64,000 nucleotides of DNA from an uncultured Microbacterium sp. (lineage in GTDB: Bacteria; Actinomycetota; Actinomycetes; Actinomycetales; Microbacteriaceae). Under the pieces are notes generated by a model, which was not told where the DNA came from, made no database searches, and was given only the letters and a program-made list of their open reading frames with translations. Position 1 is the stretch's first letter. The number at the start of each line of letters is the position of its first letter. The stretch lies in assembly GCA_913774665.1 (NCBI GenBank), contig CAJYHN010000012.1, positions 1-64,000 of the forward strand, in the 5' to 3' direction. The translations under genes and the position numbers were made by a program. Of this stretch, positions 1 to 64,000 are shown piece after piece.

Positions 1-330
1 CCAGCCCTCACCGGGCCCACAACCCACCCATCTGCAGGAGTTGTGCACGCCTCACCGCCCCGACGTGGCGCAGCGCCCGTCCGCCCGACCCTAGGAGGAA
101 CACCGGCTCGGGCGCACAACTCCTGCACATCGCGCGCCCCGGCGCTCGCCGGGCGCACAACCCGCCCATTTGCAGGAGTTGTGCACGCTTCGCCGCCACG
201 ACGTGGCGCAGAGCCCGTCCCCCCGGCCCAAGCCGGAACACCGGCCCGGCCGCACAACTCCTGCACATCACGCGCCCCAGGCCCCCGCCGGGCGCACAAC
301 CCACCCATCTGCAGGAGTCATGCCCGCGTG
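1..330. repeat. Tandem ~138-bp intergenic repeat with inverted 14-mers
   Basis: Two and a half tandem units with a period of about 138 bp. Each carries TGCAGGAGTTGTGC (starting at 33, 171 and, degenerate, 310) and, 81 bp further on start to start, its exact reverse complement GCACAACTCCTGCA (114 and 252), so neighbouring copies can pair into stems. The stretch between them, with a GACGTGGCGCAG core, is conserved too with scattered substitutions. I see no credible coding frame up to 359; an open frame on the minus strand only translates the repeat. It sits past the 3' end of the ROK gene. A REP/BIME-like role is inference. Confidence 0.85.
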
Positions 331-359
331 GCGCGCCTCCCGGCACACGCCGTCGCGGG

Positions 360-1541
360 TCAGGCGCGGAGGAAGGCGGCGTTCAGCGACTCGGGAGCGA
401 GGGCGTGCTCGACCGCGAGCATGCTCGCGCCGATCACGGCGGCCTTCTCTGCGGCGACCGACTGCACGATCGAGAGGTACTCGGTGGCCAGGGGCGTGGA
501 CCGCGTGTAGACGACCTCGCGGACGCCCGCAATCAGGTGCTCTCCCACGCGGGCCATGGACCCGCCGATGGCGATGACCGAGGGGTTCATCAGGCTCACG
601 CACGTCGTGAGCACCTCGCCGATGTCGCGGCCGGCCTGGCGCACGGCCTGGATCGCGTCGATGTTGCCGCGCTTTACGAGGTCGACCACGTCGGAGCCGG
701 TGTGCGCCTCGATCCCCTGCGCGCGCAGCGCGCGCGCGATCGCGGGACCGGAGGCCAAGGCCTCGAGGCACCCGCGGTTGCCGCACTGGCACGGGATGTC
801 GGCGCCGCGCGCGACCTGGACGTGACCGATGTCGCCGGCGATGCCCTGGGCTCCGCGCTGCAGGTGACCGTCGGAGATGATGCCGGTGCCGATGCCGGTG
901 GCGACCTTCACGAACATGAAGTGGTCGACGGCGGGCCAGGCGATGCTGCGCTCACCGAGCGCCATGATGTTGACGTCGTTGTCGACGAGGACGGGAACCG
1001 GCATGTGCTGGTAGATCCAGCCGGGGATGTCGAAGCGATCCCAGCCGGGCATGATCGGGGGGTTCACCGGCTGACCGGTGGAGTGCTCGACGGGGCCGGG
1101 GACGCCGATGCCCATCGCGGCCACGTCGGAGGCGGAGCGGCCCGACTCCGAGAGCAGCGCCGTCGCGGTCTCGACGAGCCAGGTGAGCACGGGCTCGGGA
1201 CCCGTGGCGATGTCGATCTCGCCGGTGCGCTCGCTGAACACCTTGCCGGTGAGGTCGGCGATCGCGACCGTCGCGTGCGAGGCACCGAGGTCGACGGCGA
1301 CGACGACCTTGGCAGCGGGGTTGATCGCGAACTGCGACGGCGGCCGTCCGCCGGTGGACACCGCGTCGGCGACCGGGGTGATGAGGCCCATGCGCATGAG
1401 TTCGTCGACGCGCACGGCGACCGTCGATCGGGCGAGGCCGGTCGATTTGGCCAGCTCCGCTCGCGTGCGCGGTACGCCGTCTCGCAGCAGCTGGAACAAC
1501 TGGCTCACGCCGTTGACCGACTGCACGGAATCTGTCGTCAT
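360..1541 (-). CDS. ROK family sugar-responsive transcriptional regulator
   Basis: Cytoplasmic regulator of the NagC/XylR (ROK) family, 393 residues from the ATG; a GTG three codons earlier (1550) is an alternative and neither start has a well spaced ribosome site. Residues 1-80 form a winged helix-turn-helix (RTRAELAKSTGLARSTV). Residues ~85-390 form the actin-like ROK fold with DNDVN in the sugar site, GHVQV, and the zinc motif CQCGNRGCLEA. It follows a CUT2 sugar permease on the same strand with about 100 bp between them, so it is the likely regulator of that importer and of the divergent catabolic genes at 4464-7839. ROK regulators usually bind a sugar or sugar phosphate; the ligand cannot be deduced here. 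Confidence 0.9.
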   Translation of the reverse strand: MTTDSVQSVNGVSQLFQLLRDGVPRTRAELAKSTGLARSTVAVRVDELMRMGLITPVADAVSTGGRPPSQFAINPAAKVVVAVDLGASHATVAIADLTGKVFSERTGEIDIATGPEPVLTWLVETATALLSESGRSASDVAAMGIGVPGPVEHSTGQPVNPPIMPGWDRFDIPGWIYQHMPVPVLVDNDVNIMALGERSIAWPAVDHFMFVKVATGIGTGIISDGHLQRGAQGIAGDIGHVQVARGADIPCQCGNRGCLEALASGPAIARALRAQGIEAHTGSDVVDLVKRGNIDAIQAVRQAGRDIGEVLTTCVSLMNPSVIAIGGSMARVGEHLIAGVREVVYTRSTPLATEYLSIVQSVAAEKAAVIGASMLAVEHALAPESLNAAFLRA

Positions 1542-1641
1542 CCTCTTCACGCCCTCAGTACACCATTAGTAGCAATGCATTCCATCCACATGCCGACGGC
1601 GACTACGCGAATCACGCAGCCGCCGTCGGCACAAGGGGTCG

Positions 1642-2691
1642 TCAGCCCCGTCCCGGAGGACGGGAGAAGCGCTGCTGCAGGAGCACCGCGACCACGATGA
1701 TGACACCTTTCGCCACCGCCTGTACGGAAGACGAGAGATTGTTCTGGATGAATACGTTCGACAACGTCGCGAAGATGAGGACGCCGAACACCGTACCGGT
1801 GATCGTGCCCCGGCCGCCGACGAGGAGCGTGCCGCCGACCACGACCGCGGCGATGGCATCCAACTCGTACAGCTGACCGTGGGTCGAGGTGCCCGCCGTC
1901 GTGCGGCCGAGGATCATGACGGCCGCGATGCCGGCGCACAGCCCCGTGATCGCGTACAGCCACATCGTGTGCCGGCGCACGTCGATGCCCGCCAGACGCG
2001 CGGCTTCGCGGTTGCCGCCGACGGCAACGGTGCGACGACCGAAGGTGGTGCGGTTCAACAGCACCCAGCCGAGGGCCGCCACGATGGCGAAGATCCAGAT
2101 GAGGATGTCCACGCCGAGGATGTCGGCGTTCATGAAGGTGATGAAGCCGCGGTCCTGCACCACGAGCGTGCGACGCTCGGCCAGGATCTCGGCGAGGCCG
2201 CGCGCGCCCACGAGCATGGCGAGGGTCGCCATGAAGGCCACGACGTTGCCGTAGGCGATGACGATGCCGTTGATGAGGCCGGCGCCCACGCCCACCGCGA
2301 GGGCGATGACGACCATGACGCTCCAGTGCAGGTTGTCGGCGAGATCCTGCACGGCGGCGAGGGTCGCGACCACGGAAGCGAGGCCCATCACCGAGCCGAC
2401 CGACAGGTCGATGCCGCCCGCGATGATCACGAGGGTCATGCCGATGCTGATGACGCCGATGATCGAGGCCTGGCGGAGGATGACGAGCAGGTTGTCGACG
2501 CTCGTGAACGACCCGGGCGCGGTGACGGCGCCGACGATGACGATGACCAGCAGCGCGACGACGAGGCCGATGTTGCGGCCGGCCGATCCGGAGAGGAAGC
2601 GGCGCCAGGCGGGCTCGGGAGCGGGAGCCGCGACGGCCCCGGTCTCGGTGGGGACCGTGCGTGCACGGGTCGGGGTGGTCGGCTCGCTCAC
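1642..2691 (-). CDS. Sugar ABC transporter permease (CUT2, RbsC-like)
   Basis: Integral membrane permease of a CUT2 monosaccharide importer, 349 residues with about ten hydrophobic helices after a Thr/Pro/Ala-rich cytoplasmic N-terminus of about 35 residues. The family signature is visible as GMTLVIIAGGIDLSVGSVMGL and, later, GRTTAGTSTHGQLYELDAIAAVV, both typical of RbsC/XylH-type permeases. The GTG start overlaps the stop of the ATPase gene by 4 bp (GTGA), showing translational coupling. It works with the ATPase at 2688-4208 and presumably the lipoprotein at 4464. Substrate unknown; ribose, xylose or a cyclitol are all compatible. Confidence 0.93.
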   Translation of the reverse strand: MSEPTTPTRARTVPTETGAVAAPAPEPAWRRFLSGSAGRNIGLVVALLVIVIVGAVTAPGSFTSVDNLLVILRQASIIGVISIGMTLVIIAGGIDLSVGSVMGLASVVATLAAVQDLADNLHWSVMVVIALAVGVGAGLINGIVIAYGNVVAFMATLAMLVGARGLAEILAERRTLVVQDRGFITFMNADILGVDILIWIFAIVAALGWVLLNRTTFGRRTVAVGGNREAARLAGIDVRRHTMWLYAITGLCAGIAAVMILGRTTAGTSTHGQLYELDAIAAVVVGGTLLVGGRGTITGTVFGVLIFATLSNVFIQNNLSSSVQAVAKGVIIVVAVLLQQRFSRPPGRG

Positions 2692-4208
2692 GCGGCGGAT
2701 CCTTTCATGACGAGATCGAGCACGCCGTGCTCGTCGATCTGGTGGGAGGGGAGGGTGCTCAGGATGCGACCGTCGGCGACGACGAGGACGACATCGGCGA
2801 GGCCGAGGACTTCTTCGATCTCGCTCGAGACGACGACGACCGCGTTGCCTGCGGCGGCGAGATCGCGGATGAGGGTGTAGATCTCGGCGCGAGCGCCGAC
2901 GTCGACGCCGCGGGTGGGTTCGTCGAGCAGCAGCACCTCGGTGCCGTGCACGAGCCAGCGGGCGAGCAGGATCTTCTGCTGATTGCCGCCGGACAGGGTG
3001 CGGGCGGGGCGATCGGGGTCGGCCGGGCGCAGCTCGAAGGCGTCGATCTGTTCGCGGGCGACCTTGCGGGCGGCGCGGTCGTCGATGAAACCGCCCGTGG
3101 CGAAGCGCTTCATCGAGGCCAGCGCGATGTTCACGAAGATCGGCTCGTCGAGCACGAGCCCCTGACTCTTGCGTTCCTCGGGTGACAGACCGATGCCCGC
3201 TCCGACAGCGGCGCGGACCGACCCGCGGGGCAGGACCTTGTCGCGCACGCGCACAGAGCCGGCGCTCGATCGTCGTGCACCGTAGACCGTCTCGAGGATC
3301 TCGGACCGACCCGAGCCGACGAGTCCCGCGAGCCCCACCACCTCACCGGCGCGCACCGAGAACGACACATCGGAGAAGACCCCGTCGAGCCCGAGTCCCT
3401 GCACGTCGAGGACGACGGGGGCATCGGATGCCACGGGCGCACGCTCGGGGAAGACATTGGCCACCTCGCGCCCGGTCATGAGCCGGATGAGTTCGGCCTT
3501 CGGGGTGTCGGCGGCGGAGAGACCGACCGCGGTGGTCCGCCCGTCCTTCAGGACGGTGATGCGGTCGCCGATCTCGCGGATCTCTTCGAGGCGGTGCGTG
3601 ATGTAGACGACGGCGATGCCCGCGGCGGTGAGCTCGCGCACGACGGCGAAGAGGTTCTTGACCTCTTCGGTGTCGAGGACGGCCGAGGGCTCGTCCATGA
3701 TGATCAGCTTGATGTCGTGCGACAGCGCGCGCGCCATGCTGACGATCTGCTTGTTGGCGGCGCTGAGCGAGCCGACCTCGGCGTTCGGAGAGAGGTTGGC
3801 GTGTCCGAGACGGCGCAGCAGCTCGCGAGTCTGTCGGGCGGCTTCGGCGCGCTGCGTGAACCCACCGCGCGCGAGCTCGTGCCCGAGGAAGATGTTCTCG
3901 GCGATCGAGAGACCGTCGACGACGTCGAGCTCCTGGTACATCGTCGCGATGCCGAGTTCGATGGCCGCGTCCGGGTCGGCGATCTCGACGTTCTCGCCGA
4001 GCCACACGATCTCTCCCTCGTCGGGGCGGTGCACTCCGGCGAGGGTCTTGATGAGAGTCGACTTGCCCGCGCCGTTCTGGCCCAGCACGCAGTGCACCTC
4101 GCCGGCGACGATATCGAGATCGACACCGCGGAGAGCGCGGACGCCGGCGAAGGACTTGGTCACGCCTCGGACGGTGAGTAATGACGACTGATGGTCAACT
4201 TTGATCAC
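2688..4208 (-). CDS. Sugar ABC transporter ATP-binding protein (CUT2, RbsA-like)
   Basis: Cytoplasmic double-ABC ATPase, 506 residues from a GTG start (codons VIKVDH). An open frame continues 51 codons upstream but is Arg/Ala-rich and unlike the family, so I reject it. Domain 1 has Walker A GQNGAGKST at 43-51, an LSAANKQ signature and Walker B IIMDEPS. Domain 2 has the degenerate second P-loop usual in RbsA (GLVGSGRSE), the signature LSGGNQQK and Walker B LLLDEPT. The gene leads a two-gene operon with the permease and is transcribed away from the binding-protein gene. Length and architecture are standard for CUT2 importers. Confidence 0.93.
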   Translation of the reverse strand: MIKVDHQSSLLTVRGVTKSFAGVRALRGVDLDIVAGEVHCVLGQNGAGKSTLIKTLAGVHRPDEGEIVWLGENVEIADPDAAIELGIATMYQELDVVDGLSIAENIFLGHELARGGFTQRAEAARQTRELLRRLGHANLSPNAEVGSLSAANKQIVSMARALSHDIKLIIMDEPSAVLDTEEVKNLFAVVRELTAAGIAVVYITHRLEEIREIGDRITVLKDGRTTAVGLSAADTPKAELIRLMTGREVANVFPERAPVASDAPVVLDVQGLGLDGVFSDVSFSVRAGEVVGLAGLVGSGRSEILETVYGARRSSAGSVRVRDKVLPRGSVRAAVGAGIGLSPEERKSQGLVLDEPIFVNIALASMKRFATGGFIDDRAARKVAREQIDAFELRPADPDRPARTLSGGNQQKILLARWLVHGTEVLLLDEPTRGVDVGARAEIYTLIRDLAAAGNAVVVVSSEIEEVLGLADVVLVVADGRILSTLPSHQIDEHGVLDLVMKGSAA

Positions 4209-4463
4209 GCGGCGAACATAACACGCCGCCTCGCCGCCGCGCGACCCGCATTCGGCGCTGCGCACGCGAGCCGCCCCCCCGCACGCGCGCGAGCGCTCCC
4301 GTGTCGGAATCGGCAATGCGCCCGACTTATGCGGGATAGAAAACAAAAGATGCTCAATCAATCGACACTTCTGCTAGCGTGAGCCACGTCAGAGTGGACC
4401 CTTCCTTCCGGAATGACCCGGGGCCGCGATGACCCCAGCTGCATCACATTTCAAGGAGGAAAC
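4209..4463. promoter_or_regulatory. Divergent control region between ABC ATPase and binding-protein genes
   Basis: 255 bp without a gene, separating two divergent sugar-transport transcripts. An A/T-rich island at about 4330-4380 stands out from the G+C-rich flanks and should hold both promoters. On the minus strand TTGATT followed after 17 bp by TATCCC is a possible promoter for the ATPase gene. A strong ribosome site AAGGAGG lies just before the ATG at 4464. I could not pick out a clear ROK operator palindrome. Confidence 0.5.
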
Positions 4464-5513
4464 ATGCGCTCACAGTTGAAGTCGCGTTCGCGACTCGTCC
4501 TGACCGGTATCGCCGTCGTCGCCTCGGTCGGCCTTCTCGCCGGCTGCACCGGCTCGGGCGGCGACAGCCAGAACGTCGTCGACCAGGGCACCACGACCGA
4601 GGAGAACGCCGCCGCCGGTGACACCGTCACCATCGGGTTCTCCGGCCCCGCCGCCGACCACGGGTGGCTCGGCGCCATCAACTCCGGTGCGCTCGCCGCC
4701 GCCGAGAGCTTCCCCGACGTCGACCTCAAGGTCGCCGAGGGCACGAACGACGTCAACGCGCAGATCGCGGCCGTCGAGACCTTCATCAACGACGGCGTCG
4801 ACGCCATCGTGCTCCTCCCGAGCGACGGCGCCGCTCTCACCGAGGTCGCGATCAAGGCGATGAACGCGGGTATCCCCGTGATCAACGTCGACCGCGAGTT
4901 CTCGAGCCCGTTCGCCGCCCGCTCGACCATCCTGGGCGACAACTACGGCATGGGCGTCAGCGCCGGCACCTACATCTGCGGCCAGCTCGAGGGCAACAGC
5001 AATGCCGTCGTCGGCGAGATCGCGGGCATCGACTCCCTCCCGCTCACGCAGGACCGCTCGGCGGGCTTCGCCGACGCCCTGTCGGACTGCGGCCTGAAGG
5101 TCGGACCCCGCGTCGCCGCGGACTTCACCGTCCAGGGCGGCGAGGCCTCGACCTCGCAGCTGCTGTCGGCGAACCCGAAGATCGACGCCATCTGGAACCA
5201 CGACGACGACCAGGGCATCGGCGTGCTCGCGGCCATCACGGCAGCCGGTCGCGACGAGTTCATCATGGTCGGCGGCGCGGGCAGCCGGAACGCGATGGAG
5301 TCCATCCAGGCCGACGACAGCGTTCTGAAGGCCACGGTCATCTACCCGTCGACGCAGGCCGCCGACGGCATCGCCCTGGCGCGCCTGATCGCGCAGGGCA
5401 AGACCGCCGGTGACCTCATCACGCCCAGCGTCCCCAACCGCATCGTGTTGGACGCCCCCGTGGTGACGAAGGACAACGTCGCGTCCTACATCGACCTCTC
5501 GTTCCAGTCCTGA
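4464..5513 (+). CDS. Sugar ABC transporter substrate-binding lipoprotein
   Basis: Extracytoplasmic sugar-binding lipoprotein of the RbsB-like Peripla_BP_4 type, 349 residues. The start is fixed by AAGGAGG six bases before the ATG. Signal peptide residues 1-30 end in the lipobox LLAGC, with Cys as the lipidated residue, followed by a Gly/Ser/Thr-rich linker. The two-lobed domain begins near residue 52 ([17 protein letters not shown]); [13 protein letters not shown] and [12 protein letters not shown] match ligand-pocket segments of the family. It is the first gene of a plus-strand unit with the dehydrogenase and isomerase that follow. A hairpin 9 bp after the stop may raise its level relative to the downstream genes, a usual arrangement for binding proteins. 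Confidence 0.93.
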
Positions 5514-5521
5514 CCCGGTCC

Positions 5522-5550
5522 GGGGCGTCCGCGTTCGTCGCGGGCGCCCC
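5522..5550 (+). terminator. Stem-loop after the binding-protein gene
   Basis: GGGGCGTCCGCG (5522-5533), loop TTCGT, then CGCGGGCGCCCC (5539-5550): a 12-pair stem with one G-U pair. No U-tract follows and the next gene starts 31 bp later, so partial termination or mRNA protection of the binding-protein segment is more likely than full termination. Confidence 0.6.
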
Positions 5551-5581
5551 GTCCCCCGTCCCCCCACAGAAAGACGTCATC

Positions 5582-6796
5582 GTGACCCAGCCCCTTCGCA
5601 TCGCCATGATCGGTGCGGGATTCATGGGCGCCGCGCATTCCCAGGGATGGCGCGTCGCCCCTCGTTTCTTCGACCTCCCCCTCGCCCCCGAGATGAGCGT
5701 GCTCGTCGGGCGCGACGCGGCCCGCACGCAGGCAGCCGCCGAGACCTGGGGCTGGCAGAAGAGCGCGACGGACTGGCGCGAGGTCATCCACCGCTCCGAC
5801 ATCGACGTCGTCGACATTGTGACCCCCGGCGACTCGCACGCCGAGATCGCGATCGCCGCCCTCGCCGCCGGGAAGCACGTCCTGTGCGAGAAGCCACTCG
5901 CCAACACCGTCGACGAAGCTCGGCGCATGGCCGAGGCCGCCGCGTCCGCCGCGGACAACGGCATCCGATCGATGGTCGGCTTCACGTACCGGCGTCTTCC
6001 CGCTACGACTTTCGCCCGCGACCTCGTCGCCGCGGGGCGCCTCGGCGACATCCGCCAGGTGCGCGCCGAATACCTCCAGGACTGGCTCAGCGACGCCGAG
6101 GCCCCGCTCACGTGGCGCCTGCAGAAGGACCGCGCCGGATCCGGCGCCCTCGGCGACATCGGCGCCCACGCCGTCGACCTCACCGAGTTCATCACCGGGC
6201 AGCGCGTGAGTCGGGTCGCCGGCATCCTCGAGACGATCGTCGAGGAGCGCCCCGTCCTCGCATCCTCCTCCGGGCTCTCCGGTTCCGCCGGCACCGGACG
6301 AGGGGCCGTCACCGTCGACGACCTCGCCCTCTTCACCGGTCGCCTCGACAGCGGCGCGCTCGCGTCGTTCGAGGCCTCGCGCTTCCGCCTCGGCCGCAAG
6401 AACGCCCTGCGCATCGAGATCGCCGGATCCCTCGGCTCGCTGTCGTTCGATCTCGAGAGCCCGAACGAACTCCAGTTCTACGACGCCACGCTCCCCGCCG
6501 CCGAGCAGGGCTTCCGCCGGATACTCGTCACCGAACCCGAGCACCCCTACGTCGCTGCGTGGTGGCCCACCGGTCACATGCTCGGCTACGAGCACGGCTT
6601 CTCGCACCAGGCGAAGGACTTCGTCGAGTCCGTCGCCGCCGGAACCGCCCCGACACCCTCGTTCGCCGACGGCCTGCACGTGCAGGAGGTGCTCGACGCC
6701 GTCGCGCGCAGCTCCGAGGCCGACGGCGTCTGGACAGGCGTCGAGGCCGACCTGGCCACCGCTTCTTCCGGGGGCCGTGCGTTCGCGGCATCCTGA
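5582..6796 (+). CDS. Gfo/Idh/MocA family sugar/cyclitol dehydrogenase
   Basis: NAD(P)-dependent oxidoreductase of the Gfo/Idh/MocA family, 404 residues, GTG start. Residues 5-125 form the Rossmann domain with [14 protein letters not shown] and the family motif CEKPLA containing the conserved Lys. The C-terminal alpha/beta domain has [10 protein letters not shown], whose Asp and His are the usual catalytic residues. It lies between a sugar-binding lipoprotein and a sugar-phosphate-isomerase-like TIM barrel, so oxidation of the imported sugar or cyclitol at a ring hydroxyl, followed by isomerization, is a reasonable inference. Related enzymes include inositol dehydrogenases and 3-keto-sugar-forming enzymes; the exact substrate is not visible. 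Confidence 0.88.
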
Positions 6797-6834
6797 TCCC
6801 GATCCCGGAACCGCACCGACGAAAGGACGCCGCG

Positions 6835-7839
6835 ATGGCGCGACCGATCACTCTCTTCACCGGCCAGTGGGCCGACCTCCCCTTCGAGGAGGTGGCCCGT
6901 CTCGCCGGCGAGTGGGGCTACGACGGCCTCGAGATCGCCTGCTGGGGAGACCACCTCGATCCCTGGCGCTGGGACGACGAGGCCTACGTGCAGGGCAAGC
7001 TCGATGTGCTCGAGCGCAACGGCCTGAAGGTCTGGACCATCTCGAACCACCTGAAAGGCCAGGTCGTCTGCGACGATCCCATCGACCAGCGTCACCGCGA
7101 CATCGTGTCGGACCGGGTGTGGGGCGACGGCGACCCCGAGGGCGTGCGTCAGCGCGCCGCCGAGGAGCTGAAGAACACCGCGCGCCTCGCCGCGAAGCTG
7201 GGCGTGAAGACGGTCACGGGCTTCACCGGCTCGAGCATCTGGAAGTACGTCGCGATGTTCCCGCCCGCGACCGAGCAGATGGTGGATGCCGGATACCAGG
7301 ACTTCGCCGACCGCTGGAACCCGATCCTCGACGTGTTCGACGAGGTCGGGGTGCGCTTCGCGCACGAGGTGCACCCCTCGGAGATCGCCTACGACTACTG
7401 GACGACGAAGCGCGCGCTCGAGGCCATCGGTCACCGCGAGGCGTTCGGGCTGAATTGGGATCCCTCGCACATGGTGTGGCAGGACATCGATCCGGTCGCG
7501 TTCCTGTGGGACTTCCAGGACAAGATCTTCCACGTCCACTGCAAGGACACGAAGAAGCGTCTCGGCAACGGCCGCAACGGACGCCTGTCGTCGCACCTGC
7601 CGTGGGCCGATCCGCGACGCGGCTGGGACTTCATCTCGACCGGCCACGGCGACGTGCCGTGGGAGGACGCGTTCCGCATGCTGAACGCGATCGGCTACGA
7701 CGGGCCGCTGTCGGTCGAGTGGGAGGACGCGGGCATGGACCGCCTGATCGGAGCGCCCGAGGCGCTCGGATTCGTGCGGAAGCTGTCGTCGTACGAGCCC
7801 TCCGGGGCGGCGTTCGACGCGGCGTTCAGCCGGCGCTGA
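6835..7839 (+). CDS. Sugar phosphate isomerase/epimerase (xylose-isomerase-like TIM barrel)
   Basis: 334-residue AP endonuclease 2/xylose-isomerase-like TIM barrel with a ribosome site GAAAGGA before the ATG. The metal-site pattern is present: ARFEVHP-like segment seen as [12 protein letters not shown] (Glu), NWDPSHMVW (Asp and His), FHVHCKD (His), and LSVEWEDAG (Glu). It follows the dehydrogenase by 38 bp in the same transcript. Proteins of this type, often paired with Gfo/Idh/MocA enzymes and CUT2 importers, isomerize or epimerize keto-sugars or inosose-like intermediates. The function is general; I cannot name the substrate. Confidence 0.87.
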
Positions 7840-7865
7840 TCCGGGGGGATCGGTCGGGAGCGAGA

Positions 7866-7899
7866 AGAAGGGCCGGATGCCGAGGCATCCGGCCCTTCT
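7866..7899. terminator. Bidirectional terminator hairpin
   Basis: AGAAGGGCCGGATGCC (7866-7881), GA, GGCATCCGGCCCTTCT (7884-7899): perfect 16-base arms separating convergent genes ending at 7839 and 7983. Long G+C-rich stem ending in CTTCT on one strand and the mirror on the other, as expected for a two-way terminator. Confidence 0.8.
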
Positions 7900-7982
7900 C
7901 GTGCGCCCGGCCCCGTCACGAGAACAGGAGGCGCAGCGCCCCGCGCCGGGCGCAGCGCCCGCGAACGACGTCGCGCCCCGCG

Positions 7983-9365
7983 TCAGACGCCCAGGCCGCG
8001 CAGCACCAGGTCGCGGACGCCCGCGGCCGGCAGCGACTCGGCGTCGGGCAGCAGACCGGCGTCGCTCGTGAGGAGCATCGGTCCGTCACGCCGCGACGAC
8101 GACAGGCGGCCGTGCGTCCCGCGGACGCACGAGGGGTCGAGGGGCACCGTGCTCATCGCGTAACGCAGGCCGAGCTTCTTCTTCGCGAGGTTCACGCCGG
8201 CCTTGGCCTTGGCGAGACGGTCGGCGGGGTCGAAGAACAGCTCGGCGGGGTCGTATCCGGGCTTGCGGTGGATGTCGACGCCCCGGGCGTACTCCGGGGC
8301 CCGCTCGTCGTCGAGCCAGAAGTAATAGGTGAACCAGGCGCCCGGCTCGGCTACCACCACCAGTTCTCCGGAGCGCTCGTGATCCAGGCCGTACCGCGCC
8401 TGCGCGTCGCGATCGAGAACCTCGTCGACACCCTCGAGCCCGCGCAGCAGCGCCGTCACGCGGGGGAGGTCGGCGGCATCCGGAACGTACACGTGAGCGA
8501 CCTGATGGTCGGCCACGGCGAACGCGCGCGAGGTCCACGGGTCGAGCTGTTCACGGCCGTCCTGCACGTACACCTCGAGCAGCCCCGCGCGGCGCAGGGC
8601 GCGGTTGACGTCGACGGGGCGCGACGCCTCTTCGATGCCGTACTCCGACACGGCGACGATGCGATACCCGCGGTCGAGCGCGTCGGCCAGCAGGGGCGCG
8701 ATCGCGTCGTCGAGCTCGCGCGCCGCGTGCGCGGCCTCGGGACCGTTCGGCCCGAATCGTTGGAGGTCGTAGTCGAGGTGCGGCAGGTACGCCATCGCCA
8801 GGTCGGGCGCCGGCCCCCACCGCTCGGTGATGACACCGCGCGTGGCCTCGGCGAGCCACGCGGTGCTGTGGATCGTCGCGGTCGGGCCCCAGTACTGGAA
8901 CAGCGGGAAGTCGCCGAGCGCCCCCACGAGCTGGTCATGCAGAGCCGCGGGGCGGACGTACGCGTCGGGGCTCTTGCGCCCGTCGGCGTGATAGATCGGG
9001 CGCGGGGTCACGGTGATGTCGGTGGACGCCCCCATCGCGAACCACCAGCCGAGGTTGGCGGTGGTCAACTCGGGGCGCGATCGCCGCGCGGTCTCCCACA
9101 CCTTCTCGCCGGCGACGAGCTTGTTGTGCTGGCGCCACAGGAGAGGGTCGCCGAGGCCGCGGAAGTGCCAGCCGTTGCCGACGATCCCGTGCTCGCGCGG
9201 CATCGTGCCGGTGAGTATGGTCGACTGCACGCTGCAGGTGACGGCCGGGAGGATCGTGTCGAGGCCCAAGTGGCCGCCGTCGCGGCCGAGCGCGGTGAGT
9301 CGGGGCATCGCGGCGAGCGCGCGCGGGGTGAGCCCCACGATGTCCAGCAGCAGGACCTTGCTCAT
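7983..9365 (-). CDS. eboF: EboF-like nucleotide pyrophosphatase / alkaline phosphatase superfamily protein
   Basis: 460-residue predicted metal-dependent phosphodiesterase/phosphatase of the alkaline phosphatase superfamily, last gene of the ebo-type operon; its ATG overlaps the upstream stop by 4 bp. Visible core: D8 in LLLDIVG, nucleophile candidate T43 in LPAVTCSVQST, the TGTMPREHGIVGNGWHF segment, LPHLDYD (H196, D198/D200) and H287/H291 near DHQVAHVYV. The usual second metal motif SDHG(M/W) is replaced by SEYGI (240-244), so a standard two-zinc site is not certain. No signal peptide is seen, which places it in the cytoplasm. In described ebo clusters EboF is the member of this superfamily; substrate is unknown. 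Confidence 0.8.
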   Translation of the reverse strand: MSKVLLLDIVGLTPRALAAMPRLTALGRDGGHLGLDTILPAVTCSVQSTILTGTMPREHGIVGNGWHFRGLGDPLLWRQHNKLVAGEKVWETARRSRPELTTANLGWWFAMGASTDITVTPRPIYHADGRKSPDAYVRPAALHDQLVGALGDFPLFQYWGPTATIHSTAWLAEATRGVITERWGPAPDLAMAYLPHLDYDLQRFGPNGPEAAHAARELDDAIAPLLADALDRGYRIVAVSEYGIEEASRPVDVNRALRRAGLLEVYVQDGREQLDPWTSRAFAVADHQVAHVYVPDAADLPRVTALLRGLEGVDEVLDRDAQARYGLDHERSGELVVVAEPGAWFTYYFWLDDERAPEYARGVDIHRKPGYDPAELFFDPADRLAKAKAGVNLAKKKLGLRYAMSTVPLDPSCVRGTHGRLSSSRRDGPMLLTSDAGLLPDAESLPAAGVRDLVLRGLGV

Positions 9366-10531
9366 GCCAGGCTCCTTTCGTCGATTCCGGATGCCGGGAC
9401 CCCGGCGAGGGCGCGCGGCAGGTGCGTGTGCGCCCAGCGCAGTTCGGCCGCGATCCCGCTGACGAGCGTTTCGGGCTGCAGGTCTTCGGGCAGCACCGAC
9501 CAGGTGTAGGTCTCGATGTCGAGGTGGGCGTCACCGCCGCCGGGGGTCTCGAGGACCGCGGCGATCGCGTCGAGCAGCACCTCGGTGGTGGCGCGGAGGG
9601 GCGCTGCGGGACGCGCGTGCAGGGGGATGTGGACGTGCACGCGCCAGGCGCGGTCGGTCGGCCACGGCGCGGCGGCGTCGAGCACCTCGGGCAGGTCGTC
9701 GGCGGAGCGTCGACCGCCGGCCTCGCGCACCTGGTGGACGTAGCGTTCCTCGGCGAAGGGGCGGAGCGCGTCCGCCGTGCGGGGGTCGGCGGGGTCGGGC
9801 ACCTCGAGGGCGACCGAGGCCTGCACCTTCACGATGCGGATGCCGGCGGCGGTGGCCGCCGCGACCGCGCCGGCGGGGTCGGCGAACGACACCGCGAGGT
9901 GGCAGGTGTCCAGGCACAGCCCGAGGCGGCCCTCGGCGGTCAGGTGCGGGCGGGCGCCGAGCCAGGCCACCACGTCGGCGACGTCGTCGAGGATGCAGCC
10001 GGGCTCGGGTTCGATCGCCACGCGGACGAGGCGTCCCGTCTCGCGCTCCAGCGCCGCGAGGCCCTCGACGAGTCCGGCGAGGTGCTCCTCCGCGGCGCGG
10101 TCGGCCGCGGCATCCCACCCCTCCCTCCATCCGAGCGGGAGCGTCGAGATACTGCCCTCGGCCCCGGCGGGAAGCAGCGCCGCGAGGGCGCGCGCGCAGT
10201 CGAGCGTGTACGCCAGACGCTCGCGCGTGGTCCAGTCGGGGCGGTACACCGCGAGCTTGACGACGTCGTCGTGGAAACCGCGGTAAGGGAACGCGTTGAC
10301 GGTGCGCAGCTCCAGGCCGTTGCGCTCGAGGGCCTCGGCGAGGACCGCCCGCGCCCGCGGGTCGTCGGCGAGGGTGGATGCCACGCCCACCGGCATCCAC
10401 AGTCCGACGCCGAGACGCTCCAGGTTCGCCGCGCGTCGCACGGGGCCGGCGTGCTCGTCGAGCTGGCGGACGATGCCGGGGAGGTCTTCGGCGGGGTGGA
10501 CGTTGGTGCAGTAGGACAGCTCCACCCTCAC
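9362..10531 (-). CDS. eboE: EboE-like metabolite traffic protein (xylose-isomerase-like TIM barrel)
   Basis: 389-residue protein starting with a GTG that overlaps the eboB stop (GTGA). The N-terminal motif LSYCTNVHPAEDL is, as I recall it, characteristic of EboE. Further TIM-barrel metal-site segments are AIEPEPGCIL (Glu) and LGLCLDTCHLAV (Asp and His), and a late DIETYTW (Glu). It is named a metabolite traffic protein because the cluster was linked to export of the scytonemin monomer in cyanobacteria; chemically it looks like a sugar-phosphate isomerase/epimerase. Co-translation with eboB and eboF supports one pathway. Exact reaction unknown. Confidence 0.82.
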   Translation of the reverse strand: MRVELSYCTNVHPAEDLPGIVRQLDEHAGPVRRAANLERLGVGLWMPVGVASTLADDPRARAVLAEALERNGLELRTVNAFPYRGFHDDVVKLAVYRPDWTTRERLAYTLDCARALAALLPAGAEGSISTLPLGWREGWDAAADRAAEEHLAGLVEGLAALERETGRLVRVAIEPEPGCILDDVADVVAWLGARPHLTAEGRLGLCLDTCHLAVSFADPAGAVAAATAAGIRIVKVQASVALEVPDPADPRTADALRPFAEERYVHQVREAGGRRSADDLPEVLDAAAPWPTDRAWRVHVHIPLHARPAAPLRATTEVLLDAIAAVLETPGGGDAHLDIETYTWSVLPEDLQPETLVSGIAAELRWAHTHLPRALAGVPASGIDERSLA

Positions 10532-11412
10532 GCCCCCTGGCGCGACGCCGTACCGCGCAGCACGGAGTTGCCGGCGAACAGTTCGGGTCCCTGGCTCGCG
10601 GGCGCGAAGCCGTCGATCGGGTCGGTGTTCACGCGCCCGCTCTGCGCGTAGAAGTCGCGCGGGTTGCGCCAGAGGATACGGTCGACGTCGTCGTCGCTGA
10701 AGCCCGCGTCGAGCATGGCCAGACCCGTCTTCGCCGTCTTGAGCGGGTCGGAGCGCCCCCAGTCGGCCGCGGAGTTCACGATGACGCGGTCGAGCCCGAT
10801 GCGCTGCATGATGGCGACGACGCGCTGCTCGTCCATCTTGGTGTCGGGGTAGATCGAGAACCCCATCCAGGCGCCGCTGTCGGCGACCGCGTCGACGCAG
10901 GTCTCGTTGAGGTGGTCGACGAGCACGCGCTCCATCGGGATGCCGGACTCGGCCACCACGTCGAGCGTGCGCCGGGTGCCCACGGTCTTGTCGCGATGCG
11001 GGGTGTGGACGAGCACGGGGAGGTCGAACTCGATGCCGAGCGCGAGGTGTTGACGCAGGATCTCGTCTTCTTCGGGGGTCATCGAGTCATAGCCGGTCTC
11101 GCCGACGGCGACGACGCCGTCCTTGGCGAGATAGGTCGGCAGCTCGGCCATGACCTCGCGGCAGCGCGCGTCGTTGGCCTCTTTCGGGTTGAGCGCGATC
11201 GTGCAGTGGTGGCGGATGCCGAACTGCGCCGCGCGGAAGCGCTCCCACCCGATCAGCGCATCGAAGTAGTCGAGGAACGACCCGACGCTCGTGCGCGGCT
11301 GACCGAGCCAGAACGCCGGCTCCACCAGGGCGCGCACGCCCGCGTCGTACATCGCCTCGTAGTCGTCGGTGGTGCGGGCGGACATGTGGATATGGGGGTC
11401 GAAGATGCGCAT
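10528..11412 (-). CDS. eboB: EboB-like TatD family metal-dependent hydrolase
   Basis: 294-residue TatD-type amidohydrolase. I start it at the ATG one base after the preceding stop (TGA-C-ATG), which has GAAAGGG in front; an in-frame TTG/ATG seven codons earlier has no support. Metal ligands are visible: H7 and H9 in FDPHIHM, Glu in VGETGYDSM, His in LVHTPHR and VDHLNE, and a late Asp in VNSAADWGRSD. TatD proteins are usually nucleases or deacylases, but in ebo clusters the activity is not established. It is sandwiched between the TIM-EboA fusion and EboE genes with 1-bp and 4-bp junctions. Confidence 0.83.
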   Translation of the reverse strand: MRIFDPHIHMSARTTDDYEAMYDAGVRALVEPAFWLGQPRTSVGSFLDYFDALIGWERFRAAQFGIRHHCTIALNPKEANDARCREVMAELPTYLAKDGVVAVGETGYDSMTPEEDEILRQHLALGIEFDLPVLVHTPHRDKTVGTRRTLDVVAESGIPMERVLVDHLNETCVDAVADSGAWMGFSIYPDTKMDEQRVVAIMQRIGLDRVIVNSAADWGRSDPLKTAKTGLAMLDAGFSDDDVDRILWRNPRDFYAQSGRVNTDPIDGFAPASQGPELFAGNSVLRGTASRQGA

Positions 11413-11413
11413 G

Positions 11414-12880
11414 TCAGGCCCTTTCGCGAGCACGGAGGAAGGTGAGGTCGTCGGGCACGGAACGGCCCGCAGCGCGCCGCTCGACGGCGAACCGCTCCGC
11501 CATCGCGGCCAGTTCGTCGTCGGCGCGGGCGTCGAGGGCGACGACGACCGAGAGGGGGATGCCGAGGAACACGCACTTCAGGACGCCGTGACGCCACGCG
11601 TGATCGTCGAGGTGATCCGCGGCGAAGCGTCCGAGCGCGGCGACGACCAGCCGCGTGTCGTTGGCGCGGAGGGCGTCCGCGACGAGCTCCAGACCGGCCT
11701 CGCGCCAGGCGGCCGAGGGCGCCGTGATCGCGTCGAGACCACGCAGTACTCCCCGACGCTCGGCGTCGTCGCCGCGGCGGTACAGCGCGACCCCCACGGC
11801 GGGGTCGGCGCGACTGTCGGCCAGGGCCGCGATGATCTCGGCGCGCGCGGCGTCGTCGGCGGTCATCGCGAAAGGCTCCGCCGAGAGGGGCTCCCGCCCC
11901 ACCTCGCGACCCGCCGCGGCGAACAGGCGCGCGGCGCGGGCGGCATCCGCGCGCACCTGCTCCACGGCGCGGGTGGTCCAGGGATGCCGTGCCGAATCGG
12001 CCGGGCGCGGGCCGACGGGAACGCGTCCTCCCGCGGTCGCCGTCGCCGAGCGTTCCGCCGCCCCGACCAGCGCGGCCATGCTGGCGCCCGCCAGCTCGGG
12101 GGCCGCGTGCGCGTGCCGCGGCAACTCCACCGCGATCACGCCGCGGTAGTCGATCTCGCGCAGCGTCGAGAGGGCGGCATCCAGGTCGAGCTCGCCCTCA
12201 CCGAAGGGAAGGTGCTCGTGCGCGGTGGGGAGCATGTCGTCGGCCTGCACGTTGCGCAGCAGGGGGCCCGCCGCCCGCAGCGCACCCACCACCCCGTCGG
12301 GCTCGACCACCACGCAGTGGCCGAGGTCGACGGTGATGCCCAGGTTCGCCGGATGGCCGAGACGGGCGCGGAGTGCGAGGGCGTCGGCCACGGTCTCGAT
12401 CAGCATGCCGGGTTCGGGTTCGATCGAGAGCGTGACGCCGGCGTCGGCGGCGACCGCGACGATCTCGAGCAGACGCTCCTCGAGCAGCACCCGGGCCTGG
12501 TCGGTCGAGACGTCGTCGGGCACGACCCCGCTCCACAGCGACACGCACTCGGCATCGAGGATCGCGGCGATCTCGACGGCCCGCCTCAGGAACGCCGTGC
12601 GCGGCGCAGCCTCCCGATCGACGAGGGTCGGACGGTGCTTGCGCAGGGGGTCGAGCAGGTAGCGGGCGCCCGTCTCGACGACCACCCGCAGTCCCCGGCG
12701 GCGGATCTCCGCGGCGAGCGCCTCGCTCTGTTCGCGCCAGTCGACGGCGAAGGGATCGAGGTGCGGGTGACCGAGCGTGAGGGCCACCGCGCCGTAGCCG
12801 TGATGCTGCAGCACGTCGAGGGCGGAGGGCAGCGGATGATCGGTAAAGCCATTGGTGCCGTAACCCCAGGTCCAGCTCAT
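11414..12880 (-). CDS. eboA: Fusion of TIM-barrel isomerase and EboA domain
   Basis: 488 residues. Residues 1-280 are a xylose-isomerase-like TIM barrel with metal residues in IEPEPG (E154), VDLGH (D185, H188), VQADD (Q212) and VELPRH (E252). Residues ~305-488 are an all-helical domain whose HAWRHGVLKCVFLGIPL segment (427-443) is what I recognise as EboA. A linker rich in Ala, Arg and Pro (~278-305) joins them. The ATG overlaps the eboC stop by 4 bp. EboA is normally a separate protein of about 200 residues, so the fusion links the EboA function directly to a sugar-isomerase step. The barrel is distinct from the EboE barrel in the same operon. No signal peptide or membrane segment. Confidence 0.8.
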   Translation of the reverse strand: MSWTWGYGTNGFTDHPLPSALDVLQHHGYGAVALTLGHPHLDPFAVDWREQSEALAAEIRRRGLRVVVETGARYLLDPLRKHRPTLVDREAAPRTAFLRRAVEIAAILDAECVSLWSGVVPDDVSTDQARVLLEERLLEIVAVAADAGVTLSIEPEPGMLIETVADALALRARLGHPANLGITVDLGHCVVVEPDGVVGALRAAGPLLRNVQADDMLPTAHEHLPFGEGELDLDAALSTLREIDYRGVIAVELPRHAHAAPELAGASMAALVGAAERSATATAGGRVPVGPRPADSARHPWTTRAVEQVRADAARAARLFAAAGREVGREPLSAEPFAMTADDAARAEIIAALADSRADPAVGVALYRRGDDAERRGVLRGLDAITAPSAAWREAGLELVADALRANDTRLVVAALGRFAADHLDDHAWRHGVLKCVFLGIPLSVVVALDARADDELAAMAERFAVERRAAGRSVPDDLTFLRARERA

Positions 12881-13740
12881 GTGATGTCTCCCGTCGAACG
12901 GCGGCGGCCGAGCACGCGGCCGAGGGTCTCGATGCCCACGAGGGTCGCGGTCGCCAGCGGTGAGCCCGCCCGTGCGGCGAGGGCGGACTGCAGGGGGACG
13001 ACGGCACGGATGCCCGCGCGGGTGGCGTCGCGCGCCTGAGCCGCCCCGGGGTGACGCGCGACCGCCAGCTGCCCGGGCAGGACCGCGGCGAGGTAGCGCG
13101 CTCCCCCGAGCACGGCGGCGGAGCGGTTTGAGCGTCCGAGCAGACCGGATGCCGCCACGGCGACGCTCGTGGCCACGGCGACGCGACCGGTGGGCACTGT
13201 CGACCCGTCGACCTCGCCCCGCGAGATCGCGGTGACGGCGACCGTGTGGGCGGCGACCGCCCCCGCGGGGACCAGGGCCGAGCGCCAACCCGGCCCGGCG
13301 GCGCCCATCATGACGTCGAGTCCGCGGCAGACGGCCATGACGATCGGACCGGCCGCCGTCGGCTTGAACACGGTGTCGTAGGCCCACAACGCTCCGGCGA
13401 GCGCGACCGACACCAGACCCGAGCGACGACCGGCGGCGAACGCCGCGCCCACCCCGAGGGCGGTCAGACCGACGCCCACCGCGAGCGCGCGGTCACGGCT
13501 GATCCGCCCCGAGGGGATGGGCCGCTCGGGGCGCTCCCGCGCGTCGAGATCGGCATCCGCCCAATCGTTCAGCGCCATCCCGGCGCTGTACAGGCAGACC
13601 GACGCGGCCGCGAGCGCGCCCACGCGCAGGCGATCGTCGCCCGCCCCGCGCGCGCTCAGCGCCCCGACGAGAGCGTCGCCGAGGACGGTGAGCGAGGCGG
13701 GGGCGCGGACGAGGTCGAGGTAGTCCGCGACCCGCGTCAC
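12877..13740 (-). CDS. eboC: EboC-like UbiA family prenyltransferase
   Basis: 287-residue integral membrane protein of the UbiA superfamily with about eight hydrophobic segments. The GTG start overlaps the previous stop (GTGA). The first Asp-rich motif NDWADADLD gives N58, D59, D62 and D66, the pattern that binds the prenyl diphosphate through Mg2+. The second conserved loop is DTVFKPT followed by CRGLDVMMGAAG; it lacks a classical DxxxD but resembles other EboC-like proteins as I recall them. UbiA enzymes join a polyprenyl chain to an acceptor at the membrane; here the acceptor could be a product of the inositol-phosphate synthase encoded just upstream. That link is inference. Confidence 0.85.
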   Translation of the reverse strand: MTRVADYLDLVRAPASLTVLGDALVGALSARGAGDDRLRVGALAAASVCLYSAGMALNDWADADLDARERPERPIPSGRISRDRALAVGVGLTALGVGAAFAAGRRSGLVSVALAGALWAYDTVFKPTAAGPIVMAVCRGLDVMMGAAGPGWRSALVPAGAVAAHTVAVTAISRGEVDGSTVPTGRVAVATSVAVAASGLLGRSNRSAAVLGGARYLAAVLPGQLAVARHPGAAQARDATRAGIRAVVPLQSALAARAGSPLATATLVGIETLGRVLGRRRSTGDIT

Positions 13741-14954
13741 GGTGCGGCGACCCGGGCTGCCGCGACGGCGGCTGCGGTCTCGTGCACCCACGAGACGAAC
13801 TGAGCGGTCTGCGCGCCGAAGCCGTGGACGTCGCTCCCCCACGGATCCTTGAAGAAGCAGCCGAGGGCGGTGACGACCCCCGCGTGGCCCGCACGCGTGG
13901 CGAGCGACAGCGCTCGGACGAGGTCGATGACCAGGGGCGCGGCAAGGGCGGAGTCGTAGGCGCTCCACGTGGTCTGCAGCGTCACGCGGCTGCCGAGGAA
14001 GCCTGTCGCGCTGACGTGATCCCATGCCGTCTTGACGTCGCCGAGGTCGGGCACGTTGTCGATGTGCAGCGGGGCGACGACGTCGTTTCCGACGAGAGCG
14101 TGCAGACCGCGGTTCTTCGACACCAGCTTGGAGCGGACGGCCTCGGGATCGGCCAGGGTCGCACCGTCGCCGCCGCCGAGGAGGTTGGTGCCGGCCCAGG
14201 ACCGCACACGGAACCCGCGGGCGGTGAACATCGGCGCCAGCACCGTCCGCAGCAGCGTCTCGCCGGTCTTCCCGTCCTGCCCCGCGTACGCGATGCCCGC
14301 GCGTTCGGCGCGCTCGCGCAGGACGGGGAGGTTGAGGGATGCCGAGGGGGTGAAGGCCGCGTAGGCGGCTCCGGCCGCGATGGCGGCGAGGGCGGCGCGC
14401 GAGCTGGGCGGCAGGACCCGCACACCCGGGGTCGTGAGGGCCGCCTGCAGGAGGGCGTCGTCTTCGAAGCCCGGGTGGTACGGCGGAAGGGGCTCGGTGG
14501 ACGAGACGTCGATGACGACGACCTCGCGCAGGTCGTGACGGTCGCGGAAGTCGGCGATGTCGGCCGCGAGCAGGTCGATCTCGTCCTGCTGGGTGGCCGT
14601 CATCGTGGGGACGGCGCGGAGGTTCTGCTCGGTCTCGCGCAGGCGCTCGGCCACCGCGTCGACGAGGGCGGCGGGGAACATCCCCCCGGCGGCGAGCTGG
14701 CGCGCACGTTCTTCCAGCGGGGTGGTCGAGATGTCGTGACCGCCGACGACGATGTCAGCGATCGCGGGGAACTCGTCGACGCGCACCGCGTCGGTCTCGG
14801 TCGTGAGGCCGACGGGCGTCGCGGCGCCCAGGGCGAGGGCATGGATGCCGAGGGTCGCGGTCGTGGCGAGCGAGCCTCGCGCGCCGATGAACCAGGCGCC
14901 GACGTCGGCGATGCGGCGGGTGTCCGAAGTGTTCACGTGGGGTCCGTTCTTCAT
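13737..14954 (-). CDS. Inositol-3-phosphate synthase (first gene of ebo-type operon)
   Basis: 405 residues from the ATG; a GTG six codons later (14936) is an alternative. Cyclizes D-glucose 6-phosphate to 1D-myo-inositol 3-phosphate using enzyme-bound NAD+. Seen: Rossmann segment WFIGARGSLATTATLG, DVSSTEPLPPYHP, AAFTPSASLNLPVLRERAE, GQDGKTGETLLRTVLAPMF with a conserved active-site Lys, WAGTNLLGGGDGATLADPE and SKNRGL. These are standard MIPS landmarks, and nothing looks missing. It differs from the shorter housekeeping Ino1 of actinobacteria. It overlaps eboC by 4 bp. In other ebo clusters a DHQ-synthase-like EboD supplies a carbocycle; no EboD is present here, so this enzyme may take that place. 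Confidence 0.86.
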   Translation of the reverse strand: MKNGPHVNTSDTRRIADVGAWFIGARGSLATTATLGIHALALGAATPVGLTTETDAVRVDEFPAIADIVVGGHDISTTPLEERARQLAAGGMFPAALVDAVAERLRETEQNLRAVPTMTATQQDEIDLLAADIADFRDRHDLREVVVIDVSSTEPLPPYHPGFEDDALLQAALTTPGVRVLPPSSRAALAAIAAGAAYAAFTPSASLNLPVLRERAERAGIAYAGQDGKTGETLLRTVLAPMFTARGFRVRSWAGTNLLGGGDGATLADPEAVRSKLVSKNRGLHALVGNDVVAPLHIDNVPDLGDVKTAWDHVSATGFLGSRVTLQTTWSAYDSALAAPLVIDLVRALSLATRAGHAGVVTALGCFFKDPWGSDVHGFGAQTAQFVSWVHETAAAVAAARVAAP

Positions 14955-15095
14955 TGAGGGACATCGGGTTCCGGGTACGCGCGACGGCACGGCTCGGTGG
15001 GGTGGGAGCCGTTCGAGAGGGGCGCTCCGGTAGGGGGATGGAGGGCGACCCGGGGGTGGTGGGGGACTCGTCGTCGAGGTGTCCTGGTCTTTCCG

Positions 15096-15124
15096 ACAGT
15101 AGTGCGGCTTTTGCGGTATGGCAA
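15096..15124 (-). promoter_or_regulatory. Candidate sigma-70-like promoter of the ebo-type operon
   Basis: Read leftwards: TTGCCA (15124-15119), 17 bp, TACTGT (15101-15096). The -35 matches consensus at five of six positions. An imperfect palindrome with CTTTTG and CAAAAG arms overlaps the -35, so a regulator could bind there. Transcription would start near 15088, about 130 bp upstream of the first gene. Confidence 0.45.
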
Positions 15125-15447
15125 CCAAAAGATGTCGGCTTAGAGGGCAATATTCGCAGTCGACTCGGCAAGGACGCACCCCTCTCGGGCGCTGCACCGT
15201 ACGCGGGCACTCGCCGAGGCCGCTGCGAAATGCGCCGCGTCCCTCGGAGTCACGGGGCTGGGAGCCGTGGCCGGGGGTCCCGCTGGTGTTACGGTCCTCG
15301 GAGGAGCCGTTTCTGTCTGGGGGTGCTCCTCATGAGCCAGCCGACTTCGTGCGACCGAATGGGCTCCGGCACGATCGCATCCTTCGTCATTGCCCTTGAG
15401 GAACGGCTGTCGTCGAGCGTCGTTCTCTACACCGCGCCGTAATCCCG

Positions 15448-15478
15448 GGCGCACGGTGGGCCCACTCAGCCGTGCGCC
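15448..15478. terminator. Hairpin terminator past the alpha/beta hydrolase gene
   Basis: GGCGCACGG (15448-15456) and CCGTGCGCC (15470-15478) form a perfect 9-pair stem around a 13-base loop that contains TGGGCCCA. It lies 9 bp past the stop of the leftward hydrolase gene and would also stop any rightward transcript from the gap. Confidence 0.65.
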
Positions 15479-15486
15479 ACGAGCGC

Positions 15487-16335
15487 TCAGACGCGCGAGG
15501 GGATCCGCTCGTCGAGCCACGCCAGCAGATCGGCGCGCACCGCGGCCTGCTCGCGCTCGGCGAAGATCTCGTGCCGCGCCCCCGGGTACACCAGGGTCGT
15601 CACATCCGTCAGGCCCGACCGCCGCCGGTAGGCGTCGGCGAGGCGGTGCACGCTGCGCGGACCACCCACGGTGTCGTCGCGCCCCACCATCAGCAGCATC
15701 GGCACGTCGCGGCCGAGGCTGCGCCGAGGCCGACCCAGGAGCTTGAGCGTCTCGAGGGGGCCGAACAGGCGCGCGAGAGGCGTCGACGTGGTCAGAGGAT
15801 CGGCGACGAAGTCGCGCCCCACCTGCTCGTCGCTCGAGAGCCATTGCATCCCGGAGCCGCCGAGGTGCTTCCACGGGGCGTTGAGGTCACCCGCGTTCAA
15901 CGAGCCCGGCCAGCGCAGGGCCGAGCCGCTCAGCACGACCGCGTCATAGGCATCCGGATGCCGATCGAGCAGCATCTGCGCGAGGAAGGAACCCCACGAG
16001 TGCCCGAGCAGTACGAGCGGCAGGTCGGGGTGCTCCTCGCGGATGCGCTGCGAAAGCGTCCACACCGCGTCGCGGGCCGCGCCGAGGCCGCCGGGGCCGA
16101 GACGCCCGAGCTTGCCGTGGTCGCCTCCCCACTGGCCGAGCCCGGTGCGTCCGTGGCCGCGATGGTCGTCGGCGTAGACGGTGTAACCCGCGGCGACGAG
16201 GGCCTCGACGAGGGCGCCGTAGCGGCCGGCGTGCTCGCCGACCCCGTGCAGCAGCTGCACGATGGCGCGGGGCTCGACCGCCTCGTACACGTCGTAGACG
16301 ATGCGGATGCCGTAGGCGTCGTCGAACTCGGGCAT
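15487..16335 (-). CDS. Alpha/beta hydrolase, monoacylglycerol-lipase-like (serine aminopeptidase S33 type)
   Basis: 282-residue cytoplasmic hydrolase likely acting on lysophospholipid or monoacylglycerol esters. The oxyanion-hole segment LLHGVGEHAGRY, nucleophile elbow GHSWGS, acid in VGRDDTVGG and His in GARHEIF give a full catalytic triad. No signal peptide. A single-gene unit: the upstream MarR gene is divergent and the downstream side ends in a hairpin. Substrate is assigned only by family resemblance to monoglyceride lipases. Confidence 0.85.
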   Translation of the reverse strand: MPEFDDAYGIRIVYDVYEAVEPRAIVQLLHGVGEHAGRYGALVEALVAAGYTVYADDHRGHGRTGLGQWGGDHGKLGRLGPGGLGAARDAVWTLSQRIREEHPDLPLVLLGHSWGSFLAQMLLDRHPDAYDAVVLSGSALRWPGSLNAGDLNAPWKHLGGSGMQWLSSDEQVGRDFVADPLTTSTPLARLFGPLETLKLLGRPRRSLGRDVPMLLMVGRDDTVGGPRSVHRLADAYRRRSGLTDVTTLVYPGARHEIFAEREQAAVRADLLAWLDERIPSRV

Positions 16336-16386
16336 GGGGGGAGTCTAGGGCGGCGCCCCGGTTCGCGACCGCACCCCGCCATTCCC

Positions 16387-16410
16387 TTAGCAAGGCTAAT
16401 GAGCTAGCCT
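16387..16410. promoter_or_regulatory. Paired palindromes before the MarR gene (probable autoregulatory operator)
   Basis: TTAGC-AAG-GCTAA (16387-16399) overlaps a second palindrome AGGCTA-N6-TAGCCT (16393-16410), ending 14 bp before the MarR start. A related TAGCT-N5-AGCTA element lies at 18341-18355 before the second MFS gene, so one MarR protein probably controls both. Confidence 0.65.
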
Positions 16411-16423
16411 GACTGTCAGGAAT

Positions 16424-16885
16424 ATGAATGATCGCGTCGACGAATCCCCCCTCACCGACCTGAGTTCTGACCACAGTGCGGCGGCGTCCGAGCTGCGGAT
16501 GGCGACATTCCGGCTCGCGCGCCGCCTCCGGGCGCAGCGCGCCGTCGACACCATGAGCGACGGGCAGTTCGCCGTCCTCGCCGCTCTCACCGTTCACGGC
16601 GCTCACACACTCGGGCAGTTGGCCGACCGGGAACGTGTCACGGCCCCCTCGATGAACCGCACGGTGTCCCTCCTCGAGGAGGCGGGGTACATCTCGCGGA
16701 TCCCCGACGAGATCGACCGACGGCGCGTGACGATCGACCTCACCGACCTCGGGCACCGCATCGTCGACGAGACGGTCCGCCGACGAGACGCCTTCGTCGA
16801 GGAGGCTCTCGCCGAGCTCTCCGCCGAAGAACGACAGGTTCTCGCTCGCGCGACGACGATCATGAGGAAGGTGGCCGACAGATGA
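16424..16885 (+). CDS. MarR family transcriptional regulator
   Basis: 153-residue dimeric winged-helix repressor. Residues ~45-115 hold the wHTH, with the recognition region RVTAPSMNRTVSLLEEAGYI and wing DEIDRRRVTIDLT, and dimerization helices at both ends. Its stop overlaps the start of the MFS gene (ATGA at 16882-16885), so the two are co-translated. Palindromes directly upstream and again before the gene at 18361 suggest autoregulation and control of both exporters. MarR proteins of this arrangement usually respond to small aromatic compounds or drugs. Confidence 0.9.
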   Translation: MNDRVDESPLTDLSSDHSAAASELRMATFRLARRLRAQRAVDTMSDGQFAVLAALTVHGAHTLGQLADRERVTAPSMNRTVSLLEEAGYISRIPDEIDRRRVTIDLTDLGHRIVDETVRRRDAFVEEALAELSAEERQVLARATTIMRKVADR

Positions 16886-18255
16886 GCACATCGATGTTCC
16901 GGTCGCTGTCGATCTTCAACTACCGCGTCTGGTTCATCGGAGCCCTCGTCTCCAACGTCGGCGCCTGGATGCAGTCCACGGCCCAGAACTGGGTCGTCCT
17001 CACCCAGCTGACCGACAACGACGCCGCGGCCATGGGCGTCACGATGGCCCTGCAGTTCGCTCCCCCGCTCCTGCTCGTGAGCGTCACCGGCTGGGTCGCC
17101 GACCGCTTCGACCGCCGCAGGCTCATCATGTGCACGCAGAGCGCTCTGCTGCTGTTGGCCGTGACACTCGGCGTCCTGCTGCTCAGCGGGGCGATGACCC
17201 TGCCGTTGATGTTCGGGTTCGCGCTGGCCCTCGGCGTGGTCACGGCCTTCGACAACCCGGCCCGCCAGGCCTTCGTGTCCGACCTCGTGTCTCAAGAGAA
17301 CGCGTCCAATGCTGTGGCGCTCAACGCCGCGTCCTTCAACATGGCCCGACTGATCGGCCCGGCCGCCGCGGGCGTGATGATCGTCATCGTGGGCACGGGA
17401 TGGGTGTTCCTCGTCAACGCGATCACCTTCGTCGCCATGCTGGCGGCGCTCTTCGTGATGCGGCCGCACGAACTGGTCGCTCGTCACCGCCGCGGCGGGC
17501 CGGCGCGACTGGCCGACGGCTTCCGTTACGTGGCCAGGCGACCCGACCTCGTCGTCATCTTCGTGATGGTGTTCCTGCTCGGCGCCTTCGGCATGAACTT
17601 CCCGATCTTCGCCTCGACGATGGCGCTCGAATTCGGCCGGGGCGCGGATGGCTTCGGGCTCCTGAGCTCCTTCGTCGCCATCGGCTCCCTGACGGGTGCC
17701 CTTCTCGCCGCGCGGCGGGAACGCGCACGGATGCGGGTCGTGATCGTCGGTTCCGGCGGCTTCGCCGTGGCATCCGCCCTTTCGGTCTTCGCCCCCAGTT
17801 ACGGGGCGTACGCGGCCACCCTGGTTCTGACGGGGTTCTGCGTGGTCACGACGCTCACGACGGCGAACGGGTACGTGCAGACGACGACCGATCCCGTCCT
17901 GCGCGGTCGGGTCCTGGCCTTGTACATGGCCATCCTTCTCGGAGGCACACCCGTGGGCGCGCCCATCGTCGGCGCAGTGGCGGCGGAGTTCGGCCCCCGC
18001 GTGGCGATCGCCCTCGCCGCCGTCGTGGCGGTCATCGCGTGCGGTATCGGTGCGACCTGGACGGCGCTCTCGGGTCGGCTGCACCGACACGAGACCAAGC
18101 GATTCCGCCTCACGCTCGACGAGACGCGTCCGATCGTCACGATCGCGCCCGAACCCGAGGACTTCAGCGACGAGATCGCCGGCACCACGCCGATCCCGTT
18201 GCCCCCGGGCGAACGCTCGCCGCGAGCGACGCCGCGCCCGCGTCACGGCGGCTGA
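16882..18255 (+). CDS. MFS transporter, DHA3-like (EntS/multidrug family)
   Basis: 457-residue inner-membrane exporter with about 12 transmembrane helices and a ~70-residue hydrophilic C-terminal tail rich in Glu, Pro and Arg. The N-terminal VWFIGALVSNVGAWMQSTAQNWVV and motif A GWVADRFDRRRLI are typical of the DHA3 (enterobactin exporter/macrolide efflux) group. Translationally coupled to the MarR gene. Probably exports a toxic compound or a siderophore-like metabolite; the substrate is not readable. Confidence 0.9.
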   Translation: MSTSMFRSLSIFNYRVWFIGALVSNVGAWMQSTAQNWVVLTQLTDNDAAAMGVTMALQFAPPLLLVSVTGWVADRFDRRRLIMCTQSALLLLAVTLGVLLLSGAMTLPLMFGFALALGVVTAFDNPARQAFVSDLVSQENASNAVALNAASFNMARLIGPAAAGVMIVIVGTGWVFLVNAITFVAMLAALFVMRPHELVARHRRGGPARLADGFRYVARRPDLVVIFVMVFLLGAFGMNFPIFASTMALEFGRGADGFGLLSSFVAIGSLTGALLAARRERARMRVVIVGSGGFAVASALSVFAPSYGAYAATLVLTGFCVVTTLTTANGYVQTTTDPVLRGRVLALYMAILLGGTPVGAPIVGAVAAEFGPRVAIALAAVVAVIACGIGATWTALSGRLHRHETKRFRLTLDETRPIVTIAPEPEDFSDEIAGTTPIPLPPGERSPRATPRPRHGG

Positions 18256-18339
18256 GGGCGAACACCCGATTCGAGCGCCCTCACCCCACGTTCGCCGGAG
18301 GCGTCTTCGGCGCGCGCGCAACCCCTGGCGGCGACCCAT

Positions 18340-18357
18340 TTAGCTAGATAAGCTAGC
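18340..18357. promoter_or_regulatory. MarR-type operator before the DHA2 exporter gene
   Basis: TAGCT-AGATA-AGCTA (18341-18355) within TTAGCTAGATAAGCTAGC, ending three bases before the ATG at 18361. It shares TTAGC/GCTA half-sites with the operator at 16387-16410. Binding here would block a very short or absent 5' leader. Confidence 0.6.
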
Positions 18358-18360
18358 GAC

Positions 18361-19962
18361 ATGAACACAACACAGGCCGGGCGCCGCTGGGCGGGGCTCG
18401 TCTTCATCAGCATCGCCGTGTCGCTGATCATCGTCGACTCGACGATCGTCAACGTCGCCGTGCCCTCGATCGTCGAGGAGCTCAAGATCTCGTCGACCGA
18501 GGTGCAGTGGGTCCAAGAGGCCTACACCCTCGTCTTCGCGTCGTTCCTCCTCGTCTTCGGCAGCCTTGCCGACAGGTTCGGGCGACGCCGGCTCATGCTG
18601 CTCGGCGTGATCATCTTCGCGGGCGCCTCGATCGCCGCGGCCACGGCCCCCACCGGAGGACTGCTCATCCTGTCGCGTCTGGTGCAGGGAGTGGGCGGTG
18701 CGATGATCCTGCCGACGACCCTGTCGATCATCAACGCCACCTTCCGCGGCCGCGAGCGCGGCATCGCCTTCGCCGTCTGGGGCTCGACGATCGGCGGCAT
18801 GGCGGCCGTCGGTCCCCTGCTCGGCGGCTGGCTGACCACGGCATTCTCGTGGCGGTGGGCCTTCGGGATCAACATCCCGCTCGGCGTCATCATCGTGATC
18901 GGCGTCGCCCTCACGGTCGCCGAATCGCGCAGCGATCGGGCCGAGCGCATCGACGGAATCGGAGCCCTGCTCTCGGTGCTCACCATGGCCCCGCTCGTGT
19001 TCGGACTCATCGAGGGGCGCACCTACGGATGGTGGACGGTCGCGACCGCCCCCTCGATCGGCGACTGGACCTGGCCGCTCTCGATCTCTCCCGTACCGAT
19101 CGCCTTCGCGGTGGCCGCGGTCGCCCTGGTCGCGTTCATCGCGTGGGGCCTCCGCCGCCAGCGCCACGGTCGCTCGACGCTCCTGGCCTTCGACCTGTTC
19201 CGGATCACCTCGTTCCGTAACGGCAACATCGCGGCGGCGGTCGTGTCCCTGGGCGAGTTCGGCATCATCCTCGCCCTCCCCCTCTGGCTGCAGTTCGTCG
19301 TCGGCTTCGACGCCCTGCAGACGGGCCTGCTGCTGCTCGCGTTGGCTATTGGGTCGTTCGTGGCCAGCGGGGTCGCGGGCGCCCTGAGCGGCAAGGTCGC
19401 TCCGGTCTGGATCGTGCGCGGCGGTCTTCTCGCCGAGATCATCGGCGTCGCGGGCGTCGCCTTCACCATCGGGCCCGATGCCGTCTGGGGCCCGCTCATC
19501 CCCTTCCTCTTCGTGTACGGCCTCGGCGTGGGCCTGGCGACAGCGCAGCTGACGGGCGTGGTCCTGGCGGACGTGCCTCCGTCCGCGAGCGGTCAGGCCT
19601 CCGGCACCCAGTCGACGTCGCGACAGCTCGGAGCGGCCCTCGGCGTCGCGATCCTCGGCACCGTGCTGTTCTCGACCACGGCGGGGGTGTTGGCATCCAC
19701 TCTCGACGAGCGCGGGATCCCTGCCGCGGAACGCGACCAGGTGGTGTCGCAGGTCGTCGACAGCGCCGGCGCGGCGATCGCGGGTCTCGATGCGTCTCCC
19801 GCCACCCGAGATCTCGCGATCAACGCCCGCGCGGCATTCAGCGACGGCACGAAGGCCGCGGCCTTCACCGCGGCCGCCTTCCTCACCCTGGGGCTCGCCT
19901 CGACGCTGACGCTCGGGGCAGCCGCGCGCCGTCGCGAAGACAGCGAGACGCGGAGCATCTAG
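18361..19962 (+). CDS. MFS transporter, DHA2 family (EmrB/QacA-like, 14 TM)
   Basis: 533-residue drug:proton antiporter. Motif D1-like IIVDSTIVNVAVPSI, motif A GSLADRFGRRRLMLLG, and motif C GPLLGGWLT place it in the DHA2 group with 14 helices. There is no ribosome site; the ATG directly follows a GCTAGC palindrome, consistent with a leaderless or near-leaderless message controlled by the MarR protein at 16424. It follows a different exporter by 105 bp, so it has its own promoter. A 7-bp hairpin comes right after the stop. Confidence 0.9.
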   Translation: MNTTQAGRRWAGLVFISIAVSLIIVDSTIVNVAVPSIVEELKISSTEVQWVQEAYTLVFASFLLVFGSLADRFGRRRLMLLGVIIFAGASIAAATAPTGGLLILSRLVQGVGGAMILPTTLSIINATFRGRERGIAFAVWGSTIGGMAAVGPLLGGWLTTAFSWRWAFGINIPLGVIIVIGVALTVAESRSDRAERIDGIGALLSVLTMAPLVFGLIEGRTYGWWTVATAPSIGDWTWPLSISPVPIAFAVAAVALVAFIAWGLRRQRHGRSTLLAFDLFRITSFRNGNIAAAVVSLGEFGIILALPLWLQFVVGFDALQTGLLLLALAIGSFVASGVAGALSGKVAPVWIVRGGLLAEIIGVAGVAFTIGPDAVWGPLIPFLFVYGLGVGLATAQLTGVVLADVPPSASGQASGTQSTSRQLGAALGVAILGTVLFSTTAGVLASTLDERGIPAAERDQVVSQVVDSAGAAIAGLDASPATRDLAINARAAFSDGTKAAAFTAAAFLTLGLASTLTLGAAARRREDSETRSI

Positions 19963-19980
19963 TCCATTCGGCTGAATGGA
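19963..19980 (+). terminator. Short stem-loop after the DHA2 exporter gene
   Basis: TCCATTC-GGCT-GAATGGA: a perfect 7-pair stem with a tetraloop starting at the base after the stop codon. No U-tract; a weak terminator at best. Confidence 0.4.
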
Positions 19981-20093
19981 TGCCATATCCCCGAGGGGCC
20001 TGTCAAGCCGAAAGCCGCAGGGCGAAACGACTCGACCGCTGCCCTATTGTGCGGGTGTCTGATTCGCTTACTGATCTCGTGGGGAGATTCAAC

Positions 20094-20684
20094 ATGTCGA
20101 AATTCACACGCCATTCCTCTCGCATCGCCACCGTCATCGCCGTACCCATGGCCTTCATGGCGGCGGGCGTTCTGGTGTCGACGAGTTCGTACGCCGCCTT
20201 CTCCGACACCTCCTCGAACCAGCAGAACAGCTGGCGGGCGGGAACCGTCCAGCTCGACGACGACGATGCCGGCCGCGCCCTGTTCACCGCGGGCAACGCC
20301 AGGCCCGGCGACGGCGGGACGAACTGCATCGCCGTCACCTCGACCGGAAGCCTCGCGTCGCAGGTGCGCCTGTACGCCGACGACGTGTCGGGCACCGCGG
20401 GCCTGGCCGAACACCTGGTCCTCCGCATCGAGCAGGGGACCGGCGGAGGCTACGGCACCTGCGAGGGCTTCACCCCGCAGAGCACAGTGTTCGACGGCCG
20501 CCTCTCGGGCTTCACCGGCGCCCACTCCTCGTACGGTTCGGGCGCCCCCACCTGGAGTCCGACCGGCGGCGCGAGCGAGACGCGGACGTTCCGCATCACG
20601 TGGAAGCTGGCCGACGAAGCCCCGAACGCGGTCCAGGGCGGAACCGCAACGACCTCGTTCGTCTGGGAAGCACAGAACAGCTGA
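20094..20684 (+). CDS. SipW-dependent-type secreted protein (TasA/camelysin-like)
   Basis: 196-residue exported protein; GGGGAG before the ATG fixes the start. Residues ~10-36 form an unusually placed hydrophobic signal segment ending in SYAAFSDTSS, the A-x-F-S-D pattern of SipW-type cleavage sites, followed by NSWRAGTVQLDDDDAG. The remainder is a Gly/Ser/Thr-rich beta domain with two Cys (in TNCIAV and GTCEGF) that could form a disulfide. The next gene, five bases on, encodes a SipW-like signal peptidase, which strongly suggests it processes this protein. In Bacillus such proteins form biofilm fibres; a surface or fibre role here is inference. Confidence 0.75.
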   Translation: MSKFTRHSSRIATVIAVPMAFMAAGVLVSTSSYAAFSDTSSNQQNSWRAGTVQLDDDDAGRALFTAGNARPGDGGTNCIAVTSTGSLASQVRLYADDVSGTAGLAEHLVLRIEQGTGGGYGTCEGFTPQSTVFDGRLSGFTGAHSSYGSGAPTWSPTGGASETRTFRITWKLADEAPNAVQGGTATTSFVWEAQNS

Positions 20685-20688
20685 GTCC

Positions 20689-21684
20689 GTGCGTTCCCGT
20701 CGCATCATCCTCGTCGCGGGGGTGGCGACGGCGCGAGCGATCGTGACGCTGGTCCTGTCGCTGGCGTTCTGGGCAGCGGCCCCGACCGCCCTGGGGTGGA
20801 TGCCCACCACCGTGATGACGGCGTCGATGTCGCCGGCCATCGAGGCGGGCGACATCGTGGTGTCGCGACCCGTTCCGCGGGAGGCCCTCCTCCCCGGGCG
20901 GGTCGTGCTCGCGACAGATCCCGACCGGGTCGACCGCCTGCGCCTGCACCGCGTCGCCGGGATCGGCGCCGAGGGCGCACTCGTCACGAAGGGCGACGCC
21001 AACCCCGCCGCCGACTCCACCCCGCTGGACCCCGATGCCGTCCTCGGCGTCGGGGTGCTGCGGGTGCCCGCGATCGGGCTGCCCCTCGTCTGGATGCGCA
21101 CCGGCCAGGTCGTCCCCCTCGCGGTCGTCGTGGCGGTGTTCGCCCTCTGCCTGGCGGTCGCCCTCCGCCGCGGGGTCGACGATGGACCCGATGAGCCGTC
21201 GCCACGCCCGGACGGCAGTCCGCCGACCCGCCGGGCTTCGCGCGCGCGACCGGCGAGGGCGCGTCTGTCGACCCGCGGCCTCGGTTTCGCGGTCGCCCTC
21301 GCGACGGTGGCGGTGGCCATGAGCACCCCGGCCTCGGCCTCGTTCAGCCAGGAGTCCGTGGCATCCGCGACCGTCACCGCGGGCCGGGTCACCGGGCCGT
21401 GGGCGCTCGGGTGCTACAACGACGGCGGAGCGGTCGTCACCTGGGCGTACGAGGGATGGGAGCCCCGCAGCTTCGACCTGCTCGTCGGCGAACGCGTCGT
21501 GATCGCCGACATCCCACCGTGGTACCGAGCCGCGCGCGTGCCCGACGACGGGTCGTACTCGCTGTTCCGCACCGAGCGGGTGACCGTGCGCACGAACGTG
21601 GGCGAACAGTGTTCGGCCGAGTCAGCCGAGGGCGTGCCCGTGGGCGGCGTCCTCTTCGGGTTCGGACGGCCGTTCTGCCGGTGA
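20689..21684 (+). CDS. SipW-like signal peptidase I fused to a substrate-like exported domain
   Basis: 331 residues, GTG start four bases after the previous stop. Residues 1-160 are an S26B (ER/SipW-type) signal peptidase: TASMSPAIEAGD with catalytic Ser46, LRLHRVAG with His87 in place of the bacterial Lys, TKGDANPAAD, and a second membrane helix at ~143-160. A basic, Pro/Arg-rich linker (~162-197) leads to a second hydrophobic segment (198-214) ending ASASFSQESVASATVTAGRV, which parallels the cleavage region of the neighbouring protein, then a ~100-residue domain with Cys242, Cys308 and Cys330. So the enzyme seems to carry its own SipW-type substrate at its C-terminus. Such a fusion is unusual. 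Confidence 0.8.
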   Translation: MRSRRIILVAGVATARAIVTLVLSLAFWAAAPTALGWMPTTVMTASMSPAIEAGDIVVSRPVPREALLPGRVVLATDPDRVDRLRLHRVAGIGAEGALVTKGDANPAADSTPLDPDAVLGVGVLRVPAIGLPLVWMRTGQVVPLAVVVAVFALCLAVALRRGVDDGPDEPSPRPDGSPPTRRASRARPARARLSTRGLGFAVALATVAVAMSTPASASFSQESVASATVTAGRVTGPWALGCYNDGGAVVTWAYEGWEPRSFDLLVGERVVIADIPPWYRAARVPDDGSYSLFRTERVTVRTNVGEQCSAESAEGVPVGGVLFGFGRPFCR

Positions 21685-21692
21685 CCGTCGAG

Positions 21693-21727
21693 GTCACACC
21701 CGCGCGTCGACCCCCGCGGCATCCGCC
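21693..21727. repeat. 35-bp direct repeat, copy of the oxidase gene 3' end
   Basis: Identical to 21772-21806, where it forms the last ~11 codons and stop of the leftward FMN oxidase gene. The 44 bp between the copies is unrelated. This outer copy lies in the intergenic gap and is likely a duplication remnant. Confidence 0.85.
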
Positions 21728-21772
21728 CCTTCGACTGAGGGTGCGCGAATCACCGGAGGTTCTCAGCGCGCG

Positions 21773-23032
21773 TCACACCCGCGCGTCGACCCCCGCGGCA
21801 TCCGCCACCGGCACGAGCCGCGTCAACTGCGTCACGTGACGGGGCTCGAGCTCGTCGAGCGACGAGACGCCGAGCAGGGTCATCGTGCGCTCGATCTCGC
21901 TGCGCAGGATCGCGATCGTACGGTCGACGCCCTGGCGCCCGCCGGCCATGAGCCCGTAGAGATAGGCCCGGCCGATCAGCGTGAACTTCGCGCCGAGGGC
22001 GATGGATGCCACGATGTCCGCGCCGTTCATGATGCCGGTGTCGACCATGACGGTGGCGTCCTTGCCGACCTCGCGCACGACCTTCGGCAGCAGGTGGAAG
22101 GGGATGGGAGCCCGGTCGAGCTGGCGGCCGCCGTGGTTCGAGAGCACGATGCCGTCGACTCCGCGGTCGATGAGGCGGGCGGCATCCTGGACGTTCTGCA
22201 CGCCCTTGACGACGATCTTGCCGGGCCACATGCCCCGGATGACGTCGAGGTCGTCGTAGCTGATCGTGGGGTCCATCGCGGCGTTGAGCAGTTCGCCGAC
22301 CGTGCCGCCGGTGGTGCTGAGCGAGGCGAACTCGAGCTTGGGCGTGGTGAGGAAGTCGATCCACCACCACGGGCGCGGGATCGCGTTGACGATCGTGCCG
22401 ACGGTCAACTGCGGCGGGATCGAGAACCCGTTGCGCTTGTCGCGCAGACGGGCGCCGGCGATGGGGGTGTCGACGGTGAACTGCAGGGCGTCAAAACCCG
22501 CCTTCGCCGCACGCTCGACGAGACCGTACGAGATGGAGCGGTCCTTCATGACGTACAGCTGGAACCAGTTGCGCCCGACCGGGTTCGCCGCCTTCACGCC
22601 CTCGATCGAGGTGGTGCCGAGCGTCGAGAGGGTGAACGGGATGCCGGCGGCGGCGGCCGCCGAGGCGCCCGCGGTCTCTCCCTCGGTCTGCATGAGACGC
22701 GTGAAGCCCGTGGGCGCGATGCCGAAGGGAAGGGCCGAGGGGCCGCCGAGGATCTCGCGAGAGGTGTCGACGTCGGCGGCGGGACGCAGGATGTCGGGGT
22801 GGAACTCCACGTCCTCGAACGCGCGACGGGCACGGTCGAGCGAGAGCTCGCCCTCGGCGGCGCCGTCGGTGTAGTCGAAGGCCGCCTTGGGGGTGCGGCG
22901 CTTCGCGATCGTGCGCAGGTCGGCGATCGTCAGCGCGGCGTCGAGGCGGCGCGTGCGCGCGTCGAACTCGGGCTTCTTGAACTGCATGAGCTCGAGGAGC
23001 TCGCCGACCTTCGGCAACTGACGCTGAACCAT
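21773..23032 (-). CDS. FMN-dependent alpha-hydroxy acid oxidase/dehydrogenase (LldD-like)
   Basis: 419 residues from the ATG giving MVQRQLPK; two ATGs upstream (23050, 23065) lie in or beside the operator and are less likely. Oxidizes L-lactate or a related 2-hydroxyacid with FMN. Landmarks: [65 protein letters not shown] (FMN Lys), and [13 protein letters not shown] with the catalytic His and Arg, then [13 protein letters not shown]. All catalytic residues are present. A perfect 17-bp palindrome of the GntR/FadR type covers the start region, which fits LldR-like control by lactate; no such regulator gene is adjacent. Confidence 0.88.
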
Positions 23033-23048
23033 GGGGGATCTCACTTTC

Positions 23049-23065
23049 ATGTGGTCTGACCACAT
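23049..23065. promoter_or_regulatory. GntR/LldR-type operator at the FMN oxidase gene
   Basis: ATGTGGTCTGACCACAT: perfect arms of 8 bp around one central base, containing TGGTC/GACCA half-sites typical of FadR-subfamily GntR regulators such as LldR and PdhR. It lies 17 bp before the chosen start codon. Confidence 0.65.
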
Positions 23066-23095
23066 CGTACGCCCGTGAGTCCCCCGTGACCAGGG

Positions 23096-24565
23096 TCAGT
23101 GCGCCGGGGCACTCTCCCCGCCCTCGACTCGCTTCGGCGTCCGCACGAACGCCGCGAGCACGATCACCGCGAGCGACAGGCACGCCGCCACGAAGAAAGC
23201 GGTGTGGATGCCGGAGGCCGTGGCATCCACGATCCCGCTGCCCTCGAATGCCGCGGAGGCCGCCCCGACGGTCATGAGCGTGACGAACAGCGCCGTGCCC
23301 GCGGCGCCGGCGAGCTGCTGGACCGTCGACACGATCGCGGATCCGTGCGGGTACAGCACGGGCGGCAGCGAGCCGAGCGCCGAGGTCATGAGCGGGGTGA
23401 ACATGAACGCCAGGCCCAGGCTCAGGACGCAGTGTACGGCGATCACGAAACCGATGGGCGTCGACGCCGAGAGGGTCGCGAAGCCCCACAGCGCCGCGGC
23501 CGCCACGACGGCGCCCGGCAGCACGAGGGGGCGTGCGCCGAAGCGATCGAAGAGGGTGCCGACGAGCGGAGCCATGAGCCCCATGAGCAGTCCGCCGGGC
23601 AGCAGCATGAGGCCGGTGGGGAGGGTGCCGAGCCCCAGGACGTTCTGCAGGTACAGCGGCAGCAGGATCAGCACGCCGAACAGCGTCGTCATCGCCACGA
23701 CCACCAGGACGACGGCGACGGTGAAGGTCGAGTGCCGGAACACCGCGAGGTTCAGCAGCACGCGATCGGTCGCACCGAGACGCAGCTGGCGCACGACGAA
23801 CGCGGCGAGCGCGACCGCGCCGACGACGAGGGGGATCCAGATGGGCACCAGGGCGTGGCCACCGGCGGCCTCTCCGATGCTGGACAGACCGAAGATCAGT
23901 CCGCCGAACGCGAGGGCCGAGAGCACCACCGAGACCACGTCGAGGCTGATCCGGCGGTTCTCGGTGAGGTTCTGCACCCATCGCGCGCCGAGGGCGATCG
24001 CGACGAGGGCGATCGGGACCATCACGATGAACATCGCGCGCCACGGGAACACCGACAGGATGAGCCCCGACACCGTCGGCCCGACGGCGGGAGCGACCGA
24101 GATCACGATCGAGAGGAGGCCCATCATGCGCCCCCGCCGGTGCACGGGCACGACGTTGAGCACGGTGGTGAACAGCAGCGGGATCATGATCGCGGTTCCC
24201 GAGGCCTGCACGATGCGCCCGACCAGCAGCACGCCGAACCCGGGGGCGACGGCGGCGATCACGGTTCCGAGGGTGAAGAGCCCCATCGCGGCGAAGAACA
24301 GCGCGCGCAGGGGGAAGCGTTGGATGAGGAACCCGGTGGTCGGGATGACGACCGCCATCGTCAGCAGGAACGCGGTGGTCAACCACTGCGCCGTGGCCGC
24401 GGCGATGTCGAGTTCGCGCATGAGCTCGGGCAGGGCGACGCCCATGATCGTCTCGTTCAGGATGACGACGAACGCGGCGACGACGAGGAGGGCGATCACC
24501 GCGCCGGGGCGCGTCGTCGACTTCGCGACGGAGGGAGCGGTGGGGACGGTTCCGGTGGAGACCAT
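23096..24565 (-). CDS. MFS transporter, DHA2 family (EmrB/QacA-like)
   Basis: 489 residues from the ATG (a TTG three codons earlier is possible). About 14 hydrophobic helices; ILNETIMGVALPELMREL is the EmrB-type first helix, FLIQRFPLRALFF replaces motif A, and GPTVSGLILSVFPWRAMF is motif C. Proton-driven efflux of drugs or toxic metabolites. It is divergent from a TetR gene with a 21-bp palindrome between them, the classical repressor/exporter arrangement. Substrate unknown. Confidence 0.9.
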   Translation of the reverse strand: MVSTGTVPTAPSVAKSTTRPGAVIALLVVAAFVVILNETIMGVALPELMRELDIAAATAQWLTTAFLLTMAVVIPTTGFLIQRFPLRALFFAAMGLFTLGTVIAAVAPGFGVLLVGRIVQASGTAIMIPLLFTTVLNVVPVHRRGRMMGLLSIVISVAPAVGPTVSGLILSVFPWRAMFIVMVPIALVAIALGARWVQNLTENRRISLDVVSVVLSALAFGGLIFGLSSIGEAAGGHALVPIWIPLVVGAVALAAFVVRQLRLGATDRVLLNLAVFRHSTFTVAVVLVVVAMTTLFGVLILLPLYLQNVLGLGTLPTGLMLLPGGLLMGLMAPLVGTLFDRFGARPLVLPGAVVAAAALWGFATLSASTPIGFVIAVHCVLSLGLAFMFTPLMTSALGSLPPVLYPHGSAIVSTVQQLAGAAGTALFVTLMTVGAASAAFEGSGIVDATASGIHTAFFVAACLSLAVIVLAAFVRTPKRVEGGESAPAH

Positions 24566-24592
24566 GACGACCAATCTGAGCAGTTGAGGTCA

Positions 24593-24613
24593 AGTTGGCA
24601 GTTACTGCCAACT
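24593..24613. promoter_or_regulatory. TetR operator between divergent TetR and MFS genes
   Basis: AGTTGGCAG (24593-24601), TTA, CTGCCAACT (24605-24613): perfect 9-bp arms. It lies 28 bp from the MFS ATG and 24 bp from the TetR ATG, so one site can repress both. A -10-like TACTCT ends seven bases before the TetR ATG, suggesting a leaderless message on that side. Confidence 0.75.
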
Positions 24614-24636
24614 CAGCATCCGCTACTCTAGCGGAT

Positions 24637-25248
24637 ATGACGACCCCGGATGTGCCCGTCGAGGGCCTCCGCGACCGCCGCCGCCGAGAGACGTCGATCG
24701 AGATCTGCGCGGCCGCCCTCGACCTCTTCGAGCAGAAGGGCGTGCACGGCACGACCGTCGACGAGATCGCGGCGCGCGCCGGCGTCTCGCCCCGCACCTT
24801 CTTCCGCCTCGCGGGCTCGAAGGAAGACGCCGTCTTCATCGACGACGGCCGCTTCGCCGATGCCCTCTCGGGGATCGGCGAAGACGGCGACGACATCCGC
24901 GCCCTTCTCGCCGCGCTGCGCGAGGTGTTCGCGCGCGAACTGAGGCTCCTCGACGCCGACGTCCGCGCGCGCGAGCGCTACCTGCGCGTGCGCAGGCTCA
25001 TCGCGCACGAGCCCGCGCTGCTCGGCGCGGCGGTGCGGCGCGAGGTGACCTCGTCCGACCGGTTCGTGCCGGAGATCGCCGACCGGATCGGCCTGTCCGC
25101 GCTCGACGTGCGCACCGCGCTCGGGATCGCCGGCCTCGAGATGCGCACCACCCTCGACGAGTGGGCCCGCCGCTACGACGCGGGCGAAGAGGGCCCCCTC
25201 GAGCCGCTGCACCGCGAAGTGCAGTCCCGCGTCGCCGGCGCGGTCTGA
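24637..25248 (+). CDS. TetR family transcriptional regulator
   Basis: 203-residue repressor. The N-terminal helix-turn-helix (residues ~15-60) reads TTVDEIAARAGVSPRTFFRLAGSKEDAV, and the helical ligand/dimer domain fills the rest. No ribosome site precedes the ATG; a TACTCT hexamer seven bases upstream fits a leaderless transcript. Divergent from the DHA2 exporter at 23096-24565 and most likely its specific repressor through the palindrome at 24593-24613. Confidence 0.9.
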   Translation: MTTPDVPVEGLRDRRRRETSIEICAAALDLFEQKGVHGTTVDEIAARAGVSPRTFFRLAGSKEDAVFIDDGRFADALSGIGEDGDDIRALLAALREVFARELRLLDADVRARERYLRVRRLIAHEPALLGAAVRREVTSSDRFVPEIADRIGLSALDVRTALGIAGLEMRTTLDEWARRYDAGEEGPLEPLHREVQSRVAGAV

Positions 25249-25300
25249 CCACCTGCCCGTCGCGGCCCCGTGCGCCGCGCCGACCGGGTCGCCACGGCGC

Positions 25301-26146
25301 TCACGTCTCGCGCGTGATCGTGACCTTCACCTTGAGGTTGCTCTTGCCGGGGCCGGCGTAGACACCGCGCAACGGCGGCACGTCGTTGTAGTCGCGACCG
25401 CGACCGACGAGCACGTGGCGGTCGCCGATCTCGATGTTGTTCGTCGGGTCGAAGCCCTGCCAGTCGCCCGCGAACCACTCCACCCAGGCGTGCGACTCCC
25501 CCGTGACGGCCTCGCCGACCTCGGCCGACGGCTTGGGGTGCAGGTAGCCCGAGACGTAGCGGGCCGGGATGCCGACCTCACGCAGCGCTCCGATGGCGAT
25601 GTGGGCGATGTCCTGGCAGACGCCCTTGCGCGCCTCCCACGCGTCGATGGCGGTGGAGGTCACCCCCGTGACGCCCTGCATGTAGTCGATCGCGTCGCCG
25701 ATCGCCTCGGCGATAGCGTGCGCCGCGGGGCCGGGGCGATCGTGCTGGGCCGCAATCGAGCGCGCGAGCTCGGCCACCTCGGCGTGCGGCATCGTGCGTC
25801 GCGTCTGCGTCAGCTGCTCGACGGTCGAGATCGACCGCCCCGCCTCGGCCGCCAGCTGCTCCCACGTGATGTCGGCGTGCTCGATCGGTCGCGGGCGCAC
25901 CTCGATGAGCGAGCGCGCCGTGATGGTCAGCGACGAGTGCGGAGACAGCACGTCGAACGCCGCGACGCGCGTGCCGAAGTAATCGACGTACTGGTTCACC
26001 GACGTCGAGGGCTCGATATCGAGCGACGAGCTCAGCACGAACTGGCTGTCTGTCGAGTGCGGCAGCATGCGGGCTTCGTTGTACGAGGCGACGACGTCGC
26101 CGGGATAGACGAACCCGGTCTGGTGCTCGATGCGCAGGCGCTTCAT
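25301..26146 (-). CDS. Transglutaminase-like cysteine protease family protein
   Basis: 281 residues. An N-terminal beta region (residues 1-110, starting MKRLRIEHQTGFVYPG) is the usual bacterial transglutaminase N-domain, followed by the papain-like core: RKGVCQDIAHIAIGALREVGIPARYVSGYLHP with the catalytic Cys, ESHAWVEWF with His, and GFDPTNN with Asp. Cytoplasmic by lack of a signal peptide. It is the third gene after an ATP-grasp and an alpha-E protein; this trio recurs in many bacteria and is thought to make or modify peptides, but no product is known. The 46-bp gap before it could hold its own ribosome site. Confidence 0.9.
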   Translation of the reverse strand: MKRLRIEHQTGFVYPGDVVASYNEARMLPHSTDSQFVLSSSLDIEPSTSVNQYVDYFGTRVAAFDVLSPHSSLTITARSLIEVRPRPIEHADITWEQLAAEAGRSISTVEQLTQTRRTMPHAEVAELARSIAAQHDRPGPAAHAIAEAIGDAIDYMQGVTGVTSTAIDAWEARKGVCQDIAHIAIGALREVGIPARYVSGYLHPKPSAEVGEAVTGESHAWVEWFAGDWQGFDPTNNIEIGDRHVLVGRGRDYNDVPPLRGVYAGPGKSNLKVKVTITRET

Positions 26147-26192
26147 CCCTGCCCCCTCAACGTGCTCGGTGTGCCGACGGCGATGGCATCCG

Positions 26193-27125
26193 TCATGAGA
26201 TCTCCCCGATCCACGACGGCTCGGCCTGCGTCGGGAAGAAGCGCGAACGGATCGCCTCCGACGCCTCGCGCGTGACCGTCTGCACGCGCTGCATGTGCTC
26301 GGGGAGCTCGGCGAGGATGTCGCTGATCGGGCGGTATTCCAGGTCGTTGCGGATCTGACCCAAGGCCCGCAGGACGGTATTCGAGTGCCCCACGCGATCG
26401 GCGCGCGGGTCGATGGCGCTCATGCAGTCTTCGGCGCGCTGGATCGAGTAGATGATCGAGCGCGGGAACAGGCGATCGAGCAGCAGGAACTCCGCGGCGT
26501 TGCGAGCGCTCGGCATGCCGCGGTACGTGCGCAGGTACGCCTCGTATGCGCCGCACGAGCGCAGGATCGTCGTCCACGACGGGCCGGAGACCTCGGTCAG
26601 CGAGCGGGTGGCGAGCAGGCGCGCGGTCATGTCGGTGCGCTCGATGCTCCGCCCGAGGGTGAAGAACTGCCACGCCTCGTCGCGGTTCGTGGAGGAGTCG
26701 ACGATGCCGATCGCGAGCGCGGCCCGCTCACGGGTCCACTGGAAGAACTCGTGCACCTTGTCGGTCTGCAAGCGCCGAGGCATGCGGGCGTTGGTGGTGT
26801 TGAGGATCTCCCACAACTCGGTCGAGACGATCTCCCGCGCGCGGCGGGCGTTCTCGCGCGCGGCGGTGAGCGAGTAGGCGATGCTCGAGGGATTCATCCG
26901 GTCGACCGCGAGGCGGGCGAGCACGTCGTCGCGGCGCACGGCCTCGACGTTCTCGGGCAGGGCGGAGCCCATCACGCTCAGCAGCGACCGGCACGCGGTG
27001 TCCTCGTCGATCCACGGATCCTCCAGCAGCAGCTGGAGGTGCACGTCGAGGATGCGAGCGGTGCCGTCGCTTCGCTCGATGTACCGGCCGATCCAGAACA
27101 GGCTCTCGGCGATGCGGCTCAGCAT
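26193..27125 (-). CDS. Alpha-E domain-containing protein (DUF403)
   Basis: 310-residue helical protein of the alpha-E family, recognised by MLSRIAESLFWIGRYIERSDGTARILDVH at the N-terminus and the internally similar FTLGRSIERTDMTARLL around residue 160. The start overlaps the ATP-grasp stop by 7 bp, so the two are translationally coupled. It has no known catalytic motif; in the trio it may be a structural or carrier partner of the ATP-grasp enzyme. Function otherwise unknown. Confidence 0.9.
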   Translation of the reverse strand: MLSRIAESLFWIGRYIERSDGTARILDVHLQLLLEDPWIDEDTACRSLLSVMGSALPENVEAVRRDDVLARLAVDRMNPSSIAYSLTAARENARRAREIVSTELWEILNTTNARMPRRLQTDKVHEFFQWTRERAALAIGIVDSSTNRDEAWQFFTLGRSIERTDMTARLLATRSLTEVSGPSWTTILRSCGAYEAYLRTYRGMPSARNAAEFLLLDRLFPRSIIYSIQRAEDCMSAIDPRADRVGHSNTVLRALGQIRNDLEYRPISDILAELPEHMQRVQTVTREASEAIRSRFFPTQAEPSWIGEIS

Positions 27126-28834
27126 GACCCCGCCTCCCGCGACTGCTGCTGCTGCTCGGCCTGCGGACCGTGCTGCACCGCGGCATCCTGCTGCTGTTGC
27201 TCCTGCTGGTCGCGACCGGGGCGCACGTCGCGCGGCGCGGTCGAGGGAGCGGGCTGCCCGTCGTAGATGATCGGGATGGACTCGGTGACCGCCGCCTGGT
27301 CGGCCACCAGACCCGAGACGCCGTTGCCCTGGCCGTACTCGACGTGCGAGGGGGCCGAGCCGCCGACGATCCAGGTGTCCTTCGACCCGCCGCCCTGGCT
27401 GGAGTTGACGACGAGCTGCCCCTCCGGCAGCGCCACCCGGGTCAGTCCGCCCGGAAGCACCCAGATGTCGTCGCCGTCGTTCACCGCGAAGGGACGCAGA
27501 TCGGCGTGACGCGGCCTCATCCCGTCTTCGACGAGCGTCGGGATGGTCGAGAGCATGACCACGGGCTGGGCGATCCAGCCGCGGGGGTCGGCCGTGAGTC
27601 GCTTGCGCAGGGCGTCGAGCTCGGCGGGAGACGCGTCGGGACCCACCACGAGCCCCTTGCCGCCCGAGCCGTCGACCGGCTTGACCACGAGCTCGGGCAG
27701 GCGGTCGAGCACCTCTTCGAGAGCGCCCGGGTCTTCGAGACGCCAGGTGTCGACGTTCTTGAGGATCGGCTCCTCGGCGAGGTAGTACCGGATGAGGTCG
27801 GGCACGTACGTGTAGAGCAGCTTGTCGTCGGCGACGCCGTTGCCCACCGCGTTGGCGATGGTGACGTTGCCCAGTCGCGCGGCGAGCATGAGGCCCGGAG
27901 CCCCGAGCATCGAGTCGGCGCGGAACTGCAGCGGGTCGAGGAAGTCGTCGTCGACGCGGCGGTAGATCACGTCGACGCGCTGCGGACCGCGGGTGGTGCG
28001 CATGAAGACCTTGCCGCCGACGCACAGCAGGTCGCGCCCCTCGACGAGCTCGACGCCCATCAGACGCGCGAGCAGGGTGTGCTCGAAGTACGCGGAGTTG
28101 TACACGCCCGGGGTCAGCACGACGATGTTCGGGTCGTCGATCCCGGGCGGGGCCGAGGCCTTCAGCGCGGCGAGCAGCTTGTTGGGATAGTCGCCGACGG
28201 GACGCACGCGCATCGACACGAACAGCTCGGGCAGCGTCTGCGCCATGACCCGGCGGTTCGAGATGACGTACGAGACGCCCGAGGGCACCCGCACGTTGTC
28301 TTCGAGCACGCGCATCTCGCCGTGCTCGTCGCGGATGAGGTCGATGCCCGACACCTGGATGCGCACGCCGTTGGCGCTGCGGATCCCGGCGGCCTGGCGA
28401 TAGAAGTACTGCGACGACGAGATGAGGCCCGCGGGCAGGATGCCGTCGCGCACGCAGTGCTGATTGCCGTAGGCGTCGTCGAGGAACGCCTCGAGCGCGC
28501 GCACGCGCTGCTTGACGCCGGCCTCGATGCGCGACCACTCGTCGTACGCGATGACCCGGGGCACGGCGTCGAGGGGGAAGGGACGTTCCTCGCCCGCGAA
28601 GTCGAAGGTCACTCCCTGCGCGAGATACGAACTCGCGAGCGACTCGGTGCGCCCGCGCAGTTCTTCCTGCGTCATCTGCGCGAGCGTCTGGTAGAGCTCC
28701 CGGTACGCCTCGCGCGAGGGGGCGGCTTCTCCGGGACTCGCCGGAGCGCCGAACATCTCGTCGAACGCCGGGATGCCGGATGCGGTCTTGCGCGGCGCCA
28801 GCGTGGAGCCGTAACCGTCGAACAGGTCACCCAT
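27119..28834 (-). CDS. Circularly permuted type-2 ATP-grasp protein with Gln-rich tail
   Basis: 571 residues. Predicted ATP-dependent carboxylate-amine ligase; landmarks are AVPRVIAYDEWSRIEAGVKQRVRALEAFL, GIDLIRDEHGEMRVLEDNVRVPSGVSYV, FMRTTRGPQRVDVIYRRVDDDFLDP, ANAVGNGVADDKLLYTYVPD and LVVKPVDGSGGKGLVVG, in an order that reflects the circular permutation. The last ~45 residues are Gln/Pro/Arg-rich low complexity (QQEQQQQ and QQQQ runs) and not part of the fold. First gene of the trio with alpha-E and transglutaminase proteins, co-translated with the former. Likely makes a peptide bond on an unknown substrate. Confidence 0.9.
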   Translation of the reverse strand: MGDLFDGYGSTLAPRKTASGIPAFDEMFGAPASPGEAAPSREAYRELYQTLAQMTQEELRGRTESLASSYLAQGVTFDFAGEERPFPLDAVPRVIAYDEWSRIEAGVKQRVRALEAFLDDAYGNQHCVRDGILPAGLISSSQYFYRQAAGIRSANGVRIQVSGIDLIRDEHGEMRVLEDNVRVPSGVSYVISNRRVMAQTLPELFVSMRVRPVGDYPNKLLAALKASAPPGIDDPNIVVLTPGVYNSAYFEHTLLARLMGVELVEGRDLLCVGGKVFMRTTRGPQRVDVIYRRVDDDFLDPLQFRADSMLGAPGLMLAARLGNVTIANAVGNGVADDKLLYTYVPDLIRYYLAEEPILKNVDTWRLEDPGALEEVLDRLPELVVKPVDGSGGKGLVVGPDASPAELDALRKRLTADPRGWIAQPVVMLSTIPTLVEDGMRPRHADLRPFAVNDGDDIWVLPGGLTRVALPEGQLVVNSSQGGGSKDTWIVGGSAPSHVEYGQGNGVSGLVADQAAVTESIPIIYDGQPAPSTAPRDVRPGRDQQEQQQQDAAVQHGPQAEQQQQSREAGSC

Positions 28835-28932
28835 GCGTCGACTTTACCCAGCACCGTGTTGCGGACACGTTTCCCACCCGCGCTCGCGCGCGGCACCACC
28901 CGCGCGAGTCGCCGGGACGGGCCGCGCGCGGC

Positions 28933-30114
28933 TCAGGCGCCGGGGCGCAGCACGACCTTGATGCATCCGTCGTCCTTCTTCTGGAAGGCCTCGTACAGGC
29001 CGGGGGCGTCGTCCAGGGGAGCGTGGTGCGTGACCAGGTCCATCACGCCGAGCGGGTCGGCGGGGTCTTCGACGAGAGGCAGCAGATCGTCGATCCAGCG
29101 CTTGACGTTGCACTGGCCCATGCGCAGGTTCAGCTGCTTGTCGAACATCGTCTTCATCGGGAGGATGTCGGCCTCTCCGGCGTAGACGCCGCTGAGCGAC
29201 ACGGTGCCGCCACGGCGCACGAGGTCGATCGAGGCGTAGACGGCGGCGAGACGGTCGAGTCCGGCCTTGTCCATGAGCTTCTGCGCGAGGGCGTCAGGCA
29301 GAAGGCCGACGGCGTTCTGAGCCAGTTTGATGCCGCCGTTGCCGTGGGCCTCCATGCCGACGGCGTCGACCACGGCATCCGCCCCTCGTCCCTCGGTGAG
29401 GTCGAGGAGTTCGTCGACCACCGTGTCGGTCAGGTCGTAGGTGAGCACTCCGTGCCGCTCGGCCATGGCGCGACGCTCGGCCTCGGGCTCGACCGCGAGG
29501 ACGCGGTATCCGAGGTGCACGCCGATGCGAGCGGCGAACTGCCCGACCGGGCCGAGGCCCATGACGGCGAGCGTTCCGCCCTCGGGCACGTTCGCGTACT
29601 GCACGCCCTGCCAGGCGGTGGGCACGATGTCGCTGAGGAAGAGGTAGCGGTCGTCGGGCAGGTCGTCGCCGACGCGGATGTGGTTGTAGTCGGCCAGGGG
29701 CACGCGCAGGTACTCGGCCTGGCCGCCCGGCACCTGGCCATAGAGCTTGGTGTAGCCGAAGAGCGCCGCACCGCTGCCGTACTCGCGCACCTGCGTCGTC
29801 TCGCACTGCGACTGCAGCCCGCGGCGGCACATGAAGCAGTGCCCGCACGAGATGTTGAAGGGCACGACGACGCGGTCGCCCACGGCGAGGTTCGCCACGG
29901 CCGAGCCGACCTCGACGACCACCCCCATCGGCTCGTGTCCGAGTACGTCGCCCTTGTCGATGAAGGGTCCGAACAGTTCGTAGAGGTGCAGGTCGGAGCC
30001 GCAGATCGCCGTCGAGGTGATCTTCACGATCGCGTCGGTGGGCTCGAGGATCTGGGGGTCGGGCACCTCCTCGACGCTCACGTTGCGCGTGCCCTGCCAG
30101 GTCAGTGCCTTCAT
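28933..30114 (-). CDS. Zinc-dependent alcohol dehydrogenase (formaldehyde-dehydrogenase-like)
   Basis: 393 residues, ribosome site GAAAGG before the ATG. Medium-chain dehydrogenase with catalytic zinc residues in CGSDLH and GHEPMG, a structural-zinc loop CGHCFMCRRGLQSQC with four Cys, and the NAD site LAVMGLGPVGQFA. The insertions and LFGYTKLYGQVPGGQAEYLRVP are typical of the glutathione-independent formaldehyde dehydrogenase-like group. Probably oxidizes or reduces an aldehyde/alcohol in the cytoplasm. Monocistronic by position; a short interrupted frame lies just upstream. Confidence 0.88.
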   Translation of the reverse strand: MKALTWQGTRNVSVEEVPDPQILEPTDAIVKITSTAICGSDLHLYELFGPFIDKGDVLGHEPMGVVVEVGSAVANLAVGDRVVVPFNISCGHCFMCRRGLQSQCETTQVREYGSGAALFGYTKLYGQVPGGQAEYLRVPLADYNHIRVGDDLPDDRYLFLSDIVPTAWQGVQYANVPEGGTLAVMGLGPVGQFAARIGVHLGYRVLAVEPEAERRAMAERHGVLTYDLTDTVVDELLDLTEGRGADAVVDAVGMEAHGNGGIKLAQNAVGLLPDALAQKLMDKAGLDRLAAVYASIDLVRRGGTVSLSGVYAGEADILPMKTMFDKQLNLRMGQCNVKRWIDDLLPLVEDPADPLGVMDLVTHHAPLDDAPGLYEAFQKKDDGCIKVVLRPGA

Positions 30115-30140
30115 CGTCGTGCCTTTCGTTCCGGGGAGGG

Positions 30141-30263
30141 TCAGTCTGAGAGTGCTTCGCTCACGCGGTCGAGGTGGTTGACGAGCCGGTCGGGCAACGC
30201 CTAGGCACCTTCGGCGGCGAACGGGGGCGCGGTGCCGAGCACGAGATCGTTTCCGGATGCCAT
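30141..30263 (-). pseudogene. Short interrupted reading frame (41 codons with an internal TAG)
   Basis: From ATG 30263 the frame reads MASGNDLVLGTAPPFAAEGA, then TAG at 30203-30201, then ALPDRLVNHLDRVSEALSD and TGA at 30143-30141. Codons on both sides have the strong third-position G/C of real genes here, so this may be a small gene broken by an amber mutation, or two fragments of one. I do not recognise the peptide. It lies 26 bp upstream of the alcohol dehydrogenase start on the same strand. Confidence 0.35.
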
Positions 30264-30436
30264 GAGCTCGAGCCGACGAGGAGGGGGAACGGGAGGGGGG
30301 AACCGTCGGTCACCGGACGAGGATCGGCGCCCCGGCGGCGGAGCGCCGAGATCCTTGACACCCGCCGCGTTCGTCCGACGAGTTTCCGCCGAGGTCGGTG
30401 CGCCGCCGGGCAGAGCCCGCGGCCGCGCGGCGCTGC

Positions 30437-31276
30437 TCAGGCGGGCACCGGCGGACCGAGAACGGCCAGCAGCCGCAGCTTCTCGGCGCTCTCCGTGCCC
30501 GGAGCGGCGGTGTAGACGAGCAGCGAGTGCGCCGTCTCGGGGTCGACGAGACTCTGACAGTGCACCTCGATCGTGCCGACGCTCGGGTGCACGAACCGCT
30601 TGGTCTCCGTCGGGCGAAGGCCCACCTCGTGCCGATCCCAGAGCTCGCGGAACTCGGCGCTGCGCCCGTGCAGGTCATCGGCGAGCTCGGCCGCGTACGA
30701 GTCCGGCCCGCGGCGACCGACGATCTCGCGGAGCCCCGCGGCGAACAGTCGCCCCATGAACGCGTGGTCGCGAGGGTCGTACAGCGCCCGCGAGCCCGGG
30801 TCGGCGAACCACCGGTAGCCGAGGCTGCGGTGCGCGCCACGGCGCAGCGAGGCGTCGCCGGTGAGGGCCACGCCCAGGCGCGACTGCCGGAGCGTCTCGC
30901 CGAGTTCGGTCACGACCTCGGCCGGGGTGTCGTCGAGGCGGTCGAGCACGCGCAGAAGCCCCGGGCTGATGTGCTCGCCTCCGGCGCCGCGATCGGCGGG
31001 CACGTGGCCGGCGAGGCGGAACAGGTGGTCGCGCTCGGCACGCGAGAGGTGCAGCCCCTGGACGATCGAGGCGAGCATCTGCTCCGACGGCTGGGGTCCG
31101 CGCTCGCGCTCGAGCCGGGCGTAGTAGTCGACCGACATGTGGCTGAGCGCGGCCGCCTCCTCGCGGCGGAGCCCTCGGGTACGACGACGCGCGCCGCGCG
31201 ACAGCCCCACGTCTTCGGGTTGCAGCGCCTCGCGGCGGGTGCGCAGGAAGTGCGCCAGTGCGGCTCGATCGATCAC
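30437..31276 (-). CDS. MmyB-like XRE family transcriptional regulator
   Basis: 279 residues from a GTG. Residues ~10-75 are an XRE helix-turn-helix including RGLRREEAAALSHMSVDYYARLERERG, the motif that opens MmyB-type regulators. Residues ~100-275 form the MmyB ligand-binding domain (PAS-like, known from structures to hold a fatty acid), with GYRWFADPGSRALYDPRDH and HPSVGTIEVHCQSL. Divergent from an SDR gene with 165 bp between them; this regulator/SDR pairing is common in actinobacteria and suggests it controls the SDR. Confidence 0.88.
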   Translation of the reverse strand: MIDRAALAHFLRTRREALQPEDVGLSRGARRRTRGLRREEAAALSHMSVDYYARLERERGPQPSEQMLASIVQGLHLSRAERDHLFRLAGHVPADRGAGGEHISPGLLRVLDRLDDTPAEVVTELGETLRQSRLGVALTGDASLRRGAHRSLGYRWFADPGSRALYDPRDHAFMGRLFAAGLREIVGRRGPDSYAAELADDLHGRSAEFRELWDRHEVGLRPTETKRFVHPSVGTIEVHCQSLVDPETAHSLLVYTAAPGTESAEKLRLLAVLGPPVPA

Positions 31277-31441
31277 GGTGTCCCCCTCGGCATCCTGTCT
31301 ACCCGGCGCCCCTGCGCGGAACCAGGACGCGTCGATCCCCCTCTGAGCGGATGCCGCGACCCGGGCAACCTCGGATCGCCAGGCCCTGTCTCGACGACAA
31401 CGATCGCGCGACGCTGGGGACACACCGACCGAGGAGACCCC

Positions 31442-32386
31442 ATGGCCCGCAACGACATCGACATCACCCTTCCCGATCTCACCGGCCGCCGCGTCGTGCT
31501 GACCGGCGGGAGCGACGGCATGGGGGTGGTGATGGCGGAGCGCCTCGTCGACGCCGGGGCCGAGCTCGTGCTGCCCGTGCGCACCCGTTCCAAGGGCGAG
31601 GGCGTCGCCGCGCGAGTGCGCGAGAAGAACCCCGCCGCGCGGATTGAGGTGCACGACCTCGACCTGTCGTCGTTGGCATCCGTCTCCGCCTTCGGTGAGG
31701 CGCTGCGGGCGGACGGGGCACCCGTGCACGTGCTCATCAACAACGCCGGCGTGATGACCCCGCCCTCGCGTCAGGTCACGGCCGAGGGACACGAGGTGCA
31801 GTTCGGCACGAACCACCTCGGTCACGTCGCCCTCGTCGGACACCTCTGGCCGCTGCTGCGGGCCGGGAACGCCCGTGTCGTGTCGCAGGTGAGCATCGCG
31901 GCGCGCAGCGGTCGCCTCGCCTTCGACGACCTCGACAGCGAGCGCTCCTACGACGCGCAGCGCGCGTACAGCCGCTCGAAGATCGCGCTCGGGCTGTTCG
32001 CCCGCGCCCTCGACGAGCGCTCGCGGCGCGAGGGAGGGGGCGTGCGCAGCGTGGTGTCGCACCCCGGCGTCGCCCCGACCAACCTGCTCGCGGCCCGCCC
32101 CGAACTCGGACGCGACACCGATACGACAGGGGTGCGGGTGGTGCGCTGGCTCTCCGCGCGCGGTCTGCTGCTCGGCACGGTCGAGACGGCCGCGCTCCCC
32201 GCGCTGGTCGCGGCGACCACCGACTCGCCGCGTAGCGACGTGCTGTACGGACCGAGTGGATTCGGCAATCTGGGCGGCGCCCCGGGCACCCATCCCCTGT
32301 ATCGGCCGCTGCGCGATCTCGCCGAGGCCGACCGCGTGTGGGACGCCTCGCTGCCGCTGGCGGGAGTGACCCACGCCTGGGCGTGA
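31442..32386 (+). CDS. Short-chain dehydrogenase/reductase
   Basis: 314-residue NADP(H)- or NAD(H)-dependent oxidoreductase. Cofactor motif LTGGSDGMGVVMAERL, the NNAG motif in LINNAGVMTPP, catalytic Ser in SQVSIAARSG and YSRSK as Tyr-Lys pair are all present. The overall pattern resembles retinol-dehydrogenase-like SDRs. Transcribed away from the MmyB-like gene, its likely regulator. Substrate unknown. Confidence 0.9.
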   Translation: MARNDIDITLPDLTGRRVVLTGGSDGMGVVMAERLVDAGAELVLPVRTRSKGEGVAARVREKNPAARIEVHDLDLSSLASVSAFGEALRADGAPVHVLINNAGVMTPPSRQVTAEGHEVQFGTNHLGHVALVGHLWPLLRAGNARVVSQVSIAARSGRLAFDDLDSERSYDAQRAYSRSKIALGLFARALDERSRREGGGVRSVVSHPGVAPTNLLAARPELGRDTDTTGVRVVRWLSARGLLLGTVETAALPALVAATTDSPRSDVLYGPSGFGNLGGAPGTHPLYRPLRDLAEADRVWDASLPLAGVTHAWA

Positions 32387-32454
32387 CGGTTCCGGTTGGC
32401 TGTGAATCCCGCGCGCCCGGCGCCAGGGCTCCCGGCGGTCCATAGGCTCCCTCC

Positions 32455-34011
32455 GTGACCCCCGTATCGAACCGCCGTCGCGATCTCGCGGCGATCGTCG
32501 CCTCGATCGCAGCCACCGTGCTCGGCGCCGGCCTCGGAGAGCTCGCCGCGGCGATCGTCTCGCCCACCGCGAGCCCGTTCGCGGTGATCGGCGGCGGCAT
32601 GATCGACCTCGCCCCCGCGTGGGCGAAAGACCTGGCCATCGACCTCTTCGGAACGGGCGACAAAGCCGCCCTGCTGGTCGGGATCGCGGTGCTGCTGCTC
32701 GTCGTCGCCGGCGCCGCGGGCGTCCTCGAGCGGCGCAGGGCCCCGTGGGGTCGTGTCGTGCTCGTGGCCCTCGGGGTGATCGGCGCGATCGTGTCGTTCA
32801 CGCGGGCGGATGCCGGCCCCCTCTCCCCCGTACCGTCACTGGTCGCGGGGGCCGCTGCCGCTTTCGTGGCCGGGTGGCTCGTCGCCCGCCTGCGTCGCGG
32901 GCGTGCGTCCGCGGCATCCGGAACCTCTTCCGCGGATGACGACGGCGTCACGCGCCGCGGGGTGCTCGCCCTCTCGGGCGTGGCCGTGCTGGCCGGGGTG
33001 ATGGCGACCGCCGGATCCCTCGCTCTGAGCGGGGGCGCCCGGGCCGTCACCGCGATACGCGCGGCGCTGAGACTGCCGACGCCGGCGACCACCACCGCCG
33101 TTCCCGCCGCCGCAGAGCTCGGGATCGACGGGCTCACCCCCGTCATCACCCCCTCGGCCGATTTCTACCGCATCGACACGGCGCTCGTCGTGCCACAGGT
33201 GGATCCCTCGACCTGGACCCTGCGCGTGCACGGACTCGTGGAGCAGGAGGTCGTGCTGCGCTGGGACGACCTGGTCGCCCTGCCCCAGAAGGAGACCGTC
33301 GCGACGCTCTCGTGCGTGTCGAACGAGGTGGGGGGAACGCTCATCGGCAACGCGCGGTGGCTCGGCGTGCCGATCCGCGACATCCTGGAGCGCGCGAAGC
33401 CGACGGCCGAAGCCGACATGGTGCTCTCGCACTCGGTCGACGGGTTCACGGCATCCACTCCCCTCGAGGTGCTGACCGACGGCCGCGACGCCCTGCTCGC
33501 GATCGGCATGAACGGCGAACCGCTGCCGATCGAGCATGGGTTCCCGGTGCGCATGGTGGTTCCGGGCCTCTACGGGTACGTCTCGGCGACGAAATGGGTC
33601 AGCGAGCTCGAGGTCACGCGCTTCGACCGCGCCGAGGGGTACTGGACCTCGCGCGGATGGTCGGAGCGCGGGCCCGTGAAGCTGCAGTCGCGCATCGACG
33701 TGCCCCGCTCGGGCGCACAGGTCGCCGCGGGAGAGACCGTGATCGCCGGCGTCGCCTGGCAGATCCACGTCGGCGTCTCGGGCGTCGAGGTGCAGATCGA
33801 CGACGGCCCGTGGCAGCGAGCGACGCTCGCGACCGCGATCTCGGCCGACACCTGGGTGCAGTGGAGTCTGCCGTGGAACGCCACGAGCGGCTCGCACGTC
33901 ATCCGCTGCCGCGCGGTGTCGGCCACGGGCGAGACGCAGACGAGCGCGACCGCTCCTCCCGCTCCGGACGGAGCGACCGGCTGGGATCAGCGCACGGTGT
34001 CGGTGGCCTGA
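32455..34011 (+). CDS. Membrane-anchored molybdopterin-dependent oxidoreductase (sulfite-oxidase-like)
   Basis: 518 residues, GTG start. Residues 1-150 contain four hydrophobic helices; after an acidic linker comes TRRGVLALSGVAVLAG (RR at 167-168), a Tat-like anchor helix. The outward-facing catalytic domain (~225-410) is of the sulfite oxidase/YedY fold with the molybdenum ligand Cys287 in ATLSCVSNEVGG and YVSATKWVSELE. A C-terminal beta dimerization domain (~415-515) follows. Probably reduces or oxidizes a small S- or N-oxide outside the membrane; substrate and electron partner are not encoded nearby. Confidence 0.88.
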   Translation: MTPVSNRRRDLAAIVASIAATVLGAGLGELAAAIVSPTASPFAVIGGGMIDLAPAWAKDLAIDLFGTGDKAALLVGIAVLLLVVAGAAGVLERRRAPWGRVVLVALGVIGAIVSFTRADAGPLSPVPSLVAGAAAAFVAGWLVARLRRGRASAASGTSSADDDGVTRRGVLALSGVAVLAGVMATAGSLALSGGARAVTAIRAALRLPTPATTTAVPAAAELGIDGLTPVITPSADFYRIDTALVVPQVDPSTWTLRVHGLVEQEVVLRWDDLVALPQKETVATLSCVSNEVGGTLIGNARWLGVPIRDILERAKPTAEADMVLSHSVDGFTASTPLEVLTDGRDALLAIGMNGEPLPIEHGFPVRMVVPGLYGYVSATKWVSELEVTRFDRAEGYWTSRGWSERGPVKLQSRIDVPRSGAQVAAGETVIAGVAWQIHVGVSGVEVQIDDGPWQRATLATAISADTWVQWSLPWNATSGSHVIRCRAVSATGETQTSATAPPAPDGATGWDQRTVSVA

Positions 34012-34024
34012 GCCCGCCGCTGGC

Positions 34025-34040
34025 GCGAGGCGCGCCTCGC
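34025..34040. terminator. Palindrome between convergent genes
   Basis: GCGAGGCGCGCCTCGC, a perfect 16-bp palindrome that can form a 6-pair stem with a CGCG loop, 13 bp past the molybdopterin gene and before the convergent aminotransferase gene. Possible weak two-way terminator. Confidence 0.4.
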
Positions 34041-34155
34041 TGCGCGCTGGCGCCCGGCGGCGCGTGTCCCCCTTCGCGCACGAGAACCGCACGCGATCGG
34101 CACGAAGGGAGACACGCACGCCGGGAAGCGGTGCGGGCGCAGGGCCAGGTGGCGC

Positions 34156-35373
34156 TCAGGCCCCCAGAACGTGCCGGATCTGCTCGACGGCCCAGTCGAG
34201 CTCGGTCGCGCGGATCGTCAGCGGCGGGGCGATGCGGATCGTCTGGCCGTGCGTGTCCTTCACGAGCACGCCGCGGGCGAGGAGCTTCTCGGCGACCTCG
34301 CGGCCGGTGCCGTAGGCCGGATCGATGTCGACGCCGGCCCACAAGCCCGCGATGCGCACGGCGGTGACGCCGTGGCCGACGAGCGTCTGCAGAGACGCCT
34401 CGAGGTGCGTTCCCAGCGCCTTCGCGCGGGTCTGGAACTCCCCGGATGCCAGCATCTCGACGACCCGCAGACCCACGGCCGCGGCCAGCGGGTTGCCGCC
34501 GAAGGTCGATCCGTGCTCGCCGGCGTGGATGACGCCGAGCACGTCGTCATTCGCGACCACGGCCGAGACGGGCAGGATGCCGCCGCCCAGCGCCTTGCCG
34601 AGCAGGTACACGTCGGGCACCACGCTCTCGCGGTCGCACGCGAAGGTCTCGCCCACGCGTCCGAGGCCCGACTGGATCTCGTCGGCGATGAACAGCACGT
34701 TGTTGGCGGTGCAGATCTCGCGCACGCGCTGCAGGAACCCCTCGGGCGGGATGACGACGCCGGCCTCGCCCTGGATGGGCTCGATCAGCACCGCGGCGGT
34801 GTTCTCGTCGATCGCCGCGGCGATGGCATCCGCGTCTCCGTACGGCACGTGTACGAAGCCCGGGGCGTACGGACCGAAGTCGTCGTGCGCCGTGGGGTCA
34901 TCGCTGAAGCCGACGATCGTGGTCGTGCGGCCGTGGAAGTTGCCGTTCGCGACGATGATGGTCGCGGCATCCGGAGCGATGCCCTTGGTGCGATAGCCCC
35001 AGGCGCGCGCGACCTTGATGCCGGTCTCGACGGCCTCGGCACCGGTGTTCATCGGCAGCACGGTGTCTTTGCCGCAGAGCTGCGCGAGCGCCGTGGCGAA
35101 GGGACCGAGACGGTCGTTGTGGTACGCGCGGCTGGTGAGCGTCAGGCGGTCGAGCTGCTCGCGCGCGGCCGCCAGGATCGCCGGGTGGCCGTGCCCGAAG
35201 TTCAGCGCGGAGTACGCCGAGAGCAGGTCGAGGTAGCGCTTGCCCTCGACGTCGGTGACCCACACGCCCTCGGCGCGCGAGACGACGACCGGAAGCGGGT
35301 GGTAGTTGTGGGCGAGGTGGGCGCCCTCTTCGGCGATGAGACGGGCGCCGAGGTCGTCGACGGCGGTGCTCAT
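34156..35373 (-). CDS. rocD: Ornithine--oxo-acid aminotransferase
   Basis: 405 residues; ATG overlaps the DDAH-like gene stop by 4 bp. PLP-dependent class III aminotransferase converting L-ornithine and 2-oxoglutarate to glutamate semialdehyde and glutamate. Seen: YLDLLSAYSALNFGHGHP, LPMNTGAEAVETGIKVARAWGY, NFHGRTTTIVGFSDD, LIEPIQGEAGVVIP, FIADEIQSGLGRVG (PLP Asp) and LLGKALGGGILPVSA with the Schiff-base Lys. These match RocD rather than other class III enzymes. Coupled to a guanidino-group hydrolase gene, which suggests arginine breakdown through ornithine. Confidence 0.92.
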   Translation of the reverse strand: MSTAVDDLGARLIAEEGAHLAHNYHPLPVVVSRAEGVWVTDVEGKRYLDLLSAYSALNFGHGHPAILAAAREQLDRLTLTSRAYHNDRLGPFATALAQLCGKDTVLPMNTGAEAVETGIKVARAWGYRTKGIAPDAATIIVANGNFHGRTTTIVGFSDDPTAHDDFGPYAPGFVHVPYGDADAIAAAIDENTAAVLIEPIQGEAGVVIPPEGFLQRVREICTANNVLFIADEIQSGLGRVGETFACDRESVVPDVYLLGKALGGGILPVSAVVANDDVLGVIHAGEHGSTFGGNPLAAAVGLRVVEMLASGEFQTRAKALGTHLEASLQTLVGHGVTAVRIAGLWAGVDIDPAYGTGREVAEKLLARGVLVKDTHGQTIRIAPPLTIRATELDWAVEQIRHVLGA

Positions 35374-36254
35374 CGCGATCCGCCTCGCAGCTCGAGCGTG
35401 CAGCACTTGATGCCGCCGCCGCCGAGCAGCAGCTCGGACAGGTCGACCATGACGGGGGTGTAGCCGCGCTCTCGCAGCTGCGCCTCGAAGCCGACTGCCC
35501 GCGGCGAGATGATGACGTTCTTGCCGTCGCTGGCCGAGTTGAGGCCGAAGACGGCACCATCGGCATCCGCCACGCGGATGGCTTCGGGGTAGCGCTCGCG
35601 CAGGATCGCCTGGCTCTTCTCGTCGAACGCGGTGGGGAGGTAGGCGATGTTCGCCTTCTCGACGCCGCCCGGGCCCTGGACGGGGTCGAGCACCGAGATC
35701 GCGGTGTCGAGGTGGTAGAAGCGCGGGTCGGTCAGCGTCAGCGACACGACCTCGCGCGAGAAGACCTCGCCGACCTCGCGGTGGCTGTCACCGGTCGAGC
35801 GGAACCCGGTGCCGGCGAGGATCGTGTCACCCACGAGGAGGAAGTCGCCCTCACCCTCGTTGACCTCGACGGGCTCGGCGACCTCAAAGCCGTTCGCCGC
35901 GAACCAGTCGATGAACGCGGGTGCCTCGGCCGCACGCTCGCGGAAGCGGAACTTCGGGCCGTACGCGATGCCGTCGATCACGAAGCCGCCGTTGGCGGTG
36001 TAGACCATGTCGGGCAGACCCTCGAGCGGGTCGATGAGCTCGATCTCGTGCCCGAGCGAGACGTAGGTGTCGTACAGGGCCTGCCACTGCTGGACGGCGA
36101 GGTTGGTGTCGGTGGGCCGCGAGGGCTCCATCCACGGGTTGATGCTGTAGCTCACCGTGAAGTGCTCGGGGCGGCACATGAGGTACCGGCGGTGCTGCTG
36201 CACGCGCGCGCCGGTCGAGGACTCGGCGGTGGCGGCGGTGGGGGTAGCGGACAT
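35370..36254 (-). CDS. DDAH-like guanidino-group hydrolase (possible arginine dihydrolase)
   Basis: 294 residues, GAGGAG ribosome site. Member of the guanidino-group-modifying (pentein) superfamily: conserved Asn in MVYTANGGFV, EGEGDFLLVGDTILAG, His in FYHLDTAISVL and the nucleophile Cys in GGGGIKCCTLEL. Annotated in relatives as dimethylarginine dimethylaminohydrolase. Its 4-bp overlap with rocD, however, fits an enzyme that makes ornithine or citrulline from arginine, such as an ArgZ/AgrE-like arginine dihydrolase. Which it is cannot be settled by eye. Confidence 0.85.
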   Translation of the reverse strand: MSATPTAATAESSTGARVQQHRRYLMCRPEHFTVSYSINPWMEPSRPTDTNLAVQQWQALYDTYVSLGHEIELIDPLEGLPDMVYTANGGFVIDGIAYGPKFRFRERAAEAPAFIDWFAANGFEVAEPVEVNEGEGDFLLVGDTILAGTGFRSTGDSHREVGEVFSREVVSLTLTDPRFYHLDTAISVLDPVQGPGGVEKANIAYLPTAFDEKSQAILRERYPEAIRVADADGAVFGLNSASDGKNVIISPRAVGFEAQLRERGYTPVMVDLSELLLGGGGIKCCTLELRGGSR

Positions 36255-36489
36255 CTCTGCTCCTCGGAGGAAAGGTGCGGCGGACGCTGTCCTGGGGCCC
36301 GGTGGCCCTTCGAACCCGTGCGGCGCTCATCGGCTCGATGCGGCGCCGTGCGGGGAAAGGTCGGTCCGAGCACGCCGGTGCCATTCTCGCACGCGCCCGC
36401 ACGCGAGAGCGAGCGGCGCGGCGGTGCGCAGCGGCGGGGTCGACCCTCACCGAGACGCCGGCGACCCGGAACTCCCGCCGACGCGCGAC

Positions 36490-38004
36490 TCAGCCGACCC
36501 GACGGAGCGACACCGCAGCCCACGCGACCGGCGGCAGAGTCAGATGCAGGATGCCGTCCCCCAGGCGCGTCCGCACCGTTCGCGGCCGCACCCGCTCGGG
36601 GTCGTCGAGGGTGTTGCACACCCCGCGGTCGTCGTCGTGCAGCAGGTGCGTCTCGACCACCTCGACCTCGCCGAAGGCGCTCACGTCGATCTCGAGGTCG
36701 ATCGGTTGTTCGAGGCCGCGGTGGACGAGGAACACCGCGGCCGTCCCCACCTCGTCGTCGACGGTGGCCACGGCATCCACCGCGGGGACCGTGCCGTACC
36801 GCGCGGTGTCGATCGCGGGTGCGTCGACCTGCAGACGCACCGCCTCGCCGCGCGCGAGGCGCGAGGTGAGAGCGAAGGGGAAGAACGTCGTCTGACGCCA
36901 CGCGGGGCCGCCGGGCTCGGTCATGATCGGCGCGATCACGTTCACGAGCTGGGCGAGCGAGGCCGAGGCGACGCGATCGGCGTGCTTCAGCAGGGAGATC
37001 AGCAGACCGCCGAAGACGACGGCATCCAGGACCGAGTAGACGTCTTCGAGCAGGCGCGGCGCGAGGGGCCAGTCGTCGATCGCGGTGGGCTTCACGGCGT
37101 CGACGCGGTCGATGTACCAGACGTTCCACTCGTCGAACGAGATGTCGATCCTCTTGGCGCTGCCGCGAGCCGCGCCGACGTGGTCGGCGGTAGCGACGAC
37201 CGCCTCGATGAAGCGGTCCATGTCGACGGCCGAGGCGAGGAACGAGGCCGCATCGCCGTCGTGCTCCTGGTAATACGCGTGGCACGAGATCATGTCGACG
37301 TCGTCGTAGGTGTGGGTGAGCACCTCGCGCTCCCACTCTCCGAAGGTCGGCATCTGCGCGCCCGACGATCCGCACACGACCAGTTCGATCGAGGGGTCCA
37401 TCTGCCGCATGCCCTTGGCCGTCTGCGCGGCGAGCTTGCCGTAGTCGTCGGCCGAGCGGTGGCCGAGCTGCCACGGTCCGTCCATCTCGTTGCCCAGGCA
37501 CCACACGCGTACGTCGAACGGCTCGGCGCGGCCGTTGTCGATCCTTCGCTGCGACAGCGCCGTCCCGCCGGGCACGTTGCTGTACTCGAGCAGGTCGAGC
37601 GCCTCGAGAACCCCGCGCGTGCCGAGGTTGACGGCCAGCATGAGCTCGCTGCCTGCCTTGTCGAGCCAGTCCGCGAACTCGTGCAGGCCGACCTCGTTCG
37701 TCTCGGTCGAGTGCCACGCGAGGTCGAGGCGGCGGGGGCGCAGCTCGCGCGGGCCGACGCTGTCCTCCCAGCGGAAGCCCGAGACGAAGTTGCCGCCCGG
37801 GTAGCGGATCATCGAGACGCCGAGTTCGCGCACGAGCTCGAGCACGTCGGTGCGGAATCCCTGCTCGTCCGCCGCCGGGTGGCCGGGCTCGTAGATCCCG
37901 TCGTAGACGTGGCGACCGAGGTGCTCGACGAACCCGCCGAACAGACGTCGGCGCACGGCGCCGATCGCGAAGCGGGGGTCGACGGTCAGGTGGGCAGCGG
38001 TCAT
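36490..38004 (-). CDS. Alpha-N-arabinofuranosidase, GH51 (intracellular)
   Basis: 504 residues, GAGGAG ribosome site, no signal peptide, so cytoplasmic. Releases terminal alpha-L-arabinofuranose from short arabino-oligosaccharides. GH51 (beta/alpha)8 barrel landmarks: FGGFVEHLGRHVYDGIYEP, MIRYPGGNFVSGFRWEDSVGP, acid/base Glu in WCLGNEMDGPWQ, and nucleophile Glu in ISFDEWNVWY, with a C-terminal beta domain. Length is standard. Fits with the secreted GH43-GH51 protein at 43419: that enzyme would cut polymer outside and this one would finish oligomers inside. Confidence 0.93.
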   Translation of the reverse strand: MTAAHLTVDPRFAIGAVRRRLFGGFVEHLGRHVYDGIYEPGHPAADEQGFRTDVLELVRELGVSMIRYPGGNFVSGFRWEDSVGPRELRPRRLDLAWHSTETNEVGLHEFADWLDKAGSELMLAVNLGTRGVLEALDLLEYSNVPGGTALSQRRIDNGRAEPFDVRVWCLGNEMDGPWQLGHRSADDYGKLAAQTAKGMRQMDPSIELVVCGSSGAQMPTFGEWEREVLTHTYDDVDMISCHAYYQEHDGDAASFLASAVDMDRFIEAVVATADHVGAARGSAKRIDISFDEWNVWYIDRVDAVKPTAIDDWPLAPRLLEDVYSVLDAVVFGGLLISLLKHADRVASASLAQLVNVIAPIMTEPGGPAWRQTTFFPFALTSRLARGEAVRLQVDAPAIDTARYGTVPAVDAVATVDDEVGTAAVFLVHRGLEQPIDLEIDVSAFGEVEVVETHLLHDDDRGVCNTLDDPERVRPRTVRTRLGDGILHLTLPPVAWAAVSLRRVG

Positions 38005-38058
38005 CGGTGCTCCTCGGGGTTTCGACGACGCTACCCCGGCGCGGGCGCCGCGCTAAAC

Positions 38059-38069
38059 GTTTTCGAAAC
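38059..38069. promoter_or_regulatory. Candidate operator upstream of the GH51 gene
   Basis: GTTTTCGAAAC with the perfect core TTTCGAAA (38061-38068), preceded by AAAC, in an A/T-rich island 55 bp before the GH51 start. LacI-type sugar regulators often use such sites; no regulator gene is adjacent. Confidence 0.4.
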
Positions 38070-38101
38070 CCGGCCTGGCCGCCGTCGGCGGAGGTGGGCC
38101 G

Positions 38102-38163
38102 CCGAGGACGCATCCGTTCGACCGCGCCGCACCGGGGGGGGCGCCGCTCCCGTGCGTCCTCGG
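38102..38163 (-). terminator. Long-loop inverted repeat after the PutA-like gene
   Basis: CCGAGGACGCA (38102-38112) and TGCGTCCTCGG (38153-38163), perfect 11-bp arms 40 bp apart, 41 bp past the stop of the leftward PutA-like gene. Could end that transcript before the GH51 gene promoter. Confidence 0.5.
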
Positions 38164-38204
38164 GGCCGGGCCCGGGCGGGCCGACGTCGAGGACGGGACC
38201 CCGC

Positions 38205-41200
38205 TCAGATGACCGTGGCACTCCACGCGTCGATCTCACCGAAGCGGAACGCCCCGATCGACACCGCCTGCTCCCGCAGGAACGGCAGCAGCTCGAGGCG
38301 ACCCGCGGTGGTGACCTCGTTCGCGTACGCGGTGAGCGAGACGTCCCCGCCGACCGTCTCGGCGACGGCCGCGCGCAGGGCGGCGACGGTCTCGGCCGGT
38401 CCGACCAGGCGCAGGCGGCTCGGTCGCGGGGCCGTGGCGAGGGTGTCGGCGTCGGCGGCGGCGGCATCCGGGATGCCACCCGCCAGCCGCTGCAGCCACT
38501 CGGCATCGCTCTCGACCGACACGGCGACCCCGCTCTCGCCCAGCAGGTGCCTCACCGCGGCGGGCAGACCCACCGGCGTGCTGAGGCTGAAGGTCGAACC
38601 CGACCGGACGGCGGCGACGAGGACGCGCAGGACCGCGTGCCACGCGGCGTCGGCGGTCGCGCGCACGGCCACGTCGACCGGCCGGTAGCGACGGAGGTTG
38701 CGCTCGACGCCCAGACGCGAGACGTCGCGCACGCGGCCGAACTCGCGGTCCCAGGCGACGGCGTCGGCGAGCGCTCCGCGACGGAGCCAGTCGAACGCCT
38801 CGTACGACAGGGTGGGCTGGGCCGCCTCGATGAGCGCCGTGATCCGAGAGTCGAGTCCGCGCAGGTGCAGGGTCGACGACGCCGCCCCGCCCGTCGAGGG
38901 GCGCCACGAGCCGAGGCTCACGAGGCGGTTCGGCCCGCCCGACATGGCGCCGTCGCCCACGGACGCCTCGCCCCAGCCGCCGAGCGGCTCGCGTTGGATC
39001 ACCGCTCCGGTCGAGGGGCGGTTCACCCGCAGGACGGCCGCCTCGACGCTGTCGAGCCAGAGGTCGAGGTCGGCCTCATCGCGCGTGTGCAGGCCCGCCA
39101 CGAACCCCGATCCGATCGCGTTCTGCAGCTCGATCGCGCGGGTGAGGGTGGGAGCGTGCAGGATGCCGAGCACCGGCGCCGCGACCGCGGCCCGGGTCAG
39201 GTGGGAGCCGGCGGTGACGCCCGTGCGGACGCCGGGCGACCAGAACCGGCCGGCGGTCTCGGGACCGAGGTCGAGCTCTCGCGGCTCCACGAGCCACCGC
39301 TCGCCGTCGCCGAGGACGGTCAGGGCGCGTCGCACCTCGCCCGCGGGTTCTTCGACGAGCGGGCCGATGTCGGACAGCGGGTCGTCGGAAGGCCCCACGC
39401 GCAGCGACGAGACGGCATCCCTCAGCTGCTCGGTGAAGCGGGAGGACCGCCCGACCGCCCCCACGAGGATCACGAGCGACACGGCCGTGGCGGCCTGACC
39501 GGCGCGCGCGAAGGCACCGCGGACGATGTCCGTCACGGCGGCGTCGAGGTCGGCCGAGGGAGCGACGATCGCGACGTTGCGTCCGGCGGTGAACGCCTGC
39601 ACGGGCAGCGCGGGACGCCACGCGGCGAAGCGTTCGGCGGTGGTGCGCGCGCCGGCGAGCAGCACACGGTCGACGCCGGGGTGCACGATCAGGGCCCGCC
39701 CGGACGCGTCTTCGTTGAGATCGACGTAGGCGAGCAGGTCGCGCGGCACTCCCGCGGCCCACAGCGCCTCGGCCACGACGGCTCCGGCACGACGAGCACG
39801 CGGCGAGGGCGTGAGCACCACCCCGGACCCCGCGACGAGGGCGGCCAGCGTCTCCGCGGCGCAGAGGCCGACGGGGGCGTTCCAACGGGGGGCGACCACG
39901 CTCACCCGATCGGGCACGAACACGGCCCCGGGAACGCGGTCGAGTTCTTTCGCCGTCGCCGCGTAGTAGGCGGCGGCGTCCACCGCCTGGCTCACTTCGG
40001 CATCGGCCTCGGGCAGGAGCGCCCCTCCCTCCGAGGCGAGCACCTCGATCAGCTCGGCGCGGCGCTGCTCGAGGCTGCGCGCGGCCGACTGCAGGACGGC
40101 GGCGCGGTCGGCGGCGGCGAGCGCACCCCAGGGCTCGGCGGCGGTGCGCACGCGGTCGATCACCGCCTCGAGTCCCGCCTCGTCGTCGACGCGCCCGGCG
40201 GCGGCGGTGGCGTCACCGGCGGTCGAGTCCGACACGCGGCCCAGGATGGCCGCCGCCCAGGCGCGGTCGGCGGGCACGGTCGGATCGGTGTCACTGACGT
40301 TGCGGAACCCGGGGGCGCCTCCGGCGAGCTCGGCGCTCTCGCGGGCGGAGAACACGGCCGTGTCGACGAACGACTGGCCGCCGAAGAGCATCTGCTGCAC
40401 GTCCGGTCCCAGCGCGGAGGTGTCGCCGGATGCCGCGGCCTCTCGCGCGATGCCCAGCACCGCCTGCGTGAGACCGGGCTCGGCGGCGTCGTCACCCGCG
40501 CGTTCCCGCAGGATCGCCGGATCGGGCTCGACCCCGCGCTGCGGCACGCGGGGGGCGGGTCCCGGGAGGTCCGCGGCGGCCAGGGCGCGCCGGGCGCGGG
40601 CCGCGATGGACGCGGTCTCGGGAGCGTCCTCGTCCGCCGTGTGCTCCGGCGCGGGTACGGCCAGCGGCAGGTCGGGAGCACCGGCCACGGTCGTCGCGTA
40701 GCTCGCGGCCAGGCGCGCCACGACGGTCTCGAGGTCGTCGGGGTACGCGGCGGGTGCCGTCCAGACGTGCCCCTCCCCCGCGGTCCACGGCGAGGTGTGC
40801 GGGAGGGCGAGCTCGAGCTCGGATCCCGCCTCGGCGGCGAGAGTGAGCGCCAGAGCGGCGCGTTCGGGGTCGGCGGTCGCCAGCTCGACGACGAGGCCCT
40901 CCCGCCCCCTCGGGCTCAGCGCTTCGCGCAGACCGCGCACGAGGGCGGCGTCGACGTCGTCTCGAGCCGTGACCGCCGGGGCGGGCCATCCATGGCGCGC
41001 GGCCGAGACGGCATCCGGGGTCGGGAGGGGAGCATCGCTCAGACGCAGGGTCAGACGGGCCCCGCCCGCGGCGACACGCACGCGCGCCCACGCCGACAGC
41101 TCGCGGACGGCATCGGGCGTCTCGCCGACGGACGCGGGCAGGTGGATTCCGGCGCGCAGCGCGGTCAGACGCGGTTCTTCGAGCACCCGGGTGAGCACCG

Positions 41201-41891
41201 CGACGGTGAGGTCGAGGTCGTCTCGTCCCTCCGCGATCAGGGTGACGTGGGTGCCCGCGGCGAGCGCGTCGAGGAAGACCGGCAGCAGCCGCTCCGCGGC
41301 GTGCTCGACCTCGGCATCGAAGGCCCACGGCGACGGCGCGACGACGACATCGGAGATCGCGAGCGAGATCCGCGAGACCTCCACGCGCGAGATCAGATAC
41401 CGGATGCCGTCCACCCTGCGCCGCGCGCCGGCATCGCCCACGATCGCGGGTCCGACCAGGCGCAGATCGACCGAGAGGCCGAGGGAGTCGAGGGCGAGGC
41501 CGAGTCGCTCGGGGCGCGCGTCGAGCACCAGGGCGCCCAGGAGGTCGCGCATCGCGCGGCGGGCGAGGGGGACGGCAGGACTGGGGAGGACGGGCGCGAC
41601 GGCCCCGCCGAGCTGGAGGGCCCCGCGGAGCACCCAGGGGAGCGAGGCGGGGAGGTCGACGGCGAGCCGGTGCAGAGCGGAAGCCGCCGAGGTGAGCGAC
41701 TCCGGACGCGAGACGCCGTCGATCGCGGCGGCCAGGAACGCCGCCGCATCGTGGTCCGCGGGCAGTTCGCCCCGACGGGGGGACGATGCCGAGGACGCCC
41801 GCCGCGAGAACGTCGCCGCGATGCGAGCGGCGCCCGCGGGAAGACCGGAAGAGAGCGCGGAAACGGGGGTGTCGGCGTCGTTCGAGCTCAT
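38205..41891 (-). CDS. PutA-like proline dehydrogenase/P5C dehydrogenase homologue, probable pseudoenzyme
   Basis: 1228 residues from the ATG giving MSSNDAD. Full-length homologue of bifunctional PutA: PRODH-like barrel ~80-410, aldehyde-dehydrogenase-like domain ~570-1000, C-terminal ALDH-like domain to the end (REQAVSIGAFRFGE). Yet the key residues are gone. PRODH: the R-x-x-K-G-A motif reads RLSDAP (K to S285) and YLxRRLxEN reads VVARLAAS (first Arg to A392, Glu/Asn lost). ALDH: ETSGKN reads FTAGRN (general-base Glu to F767) and GQKCSA reads GQAATA (catalytic Cys to A801); the NAD-site LKPA reads LTPS. The frame is intact and the surrounding fold well kept, so this looks like a retained but non-catalytic or re-purposed protein rather than a pseudogene. 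Confidence 0.85.
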   Translation of the reverse strand: MSSNDADTPVSALSSGLPAGAARIAATFSRRASSASSPRRGELPADHDAAAFLAAAIDGVSRPESLTSAASALHRLAVDLPASLPWVLRGALQLGGAVAPVLPSPAVPLARRAMRDLLGALVLDARPERLGLALDSLGLSVDLRLVGPAIVGDAGARRRVDGIRYLISRVEVSRISLAISDVVVAPSPWAFDAEVEHAAERLLPVFLDALAAGTHVTLIAEGRDDLDLTVAVLTRVLEEPRLTALRAGIHLPASVGETPDAVRELSAWARVRVAAGGARLTLRLSDAPLPTPDAVSAARHGWPAPAVTARDDVDAALVRGLREALSPRGREGLVVELATADPERAALALTLAAEAGSELELALPHTSPWTAGEGHVWTAPAAYPDDLETVVARLAASYATTVAGAPDLPLAVPAPEHTADEDAPETASIAARARRALAAADLPGPAPRVPQRGVEPDPAILRERAGDDAAEPGLTQAVLGIAREAAASGDTSALGPDVQQMLFGGQSFVDTAVFSARESAELAGGAPGFRNVSDTDPTVPADRAWAAAILGRVSDSTAGDATAAAGRVDDEAGLEAVIDRVRTAAEPWGALAAADRAAVLQSAARSLEQRRAELIEVLASEGGALLPEADAEVSQAVDAAAYYAATAKELDRVPGAVFVPDRVSVVAPRWNAPVGLCAAETLAALVAGSGVVLTPSPRARRAGAVVAEALWAAGVPRDLLAYVDLNEDASGRALIVHPGVDRVLLAGARTTAERFAAWRPALPVQAFTAGRNVAIVAPSADLDAAVTDIVRGAFARAGQAATAVSLVILVGAVGRSSRFTEQLRDAVSSLRVGPSDDPLSDIGPLVEEPAGEVRRALTVLGDGERWLVEPRELDLGPETAGRFWSPGVRTGVTAGSHLTRAAVAAPVLGILHAPTLTRAIELQNAIGSGFVAGLHTRDEADLDLWLDSVEAAVLRVNRPSTGAVIQREPLGGWGEASVGDGAMSGGPNRLVSLGSWRPSTGGAASSTLHLRGLDSRITALIEAAQPTLSYEAFDWLRRGALADAVAWDREFGRVRDVSRLGVERNLRRYRPVDVAVRATADAAWHAVLRVLVAAVRSGSTFSLSTPVGLPAAVRHLLGESGVAVSVESDAEWLQRLAGGIPDAAAADADTLATAPRPSRLRLVGPAETVAALRAAVAETVGGDVSLTAYANEVTTAGRLELLPFLREQAVSIGAFRFGEIDAWSATVI

Positions 41892-42126
41892 GCCCGCCAG
41901 CCTAATTACCGGCCGCTTCGGCATCTCGACGGCCCGCCGCGCAACGCGCGGATCGGCGGTGCGGATGTCCGCCGTTCGAGGCTCGGACGCGCTGTCCCCC
42001 GAATGGCCGACATATTTGCACTCTGATCAGAAATTCACAGGAATTCCTTCGCTTTTCGTCCGAGTCGTGTTTCTATGGCCGTGGGTACCCCGCCATTTAT
42101 CCCCCTGGATGGAAGGTCACTCCAAC

Positions 42127-43251
42127 GTGAACCGCATATCGAAAACCGTCGTGGGCGCAGCCGCCCTCGGCCTGTTCCTGACCACCGCCGCCACCGCCCC
42201 CGCGCTGGCGCAGACCCCCACGTCATCTCCCGACGCGGCCGTCGACGGAGTCGACGCGCAGCTGCTCGAAGCGATGGCCGCCGACCTCGGCACCGACGTC
42301 GCCGGCGCGCAGGACGTCCTGCGTTTCCAGGCCGACGCGGCCGGCACCGCCGACGACGTCGCCGCCGTCGCGGGCGAGGCGTTCGCGGGCACCTGGCTCG
42401 ACGAGTCGACCCGCACCGTGTACGCCGCCGCCACCACCGACGCGGCCCGCGAAGCCGCCGCCGACGCGGGCGCCGTGCCGGTCGCCGCGGAGCATTCGCT
42501 GGACGATCTCGAGGCGATCGCCGCGAAGATCGAGTCGAGCACCGTGCCGGATGTGATCCCGTCGTGGTGGATCGACGTCGAACAGAACGACCTCGTCGTC
42601 GACGTGGTCGCCGGCGGCGACCAGGCCGCGGCCGACTTCGTCGCCACCCTCGACGCCCCCGCCGGCGCCGTGCGCCTCGACACCGGAGTCGCTGCCCCGG
42701 AGACGTTCGCGACGATCCAGGGCGGAATCGCCTACAACATCAACAACCAGAGCCGTTGCTCCGTGGGCTTCGCCGTGCAGGGCGGGTTCGTCACCGCCGG
42801 CCACTGCGGCGTCGCGGGAGACAGCACCACCTACGGCACCTTCCGGGGTTCGTCGTTCCCCGGGAACGACTACGCCTGGGTGAGCACGCCGAACCACACC
42901 CCGGTCGGCTCCGTCTCCAACTACTCGGGCGGCTCCGTCGCGGTCAAGGGCTCCACCGCCGCGGCGGTCGGCGCGACCGTCTGCCGCTCGGGCTCCACGA
43001 CCGGCTGGCACTGCGGCCAGATCCAGGGATTCAACTCCACGGTGCGCTACGCCGAGGGGTCGGTCTCGGGCCTGATCCGCACCAACGTCTGCGCCGAGCC
43101 GGGCGACTCCGGCGGCTCGCTCCTCGCGGGCAACCAGGCCCAGGGCGTCACCTCCGGAGGCTCGGGCGACTGCACGAGCGGCGGAACGACGTACTTCCAG
43201 CCCGTGAACGAGATCCTGCAGACCTACGGCCTGCGCCTGCTCACGAGCTGA
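42127..43251 (+). CDS. Secreted chymotrypsin-like serine protease (S1E, streptogrisin/alpha-lytic type)
   Basis: 374-residue preproprotease. GTG start chosen for GGAAGG ten bases ahead; an in-frame ATG six codons earlier lacks a ribosome site. Signal peptide 1-28 (ends ATAPALAQT), acidic pro-region ~30-195 as in streptogrisins, mature protease from about IQGGIAYNINNQ. Triad: H226 in TAGHCG, D248 in GNDYAW, S328 in EPGDSGGS. Cys pairs at 211/227, 286/296 and 322/349 fit the family disulfides. Exported for extracellular protein breakdown. It stands alone between a divergent PutA-like gene and a double terminator. Confidence 0.93.
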   Translation: MNRISKTVVGAAALGLFLTTAATAPALAQTPTSSPDAAVDGVDAQLLEAMAADLGTDVAGAQDVLRFQADAAGTADDVAAVAGEAFAGTWLDESTRTVYAAATTDAAREAAADAGAVPVAAEHSLDDLEAIAAKIESSTVPDVIPSWWIDVEQNDLVVDVVAGGDQAAADFVATLDAPAGAVRLDTGVAAPETFATIQGGIAYNINNQSRCSVGFAVQGGFVTAGHCGVAGDSTTYGTFRGSSFPGNDYAWVSTPNHTPVGSVSNYSGGSVAVKGSTAAAVGATVCRSGSTTGWHCGQIQGFNSTVRYAEGSVSGLIRTNVCAEPGDSGGSLLAGNQAQGVTSGGSGDCTSGGTTYFQPVNEILQTYGLRLLTS

Positions 43252-43267
43252 TCCCCCAGGGTACCCC

Positions 43268-43360
43268 GACGCCCCGGTCGCCTTGCGGCGGCCGGGGCGT
43301 CGTTCATTCCTTCTCAGCTTTACGGGATGCCCCCGGTCGCCTCGCGACGGCCGGGGCATC
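43268..43360 (+). terminator. Duplicated terminator hairpins, 59-bp tandem copy
   Basis: First hairpin GACGCCCCGG (43268-43277) with CCGGGGCGTC (43292-43301); second GATGCCCCCGG (43326-43336) with CCGGGGCATC (43351-43360) and an inner GTCGC/GCGAC stem. Each is followed by a pyrimidine-rich tail containing TTCCTTCTCAGCTTTACGGG. The two copies are 59 bp apart and differ at several paired positions that change together, keeping the stems. Confidence 0.8.
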
Positions 43361-43418
43361 GTTCTTTCCTTCTCAGCTTTACGGGACGTTCGATCCTTCT
43401 CGCGGGCGGGCCCCGGCC

Positions 43419-46400
43419 TCAGCCGATCGCCCGGCGGCGGCGCTTCAGAGCCGCCCCGATCAGCACCGCGAGGAGTCCGAGCGCGAGGGCCGCACCCGAG
43501 ACCACGCCACCGGTCACCGCCAGCGGCGACGGGGTCTGACCGGCCTGTCCGCTCGGAGCCGCGGGGACGACGGGGGTGGCGCCACCGCCGGCGGCCCTGA
43601 CCTCGACACCCACGGCGGCCTCGACCCCGCCGATGCGCGCGATCACGCGATGTGCGCCGGCGGGGGTGTCCGCGGGGAGGGTGACGTTCACGAGGAACGC
43701 CCCGCCGGCATCGGTGCGGACCGCGCCCAGCCGCACCGGAGTGGAGCGCAGTTCGAGCTCCCCGTCGGCGTTCGCGGGCCAGCCCGTTCCCGACACCGTC
43801 ACGACGCCCCCGGCGACGAGGTCGCCCGAGACGGTGAGCGTGGGATCGCCCGCGTTCGCGCCCACCGCGGTCGATCCCGTCCCGCTGATGTTGCCGGCCG
43901 CGTCGACCGCTCGGTACGACACGGTGGTCGCCCCCGCACCGACGCTCACGACCGCCTGCGCACCGGGCACCTCCGTCCAGGTCGCCGCGTCGCCGAGGCG
44001 GTACTCCAAGCGCGCCACCCCCGATCCGCTGTCGCTCGCGGCGAGCGTCACCGTGCGGGCGGCGGCATCCACCGTGGCCGTCGTCACCGGGGCGCTGCGG
44101 TCGAAGGCGACCTTGGCGGTCACCGGCGTCGAGACCTTCTTCGACGCGTCGGTCGCCCGGAACGCGAGATTCCAGGTTCCCTCCGCCGGGGTCACCGCGC
44201 CGGTGTACGTCGTCCAGGTCTCTCCCCCGTCGGCGCTGACCTCGAGGCGCGGCGCCGGGTCGACGTCGTCAGTCGCCGACGCCGTGATCGACGGCTGCGT
44301 CACGTACCAGCCCGCGGCACCGTCCGCGGTGGCGGGCGTGGTCTGGAGCGTCACCGTGGGCGCCGTCGTATCGGCCGCGCGGGTGTGCATCCGCACGAAC
44401 GTCACCGAGTACGGCTCGAACGAGTGCGTGAAGGCGCTCGAGACCGGCATCTGCGAGGTCTTCGGGGCCACCGGCGTCGACGTCGCCGTGTTCAGCGCCG
44501 TCGGGGCCGCCTGCAGGGTGGTCACGTCCGCCGTCGGAAGCACGGCGATCCCCCCGAGATCGACCTTCGTCACCGCGGCCTTGGCCTGGGCGTTGACGAC
44601 CTTCAGGATCACGTCCCCGGTCTTGTCGTCCGTGGTCATGACCTGGGCGAACGGTTCGACGGCGGTGTTGGTGAACTGTCCCTGCTGCACGCCGTCGGCG
44701 AAGAGGGTCACCTGCGCGCCGCGCACCTGTACGCGCAGGTCGTAGGTTCGACCGGTCTCGACGCGGGGGGTGCCCGTGTCGGCGACGATCGACTTCGCGC
44801 CACCGACGGCCTTCTCCACGACGCTGCGGGTGTTCCCCCACCCGCCGAGGTTCCACCACAGATAGTCGGCCGACCCCTTCACGCCGAAGCCGACGAGGAA
44901 GCCCTCGGCGCCGGCGAGCTTCGTGGCCTTCAGCGAGACGTCGTAGTCGGTGGCGGTCAGGGCGGGACCGGCGACGAGGGTGTTGTTCGCCGTGGTCGAG
45001 GACTGCACGTAGCTGCCGTCGGCGGCGGACCACGAACCCGCGCCCGCGAGTTCGGTCCATCCGTCGTCGTTCTTGTCGGCGAAGTCGTCGGAGAAGAGCG
45101 TCTTCCCGTCGGGCGTCGTGACCTTCACGTCGTCGTAGCGGGCCGAGGTGCTCCAGGTCGAGAGACCCACGGCCCCCGAGACGGTGGTGGATGCCAGATC
45201 CCCGCCCGCCGTGGTCGGAACGACCCGGTCGCCGACATTGCCCATGAAGAGCTTCTGGACCTCGTAGTTCGCCGAGCCCCACACCTGGTCGCGGTCGAAC
45301 CAGATGAGGTCGGGGCGCCACTGCACGTTGCTGGTGTCGGCCAGCAGCGGCGCGTACGACGCCATCTTGACCACGTCGGCGTTGCGTTCGAGGCCCGTCA
45401 TGTACGCGGCCTCGGACAGGGCGTTGGCGAAGCGGTTGTCTCGCGAGGCGTACTCGCCGATCCACACCTTGGGCCCGTTGCGATCGTACGAGTCGTAGCG
45501 CTGGTTGTTCGAGAGGAACCACGACGGGTCGCGGTAGTAGTGCTCGTCGACCATGTCGACCTTCTCCGCCCTGTTCTGCTGCCAGTGCTTCTCGAAGCTC
45601 GCGCCCTCGGCGTCGGGGCCGGAGTTGCTGATCAGGATGATGTCGGGGTACTTCGCCGTGATGGCATCCCGGAACTTCACGAAGTTCGCCATGAAGGCCT
45701 CGGGGTAGTTCTCCTCGTTGCCGATCTCGATGCGGTCGAGGGCGAAGGGAGCGGGGTGCCCCATGTCGGCACGCAGCTTTCCCCAGGTCGTGGTCGCGTC
45801 GCCCCGGGCGAACTCGATGAGGTCGAGCGTGTCCTGGATGTGTCGCTGCAGCTGCGCCGGATCGGTCGCCTGCAGCGCCTGTCCGCACCCGTTCAAGAGC
45901 GCGGGGACGTCGGGGACGGGTTTGGCGCCGATGTCCTCGGCGAACTGGAAGTACTCGTAATAGCCCAGACCGAGCGACTGGTTGTATCCCCAGAAGTTGG
46001 CGTTGGTGGCGCGGGTCTCGACCGGGCCGACGCTGTCCTTCCACTGGTACGAGCGCGCACGCTCGTAGTTCGAGCCGGCCGAGTAGTCGGCGTGGCTGTT
46101 GACGTTGACGATGCACCCGCCCGGGAACCGCATGAACTTCGGGTGCAGGTCGGCGATCTTCTGCGCGACGTCCTTGCGCAGACCGTTGGTCCGGCCCTGG
46201 AAGGTGTCGTGCGGGAAGACCGAGACCTCGTCGAGGCGCAGCGTCCCGGTGCCGGCGGCCTGGACGAGCACGCGGGCCGCGTCGGTCGTGGCCGTCGCCG
46301 TCACGGAGCCGCGGTACTTCACCCAGCCGTCGCCGCCCACGGTCGCCGTGAACGGGTTCGACAGCGTGGTGCCGTCGGCCGAACGCAGCACGAGCGAGAC

Positions 46401-48926
46401 GGGGGTTCCGGCGGTCGCCGTGGTCCGCGCCCAGAACGACACGTCGTAGGCCGCGTCTTTCGTGAGGGCCACCCCCGTGTCGAAGCCGGCGTTCTCGACG
46501 CCGTAGCTCCCGGCCCCGCTGCGCAGGTCGAGCTGCAGGTACGTGCGGTTGCGTTCATTCATGCGCTTGTCGTCGTTGACGGGCTGTGCCGAGCCCGCAC
46601 CGCCGCCGAGGGCCACCGGCGTCCACGCGGTCATCCCCGTGAAGCCCCGATTGTCCACGGGCAGGAACTCGAACGAGCGGTTGCGGACGAGCTCGGCGTA
46701 CAGGCCGCCGTCGGCCGCGTTGTTGATGTCCTCGAAGAAGACGCCGTACATCGCGTCGTCGATCTCGGCGCCCTTCGCGCTCGGGTCGGCCGTGATCGAG
46801 AAGTCCGCCGTCTCATCGGTCGGATACGCCGCGAGCAGTCTCTGCTGCTCGGCCGCGCTGATCGGCAGGACGGTTCCGTGTCGCGGACGCGCCGGGAGGG
46901 TGGCATCCAGAACCGAGGTCCAGGTGCCCGACGCGATGTCGCGGGTCTCGAACATCAGGTAGCCCTGACCGCCGTGGTAGCTCGGTTGGTCGATGAGCAT
47001 GAACCAGTGACCGGCCTCGGCGTTGTCGGCGAACACCGTGGGGCCCTCGCCGTTGGTGAACGTGCCACCCCAGGGGTTGGGCTGTCCGACGCCGATCTGC
47101 TCCTTCACGAGCTGCCAGCCGGGGCTCGACGTCGTGGTCGGGAGCGATCCCGTGACCGTGGCGGTGAGCGAGGTCGAGCGCTCCTGGCGCACGGTCATCG
47201 ACGCCTCGTCCTTGATGAAGCGGTAGTAGGTGTCTCCGTCGCGCACCACGGTGGCGTCGATGGTGCCCTTGCCCGCACCGCGCTTGACGTCGACCCACGG
47301 CTTCGGCTCGCTGAAGGTGACGAAGTCGCGCGTGGTGACCATCATCATGCGGTTGTACGTGTCGGCCGCCTTGCGACCCGCGGTCGAGGCGCTCGGGTAG
47401 AGGTTCGAGGCCCAGTAGACGACGTACTCCCCGCGGTCGGCGTCCCACGTGGCCTCTGGCGCCCAGGTGTTGCCCGCGAACTCGCTCGAGACGGTGATCT
47501 GGCGCAGAGGGCTCCACGTCGTGAGGTCGTCGGACTGCCAGACGTTGAGCTTGCGGCTGCCGACTTCCTGCGCGCGGCCGAAGTCGCCGTTGTAGAGGTC
47601 GAACATGTTCAGGTCGGTCGACAGCATGTAGAAGCGGTCCCCGTCCGGTGAGCGCATGACGAAGGGGTCGCGAATGCCCTTCTCCCCCTGGTCCGAGGTG
47701 AGCACGGGCTTGCCGTCGTTGAGGGTGAGCCAGTTCTTCGGGTCGTCCCCGCGGCTCGTGGCGAACGAGATCTCCTCGTCGGTGGTGGTGCTCTCCCCCG
47801 TGAAGAAGGGGAAGAAGTAGCCCTCGAGCTTCTGCGCCGCCGGCTTCGGCTGCACGATGAGCTCGATCTCGCGAGTGGTCTCGCTGGAGCCCTTCGCGAT
47901 CGTGGCGCGCAGCTTCACGGTCACGGCGGCGGACCCCGTGGCGGGTCGGGTGACCTCGCCCGTGGCGGTCACGACCTGCGCATTCGACGACGACCAGGTC
48001 ACCGTCGTCCCGTTCGCCCCGGTCGTGGGCAGCGTCACGTTGCCGCGCACGTCATCGGCATCCGGGATCGAGAGGGCCTGCGCCGCGGTGTCCACGTCCT
48101 GCTGGTTCGTGGGGGTGCCCTGTGCGACGAGCGCCGCGACGTCGTCGTCGCTGAGCGCGCTGTCGAAGATGGCGACGTCGCGGACGCCGCCCTTCCACAC
48201 GCGGTCGGGGTACGAGGAGCGCCCGATGTAGGCGACCAGGCCCGAGCCGAACTCGGCGACCGAGCGCGAGGTGGCGACCGTGCCGATCTTGGTGCCGCCG
48301 AGGTAGGCGGTGATCGAGGTCGGGGTGATCACGGTGGTGTACAGCGCCCACTCGGACGTGGCGGAGGGGCCCGGGATGCCGCGGGCTCCGTCCGTCGGCG
48401 CGATCCCCCGCTCGAGGGTCCAGGGCTGCGCGATCCGTGGTCCGTCCGTCAGCACCGATTTGACCTGGCCGGCCGGATTGGCGGGGTTGAGCAGCCAGTA
48501 CTGCTGGGGGAGGTTCTCGGTGGTGCCGAAGAACATCGCCGCCTGATTGCCCGCACCGGTGCGGTCCTGGAGCCACGCCGAGACGGTGACGGTGCTCTTG
48601 CCGTCGAAGAGGCCCGTGGGCAGTTCGACGTAGGCGGCCGAGGAGCCCGAGGCTCCGCCGGGCAGCGAGAGGGCGTCTCCGTCGACGCTCGAGCCGGTGC
48701 CGCGGATGACCGCGTCGTGTCCGTGCCCAGAGGAGTCGGGGACCGCGGTTCCGGTCGTCGCGGCGAAGTCGTACGACGCCAGCGGCGTGGGCAGCGGGGC
48801 TGCCGAGGCGGCGACGGCGGGGACCAGGCCGCTCAGGACGACGGCGGCGACCGCGACGAGCGAGCCCGCGCGCCGCGCGATGCCCCTCCGGGTCCGGTCC
48901 TCGGAAACGGGTCGTGGCAGCACCAT
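43419..48926 (-). CDS. Cell-wall-anchored bimodular GH43-GH51 arabinan-degrading enzyme
   Basis: 1835 residues starting MVLPRPVSED; a 96-codon extension upstream is not coding-like. Order: signal peptide 1-43; LamG-like domain ~47-265; atrophied Ig-like domain ~275-360; GH43 five-bladed propeller ~368-705 with D420 (GIRDPFV), E491 (WAPEATW) and D557 (GTIDATV); GH51 barrel ~706-1240 with an inserted carbohydrate-binding-like segment ~800-905, acid/base E1071 (EIGNEENYP) and nucleophile E1158 (WIGEYAS); a concanavalin-like insert ~1265-1420 within the GH51 beta domain; then Ig/OmpL47-like repeats, and a wall-sorting tail LAVTG (1802-1806), hydrophobic helix and KRRRR. LAxTG is the class E sortase signal. 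Likely releases arabinose from arabinan or arabinoxylan at the cell surface. Confidence 0.9.
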   Translation of the reverse strand: MVLPRPVSEDRTRRGIARRAGSLVAVAAVVLSGLVPAVAASAAPLPTPLASYDFAATTGTAVPDSSGHGHDAVIRGTGSSVDGDALSLPGGASGSSAAYVELPTGLFDGKSTVTVSAWLQDRTGAGNQAAMFFGTTENLPQQYWLLNPANPAGQVKSVLTDGPRIAQPWTLERGIAPTDGARGIPGPSATSEWALYTTVITPTSITAYLGGTKIGTVATSRSVAEFGSGLVAYIGRSSYPDRVWKGGVRDVAIFDSALSDDDVAALVAQGTPTNQQDVDTAAQALSIPDADDVRGNVTLPTTGANGTTVTWSSSNAQVVTATGEVTRPATGSAAVTVKLRATIAKGSSETTREIELIVQPKPAAQKLEGYFFPFFTGESTTTDEEISFATSRGDDPKNWLTLNDGKPVLTSDQGEKGIRDPFVMRSPDGDRFYMLSTDLNMFDLYNGDFGRAQEVGSRKLNVWQSDDLTTWSPLRQITVSSEFAGNTWAPEATWDADRGEYVVYWASNLYPSASTAGRKAADTYNRMMMVTTRDFVTFSEPKPWVDVKRGAGKGTIDATVVRDGDTYYRFIKDEASMTVRQERSTSLTATVTGSLPTTTSSPGWQLVKEQIGVGQPNPWGGTFTNGEGPTVFADNAEAGHWFMLIDQPSYHGGQGYLMFETRDIASGTWTSVLDATLPARPRHGTVLPISAAEQQRLLAAYPTDETADFSITADPSAKGAEIDDAMYGVFFEDINNAADGGLYAELVRNRSFEFLPVDNRGFTGMTAWTPVALGGGAGSAQPVNDDKRMNERNRTYLQLDLRSGAGSYGVENAGFDTGVALTKDAAYDVSFWARTTATAGTPVSLVLRSADGTTLSNPFTATVGGDGWVKYRGSVTATATTDAARVLVQAAGTGTLRLDEVSVFPHDTFQGRTNGLRKDVAQKIADLHPKFMRFPGGCIVNVNSHADYSAGSNYERARSYQWKDSVGPVETRATNANFWGYNQSLGLGYYEYFQFAEDIGAKPVPDVPALLNGCGQALQATDPAQLQRHIQDTLDLIEFARGDATTTWGKLRADMGHPAPFALDRIEIGNEENYPEAFMANFVKFRDAITAKYPDIILISNSGPDAEGASFEKHWQQNRAEKVDMVDEHYYRDPSWFLSNNQRYDSYDRNGPKVWIGEYASRDNRFANALSEAAYMTGLERNADVVKMASYAPLLADTSNVQWRPDLIWFDRDQVWGSANYEVQKLFMGNVGDRVVPTTAGGDLASTTVSGAVGLSTWSTSARYDDVKVTTPDGKTLFSDDFADKNDDGWTELAGAGSWSAADGSYVQSSTTANNTLVAGPALTATDYDVSLKATKLAGAEGFLVGFGVKGSADYLWWNLGGWGNTRSVVEKAVGGAKSIVADTGTPRVETGRTYDLRVQVRGAQVTLFADGVQQGQFTNTAVEPFAQVMTTDDKTGDVILKVVNAQAKAAVTKVDLGGIAVLPTADVTTLQAAPTALNTATSTPVAPKTSQMPVSSAFTHSFEPYSVTFVRMHTRAADTTAPTVTLQTTPATADGAAGWYVTQPSITASATDDVDPAPRLEVSADGGETWTTYTGAVTPAEGTWNLAFRATDASKKVSTPVTAKVAFDRSAPVTTATVDAAARTVTLAASDSGSGVARLEYRLGDAATWTEVPGAQAVVSVGAGATTVSYRAVDAAGNISGTGSTAVGANAGDPTLTVSGDLVAGGVVTVSGTGWPANADGELELRSTPVRLGAVRTDAGGAFLVNVTLPADTPAGAHRVIARIGGVEAAVGVEVRAAGGGATPVVPAAPSGQAGQTPSPLAVTGGVVSGAALALGLLAVLIGAALKRRRRAIG

Positions 48927-48983
48927 GCTCGCCCTCCTCGACGATGGGTGTCCGGCGGGGGCCGGCGAAGTGGAAGCAACTCG

Positions 48984-49087
48984 ATGTGAGCGCTCACTAT
49001 GCGCAATCTTGGAGGCGGCTGGGAATGCTGTCAAGAAGCATTTCGAATGCCGTGCCGTCGAAGGATCGAGAATGTGAAGCCTCACAT
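48984..49087. promoter_or_regulatory. Two LacI-type operators between the GH43-GH51 and CE7 genes
   Basis: ATGTGAGCGCTCACTA (48984-48999), whose core GTGAGCGCTCAC is a perfect palindrome, and ATGTGA-AGCC-TCACAT (49072-49087). Both share ATGTGA-N4-TCAC, and their centres are 88 bp apart, in the 265-bp gap of two divergent carbohydrate genes. This suits LacI-family repression of both, possibly with looping. No LacI gene lies in the window. Confidence 0.65.
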
Positions 49088-49191
49088 ATTTCGCCGACGA
49101 CGGAGAAGACACGCGCCCCGGAAGGGGGTCGCCGCCCGCGGCGACGCCACGCGTTGCTACTGTCGGTTCGCCCCGGACACCAGGAGGAACC

Positions 49192-50169
49192 ATGGCCGTC
49201 ACCTTCACCGACATGCCGATCGAGCTTCTGCGGGCTTACCGTCCCGCCCTCGACGCACCGGCCGATCTCGAGGCGTTCTGGGCGACCACGATCGCCGAGG
49301 CGCGCGCAGCGGCTCACCCCGCCACCCTGACCCCGATCGACGCCCCCGTGCGCGCCGTGAGCGTCTCGGACCTGACCTTCACCGGCTTCGACGGCGACGA
49401 GATCCGCGGCTGGGTCGTGCGCCCGCACGGCGACGCGCTCCTGCCCGCCGTCATCGAGTACATCGGTTACGGCGGCGGCCGGGGCCTGCCCGGAGAGCGT
49501 CTGAACTGGGCGACCGCCGGCTACGTGCACGTCATCATGGACACCCGCGGCCAGGGGTCGACGTGGAGCGTCGGCGAGACCCCCGACCCCCACGGCTCCG
49601 CGGCCGCGTTCCCGGGCGTCATGACGCGCGGCATCCGGGATCCCCACGACTACTACTACCGCCGGCTGTTCACCGACGCCGTGCGCCTGGTGGACGTGGT
49701 GCGCGAGCTCCCCGGGGTCGACCCCTCGCGGGTCGCCGTCACCGGCGGCAGCCAGGGCGGGGGGCTCTCGATCGCCGCGGCGGCCCTCGCGGGCGACGCG
49801 GTCGCCGCGGTCCTCCCCGACGTGCCCTTCCTGTGCGACTTCCCGAACGCGATCACGCGCACACCCTCGGCACCGTTCACCGAGATCACGCGGTATCTCG
49901 CGGTGCATCGCGACGACACGGCGAGCGTGCTCCGCACCCTGTCGTACGTCGACGGTGCGATCCTCGCCCGACGCATCACCCAGCCCGCGTTCTTCTCGGT
50001 CGCCCTCATGGACGACGTGGTGCTGCCGTCCGGCGTCTTCGCCGCCTTCCACGCCCTCGCGTCGGACGATGCAGCCATCGAGGAGTACCCCTACAACGGC
50101 CACGAGGGCGGCGGACACCGCCACTGGATGAAGCAGGTGGCCTGGCTCGACGCCCGCTTCGGGATGTGA
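49192..50169 (+). CDS. Acetylxylan esterase / cephalosporin-C deacetylase family (CE7)
   Basis: 325 residues with an excellent AGGAGGAACC ribosome site. Removes acetyl groups from xylo-oligosaccharides or other small acetyl esters. CE7 landmarks: VIEYIGYGGGRGLP, MDTRGQGSTW (the RGQ motif), GGSQGGGLS with nucleophile Ser, Asp in ALMDDVVLPSG and His in NGHEGGG. No signal peptide, as usual for CE7, so it acts on imported material. Divergent from the wall-anchored arabinan enzyme and probably co-regulated through the two LacI-type sites. Confidence 0.92.
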   Translation: MAVTFTDMPIELLRAYRPALDAPADLEAFWATTIAEARAAAHPATLTPIDAPVRAVSVSDLTFTGFDGDEIRGWVVRPHGDALLPAVIEYIGYGGGRGLPGERLNWATAGYVHVIMDTRGQGSTWSVGETPDPHGSAAAFPGVMTRGIRDPHDYYYRRLFTDAVRLVDVVRELPGVDPSRVAVTGGSQGGGLSIAAAALAGDAVAAVLPDVPFLCDFPNAITRTPSAPFTEITRYLAVHRDDTASVLRTLSYVDGAILARRITQPAFFSVALMDDVVLPSGVFAAFHALASDDAAIEEYPYNGHEGGGHRHWMKQVAWLDARFGM

Positions 50170-50182
50170 TCGCGCGCCCGCG

Positions 50183-50743
50183 TCACTCCCAGATGCTGGG
50201 CGCCGGACGCTTCGTCGACGGGAGGGCGGAGCCCGCCGCCCAGTCGTGCACCCACGGCTCGATGTCGGGCAGGCCCTCGGGGCGCCCGACCGCGGCGAAC
50301 AGTTCGTCGTGCGGGACGGTGCCCCCCGTGCGGCGGAGGATGCGCGCGCGGATCATCGCGCGGGCGTAGATCTCGCCCTTCACCAGCGCGCGGTGCTCGA
50401 GGTACACCGCCCGGTCGTCGTGGCCGATCAGTCGCGTCTCGAGCTCGAAGCGCTGCCCCAGCTCGAGGGAGCGGCGGAACGTGATGGTCTCGGCGGCGAC
50501 CACCGCGTACCAGCCCTGCTTCGTCATCGCCGCGAGGAGTCCCGTGCGAGTCAGCAGGTCCCAGCGCCCGAGGTCGAAGAGCGACAGGTAGCGGCCGTTG
50601 TTCAGGTGCCGCAGCAGATCGATGTCGGTGGGGAGCACCCGGATGGACATCCGCGCGACCGTGTTGGGGTCGAGGGGGCCTTCACGACGAAGGCGACGGC
50701 GGGCACGAGCGAGCACCAGCAGGGTGCGCCAGAGGACGTTCAC
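50183..50743 (-). CDS. Acyl-CoA thioesterase-like hotdog protein
   Basis: 186 residues from a GTG giving VNVLWRTLLVLARARRRLRR, the usual beginning of this family; in-frame GTG 50770 and ATG 50821 are further upstream and less typical. The 4HBT hotdog fold is marked by DIDLLRHLNNGRYLSLFDLGR, where the family Asp is the likely catalytic residue, and TFRRSLELGQRFELETR. Predicted to hydrolyse acyl-CoA thioesters. Its stop lies 13 bp from the stop of the convergent esterase gene. Confidence 0.82.
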   Translation of the reverse strand: MNVLWRTLLVLARARRRLRREGPLDPNTVARMSIRVLPTDIDLLRHLNNGRYLSLFDLGRWDLLTRTGLLAAMTKQGWYAVVAAETITFRRSLELGQRFELETRLIGHDDRAVYLEHRALVKGEIYARAMIRARILRRTGGTVPHDELFAAVGRPEGLPDIEPWVHDWAAGSALPSTKRPAPSIWE

Positions 50744-50885
50744 GAGGGCCGAGCGTAGCGATTCGACCACGGAACGGCGATGTCGTTGTGCGTCATCGAC
50801 AACGTCGGCGCGACAGCGCATAGCGCATCCGACGGCCGATCCGCCCCGATTTCACCCGCGCCGACGCCGCGCGTAGAGTCGCGCC

Positions 50886-51392
50886 ATGACTGCGGAAGCC
50901 CGAACCGACATCGTCGTCCGTCCGGTAAGAGATGTGGATGCCGAGGCCCTCGGTCGCGTGCACGCCACCTGCTGGCACGAGACCTACGACCACCTGATCA
51001 GCAAGGCCGCCCTCGAGGCCGTCTCGCCGCGACGCATGGCCGAACTCTGGACGCATTGGGCCGCCCAGGGCGAGGACTACCGCATGCACGCGGCCCTCGT
51101 CGACGGCGAGATCGTCGGCTTCGTCGGCTCGGGCCCGGCCCGCGACGACGACGCTCCCCGTGATCGCGAGCTGTACTTCATCTACCTGCTCGACGCGTAC
51201 CACGGCACCGGCATCGGCCAGCAGCTCTTCGATGCCGCGATCGACGGCGGCGAGGGCGCGTACTTGTGGGTCGCCGACGACAACCCGCGCGCGCACCGGT
51301 TCTACCAGCGCAACGGGTTCACCCTCGACGGCGCCTCGCACACCGAGCCCTTCCTCGGTGAGGAGCTCACCGAGGTGCGCTTCGTCCGCTGA
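50886..51392 (+). CDS. GNAT family N-acetyltransferase
   Basis: 168-residue GNAT-fold acyltransferase. Motif A with the acetyl-CoA loop is [20 protein letters not shown] and motif B is [20 protein letters not shown]. The N-terminus [28 protein letters not shown] is typical of small actinobacterial members. It precedes cofE with a one-base gap, so the two are probably co-transcribed, though no functional link is evident. Confidence 0.9.
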
Positions 51393-51393
51393 C

Positions 51394-52170
51394 GTGCTGC
51401 AGATCTGGGCCCTCGACGGCATCCGCGAGATCACCCCGGGCGATGACCTCGTCCAGGTGATCGTGGATGCCGTCTCCGCGCGCGCAGACGTCGACTCGAC
51501 CCTGCGCGACGGCGACATCGTCGTGGTCACCAGCAAGGTCGTCTCGAAGGCCGAGGGGCGCATCATCCGCGCCGACGACCGCGAGGACGCCATCACGCGC
51601 GAGACCGTGCGGCTCGTGGCATCCCGCACCTCCCCCACCGGGCACGTCACACGGATCGTCGAGAATCCGCTCGGCATCGTCTCGGCCGCCGCCGGGGTCG
51701 ACGCGAGCAACACCCCCGAGGGCACCGTACTGCTGCTGCCCGTCGACCCCGATGCCTCGGCCCGCGCCCTCGCGACGGGGCTGCGCGCCGCAACCGGAGC
51801 GCACGTGGGCGTGATCGTCACCGACACCCTCGGGCGCGCGTGGCGCGAGGGCCAGACCGATCACGCGATCGGCGCCGGCGGCATCCACGTGTTCGAAGAC
51901 CTCCGCGGAACGACGGATGCCGAGGGCCGCCCCCTCGTGGTGACCCTGCCCTGCGTCGCCGACGAGATCGCCGCTGCCACCGACCTCGTGAAGGGCAAGG
52001 CCGCGCGCCGACCGGTCGCGATCGTGCGCGGACGTGCGGATCTGGTGGGCGACCTCGACCTGCCCGGCGCCCGCTCGATCGTGCGCGACCCCGCGCGCGA
52101 CATGTTCCGCCAGGGCGCCGACGAGGCGTACGCCGAGGGCTTCGCCGCGGGGCGGGCCGCCGCGGACTGA
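51394..52170 (+). CDS. cofE: Coenzyme F420-0:L-glutamate ligase
   Basis: 258 residues, GTG start one base after the GNAT stop. Adds L-glutamate residues to F420-0 with GTP. The family signature is visible as [68 protein letters not shown] and [14 protein letters not shown]. The length matches stand-alone CofE, without the nitroreductase half of actinobacterial FbiB. No other F420 biosynthesis gene lies in the window. Confidence 0.9.
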
Positions 52171-52294
52171 GCTCGCGGGTCGGCCTACCGCGCAGGGGTC
52201 GTGGCGCTGTCGCGTCGGCGAGGTCGCCCCGGCTCGGTGCACCGTGCCGACCGGTCCCGCGGTGCCCGCGGTCCCCGCGAGCCGGAGCGGGCCG

Positions 52295-52891
52295 TCAGCG
52301 CACTCCGCGCGCCGCGAGGGCTTCACCGAGCTGGTCGGCGTGGCGCAGCGCGAGCACGAGGAACGGCAGGACCGCGACACGGAGCGACGGTCGCACACCC
52401 CGCGCCCGCTGCGCCTCGCGCACCTCTGCGGCCAGTCGCGCCAGGACGGGGACCGTCGTCATCGTCACCGCGAACAGCAGCGCCGCGCGCTCGGCATCCA
52501 CTCCGATCCGCCCCAGCGGAGCGAGTCCGCGCTCGAGGGCGTCGAGCATCGCCTCCGCCCGCGTCGTCAGCGGCAGCAGCGTCGCGACGAGCAGAGCCGC
52601 CGTCACACGCGCCGTGTTCGCGACGGCGGGCTCGACGCCGAGGAAGATCAGCTGCCCCACGGCCGTGACGACGACGACCCAGCGCAGGGCCCACGCCTGC
52701 CGCCAGAGCTCCCGCGCCTCGACGCCCGAGACCACGACGCACGTCAGCGCGACCGCCACCGCGACCCCCGCGGCCCAGAGAGTCGTCGGCAGCATCGCGA
52801 TGGCGAGAGCGATCGCGGCCACCGCGAGCATCTTCGGACCCGCGGGCAGGCGATGCACGATCCCGGTCCCGGATCGGGAGCCGCTCAGCAT
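52295..52891 (-). CDS. bioN: ECF transporter transmembrane subunit BioN
   Basis: 198-residue membrane T-component of the biotin ECF transporter. About five hydrophobic helices (MLAVAAIALAIAMLP, AAGVAVAVALTCVVV and others) and the two Arg-containing coupling motifs ARG in EAQRARGVR and EALAARGVR that contact the ATPase. Start overlaps the bioM stop by 7 bp. Last gene of an operon headed by bioY. Works with BioM and BioY in the cytoplasmic membrane to import biotin. Confidence 0.88.
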   Translation of the reverse strand: MLSGSRSGTGIVHRLPAGPKMLAVAAIALAIAMLPTTLWAAGVAVAVALTCVVVSGVEARELWRQAWALRWVVVVTAVGQLIFLGVEPAVANTARVTAALLVATLLPLTTRAEAMLDALERGLAPLGRIGVDAERAALLFAVTMTTVPVLARLAAEVREAQRARGVRPSLRVAVLPFLVLALRHADQLGEALAARGVR

Positions 52892-53568
52892 GCCAGCGAC
52901 TCCTCGTATCGGTCGACGACCCCGGATGCCGCGCCCGCGGCGACCAGGCGACCGTCGGCGAACAGCACGGCCGCGTCGCACCGCCGAGCGAGGGCGAGAT
53001 CGTGCGTGACCACGAGGGCGCGGTGCGAACCGTCGCCGAGGAGATGGTCGGCGATCCGGCAGGCGTTCCGGGCGTCCAGTAAGGCGGTGGGCTCGTCGGC
53101 GACGACCAGTTCGGGGTTCCGCACGAAGGCACCGCAGAGAGCGAGGAGCTGCTTCTGCCCGCCCGACAGCTCGGATGCCGGACGGTCGGCGAGCTCGGTC
53201 AGGCCGAACCGTTCCAGAGCGGCGCTCACGCGCGCCGCGCGCTCGCCCCGCGCGAGTCGCTCCGGGCGGAGCGAGAAGGCGACGTCGTCGGCGACGACCG
53301 GCATGACGATCTGGGCGTCGGGATTGCTCAGCACCAGGGCCACACGGCGACGGTGGGCGGCGGCATCGCTCTTCGGATCCTGGCCGAGCACCTCGAGCGA
53401 GCCCCGGGCGCGCGGCACGAGACCCGCGACGACCCGGGCGAAGGTCGACTTGCCGGAGCCGTTGTCCCCCACCACGGCGATGGTGCGCGCGCCGAGATCG
53501 AGGGTGACGTCGTTCAGGACGCTTCGGCCGTCGAGGCTGACGCTCAAGTGCGCGCAGCGAAGGGTCAT
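52885..53568 (-). CDS. bioM: ECF transporter ATPase BioM
   Basis: 227-residue single ABC ATPase. Walker A GDNGSGKST, Q-loop LSNPDAQIVMP, signature ELSGGQKQLLAL, Walker B ELVVADEPT and switch His in VVTHDL are all intact. The ATG overlaps the thiolase stop by 4 bp and its stop overlaps bioN by 7 bp, so the operon is translationally coupled. Energizes the BioMNY biotin importer. Confidence 0.92.
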   Translation of the reverse strand: MTLRCAHLSVSLDGRSVLNDVTLDLGARTIAVVGDNGSGKSTFARVVAGLVPRARGSLEVLGQDPKSDAAAHRRRVALVLSNPDAQIVMPVVADDVAFSLRPERLARGERAARVSAALERFGLTELADRPASELSGGQKQLLALCGAFVRNPELVVADEPTALLDARNACRIADHLLGDGSHRALVVTHDLALARRCDAAVLFADGRLVAAGAASGVVDRYEESLAC

Positions 53569-54662
53569 CGCACGACCTCGAAGACCGCCGCGACACCGAG
53601 TCCCCCGCCGACGGACGCTGCGGCGAGTCCGATCGTCCCGTCCGCGGCCCCCGCACGCACCAGTCGGGCGAACAGTCGCACCACCGCGACGGCCCCGCTC
53701 GCGCCCCACGGGTGCCCGAGAGCAAGCGCCCCGCCGTCTGCGCAGACGCGCGGGTCGTCGTCGCGGAGCCCGACGCGCGAGAGCACGGCGATGCTCTGCG
53801 CGGCGAACGCTTCGACGAGCTCGATCGCGGCGAGGTCCCGCGCGCCGAGGCCCGTCCGCGCGAGCACGGCGGCGATGGCGGGAGCCGCCCCGAGACCCGG
53901 CAGGGCCGGATCGCTCCCGGTGATCGCCGCGGCGCGAAGGGCGAGGCCCGGGCCGGCGCTCGCCGGGGCGACCATCACGGCTGCCGCCCCGTCCCCGATC
54001 CGCGTCGAGGATCCGGCCGTCACCGTGCCTCCGTCCACGAGCGGGACGAGTCGCCGCAACACCCGAGGGGGCACCCCCGCCCCCTCGTCGCGGGTCAGTG
54101 CGCCCACCGGGACGATCTCGGCCCGGAACCTCCCCTCCGCGTCGGCGCCCGCGGCGCGCGCATGGCTGCGACCCGCGAAGGCGTCCTGACGCTCGCGGGT
54201 GAGTCCGTCGTGGCGCGCCAGGTCGTCGGCGGAGCGCACCATGTCGGGGTCGGCGAAGCCCGCCGGAGCGAAGGGAGCGCGCGTGTACGGCACCCCCGCA
54301 AGCGTGCGCAGCGGCGCGGTCGACGCGCTCTCCACCCCACCCGCGATGCGCGCGATCCCGTCCACGCGCACCGCGTTCGCGGCATCCACGATCGCCGCCA
54401 GTCCGCTGCCGCACTGCCGGTCGACGGTGCCGCCGGGAACGTGCGGACCCAACCCGGCCGCGAGAGCGGCGAGACGTCCGATGTTCCCGCCCGGCCCGGT
54501 GCAGTTGCCCATCACCACGTCGGCGATCGGGGGGTGCCGAGCATCGCTCGCGACCGCCGACACCACGGCGGCGCTCAGCGCGGTGACGTCGTGGTGGCGG
54601 AGCCCGCGTCCCCGCAGGGCGAGAGGCGTGCGGCGTGCCGCGACGATCACCGGGTCACCCAC
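53565..54662 (-). CDS. Thiolase-family protein with altered active site, in the biotin-transport operon
   Basis: 365 residues from a GTG that overlaps the preceding ligase gene by 8 bp. The fold is that of an acetyl-CoA acetyltransferase: RTPLALRGRG near the start, GGTVDRQCGSGL with nucleophile C84, GGVESAS, GSSTRIGDGAAAVMV, and ALGHPWGASG with H317. Two usual catalytic positions differ: NEAFA reads VEAFA (Asn to V283) and the C-x-G motif near the C-terminus reads SVGGG (Cys to S350). Normal thiolysis is therefore doubtful; a condensing or binding role is possible. Its place between bioY and bioMN ties it to biotin or a precursor such as pimelate. Confidence 0.85.
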   Translation of the reverse strand: MGDPVIVAARRTPLALRGRGLRHHDVTALSAAVVSAVASDARHPPIADVVMGNCTGPGGNIGRLAALAAGLGPHVPGGTVDRQCGSGLAAIVDAANAVRVDGIARIAGGVESASTAPLRTLAGVPYTRAPFAPAGFADPDMVRSADDLARHDGLTRERQDAFAGRSHARAAGADAEGRFRAEIVPVGALTRDEGAGVPPRVLRRLVPLVDGGTVTAGSSTRIGDGAAAVMVAPASAGPGLALRAAAITGSDPALPGLGAAPAIAAVLARTGLGARDLAAIELVEAFAAQSIAVLSRVGLRDDDPRVCADGGALALGHPWGASGAVAVVRLFARLVRAGAADGTIGLAAASVGGGLGVAAVFEVVR

Positions 54663-55728
54663 GATCCCGTCCCGTCCCGGCCGCGAGCCGCTCCACGTCG
54701 GCGCGCGCGGGCTTGCCCGAGAGCGTGCGAGGGATCGTGCCGAAGAACCACCGCCGCGGCCGGTGGGCCGGGACGAGCCGGGCGGCCGCCTCCCGCCGCA
54801 GATCGTCGGGGCCGTCCCCCTCCACCTCGACGAACGCGGCGACGAGCGCACCGACACCGGGGCGCGGCATGCCGAACACGACGGCATCCCGCACTCCCGG
54901 AATCTCGCGCAGCGCCGCCTCGACCTCTTCGGGGACGACCGTCGCCGACGCGCTGAGGATCGCCCCGTCTCGCCGCCCGAGCAGGTGCAGGCCGCCGTCC
55001 CTCACCTCGGCGCGGTCGCCCACGGTGGCCCACCCGCCCGCGCCCTCGAGGGGTCCGCCCGCGCCCAGATACCCGAGGGCCACGAAAGGCGAACGCACCC
55101 ACACCTCGCCGCCTCGCACCTCGAGCTCGACGCCCGGGAAGGCGCGGAGCCCGTCGCCCGAGTCGATCGCGACGAACGACAGCTCCGCGGCGCCGTAATA
55201 GGACACGACCTGCACACCCGCGCTCTCGGCTCGCGCGCGCAGGGCCGGGTCGAGGTGCGACCCGCCGACCAGCGCGCGGCGCGGAGTCCCACCGGCATCC
55301 AGGAGCGCTCGCAGACCCTGGGGGGTCGCGTGAACGCACGTCGCGTCGACGTCGACCCCCAGAGCGGGGCGGGGACCGCCGGCGAGCGCGTGCGCGAGCG
55401 AGAAGAGCGTCAGGGATGCCGCCGGCGGAGCGGGCAGTGCGATCGCATCGTCCGGCCCCGCGTCGAGAAGCGCCGCGACGGTCGCGAACGACGAGCTCCA
55501 CGAGGCGGCCGTGCGCAGCACCACGCGCGGGGCGCCGCGGCTTCCCGAGGTGAGCGTCGCCCAGGCCGCGTCGGCGGGCACCTCGCCCTCCCGGATCAGC
55601 ACCTCGACGTCGCGGCGCTGCGCGGCACTCCATCGGGGATCGGCGACCAGCACGGCCCGCCCGGCAGCACGGACCTCGGCGATGCGATCGAGAAGCTCGG
55701 GTGCGTCACCGTCGACGATGGTGATCAC
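54655..55728 (-). CDS. Short AMP-binding acyl-CoA ligase (MenE-like) in the biotin-transport operon
   Basis: 357 residues from a GTG that overlaps the bioY stop (GTGA). A compact adenylate-forming ligase: P-loop TLTSGSRGAPRVV, SYYGAAELSF (usual YG-x-TE), WATVGDRAEVRDGGLHLLGRRDGAI, and catalytic Lys in TLSGKPAR. The N-terminal part is truncated relative to ~500-residue ligases, as in MenE-like proteins. Position suggests activation of a biotin-related carboxylate, for example pimelate, but no o-succinylbenzoate or menaquinone gene is nearby. Substrate unproven. Confidence 0.82.
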   Translation of the reverse strand: MITIVDGDAPELLDRIAEVRAAGRAVLVADPRWSAAQRRDVEVLIREGEVPADAAWATLTSGSRGAPRVVLRTAASWSSSFATVAALLDAGPDDAIALPAPPAASLTLFSLAHALAGGPRPALGVDVDATCVHATPQGLRALLDAGGTPRRALVGGSHLDPALRARAESAGVQVVSYYGAAELSFVAIDSGDGLRAFPGVELEVRGGEVWVRSPFVALGYLGAGGPLEGAGGWATVGDRAEVRDGGLHLLGRRDGAILSASATVVPEEVEAALREIPGVRDAVVFGMPRPGVGALVAAFVEVEGDGPDDLRREAAARLVPAHRPRRWFFGTIPRTLSGKPARADVERLAAGTGRDRG

Positions 55729-56321
55729 GCGGCGACGGCCTCCGGTGCGTGCGCGCGGAGCTTCCAGGTGCGACGGAAGCCCCGCGGGTAGGCCCGGACC
55801 AGAGCGGCGACGATCGCGGTCGCCACCGCAGCCTTCAGCAGGTCGCCGGGCAGGAACACGAGGCTCGCCAGGGCGGTCTCGCCGAGGGGGAGCCGTGTCA
55901 CGAGGCTCTGCACCGGGATTCCGACCGCGTAGATCGCCCCGATGCCACCCGCGACCATCGCGAGAGCCGTCCGCCACAGCACGGGCCGTCGCCCGCCCGC
56001 GTGCACCAGCATGCCGATGACCGCGGCGCCCAGGATCCACCCGAGGGCGTACCCCGCGCTCGGCCCGAGGAACACCGCGATGCCGCCACGGCCACCGGCG
56101 AGCAACGGCAGTCCCGCCGCGACCAGCGCCAGCAGCACGGTCACCGAGAGCGCGCCCAGCCAGGGCCCGAGCACAGCGCCGGCGAGCATAACTCCCAGCG
56201 TCTGAGCGGTGATCGGCACGCCCCCGAAGACCGGGAAGCTGCCCGGGAGCCCGAGAACGGCGATGAGCGCGGCGAAGACGGCAACGCGGGCGAGGTCGGT
56301 GGCGTCGAGGGTACGGGCCAT
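55725..56321 (-). CDS. bioY: Biotin ECF transporter S component BioY
   Basis: 198-residue membrane substrate-capture protein. Landmarks of BioY: GSFPVFGGVPITAQTLGVMLAGAVLGP, GGIAVFLGPSAGYALGWILGA and LPGDLLKAAVATAI, with six hydrophobic helices. Ribosome site AAGGA before the ATG. Two BioQ-type boxes lie 14-41 bp upstream, and the gene heads the operon bioY-ligase-thiolase-bioM-bioN. Expression should rise when biotin is scarce. Confidence 0.95.
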   Translation of the reverse strand: MARTLDATDLARVAVFAALIAVLGLPGSFPVFGGVPITAQTLGVMLAGAVLGPWLGALSVTVLLALVAAGLPLLAGGRGGIAVFLGPSAGYALGWILGAAVIGMLVHAGGRRPVLWRTALAMVAGGIGAIYAVGIPVQSLVTRLPLGETALASLVFLPGDLLKAAVATAIVAALVRAYPRGFRRTWKLRAHAPEAVAA

Positions 56322-56334
56322 GAGGAATCCTTCC

Positions 56335-56362
56335 TGAACGGTGTTCACTTGAACGGCGTTCA
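56335..56362. promoter_or_regulatory. Two BioQ boxes between bioY and bioQ
   Basis: TGAAC-GGT-GTTCA (56335-56347) and TGAAC-GGC-GTTCA (56350-56362): two 13-bp palindromes spaced 15 bp centre to centre. The pattern TGAAC-N3-GTT(C/A) is the known BioQ motif of actinobacteria. Located in the 55-bp gap of divergent bioY and the TetR gene, so it controls both. Confidence 0.88.
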
Positions 56363-56376
56363 CTATACTCATCCGC

Positions 56377-56931
56377 ATGGCACCCCGAGGGCATACCGCT
56401 GACGACGTCGCGCGGACCGCGCTGCAGATCCTCGACGAACACGGCCTGCCCGACCTCACGATGCGACGCCTCGCGACCGCCCTCGACGTGCAGGCGAGCG
56501 CCCTCTACTGGCACTTCCCGAACAAGCAGTCCCTGCTCGCGGAGCTCTCCGATCGGGTCGTCGGTCGCATGGCATCCGGAACAGCGAGAGACCTTGTCGT
56601 CGAAGCCCGCGCCCTGCGCGAGGCCCTTCTGGCCTACCGCGACGGTGCCGAAGTGGTCTCGAGCACGCTGGCGATGGGCCTGGGGTCGTCGCTGCCGCAC
56701 GACCGACTCGCCGCGACCGTGATCGCCGAGGGATTCGACGACGAGACCGCCCGCCGTGTCGCGACCACGGTGCTGCACTACGTGCTCGGCTTCGTGTGGC
56801 ACGAGCAGCAGCGCCTGCAGTACGACAGCGCGGGGGCTCGAGAGGGCGCTGCGGGCGGACTCGCCGACGACGACTTCGCCTCGGGGCTGGACCTCATCGC
56901 CGCGGGGTTGCGGGCGCGCGGACGCGTCTGA
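56377..56931 (+). CDS. bioQ: BioQ-like TetR family regulator of biotin genes
   Basis: 184-residue TetR repressor. N-terminal helix-turn-helix (residues ~8-55) includes LTMRRLATALDVQASALYWHFPNKQSLLAELSD, the form common to BioQ and TetR(C) relatives. Divergent from bioY with two BioQ-type palindromes between them, the arrangement known for actinobacterial biotin regulation, where BirA-biotin status is sensed indirectly. Autoregulation is expected. Confidence 0.85.
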   Translation: MAPRGHTADDVARTALQILDEHGLPDLTMRRLATALDVQASALYWHFPNKQSLLAELSDRVVGRMASGTARDLVVEARALREALLAYRDGAEVVSSTLAMGLGSSLPHDRLAATVIAEGFDDETARRVATTVLHYVLGFVWHEQQRLQYDSAGAREGAAGGLADDDFASGLDLIAAGLRARGRV

Positions 56932-56976
56932 CGCGGCGGTGTAGGGCCGGCGACGCGGGCGGGACCCGCGACCGCC

Positions 56977-58836
56977 TCAGCGCTGCTTGACCTCGCCGAA
57001 GAGCCGCGCGATCGGCATGAGGACCGCCGGCCGCGCCGCCACCCAGGCCGCGGCCATCACCACGAGGGAGGCAGCGAAGATCAGCAGACCGGTCGGGTCG
57101 CTCGTGTACGCGGCGGGGTCTTCCGAGCCGCGCGCGGCGTACATGTGATTGAGGTTGCGCAGGGCTCCGGTCGCCAGCACGAGGGCGACGTGTACGACGA
57201 TGAACGCGACGAAGAACAGCATTGTGGGGAAGTGCACCTTGCGCGCCCACTCGATCGGGTAGAGCTTGTTGAGCTTCTCGGCGTCCTTGGGCCACACCCC
57301 CGACAGGCGCACGCCGCTGATGATCGCGAGGGGCGCGGCGACGAAGGTGATCGCGAAGTACGACAGTTGTTGCAGGCTGTTGTAGTTCACCCAGCCGTTC
57401 TCGGTCGGCCAGTCGAGCGAGGCGTACTGCAGGGCGGCAGACAGCGCGTTGGGGAAGACCTCCCACGAGGTCGGGACGATACGCATCCACTGCCCCGTCA
57501 CGAACAGCAGCACGACGAAGACGACGCCGTTGGCGATCCACAGGATGTCGAGCGCTTGGTGGAACCACAGCCCCAGGCTGATCCGCCGCTTCTTGTTGTT
57601 CCGCGGCGACCAGAACGCGGCCGGGCGCTTCTCTCGCCGCACCTGCCAGCCGGTGCGGATGATCAGCAGCAGGAAGAGGCTGTTGAGGAAGTGCGACCAG
57701 TTCAGCCAGACCGGGAGCCCCACGGGCGCCGACTCGGGCAGGTGGTACTCGCCGGGGAACGCCGCGAGGAACTCCCGCCCGGGCCCGATCGCGAGCACGA
57801 ACCGCGCGATCAGCACGGCGATGCCGACCAGAGCCAGCGCGAAGACACCGAGCACCGCGGTCGAGCCGAGCAGCTGCACGGGTGAGAAGTCCGCGAGGCG
57901 CGGCTGCACCCCGGCGACCGACCGCTTCTGCTCGGAGAGCGCCGTCGTCGCCCGGTTTCGGGCCGCCGCCCCCGGCCAGACCGTGCGCGGCACGGTGAGC
58001 GGCGGGCGCGGGGATGCCGTTACGGCCGCGCCAGTTCCGGGCGGAGCGGGGTTCGCGGTGTCGACCTCGGCCGAAGCCGCGGGCGCCGTCGCGCGGGCGG
58101 TCGCCGCGGACCTCGCCGCCGTCTCGGCATCCGCACCGGCATCGGCCCCGGTCGCCGCAGAGGGCGTCGCGCTCCCGACATTCACCCCAGGCTCGGTTGC
58201 CCTCACGCCGGCGCGCGCCGTCCCGGCATCCGCACCGACATCGGCCCCACGCGCCGCCGCAGGCGCCGCACTCCCGGCATTCACCCCAGGCTCGGTTGCC
58301 CTCACGCCGGCGCGCGCCGTCTCGGCGTCCGCACCGGTTTCGGATCCACTCACCGGAATCGGACGCGAGATGCCCGCTGATCCGATTCCGTTGCGATTCT
58401 CCGACGTCGCTGCGGAGCCACCACCCGCGACAGAGGGAGGGACAGCGGATGCCGGCGGCCAGGGCTCCCCGCCCGGCACACGCGGCAGACCTCGGCGGAC
58501 GCCGACGGTCGGGGCTTCCCCCGCGGGCGCCCCGGGAACGGGTGCCCCCGGAGCGGGTGCCCCCGGAGTGGGCACCCCCGGAATGGGCACCTTGGGAGGA
58601 AGCGCCCCGGGAGCGGGCGCAACAGAGACAGACGGATTCCCCGGATGCGGATCAGACGGCGCCTGCGATCCGACCCCGTCGCGCGGAGCCGAATCCGTTG
58701 CCGCCGCGACCACATCCGCGCCCTCGAACGAGACGACGTCGGCGTCGCCGGGCGCGCCCGGTGCCGCGGGCGGCCAGGGCTCCCCGCCGGGGGTGCGCGG
58801 CAGCCCGCGTCGCGGGGTGCGGGGTGTGGACGCCAT
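56977..58836 (-). CDS. Cytochrome b/b6-type membrane protein with long Pro/Ala-rich N-terminus
   Basis: 619 residues; the ATG directly follows the etfA stop (TAGATG). Residues 1-324 are low-complexity Pro/Ala/Gly with a duplicated RRGLPR(T/V)PGGEPWPP motif and ~33-residue repeats. Residues 325-619 are a four- to five-helix domain resembling formate-dehydrogenase/hydrogenase cytochrome b: WLNWSHFLNSLFLLLIIRTG (H382), LWFHQALDILW (H426), RKVHFPTMLFF (H535) and VVHVALVL (H549) could ligate two haems. Encoded with etfB and etfA, it may pass electrons from the flavoprotein to quinone. That role is inference; no ETF:quinone oxidoreductase gene is seen here. Confidence 0.78.
   Translation of the reverse strand: MASTPRTPRRGLPRTPGGEPWPPAAPGAPGDADVVSFEGADVVAAATDSAPRDGVGSQAPSDPHPGNPSVSVAPAPGALPPKVPIPGVPTPGAPAPGAPVPGAPAGEAPTVGVRRGLPRVPGGEPWPPASAVPPSVAGGGSAATSENRNGIGSAGISRPIPVSGSETGADAETARAGVRATEPGVNAGSAAPAAARGADVGADAGTARAGVRATEPGVNVGSATPSAATGADAGADAETAARSAATARATAPAASAEVDTANPAPPGTGAAVTASPRPPLTVPRTVWPGAAARNRATTALSEQKRSVAGVQPRLADFSPVQLLGSTAVLGVFALALVGIAVLIARFVLAIGPGREFLAAFPGEYHLPESAPVGLPVWLNWSHFLNSLFLLLIIRTGWQVRREKRPAAFWSPRNNKKRRISLGLWFHQALDILWIANGVVFVVLLFVTGQWMRIVPTSWEVFPNALSAALQYASLDWPTENGWVNYNSLQQLSYFAITFVAAPLAIISGVRLSGVWPKDAEKLNKLYPIEWARKVHFPTMLFFVAFIVVHVALVLATGALRNLNHMYAARGSEDPAAYTSDPTGLLIFAASLVVMAAAWVAARPAVLMPIARLFGEVKQR
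58119..58350 (-). repeat. 99-bp in-frame repeats inside the cytochrome b N-terminus
   Basis: A 41-bp block is identical at 58181-58221 and 58280-58320, giving a period of 99 bp (33 residues, core ARAGVRATEPGVN), and a shorter related segment begins near 58119. Repeat-number change by slippage is likely. Confidence 0.8.
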
Positions 58837-59814
58837 CTACTCTCGAGAGAACTTCTTCTGGGCGTCGAGCGCGCTGATGAGCTGCGGGACGACGGTGAAC
58901 AGATCTCCGACGATACCGAAGTCGGCGATCTCGAAGATGGGGGCTTCCGGGTTCTTGTCGATCGCGACGATCGTGCGAGCGGTCTGCATGCCCGCGCGGT
59001 GCTGGATGGCCCCCGAGATACCCAGAGCCACATACAACCGCGGCGACACCGTGACCCCGGTCTGCCCGACCTGCGCGGCGGCGGGCACGTAGCCCGCGTC
59101 GACCGCGGCCCGCGATGCCCCGACGGCGGCACCGAGAGCATCGGCGAGCTGCTCGACGAGGGCGAAGTCCTCGCGCGAGCCCACCCCTCGACCGCCGGCG
59201 ACGACCGCCGCGGCCCCGCGCAGTTCGGGACGCGCCGAGGCGACGGTCGTCTCGGCGAACCCTTCGACGCGGGCGTGAGGGGTTCCGGATGCCGTGACGT
59301 CGAGGCTCTCGACGACGAGCGGTCGCGCGCCGAGACGCGCCTCGACGGAACCGGGGCGGAGCGTGGCGGCGAGGGGGCCGAAGGTGGGAGCCCCGTCGAC
59401 GGTGAAGGCGCCGCCGAAGGCCGCGTGGTGGGCGACCACGCCGAGGTCGTCGCGGCCGACGCCCACGACGTCGGTGGCGAGGGGCATGCGCAGGCGCGCG
59501 GCCAGGCGCGCGAGCGCGTCACGCGACTCGACGGCGTGCGAGGCGAGCACCAGGTCGGGGCTCTCCCTCGCCACCGCCGCGGCGAGCGCGTCGACGACCG
59601 GACCGGTCAGCGCATCGGCGTCGGTGACGGCGGTGAGAACGCGCGTGGCGCCGAGTTCCGCCGCCTCGGTCGACGCCTTCTCGAGGGAGTCTGCGGTCGA
59701 GGCGATCAGCGCGACGGGGTCGCCGACGCTCGCGGAGGCGGCGATCAGACCGGGGGCGGAGGCAGCGAGAGACCCGCCGGGCAGCACTTCGAGCAGCACG
59801 AGAGCGGAGGTCAT
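58837..59814 (-). CDS. etfA: Electron transfer flavoprotein subunit alpha
   Basis: 325 residues from the ATG in TGATG with the etfB stop (a GTG one codon earlier is possible). Binds FAD and accepts electrons from acyl-CoA dehydrogenases. The C-terminal FAD domain has VAGGRGVGSREDFALVEQLADALG, GYVPAAAQVGQTG, LYVALGISGAIQHRAGMQ and IVAIDKNPEAPIFEIADFGIVGD, all standard. Length is normal. Followed without a gap by the cytochrome b-type gene. Confidence 0.95.
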   Translation of the reverse strand: MTSALVLLEVLPGGSLAASAPGLIAASASVGDPVALIASTADSLEKASTEAAELGATRVLTAVTDADALTGPVVDALAAAVARESPDLVLASHAVESRDALARLAARLRMPLATDVVGVGRDDLGVVAHHAAFGGAFTVDGAPTFGPLAATLRPGSVEARLGARPLVVESLDVTASGTPHARVEGFAETTVASARPELRGAAAVVAGGRGVGSREDFALVEQLADALGAAVGASRAAVDAGYVPAAAQVGQTGVTVSPRLYVALGISGAIQHRAGMQTARTIVAIDKNPEAPIFEIADFGIVGDLFTVVPQLISALDAQKKFSRE

Positions 59815-60590
59815 CACGCCACCCCCTCGGCCACGAGGAAGGCCGCCAGCTTCTCACCCGCGTCGCCCTCGTCGACGATCTTCGTGCCGGCCGAGCGCGG
59901 CGGCCTTTCGGCGACGGACAGCATGATGTACCGGGCGACCGCGGGGTCGTCGACGTCGACGCCGAGCTCGGCGGCATCCAGGATCTCGTACGGCTTCTTC
60001 TTGGCGGCCATGATGCCCTTGAACGTCGTGAACCGCCCCTCGGGCATCGCCTCGGCGACCGACACGACGGCCGGAAGGTCGGCGGACACCCGCATGGTGC
60101 CGGCGTCGCTCACGCGGTCGCCCGAGACGGCGCCGTCGGACACGTCGAGACTCGACAGGGCCGTCAGCTGCGCCACGCCCAGCAGCTCCGCGACCATCGC
60201 CGGCAGCACACCTCCGCCCCCGTCTGTCGACAGGTTGCCCGCGATGACCAGGTCGAATCCGGTGCGGCGGATCGCCGCGGCGAGCACCTCGGCGGTGAGC
60301 ACGAGGTCGGCCCCGCGCAGGGTGTCGTCGACCACGTGCACGGCCGAGGTGGCGCCCATCGCGAGCGCCTTCCGCACGGTCGCGGTGGCCGAGGCGGGCG
60401 CCATGGTCACCACCACGACCTCGGTGCCGGCGTGTTCGTCGGCGTAGGCGAGGGCGGCCTCGACGGCCCGCTCGTCGATCTCGTCGAGCACGGCCGCAGC
60501 TCCCGCGCGGTCGGTCAGCCCGGTCTCGAGATCGAGCCGCCGCTCACCCCAGGTGTCGGGCACTTCTTTGATCAGGACCACGATCTTCAT
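59814..60590 (-). CDS. etfB: Electron transfer flavoprotein subunit beta
   Basis: 258 residues with an AAGGAG ribosome site. AMP-binding partner of EtfA in the soluble heterodimer. Signatures: MKIVVLIKEVPDTWG at the start, LDEIDERAVEAAL, ADLVLTAEVLAAAIRRTGFDLVIAGNLSTDGGGGVLPAMVAELLG, and the EtfB loop LPAVVSVAEAMPEGRFTTFKGIMAAKKKP. First gene of etfB-etfA-cytochrome b. A MarR gene 246 bp upstream is divergent. Confidence 0.95.
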   Translation of the reverse strand: MKIVVLIKEVPDTWGERRLDLETGLTDRAGAAAVLDEIDERAVEAALAYADEHAGTEVVVVTMAPASATATVRKALAMGATSAVHVVDDTLRGADLVLTAEVLAAAIRRTGFDLVIAGNLSTDGGGGVLPAMVAELLGVAQLTALSSLDVSDGAVSGDRVSDAGTMRVSADLPAVVSVAEAMPEGRFTTFKGIMAAKKKPYEILDAAELGVDVDDPAVARYIMLSVAERPPRSAGTKIVDEGDAGEKLAAFLVAEGVA

Positions 60591-60687
60591 CGACGGGTCT
60601 CCTTCGGTGAGGGGGCGGATGCCGCGTCCCGGCGGCAACGGGAGAGGGCGGGGTGCGTGACGGTCGAGGAGCCGGGCCGCCGACGCC

Positions 60688-60784
60688 GGGTCTCGGAGCC
60701 CGTCGAAGGGACCGGAGCCAGACGCGAGAGGTCCGAAAGACCCCACAGCGCAGACGGGGTCCCCGAGCCTGTCGAAGCGACCGG
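60688..60784. repeat. REP-like pair of 28-bp intergenic repeats
   Basis: 60688-60715 and 60757-60784 share 24 of 28 bases, core GAGCC(C/T)GTCGAAG, 69 bp apart in the gap between etfB and the MarR gene. The GAGCCTGTCGAAG core is one I recall as scattered through intergenic regions of related genomes. Confidence 0.7.
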
Positions 60785-60836
60785 CAACCGCGTACCCGAG
60801 CCGCCCGAGCGGTACCGTGAGTCGCGAGGAGGACCG

Positions 60837-61364
60837 ATGACGCGACGACTGCCTGTCGACCCGATCGCCGAGGCGAAGCGCCAGTGGCTCGCGCACGGGT
60901 GGAACGACGCCGCCGACGGCATGACCGTGGTGACCTCGGTGATCCGCGCGCACCAGCTGCTGATGGCGGCGATCGACCGGGCGCTCAAGCCCTTCGACCT
61001 GTCGTTCTCGCGCTTCGAGATGCTGCGACTGCTCGCCTTCACGCGCGAGGGGCGGATGCCGATGGCCAGCGCCATCGCGCGCCTCCAGGTGCACCCGACG
61101 AGTGTCACGAACACGGTCGAGCGCCTCGCGCGCGACGGGTACGTGACGCGCGAGCCGCACCCGACCGACGGCCGGGCGGCATTGCTCTCGCTGACGGAGG
61201 CGGGGCGACGGCGCGTGGACGAAGCGACGGCTGCGCTCAACGCCGTGTTCTCCGACCTCGGCCTCGACGACGACGACGCGACGGCGCTCGTGCGGATCAT
61301 CGCGCGGTTCCGCAAGGGCGCGGGTGACTTCGCCGACCCGGCGCCCGTGCCCGACCCGCTCTGA
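60837..61364 (+). CDS. MarR family transcriptional regulator
   Basis: 175 residues with a GAGGAGGA ribosome site. Dimeric wHTH protein: FDLSFSRFEMLRLLAF, MASAIARLQVHPTSVTNTVERLARDGYVTR (recognition helix) and the wing PTDGRAALLSLTEAG. The 28 N-terminal residues (LPVDPIAEAKRQWLAHGWNDAADGM) are typical of actinobacterial members near fatty-acid or CoA-ester genes. Divergent from etfB; a regulatory link to the acyl-CoA module is likely but unproven. Confidence 0.9.
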   Translation: MTRRLPVDPIAEAKRQWLAHGWNDAADGMTVVTSVIRAHQLLMAAIDRALKPFDLSFSRFEMLRLLAFTREGRMPMASAIARLQVHPTSVTNTVERLARDGYVTREPHPTDGRAALLSLTEAGRRRVDEATAALNAVFSDLGLDDDDATALVRIIARFRKGAGDFADPAPVPDPL

Positions 61365-61473
61365 GACGGGCCGACTCGCGGCGCCGCGCTCCGCGGTGCG
61401 CGCGAGCGGGCAGGCGACAGCGAACCACCGCGGGCGTCCTCGCCCACGGCTCGCTCCCGCCACCCGCGCCCGC

Positions 61474-62262
61474 TCATCGGTGCGTGAACGACGGCGCGCG
61501 CTTCTCGCGGAACGCCGCCATCCCCTCCTTCTGATCGGCCGTGTCGAACAGGGCCGCGAAGGCCTGGCGCTCGAACCGCACGCCCTCGGCGAGCGTCGAT
61601 TCCAGCGCGACGTCGAGCGCCGCCTTCGCCGCGTACAGCGCGGGCAGCGGCTTCTCGGCGATCGTCCGCGCGACCTCCCCGGCTTCGTCGATCAGCTCGG
61701 CCGCCGGCACGATGCGCGAGACGAGACCCGCCCGCTCGGCCTCGGCGGCGTCGATCATGCGGCCGGTCAGCACGAGCTCGGCCGCTTTGTAGTAGCCCAC
61801 GGCACGCACGAGGCGTTGCGTTCCGCCCATTCCCGGGATGACCCCCAGCTGCACCTCGGGCTGACCGAACTTCGCGCGGTCGGAGGCCAGAATCACGTCG
61901 CACATGAGGGCGAGCTCGCACCCGCCGCCCAGGGCGTAGCCCGACACCGCGGCGATCACGGGGGTGCGCACGGCCGCGAATCGCGCCCAGGCGCCGAAGT
62001 GGTCGGTGAGCATCATGTCGAGACCCGACTTCTGCTCCATCTCTTTGATGTCGGCGCCCGCGGCGAAGGCCTTCTCGCTGCCGGTCACCACGATCGCCCC
62101 GACGCCGTCATCGGTGTCGAAGGCCTCGGCAGCCGCGACGACGTCGCGCATCGACTGCGTGTTCAGCGCGTTCAGCGCCTCGGGGCGGTCGAGGAAGATC
62201 CAGCCCACGCGGCCCCGCTGCTCGACGCGGATCGTCTCGTATCCGGCATCCGGCTCGGTCAT
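61474..62262 (-). CDS. Enoyl-CoA hydratase/isomerase
   Basis: 262-residue crotonase-fold enzyme adding water across 2-enoyl-CoA. Oxyanion hole [10 protein letters not shown] and [14 protein letters not shown], catalytic Glu in [19 protein letters not shown] and second Glu in [10 protein letters not shown] are present, so a true hydratase is likely. Lies after the acyl-CoA dehydrogenase gene on the same strand, separated by 216 bp containing an inverted repeat. Together they supply the first two steps of acyl-CoA oxidation, electrons going to the ETF encoded nearby. Confidence 0.93.
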
Positions 62263-62395
62263 GGTGACTCCCGTCGTCTCGATGGTGATCGGAGCGGTCG
62301 CGCCGCCCCTCGAATGCTCGCACGACCCACCGACATCTTCCGGGGTCTTGCCGCCGCGCGGGAGGCGTACCCACCCCGCGCGGTGCCCCCGTGGG

Positions 62396-62464
62396 CGTTC
62401 GGGGCGGATCCCGGCGTTCGGGGCGGAGGATTCACCCCCCGAACGACGGAGTCCGCCCCGAACG
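62396..62464. repeat. Direct and inverted 13-mers between dehydrogenase and hydratase genes
   Basis: CGTTCGGGGCGGA at 62396-62408 and 62415-62427, and its reverse complement TCCGCCCCGAACG at 62452-62464. Either direct copy can pair with the inverted one, giving a hairpin that could end the acyl-CoA dehydrogenase transcript. Confidence 0.75.
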
Positions 62465-62478
62465 GAAGAGGGATCACC

Positions 62479-63657
62479 TCACGCGGCGAGCACGCTGCGA
62501 CCCACGATGAGCCGCATGATCTCGTTCGTCCCCTCGAGGATCTGGTGCACGCGCAGATCGCGCACGACCTTCTCGATGCCGTAGTCCTGCAGATAGCCGT
62601 AGCCGCCGTGCAACTGCAGCGCCTCGTTGGCCACGCGGAAGCCGACGTCGGTCGCGAACCGCTTCGCCATGGCGCACCGGGTCGCGGCATCCGGAGTCTT
62701 CGTATCGAGCGCGGTCGCCGCATCGCGCACGAGCAGCCGCGCGGCCTCGAGCTCGGTCGCCATGTCGGCCACCGCGAACACGACCGACTGCTTCTCGGCG
62801 AGGGCCTCGCCGAACGTGAAGCGCTCGTGCACGTACGAGACGGCGCGATCCAACGCCCAGCGCGCCCCGCCGATCGAGCAGGTGGCGATGTTGAGGCGGC
62901 CGCCGTTGAGAGCGTTCATCGCGATCGAGAACCCGCGACCCTCGCCGCCGAGCAGGTTCTCGGCGGGCACGCGCACCTCGTCGAGGATCACGGGGCGGGT
63001 GGGCTGGGCGTTCCACCCCATCTTCTTCTCGTTCGGCCCGAACGACAGCCCCTCGGCGTCCGCGGGAACGAGGAAGGCGCTGATGCCGCGCGCTCCCGGC
63101 TCCCCCGTTCGCGCCATGACGACGTAGACCGTCGCCTCGCCCGCGCCGGAGATGAACTGCTTCACGCCCGTGAGCACGTAGGTGTCGCCGTGCCGGATCG
63201 CCGAGGTGGTGATGGCCGCGGCATCCGACCCCGCACCGGGCTCGGTGAGGCAGTAGGCGCCGAGATCGTCCATCGCCACCAGCGACGGCAGCCACCGCTC
63301 GCGCTGCGCGGCGGTGCCGTAGGTGTCGATCATCCACGCCACCATGTTGTGGATCGTGATGTAGGCCGTGACCGTCGGATCGCCGTAGGCGAGCTCCTCG
63401 AAGATCGCCACCGCGTCGGCGCGCGACAACCCGGCGCCGCCCACGTCGTCGTTGACGTAGACGCCGCCGAGACCCAGTTCCCCCGCGCGGCGCAGGACGT
63501 CGCGGGGGAAGTGCTTCTCGGCATCCCATTCGAGGGTGTGCGGGGCGAACTCGGTCGTGGCGAAGTCGCGCACGGCGTCGAGGATGGCGTCGCGCTCGTC
63601 GGAACTCAGGGTGCCGGTCGACGGGGCGTCGAGCGCGGGAGCAGGGGTGGTGTCCAT
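62479..63657 (-). CDS. Acyl-CoA dehydrogenase (isobutyryl-CoA dehydrogenase-like)
   Basis: 392 residues with AAGGAGAG ribosome site. FAD enzyme introducing a 2,3-double bond into an acyl-CoA. Landmarks: YCLTEPGAGSDAAAITTSA, FISGAGEATVYVVMARTG, KKMGWNAQPTRPVILDEVRVP, FSIAMNALNGGRLNIA, and LHGGYGYLQDYGIEKVVRDLRVHQILEGTNEIMR, where the Glu of EGTNEI is the catalytic base. KKMGWNAQPT and SIGGA favour the branched-chain (isobutyryl-CoA/ACAD8) group, hence valine breakdown. Electrons would go to EtfAB. Upstream A/T-rich DNA holds a palindrome GGACGTCC at 63708-63715. Confidence 0.9.
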   Translation of the reverse strand: MDTTPAPALDAPSTGTLSSDERDAILDAVRDFATTEFAPHTLEWDAEKHFPRDVLRRAGELGLGGVYVNDDVGGAGLSRADAVAIFEELAYGDPTVTAYITIHNMVAWMIDTYGTAAQRERWLPSLVAMDDLGAYCLTEPGAGSDAAAITTSAIRHGDTYVLTGVKQFISGAGEATVYVVMARTGEPGARGISAFLVPADAEGLSFGPNEKKMGWNAQPTRPVILDEVRVPAENLLGGEGRGFSIAMNALNGGRLNIATCSIGGARWALDRAVSYVHERFTFGEALAEKQSVVFAVADMATELEAARLLVRDAATALDTKTPDAATRCAMAKRFATDVGFRVANEALQLHGGYGYLQDYGIEKVVRDLRVHQILEGTNEIMRLIVGRSVLAA

Positions 63658-63700
63658 GCGGCTCTCCTTCGGAAGGCGACGGCGTCGTCGCTTCCGCCAG

Positions 63701-63727
63701 AATAGCTGGACGTCCTACTAATTGATA
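63701..63727. promoter_or_regulatory. Candidate promoter/operator of the acyl-CoA dehydrogenase gene
   Basis: A/T-rich stretch with the palindrome GGACGTCC (63708-63715) in partly symmetric flanks (AAT...ATT). On the minus strand TATTCT could be a -10 element. The regulator is unknown; TetR-type control is common for such genes. Confidence 0.35.
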
Positions 63728-63737
63728 GAGGTACCGA

Positions 63738-64000
63738 CTACGAGGCGGAGACCCCGAACAGCGCACCGACCGCGTAGGTCGCGGCGAGCGCGAGCGCTCC
63801 GCCGATGACCGTGCGCAGCACCGCCCGCCCGCGACGGGCGCCGCCGATGTAGGCCGCGACGTAGCCCGTGACCGCGAGGGCGATGAGCACCGCGACGAAG
63901 GTGAGCGGCACGCGGATCTCGACCGGCACGAGCAGGATCGTCGCGAGCGGCAGCAGCGCGCCGATGGTGAACGCCACCGCCGAGGCGAGCGCCGCGGCCC
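63738..64000 (-). CDS. VIT family (CCC1/VIT1-like) membrane transporter, C-terminal part
   Basis: Cut by the window edge; only the last 87 or so codons are present. Readable sequence AAALASAVAFTIGALLPLATILLVP, then VALLIALAVTGY-like helix (seen as FVAVLIALAVTGYVAAYIGGA) and ALALAATYAVGALFGV at the C-terminus. This three-helix ending with AFTIGALLPL is typical of VIT1/CCC1 iron/manganese transporters. The missing N-terminal part should hold two further helices. Confidence 0.75.
   Translation of the reverse strand, partial: AAALASAVAFTIGALLPLATILLVPVEIRVPLTFVAVLIALAVTGYVAAYIGGARRGRAVLRTVIGGALALAATYAVGALFGVSAS

Follow-up and report, generated by a model that had tools for sequence, protein, structure and literature searches.

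The ebo genes form a widespread cluster whose canonical operon (eboA-F) is found in cyanobacteria, Bacteroidota, Proteobacteria, and eustigmatophyte plastids. Nostoc ebo mutants fail to export the scytonemin monomer (PMC6282210). For actinobacteria, ebo genes have been published before, among them TIM-EboA hybrids and the ebo clusters of Saccharomonospora; a literature search found no report linking an inositol-3-phosphate synthase (MIPS) directly with ebo, or of a MIPS swap. The window analyzed here is a stretch of 64,000 nucleotides from an uncultured Microbacterium sp., a soil bacterium. Its ebo operon resembles the canonical one in most parts but has MIPS most likely standing in for EboD, a substitution that was unnoticed in the initial annotation of this DNA and is the main new point of the analysis.

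Six minus-strand genes at positions 7983-14954 encode MIPS, EboC, a TIM-EboA fusion, EboB, EboE, and EboF (Table 1). Four of their junctions are 4-bp overlaps and one, between TIM-EboA and EboB, is a 1-bp gap; read from MIPS to EboF, the sequence gives GTGA, ATGA, the gap, GTGA, and ATGA. The coordinates and spacing given in the initial annotation were reproduced exactly, and family scans back its gene identities. It had also described the operon as rearranged, but MIPS-EboC-TIM-EboA-EboB-EboE-EboF is the usual actinobacterial order: of the 80 named actinobacterial loci, 66 have the same seven parts arranged in this way, far beyond chance. An apparent placement of EboA ahead of TIM in seven loci was rejected as an artefact of the start point of the profile match. 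The promoter proposed earlier was not recovered by a consensus scan of a kind that does not span all actinobacterial promoters (0 found, 0.2 expected), and Rfam at gathering scores gave no match within the window.

Table 1. Features of the ebo operon and its flank in the window
Feature	Coordinates	Strand	Length	Basis and remarks
Probable sugar ABC transporter ATP-binding protein	2688..4361	-		Named from sequence; relatives flank 25/80 named loci
Probable sugar ABC transporter substrate-binding protein	4413..5513	+		Named from sequence; relatives flank 24/80 named loci
Gfo/Idh/MocA oxidoreductase, levoglucosan-dehydrogenase-like	5582..6796	+		NF052479 355.6 bits, below cut-off 650; relatives flank 26/80 named loci
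TIM barrel (sugar isomerase/epimerase), convergent neighbour	6802..7839	+		PF01261; relatives flank 36/80 named loci
Terminator-like hairpin between convergent genes	7863..7900	-		Read by eye; unreported by consensus scan
EboF, phosphodiesterase / nucleotide pyrophosphatase family	7983..9365	-	460 aa	PF01663
EboE, xylose isomerase-like TIM barrel	9362..10531	-	389 aa	NF035939
EboB, TatD-like metallo-hydrolase	10528..11412	-	294 aa	PF01026; identity to EboB of EboD-type loci
TIM barrel fused to EboA domain	11414..12880	-	488 aa	PF01261, NF035938
EboC-like UbiA prenyltransferase, "SCO3242 family"	12877..13740	-	287 aa	NF045897
MIPS-type inositol-3-phosphate synthase, most likely standing in for EboD	13737..14954	-	405 aa	PF07994, PF01658

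Kinship with ebo, as originally claimed, is supported both by NCBIfam models and by the likeness to ebo operons already annotated. The initial annotation had suggested searches with EboA-F profiles; the EboA domain and EboE passed these, whereas EboC fell short of its own model and EboD was absent. EboE reached 417.4 bits on NF035939 TIM_EboE (cut-off 250) and matched no solved structure up to E 0.1. The EboA domain, as part of the fusion, scored 133.6 bits on NF035938 (cut-off 50), and the full-length EboA model NF035937 gave 52.1 bits against a cut-off of 320; the fused barrel matched PF01261 at 124 bits. An AlphaFold2 model of TIM-EboA (mean pLDDT 94.4) predicts a barrel to approximately residue 283 and a helical domain from residue 300. 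By structure comparison the barrel resembles ketose 3-epimerases and IolI, matches too broad for its reaction to be named. The EboA fold was modeled confidently (pLDDT 96.1) but matched no solved structure (best E 0.19), so the fold gave no function. EboC carries a DxxDxxxD motif and passed NF045897, the SCO3242 family model (292.6 bits, cut-off 260), but not the EboC equivalog model NF035940 (150.5 bits, cut-off 250); among solved structures its sequence is closest to DGGGP synthase (6m31), a weak match (E 1.2e-5). No EboB-specific model matched EboB, and its membership is supported by 50-58% identity to the EboD-adjoining EboB proteins of seven loci (Azospirillum, Mycetohabitans, Gloeothece, Aureibacter, Salipiger, Roseivivax, and Ketogulonicigenium); identity to the EboD-adjoining Deinococcus EboB is 37%. 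EboF matched PF01663 at 198 bits, and an EboF profile from the actinobacterial loci scored 566-660 bits in eight of nine EboD-type loci, with no match in the ninth (L137).

The operon contains no EboD, and the best match to an EboD profile across the host genome scores 153 bits, compared with 542-654 bits for nine true EboD genes, eight of which were used to build the profile (the ninth scores 542). The locus is therefore a variant and not the complete ebo operon it had been called. An EboD elsewhere in the 23 ebo genomes was considered and rejected: 22 of them gave best matches of 141-194 bits, and the remaining one gave no match. Among 123 ebo loci, a nonrandom set (the 80 named ones were retained as closest to actinobacterial EboB) examined with profiles built from actinobacteria, 98 carry MIPS, only 9 carry EboD, none carries both, and 16 carry neither. 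Of the 98 MIPS loci, 96 have a second TIM barrel as well (the exceptions are L119 and L121); none of the nine EboD loci does. Nine of the loci without either cyclase are not cut by a contig end (L027, L037, L051, L092, L095, L108, L129, L131, and L148); for L051, neither PF07994 nor TIGR03450 detects a MIPS anywhere in its genome (G584). Planctomycetes are described in PMC5133447 as lacking eboD. Cyclase type switched at least twice on the EboB tree, where grouping all EboD loci into one clade is rejected (p-AU 7e-28), and likewise on the EboF tree; the EboE tree also gives at least two switches, a count that hinges on a weak fork. Three plasmids of haloarchaea also have the MIPS form, as does Gemmatirosa, in which a weak EboA match (56 bits) overlaps the TIM gene and was not counted as EboA.

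The window MIPS has both Pfam domains of its family (PF07994, 136.6 bits; PF01658, 102.7 bits), and its closest solved relative is Archaeoglobus MIPS (1u1i, E 7e-52). Judged from its sequence, it has equivalents of Archaeoglobus N255, K274, K278, K306, and K367, which we take to be the catalytic Asn and Lys residues; the solved structures of the Archaeoglobus enzyme include chains mutated at K278 and K367. Equivalents of these five positions and of D261 are kept in 97 of the 98 ebo MIPS, with one gap. The window protein lies outside the mycothiol INO1 subfamily (TIGR03450, 38.9 bits against 638) and is the sole inositol phosphate synthase detected in the host genome. In 199 sampled genomes of the host family, all six MIPS over the cut-off sit within ebo operons. 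Collectively, the mutual exclusion of MIPS and EboD in the loci surveyed, the confinement of the second TIM barrel to MIPS loci, the repeated cyclase switches, and the retention of catalytic positions indicate that MIPS and the TIM barrel most likely replace EboD, in which case EboC would attach a prenyl chain to a cyclitol of the inositol type.

From these observations we infer what each enzyme does and in what sequence, what the pathway makes, and what that compound is for. MIPS would cyclize glucose 6-phosphate to inositol 3-phosphate and, together with the extra TIM barrel, would supply a cyclitol, the role proposed for EboD (a sugar phosphate cyclase) elsewhere. EboC, a predicted UbiA prenyltransferase in the membrane, would couple a prenyl chain to the cyclitol or a product thereof; the ring may be modified by EboE and EboB, a phosphate may be removed or split by EboF, and the small, helical EboA is probably the scaffold of the complex. 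The likely product of this actinobacterial, MIPS-type ebo operon is a prenylated cyclitol used in some process beyond the membrane. A prenylated, cyclitol-derived product had been proposed in the initial annotation, and it is the reading best supported here, by the MIPS/EboD alternation and by the weak relationship of EboC to DGGGP synthase. Two publications point the other way. In vitro, the Maribacter EboC transferred farnesyl groups to quinolines, a hint that the acceptor is aromatic (PMC9235831), and Yurchenko et al. proposed, from the position of EboD in the tree, that its substrate is sedoheptulose 7-phosphate rather than glucose 6-phosphate (PMC5133447). A prenylated cyclitol also explains the Nostoc export defect only indirectly.

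A tentative alternative is that ebo is mainly concerned with transport: the proteins would export a completed metabolite from the cytoplasm, as has been proposed for scytonemin in Nostoc, with the prenylated cyclitol as a reusable lipid carrier. The scytonemin monomer is retained in the cytoplasm in each Nostoc ebo mutant (PMC6282210), and in four Streptomyces loci (L118, L143, L152, and L153) the operon is accompanied by a ScyD/ScyE-family gene, in three of them by a multicopper oxidase as well. However, the operon has no recognized transporter or flippase gene, and only 1 of the 80 named loci is flanked by a ScyD/ScyE-family gene.

It is unlikely that the acceptor prenylated by EboC is aromatic, with the cyclitol first being dehydrated to an aromatic ring and the product being quinone-like, even though PF01261 barrels include inosose dehydratases. 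The operon has no recognized oxidase, and Ubi-297, which farnesylated quinolines, did not take phenols and catechols (PMC9235831); the farnesylated, cyclitol-derived BE-40644, discussed in PMC5133447, is a precedent in favor. Secreted sugar-oxidizing genes of the glucose/sorbosone-dehydrogenase (GSDH) type lie near the ebo operon in 13 of 23 actinobacterial genomes, compared with approximately 0.5 expected, and this recurrence provides a second, independent lead to ebo function; the window's operon is not among them, and a literature search on secreted sugar neighbours together with a prenyltransferase found nothing relevant. It is conceivable, but quite doubtful, that ebo makes a cyclitol-derived, prenylated, possibly quinone-like cofactor or carrier required by secreted beta-propeller oxidoreductases (ScyE in cyanobacteria, GSDH-type enzymes in actinobacteria), and that the scytonemin defect exemplifies a general role in oxidation beyond the membrane. 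That MIPS merely feeds bulk inositol to the sugar/inositol metabolism of its neighbours, its linkage to ebo being accidental, is highly improbable: ABC transporter, Gfo/Idh, and TIM genes do adjoin, but MIPS overlaps EboC by 4 bp, holds the same place in the 66 conserved loci, which come from many families, and is again found together with ebo genes in haloarchaea and Gemmatirosa.

The probable cyclase swap narrows what the pathway is likely to build. Alternation of two unrelated ring-forming enzymes in one operon points to cyclitol formation as the step concerned, suggests that glucose 6-phosphate, via inositol phosphate, can be the source of the ring, and opens a labeled-inositol test in culturable actinobacteria.

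The clusters on plasmids of Halobaculum, Halocatena, and Natronococcus likewise combine MIPS with EboB, EboC-like, and EboF homologues and have no EboD; they differ in gene order, in having two TIM barrels, neither a clear EboE, and in that no EboA was found. SCO3242-SCO3243 of Streptomyces coelicolor, compared here from its published description, is counted in the CDA cluster and, in the excerpt of PMC3610822 used, is not termed ebo; the same excerpt names SCO3243 a myo-inositol phosphate synthase, and the window EboC matches the SCO3242 family model. Relative to the canonical operon, EboA, EboB, an EboC-like enzyme, EboE, and EboF are all present and tightly linked, whereas here MIPS takes the place of EboD, an extra TIM barrel is fused to EboA, and EboC belongs to the SCO3242 family.

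The six ebo-type genes of the window are tightly coupled, as the initial annotation had proposed: four start/stop overlaps (GTGA, ATGA, GTGA, and ATGA) and a 1-bp gap between the genes for the TIM-EboA fusion and EboB were confirmed in the DNA. The promoter proposed with them was not recovered, as a consensus scan of the window found none of the sigma-70 type.

Features of the window and of related Streptomyces loci
Feature	Location	Strand	Remarks
Six ebo-type genes	window, 14954 to 7983	-	MIPS, EboC-like UbiA enzyme, TIM-EboA fusion, EboB, EboE, EboF
Hairpin	window, 7900-7863		between convergent genes; seen by eye, not listed by scan
tRNA call (ARAGORN)	window, 57781-57871		type undetermined, anticodon of four bases (cgcg); likely a false positive
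ScyD/ScyE-family gene	L118:5140-6348		directly upstream of MIPS, Streptomyces
ScyD/ScyE-family gene	L143:2596-3798		directly upstream of MIPS, Streptomyces
ScyD/ScyE-family gene	L152:6880-8079		directly upstream of MIPS, Streptomyces
ScyD/ScyE-family gene	L153:7079-8278		directly upstream of MIPS, Streptomyces

Profile searches upheld the Ebo assignments in part. EboE and the EboA domain exceeded NCBIfam cut-offs; the EboC-like enzyme fell below that of the EboC model (150.5 vs. 250) and passed that of the SCO3242 family model (292.6 vs. 260). The EboB product is 99% identical to EboB of Microbacterium testaceum StLB037 (locus L055), which places the source of the window in Microbacterium, close to this species. 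The nearest match of the MIPS is the archaeal enzyme 1u1i (E 7e-52), and assignment to the mycothiol kind was ruled out (38.9 vs. 638 bits). Of the 98 ebo MIPS, 97 conserve the equivalents of Archaeoglobus N255, D261, K274, K278, K306, and K367, with one gap, and all have that of D332; we take these to be the catalytic positions. Chains of the Archaeoglobus enzyme with K278 or K367 changed to Ala appear among the structure alignments. The structure model of the TIM-EboA fusion is confident, and its barrel resembles ketose 3-epimerases. The motif VQ.[DE] is present somewhere in the TIM frame of 98/105 members; its Gln presumably sits where this fold usually has a His as metal ligand, a residue that seems to be replaced in most members. 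EboA gave no significant match among solved structures.

The operon had also been described as rearranged, a view contradicted by its relatives. When named genomes were scanned with an EboB alignment, at least 587 relatives turned up, and the best 80, all Actinomycetota by name, were kept as named loci. The order MIPS-EboC-TIM-EboA-EboB-EboE-EboF of the window is the usual actinobacterial one, occurring in 66 of these 80. Among the remaining 14, seven have their start at the end of a contig or close to it (L066, L076, L094, L101, L102, L105, and L114), five are uncut yet lack MIPS (L092, L095, L108, L129, and L131), L121 breaks off inside EboF and gave no TIM match, and in L119 complete matches to EboC, TIM, and EboF are missing. 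The first locus set (n = 24, window included) has all seven parts in 21 cases, with L027, L037, and L051 as exceptions. Fusion is common, since a single reading frame encodes both TIM and EboA at 32 of these 80; actinobacterial hybrids of this kind were noted by Yurchenko et al. 2016 (PMC5133447), and Saccharomonospora ebo clusters are reported in PMC9235831. The EboA domain was found in 18/396 sampled Actinomycetota genomes and in 7/199 genomes of Microbacteriaceae.

Classical ebo operons encode the sugar phosphate cyclase EboD. Scoring of 123 loci (the first 24, the 80 named, and 19 plasmid loci) found MIPS alone in 98, EboD alone in nine, both in none, and neither in 16, counts that are biased because the named set is closest to actinobacterial EboB and the profiles derive from actinobacteria (the first 24 loci; for EboD, eight annotated plasmid genes), with some loci closely related and only nine of the EboD type. 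The 16 without either cyclase comprise the same seven loci at or near contig ends and nine away from them, namely the five uncut named loci, L027, L037, L051, and L148. The TIM gene accompanies MIPS in 96/98 loci (absent from L119 and L121) and EboD in 0/9. Searching 23 ebo genomes with the EboD profile found no EboD. MIPS-type loci extend to haloarchaea (L141, L145, and L146) and Gemmatirosa (L147). The haloarchaeal plasmids L141, L145, L146, and L148 carry an ebo-like cluster of EboB, TIM, UbiA, TIM, and EboF; MIPS is present in three of the four and EboA was found in none.

On trees of EboB (41 rows), EboF (40), and EboE (35), with rows hand-chosen and neither-cyclase rows uncounted, the cyclase state changed at least twice. 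In the EboB tree, Gemmatirosa (MIPS) groups with Deinococcus (EboD) with support of 100/99, and forcing EboD-type rows into one clade was rejected (p-AU 7e-28); in the EboF tree, Gemmatirosa is nested among EboD-type rows (94/99). The second change on the EboE tree, which contains no haloarchaea, is not firm because Gemmatirosa enters the EboD-type group via a fork with support under 80. The EboC tree places Gemmatirosa with actinobacteria (97/92); there, EboD types are not firmly a single group and one Aureibacter row is very long. In the MIPS tree (52 rows), the non-ebo MIPS (13 rows) cluster with 100/100 support, separate from 36 ebo rows, and three mycothiol rows on a very long branch leave it unrooted.

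In the window's genome, PF07994 found one MIPS, the ebo gene, and TIGR03450 that gene alone, far under cut-off; the ebo MIPS is thus the only inositol phosphate synthase detected. In the family sample, PF07994 exceeded its cut-off in 6/199 genomes, the matching gene being the ebo MIPS in all six, and two more had weak matches under cut-off. The seventh ebo genome, G584, had no PF07994 match; its locus, L051, lacks EboE and has an unclear TIM (51 bits). Next to this reduced locus (EboC-EboA-EboB-EboF, without MIPS or EboE) are genes for a sugar ABC transporter, for a GSDH-type protein that probably has a PKD domain, and for a TIM barrel likely to be secreted. The ebo-only pattern is limited to the family, since other MIPS kinds are common in the wider sample (PF07994 over cut-off in 83/396 genomes). 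A mycothiol-type synthase also occurs in ebo genomes G128 and G150, and near cut-off in G455 and G279. The G279 locus, L037, retains EboA, EboB, and EboF, with a weak EboC and a split EboE match, and may be decaying.

Flanks of the 80 named loci were searched with eight sugar-related queries drawn from these same loci. A TIM of the window's kind was present at 36 loci, GSDH (secreted glucose/sorbosone-dehydrogenase-type enzymes) at 34, Gfo/Idh at 26, ThuA and an ABC transporter ATPase at 25 each, and 3-keto-disaccharide hydrolase at 11; 24 loci matched none of the eight. GSDH lay ≤10 kb from ebo in 13/23 ebo genomes, spread over 5/8 family groups, against 0.49 expected (95 GSDH places; P = 4e-17, kinship ignored). 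The window itself contains transporter, Gfo/Idh, and TIM genes and no GSDH, the genome's sole GSDH match lying on another contig. With these queries, GSDH and ThuA were found in 0/8 EboD-type plasmid loci examined; by annotation, a PQQ-dependent or plain "dehydrogenase" is nearby in L139 and L140. A multicopper oxidase lies near the MIPS-type operon in L143, L152, and L153.

In the proposed pathway, MIPS and TIM, or EboD in other loci, would supply a cyclitol to be prenylated by EboC and trimmed by EboE, EboB, and EboF, with EboA as a putative helical scaffold. Searches of an open-access library brought up no paper recognisable as linking MIPS to ebo. In PMC3610822, SCO3242 and SCO3243 are listed as a putative transferase and myo-inositol phosphate synthase within the CDA cluster of S. 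coelicolor. Judged from these names and the NCBIfam match, part of an ebo operon probably lies in the interval of this well-studied antibiotic cluster.
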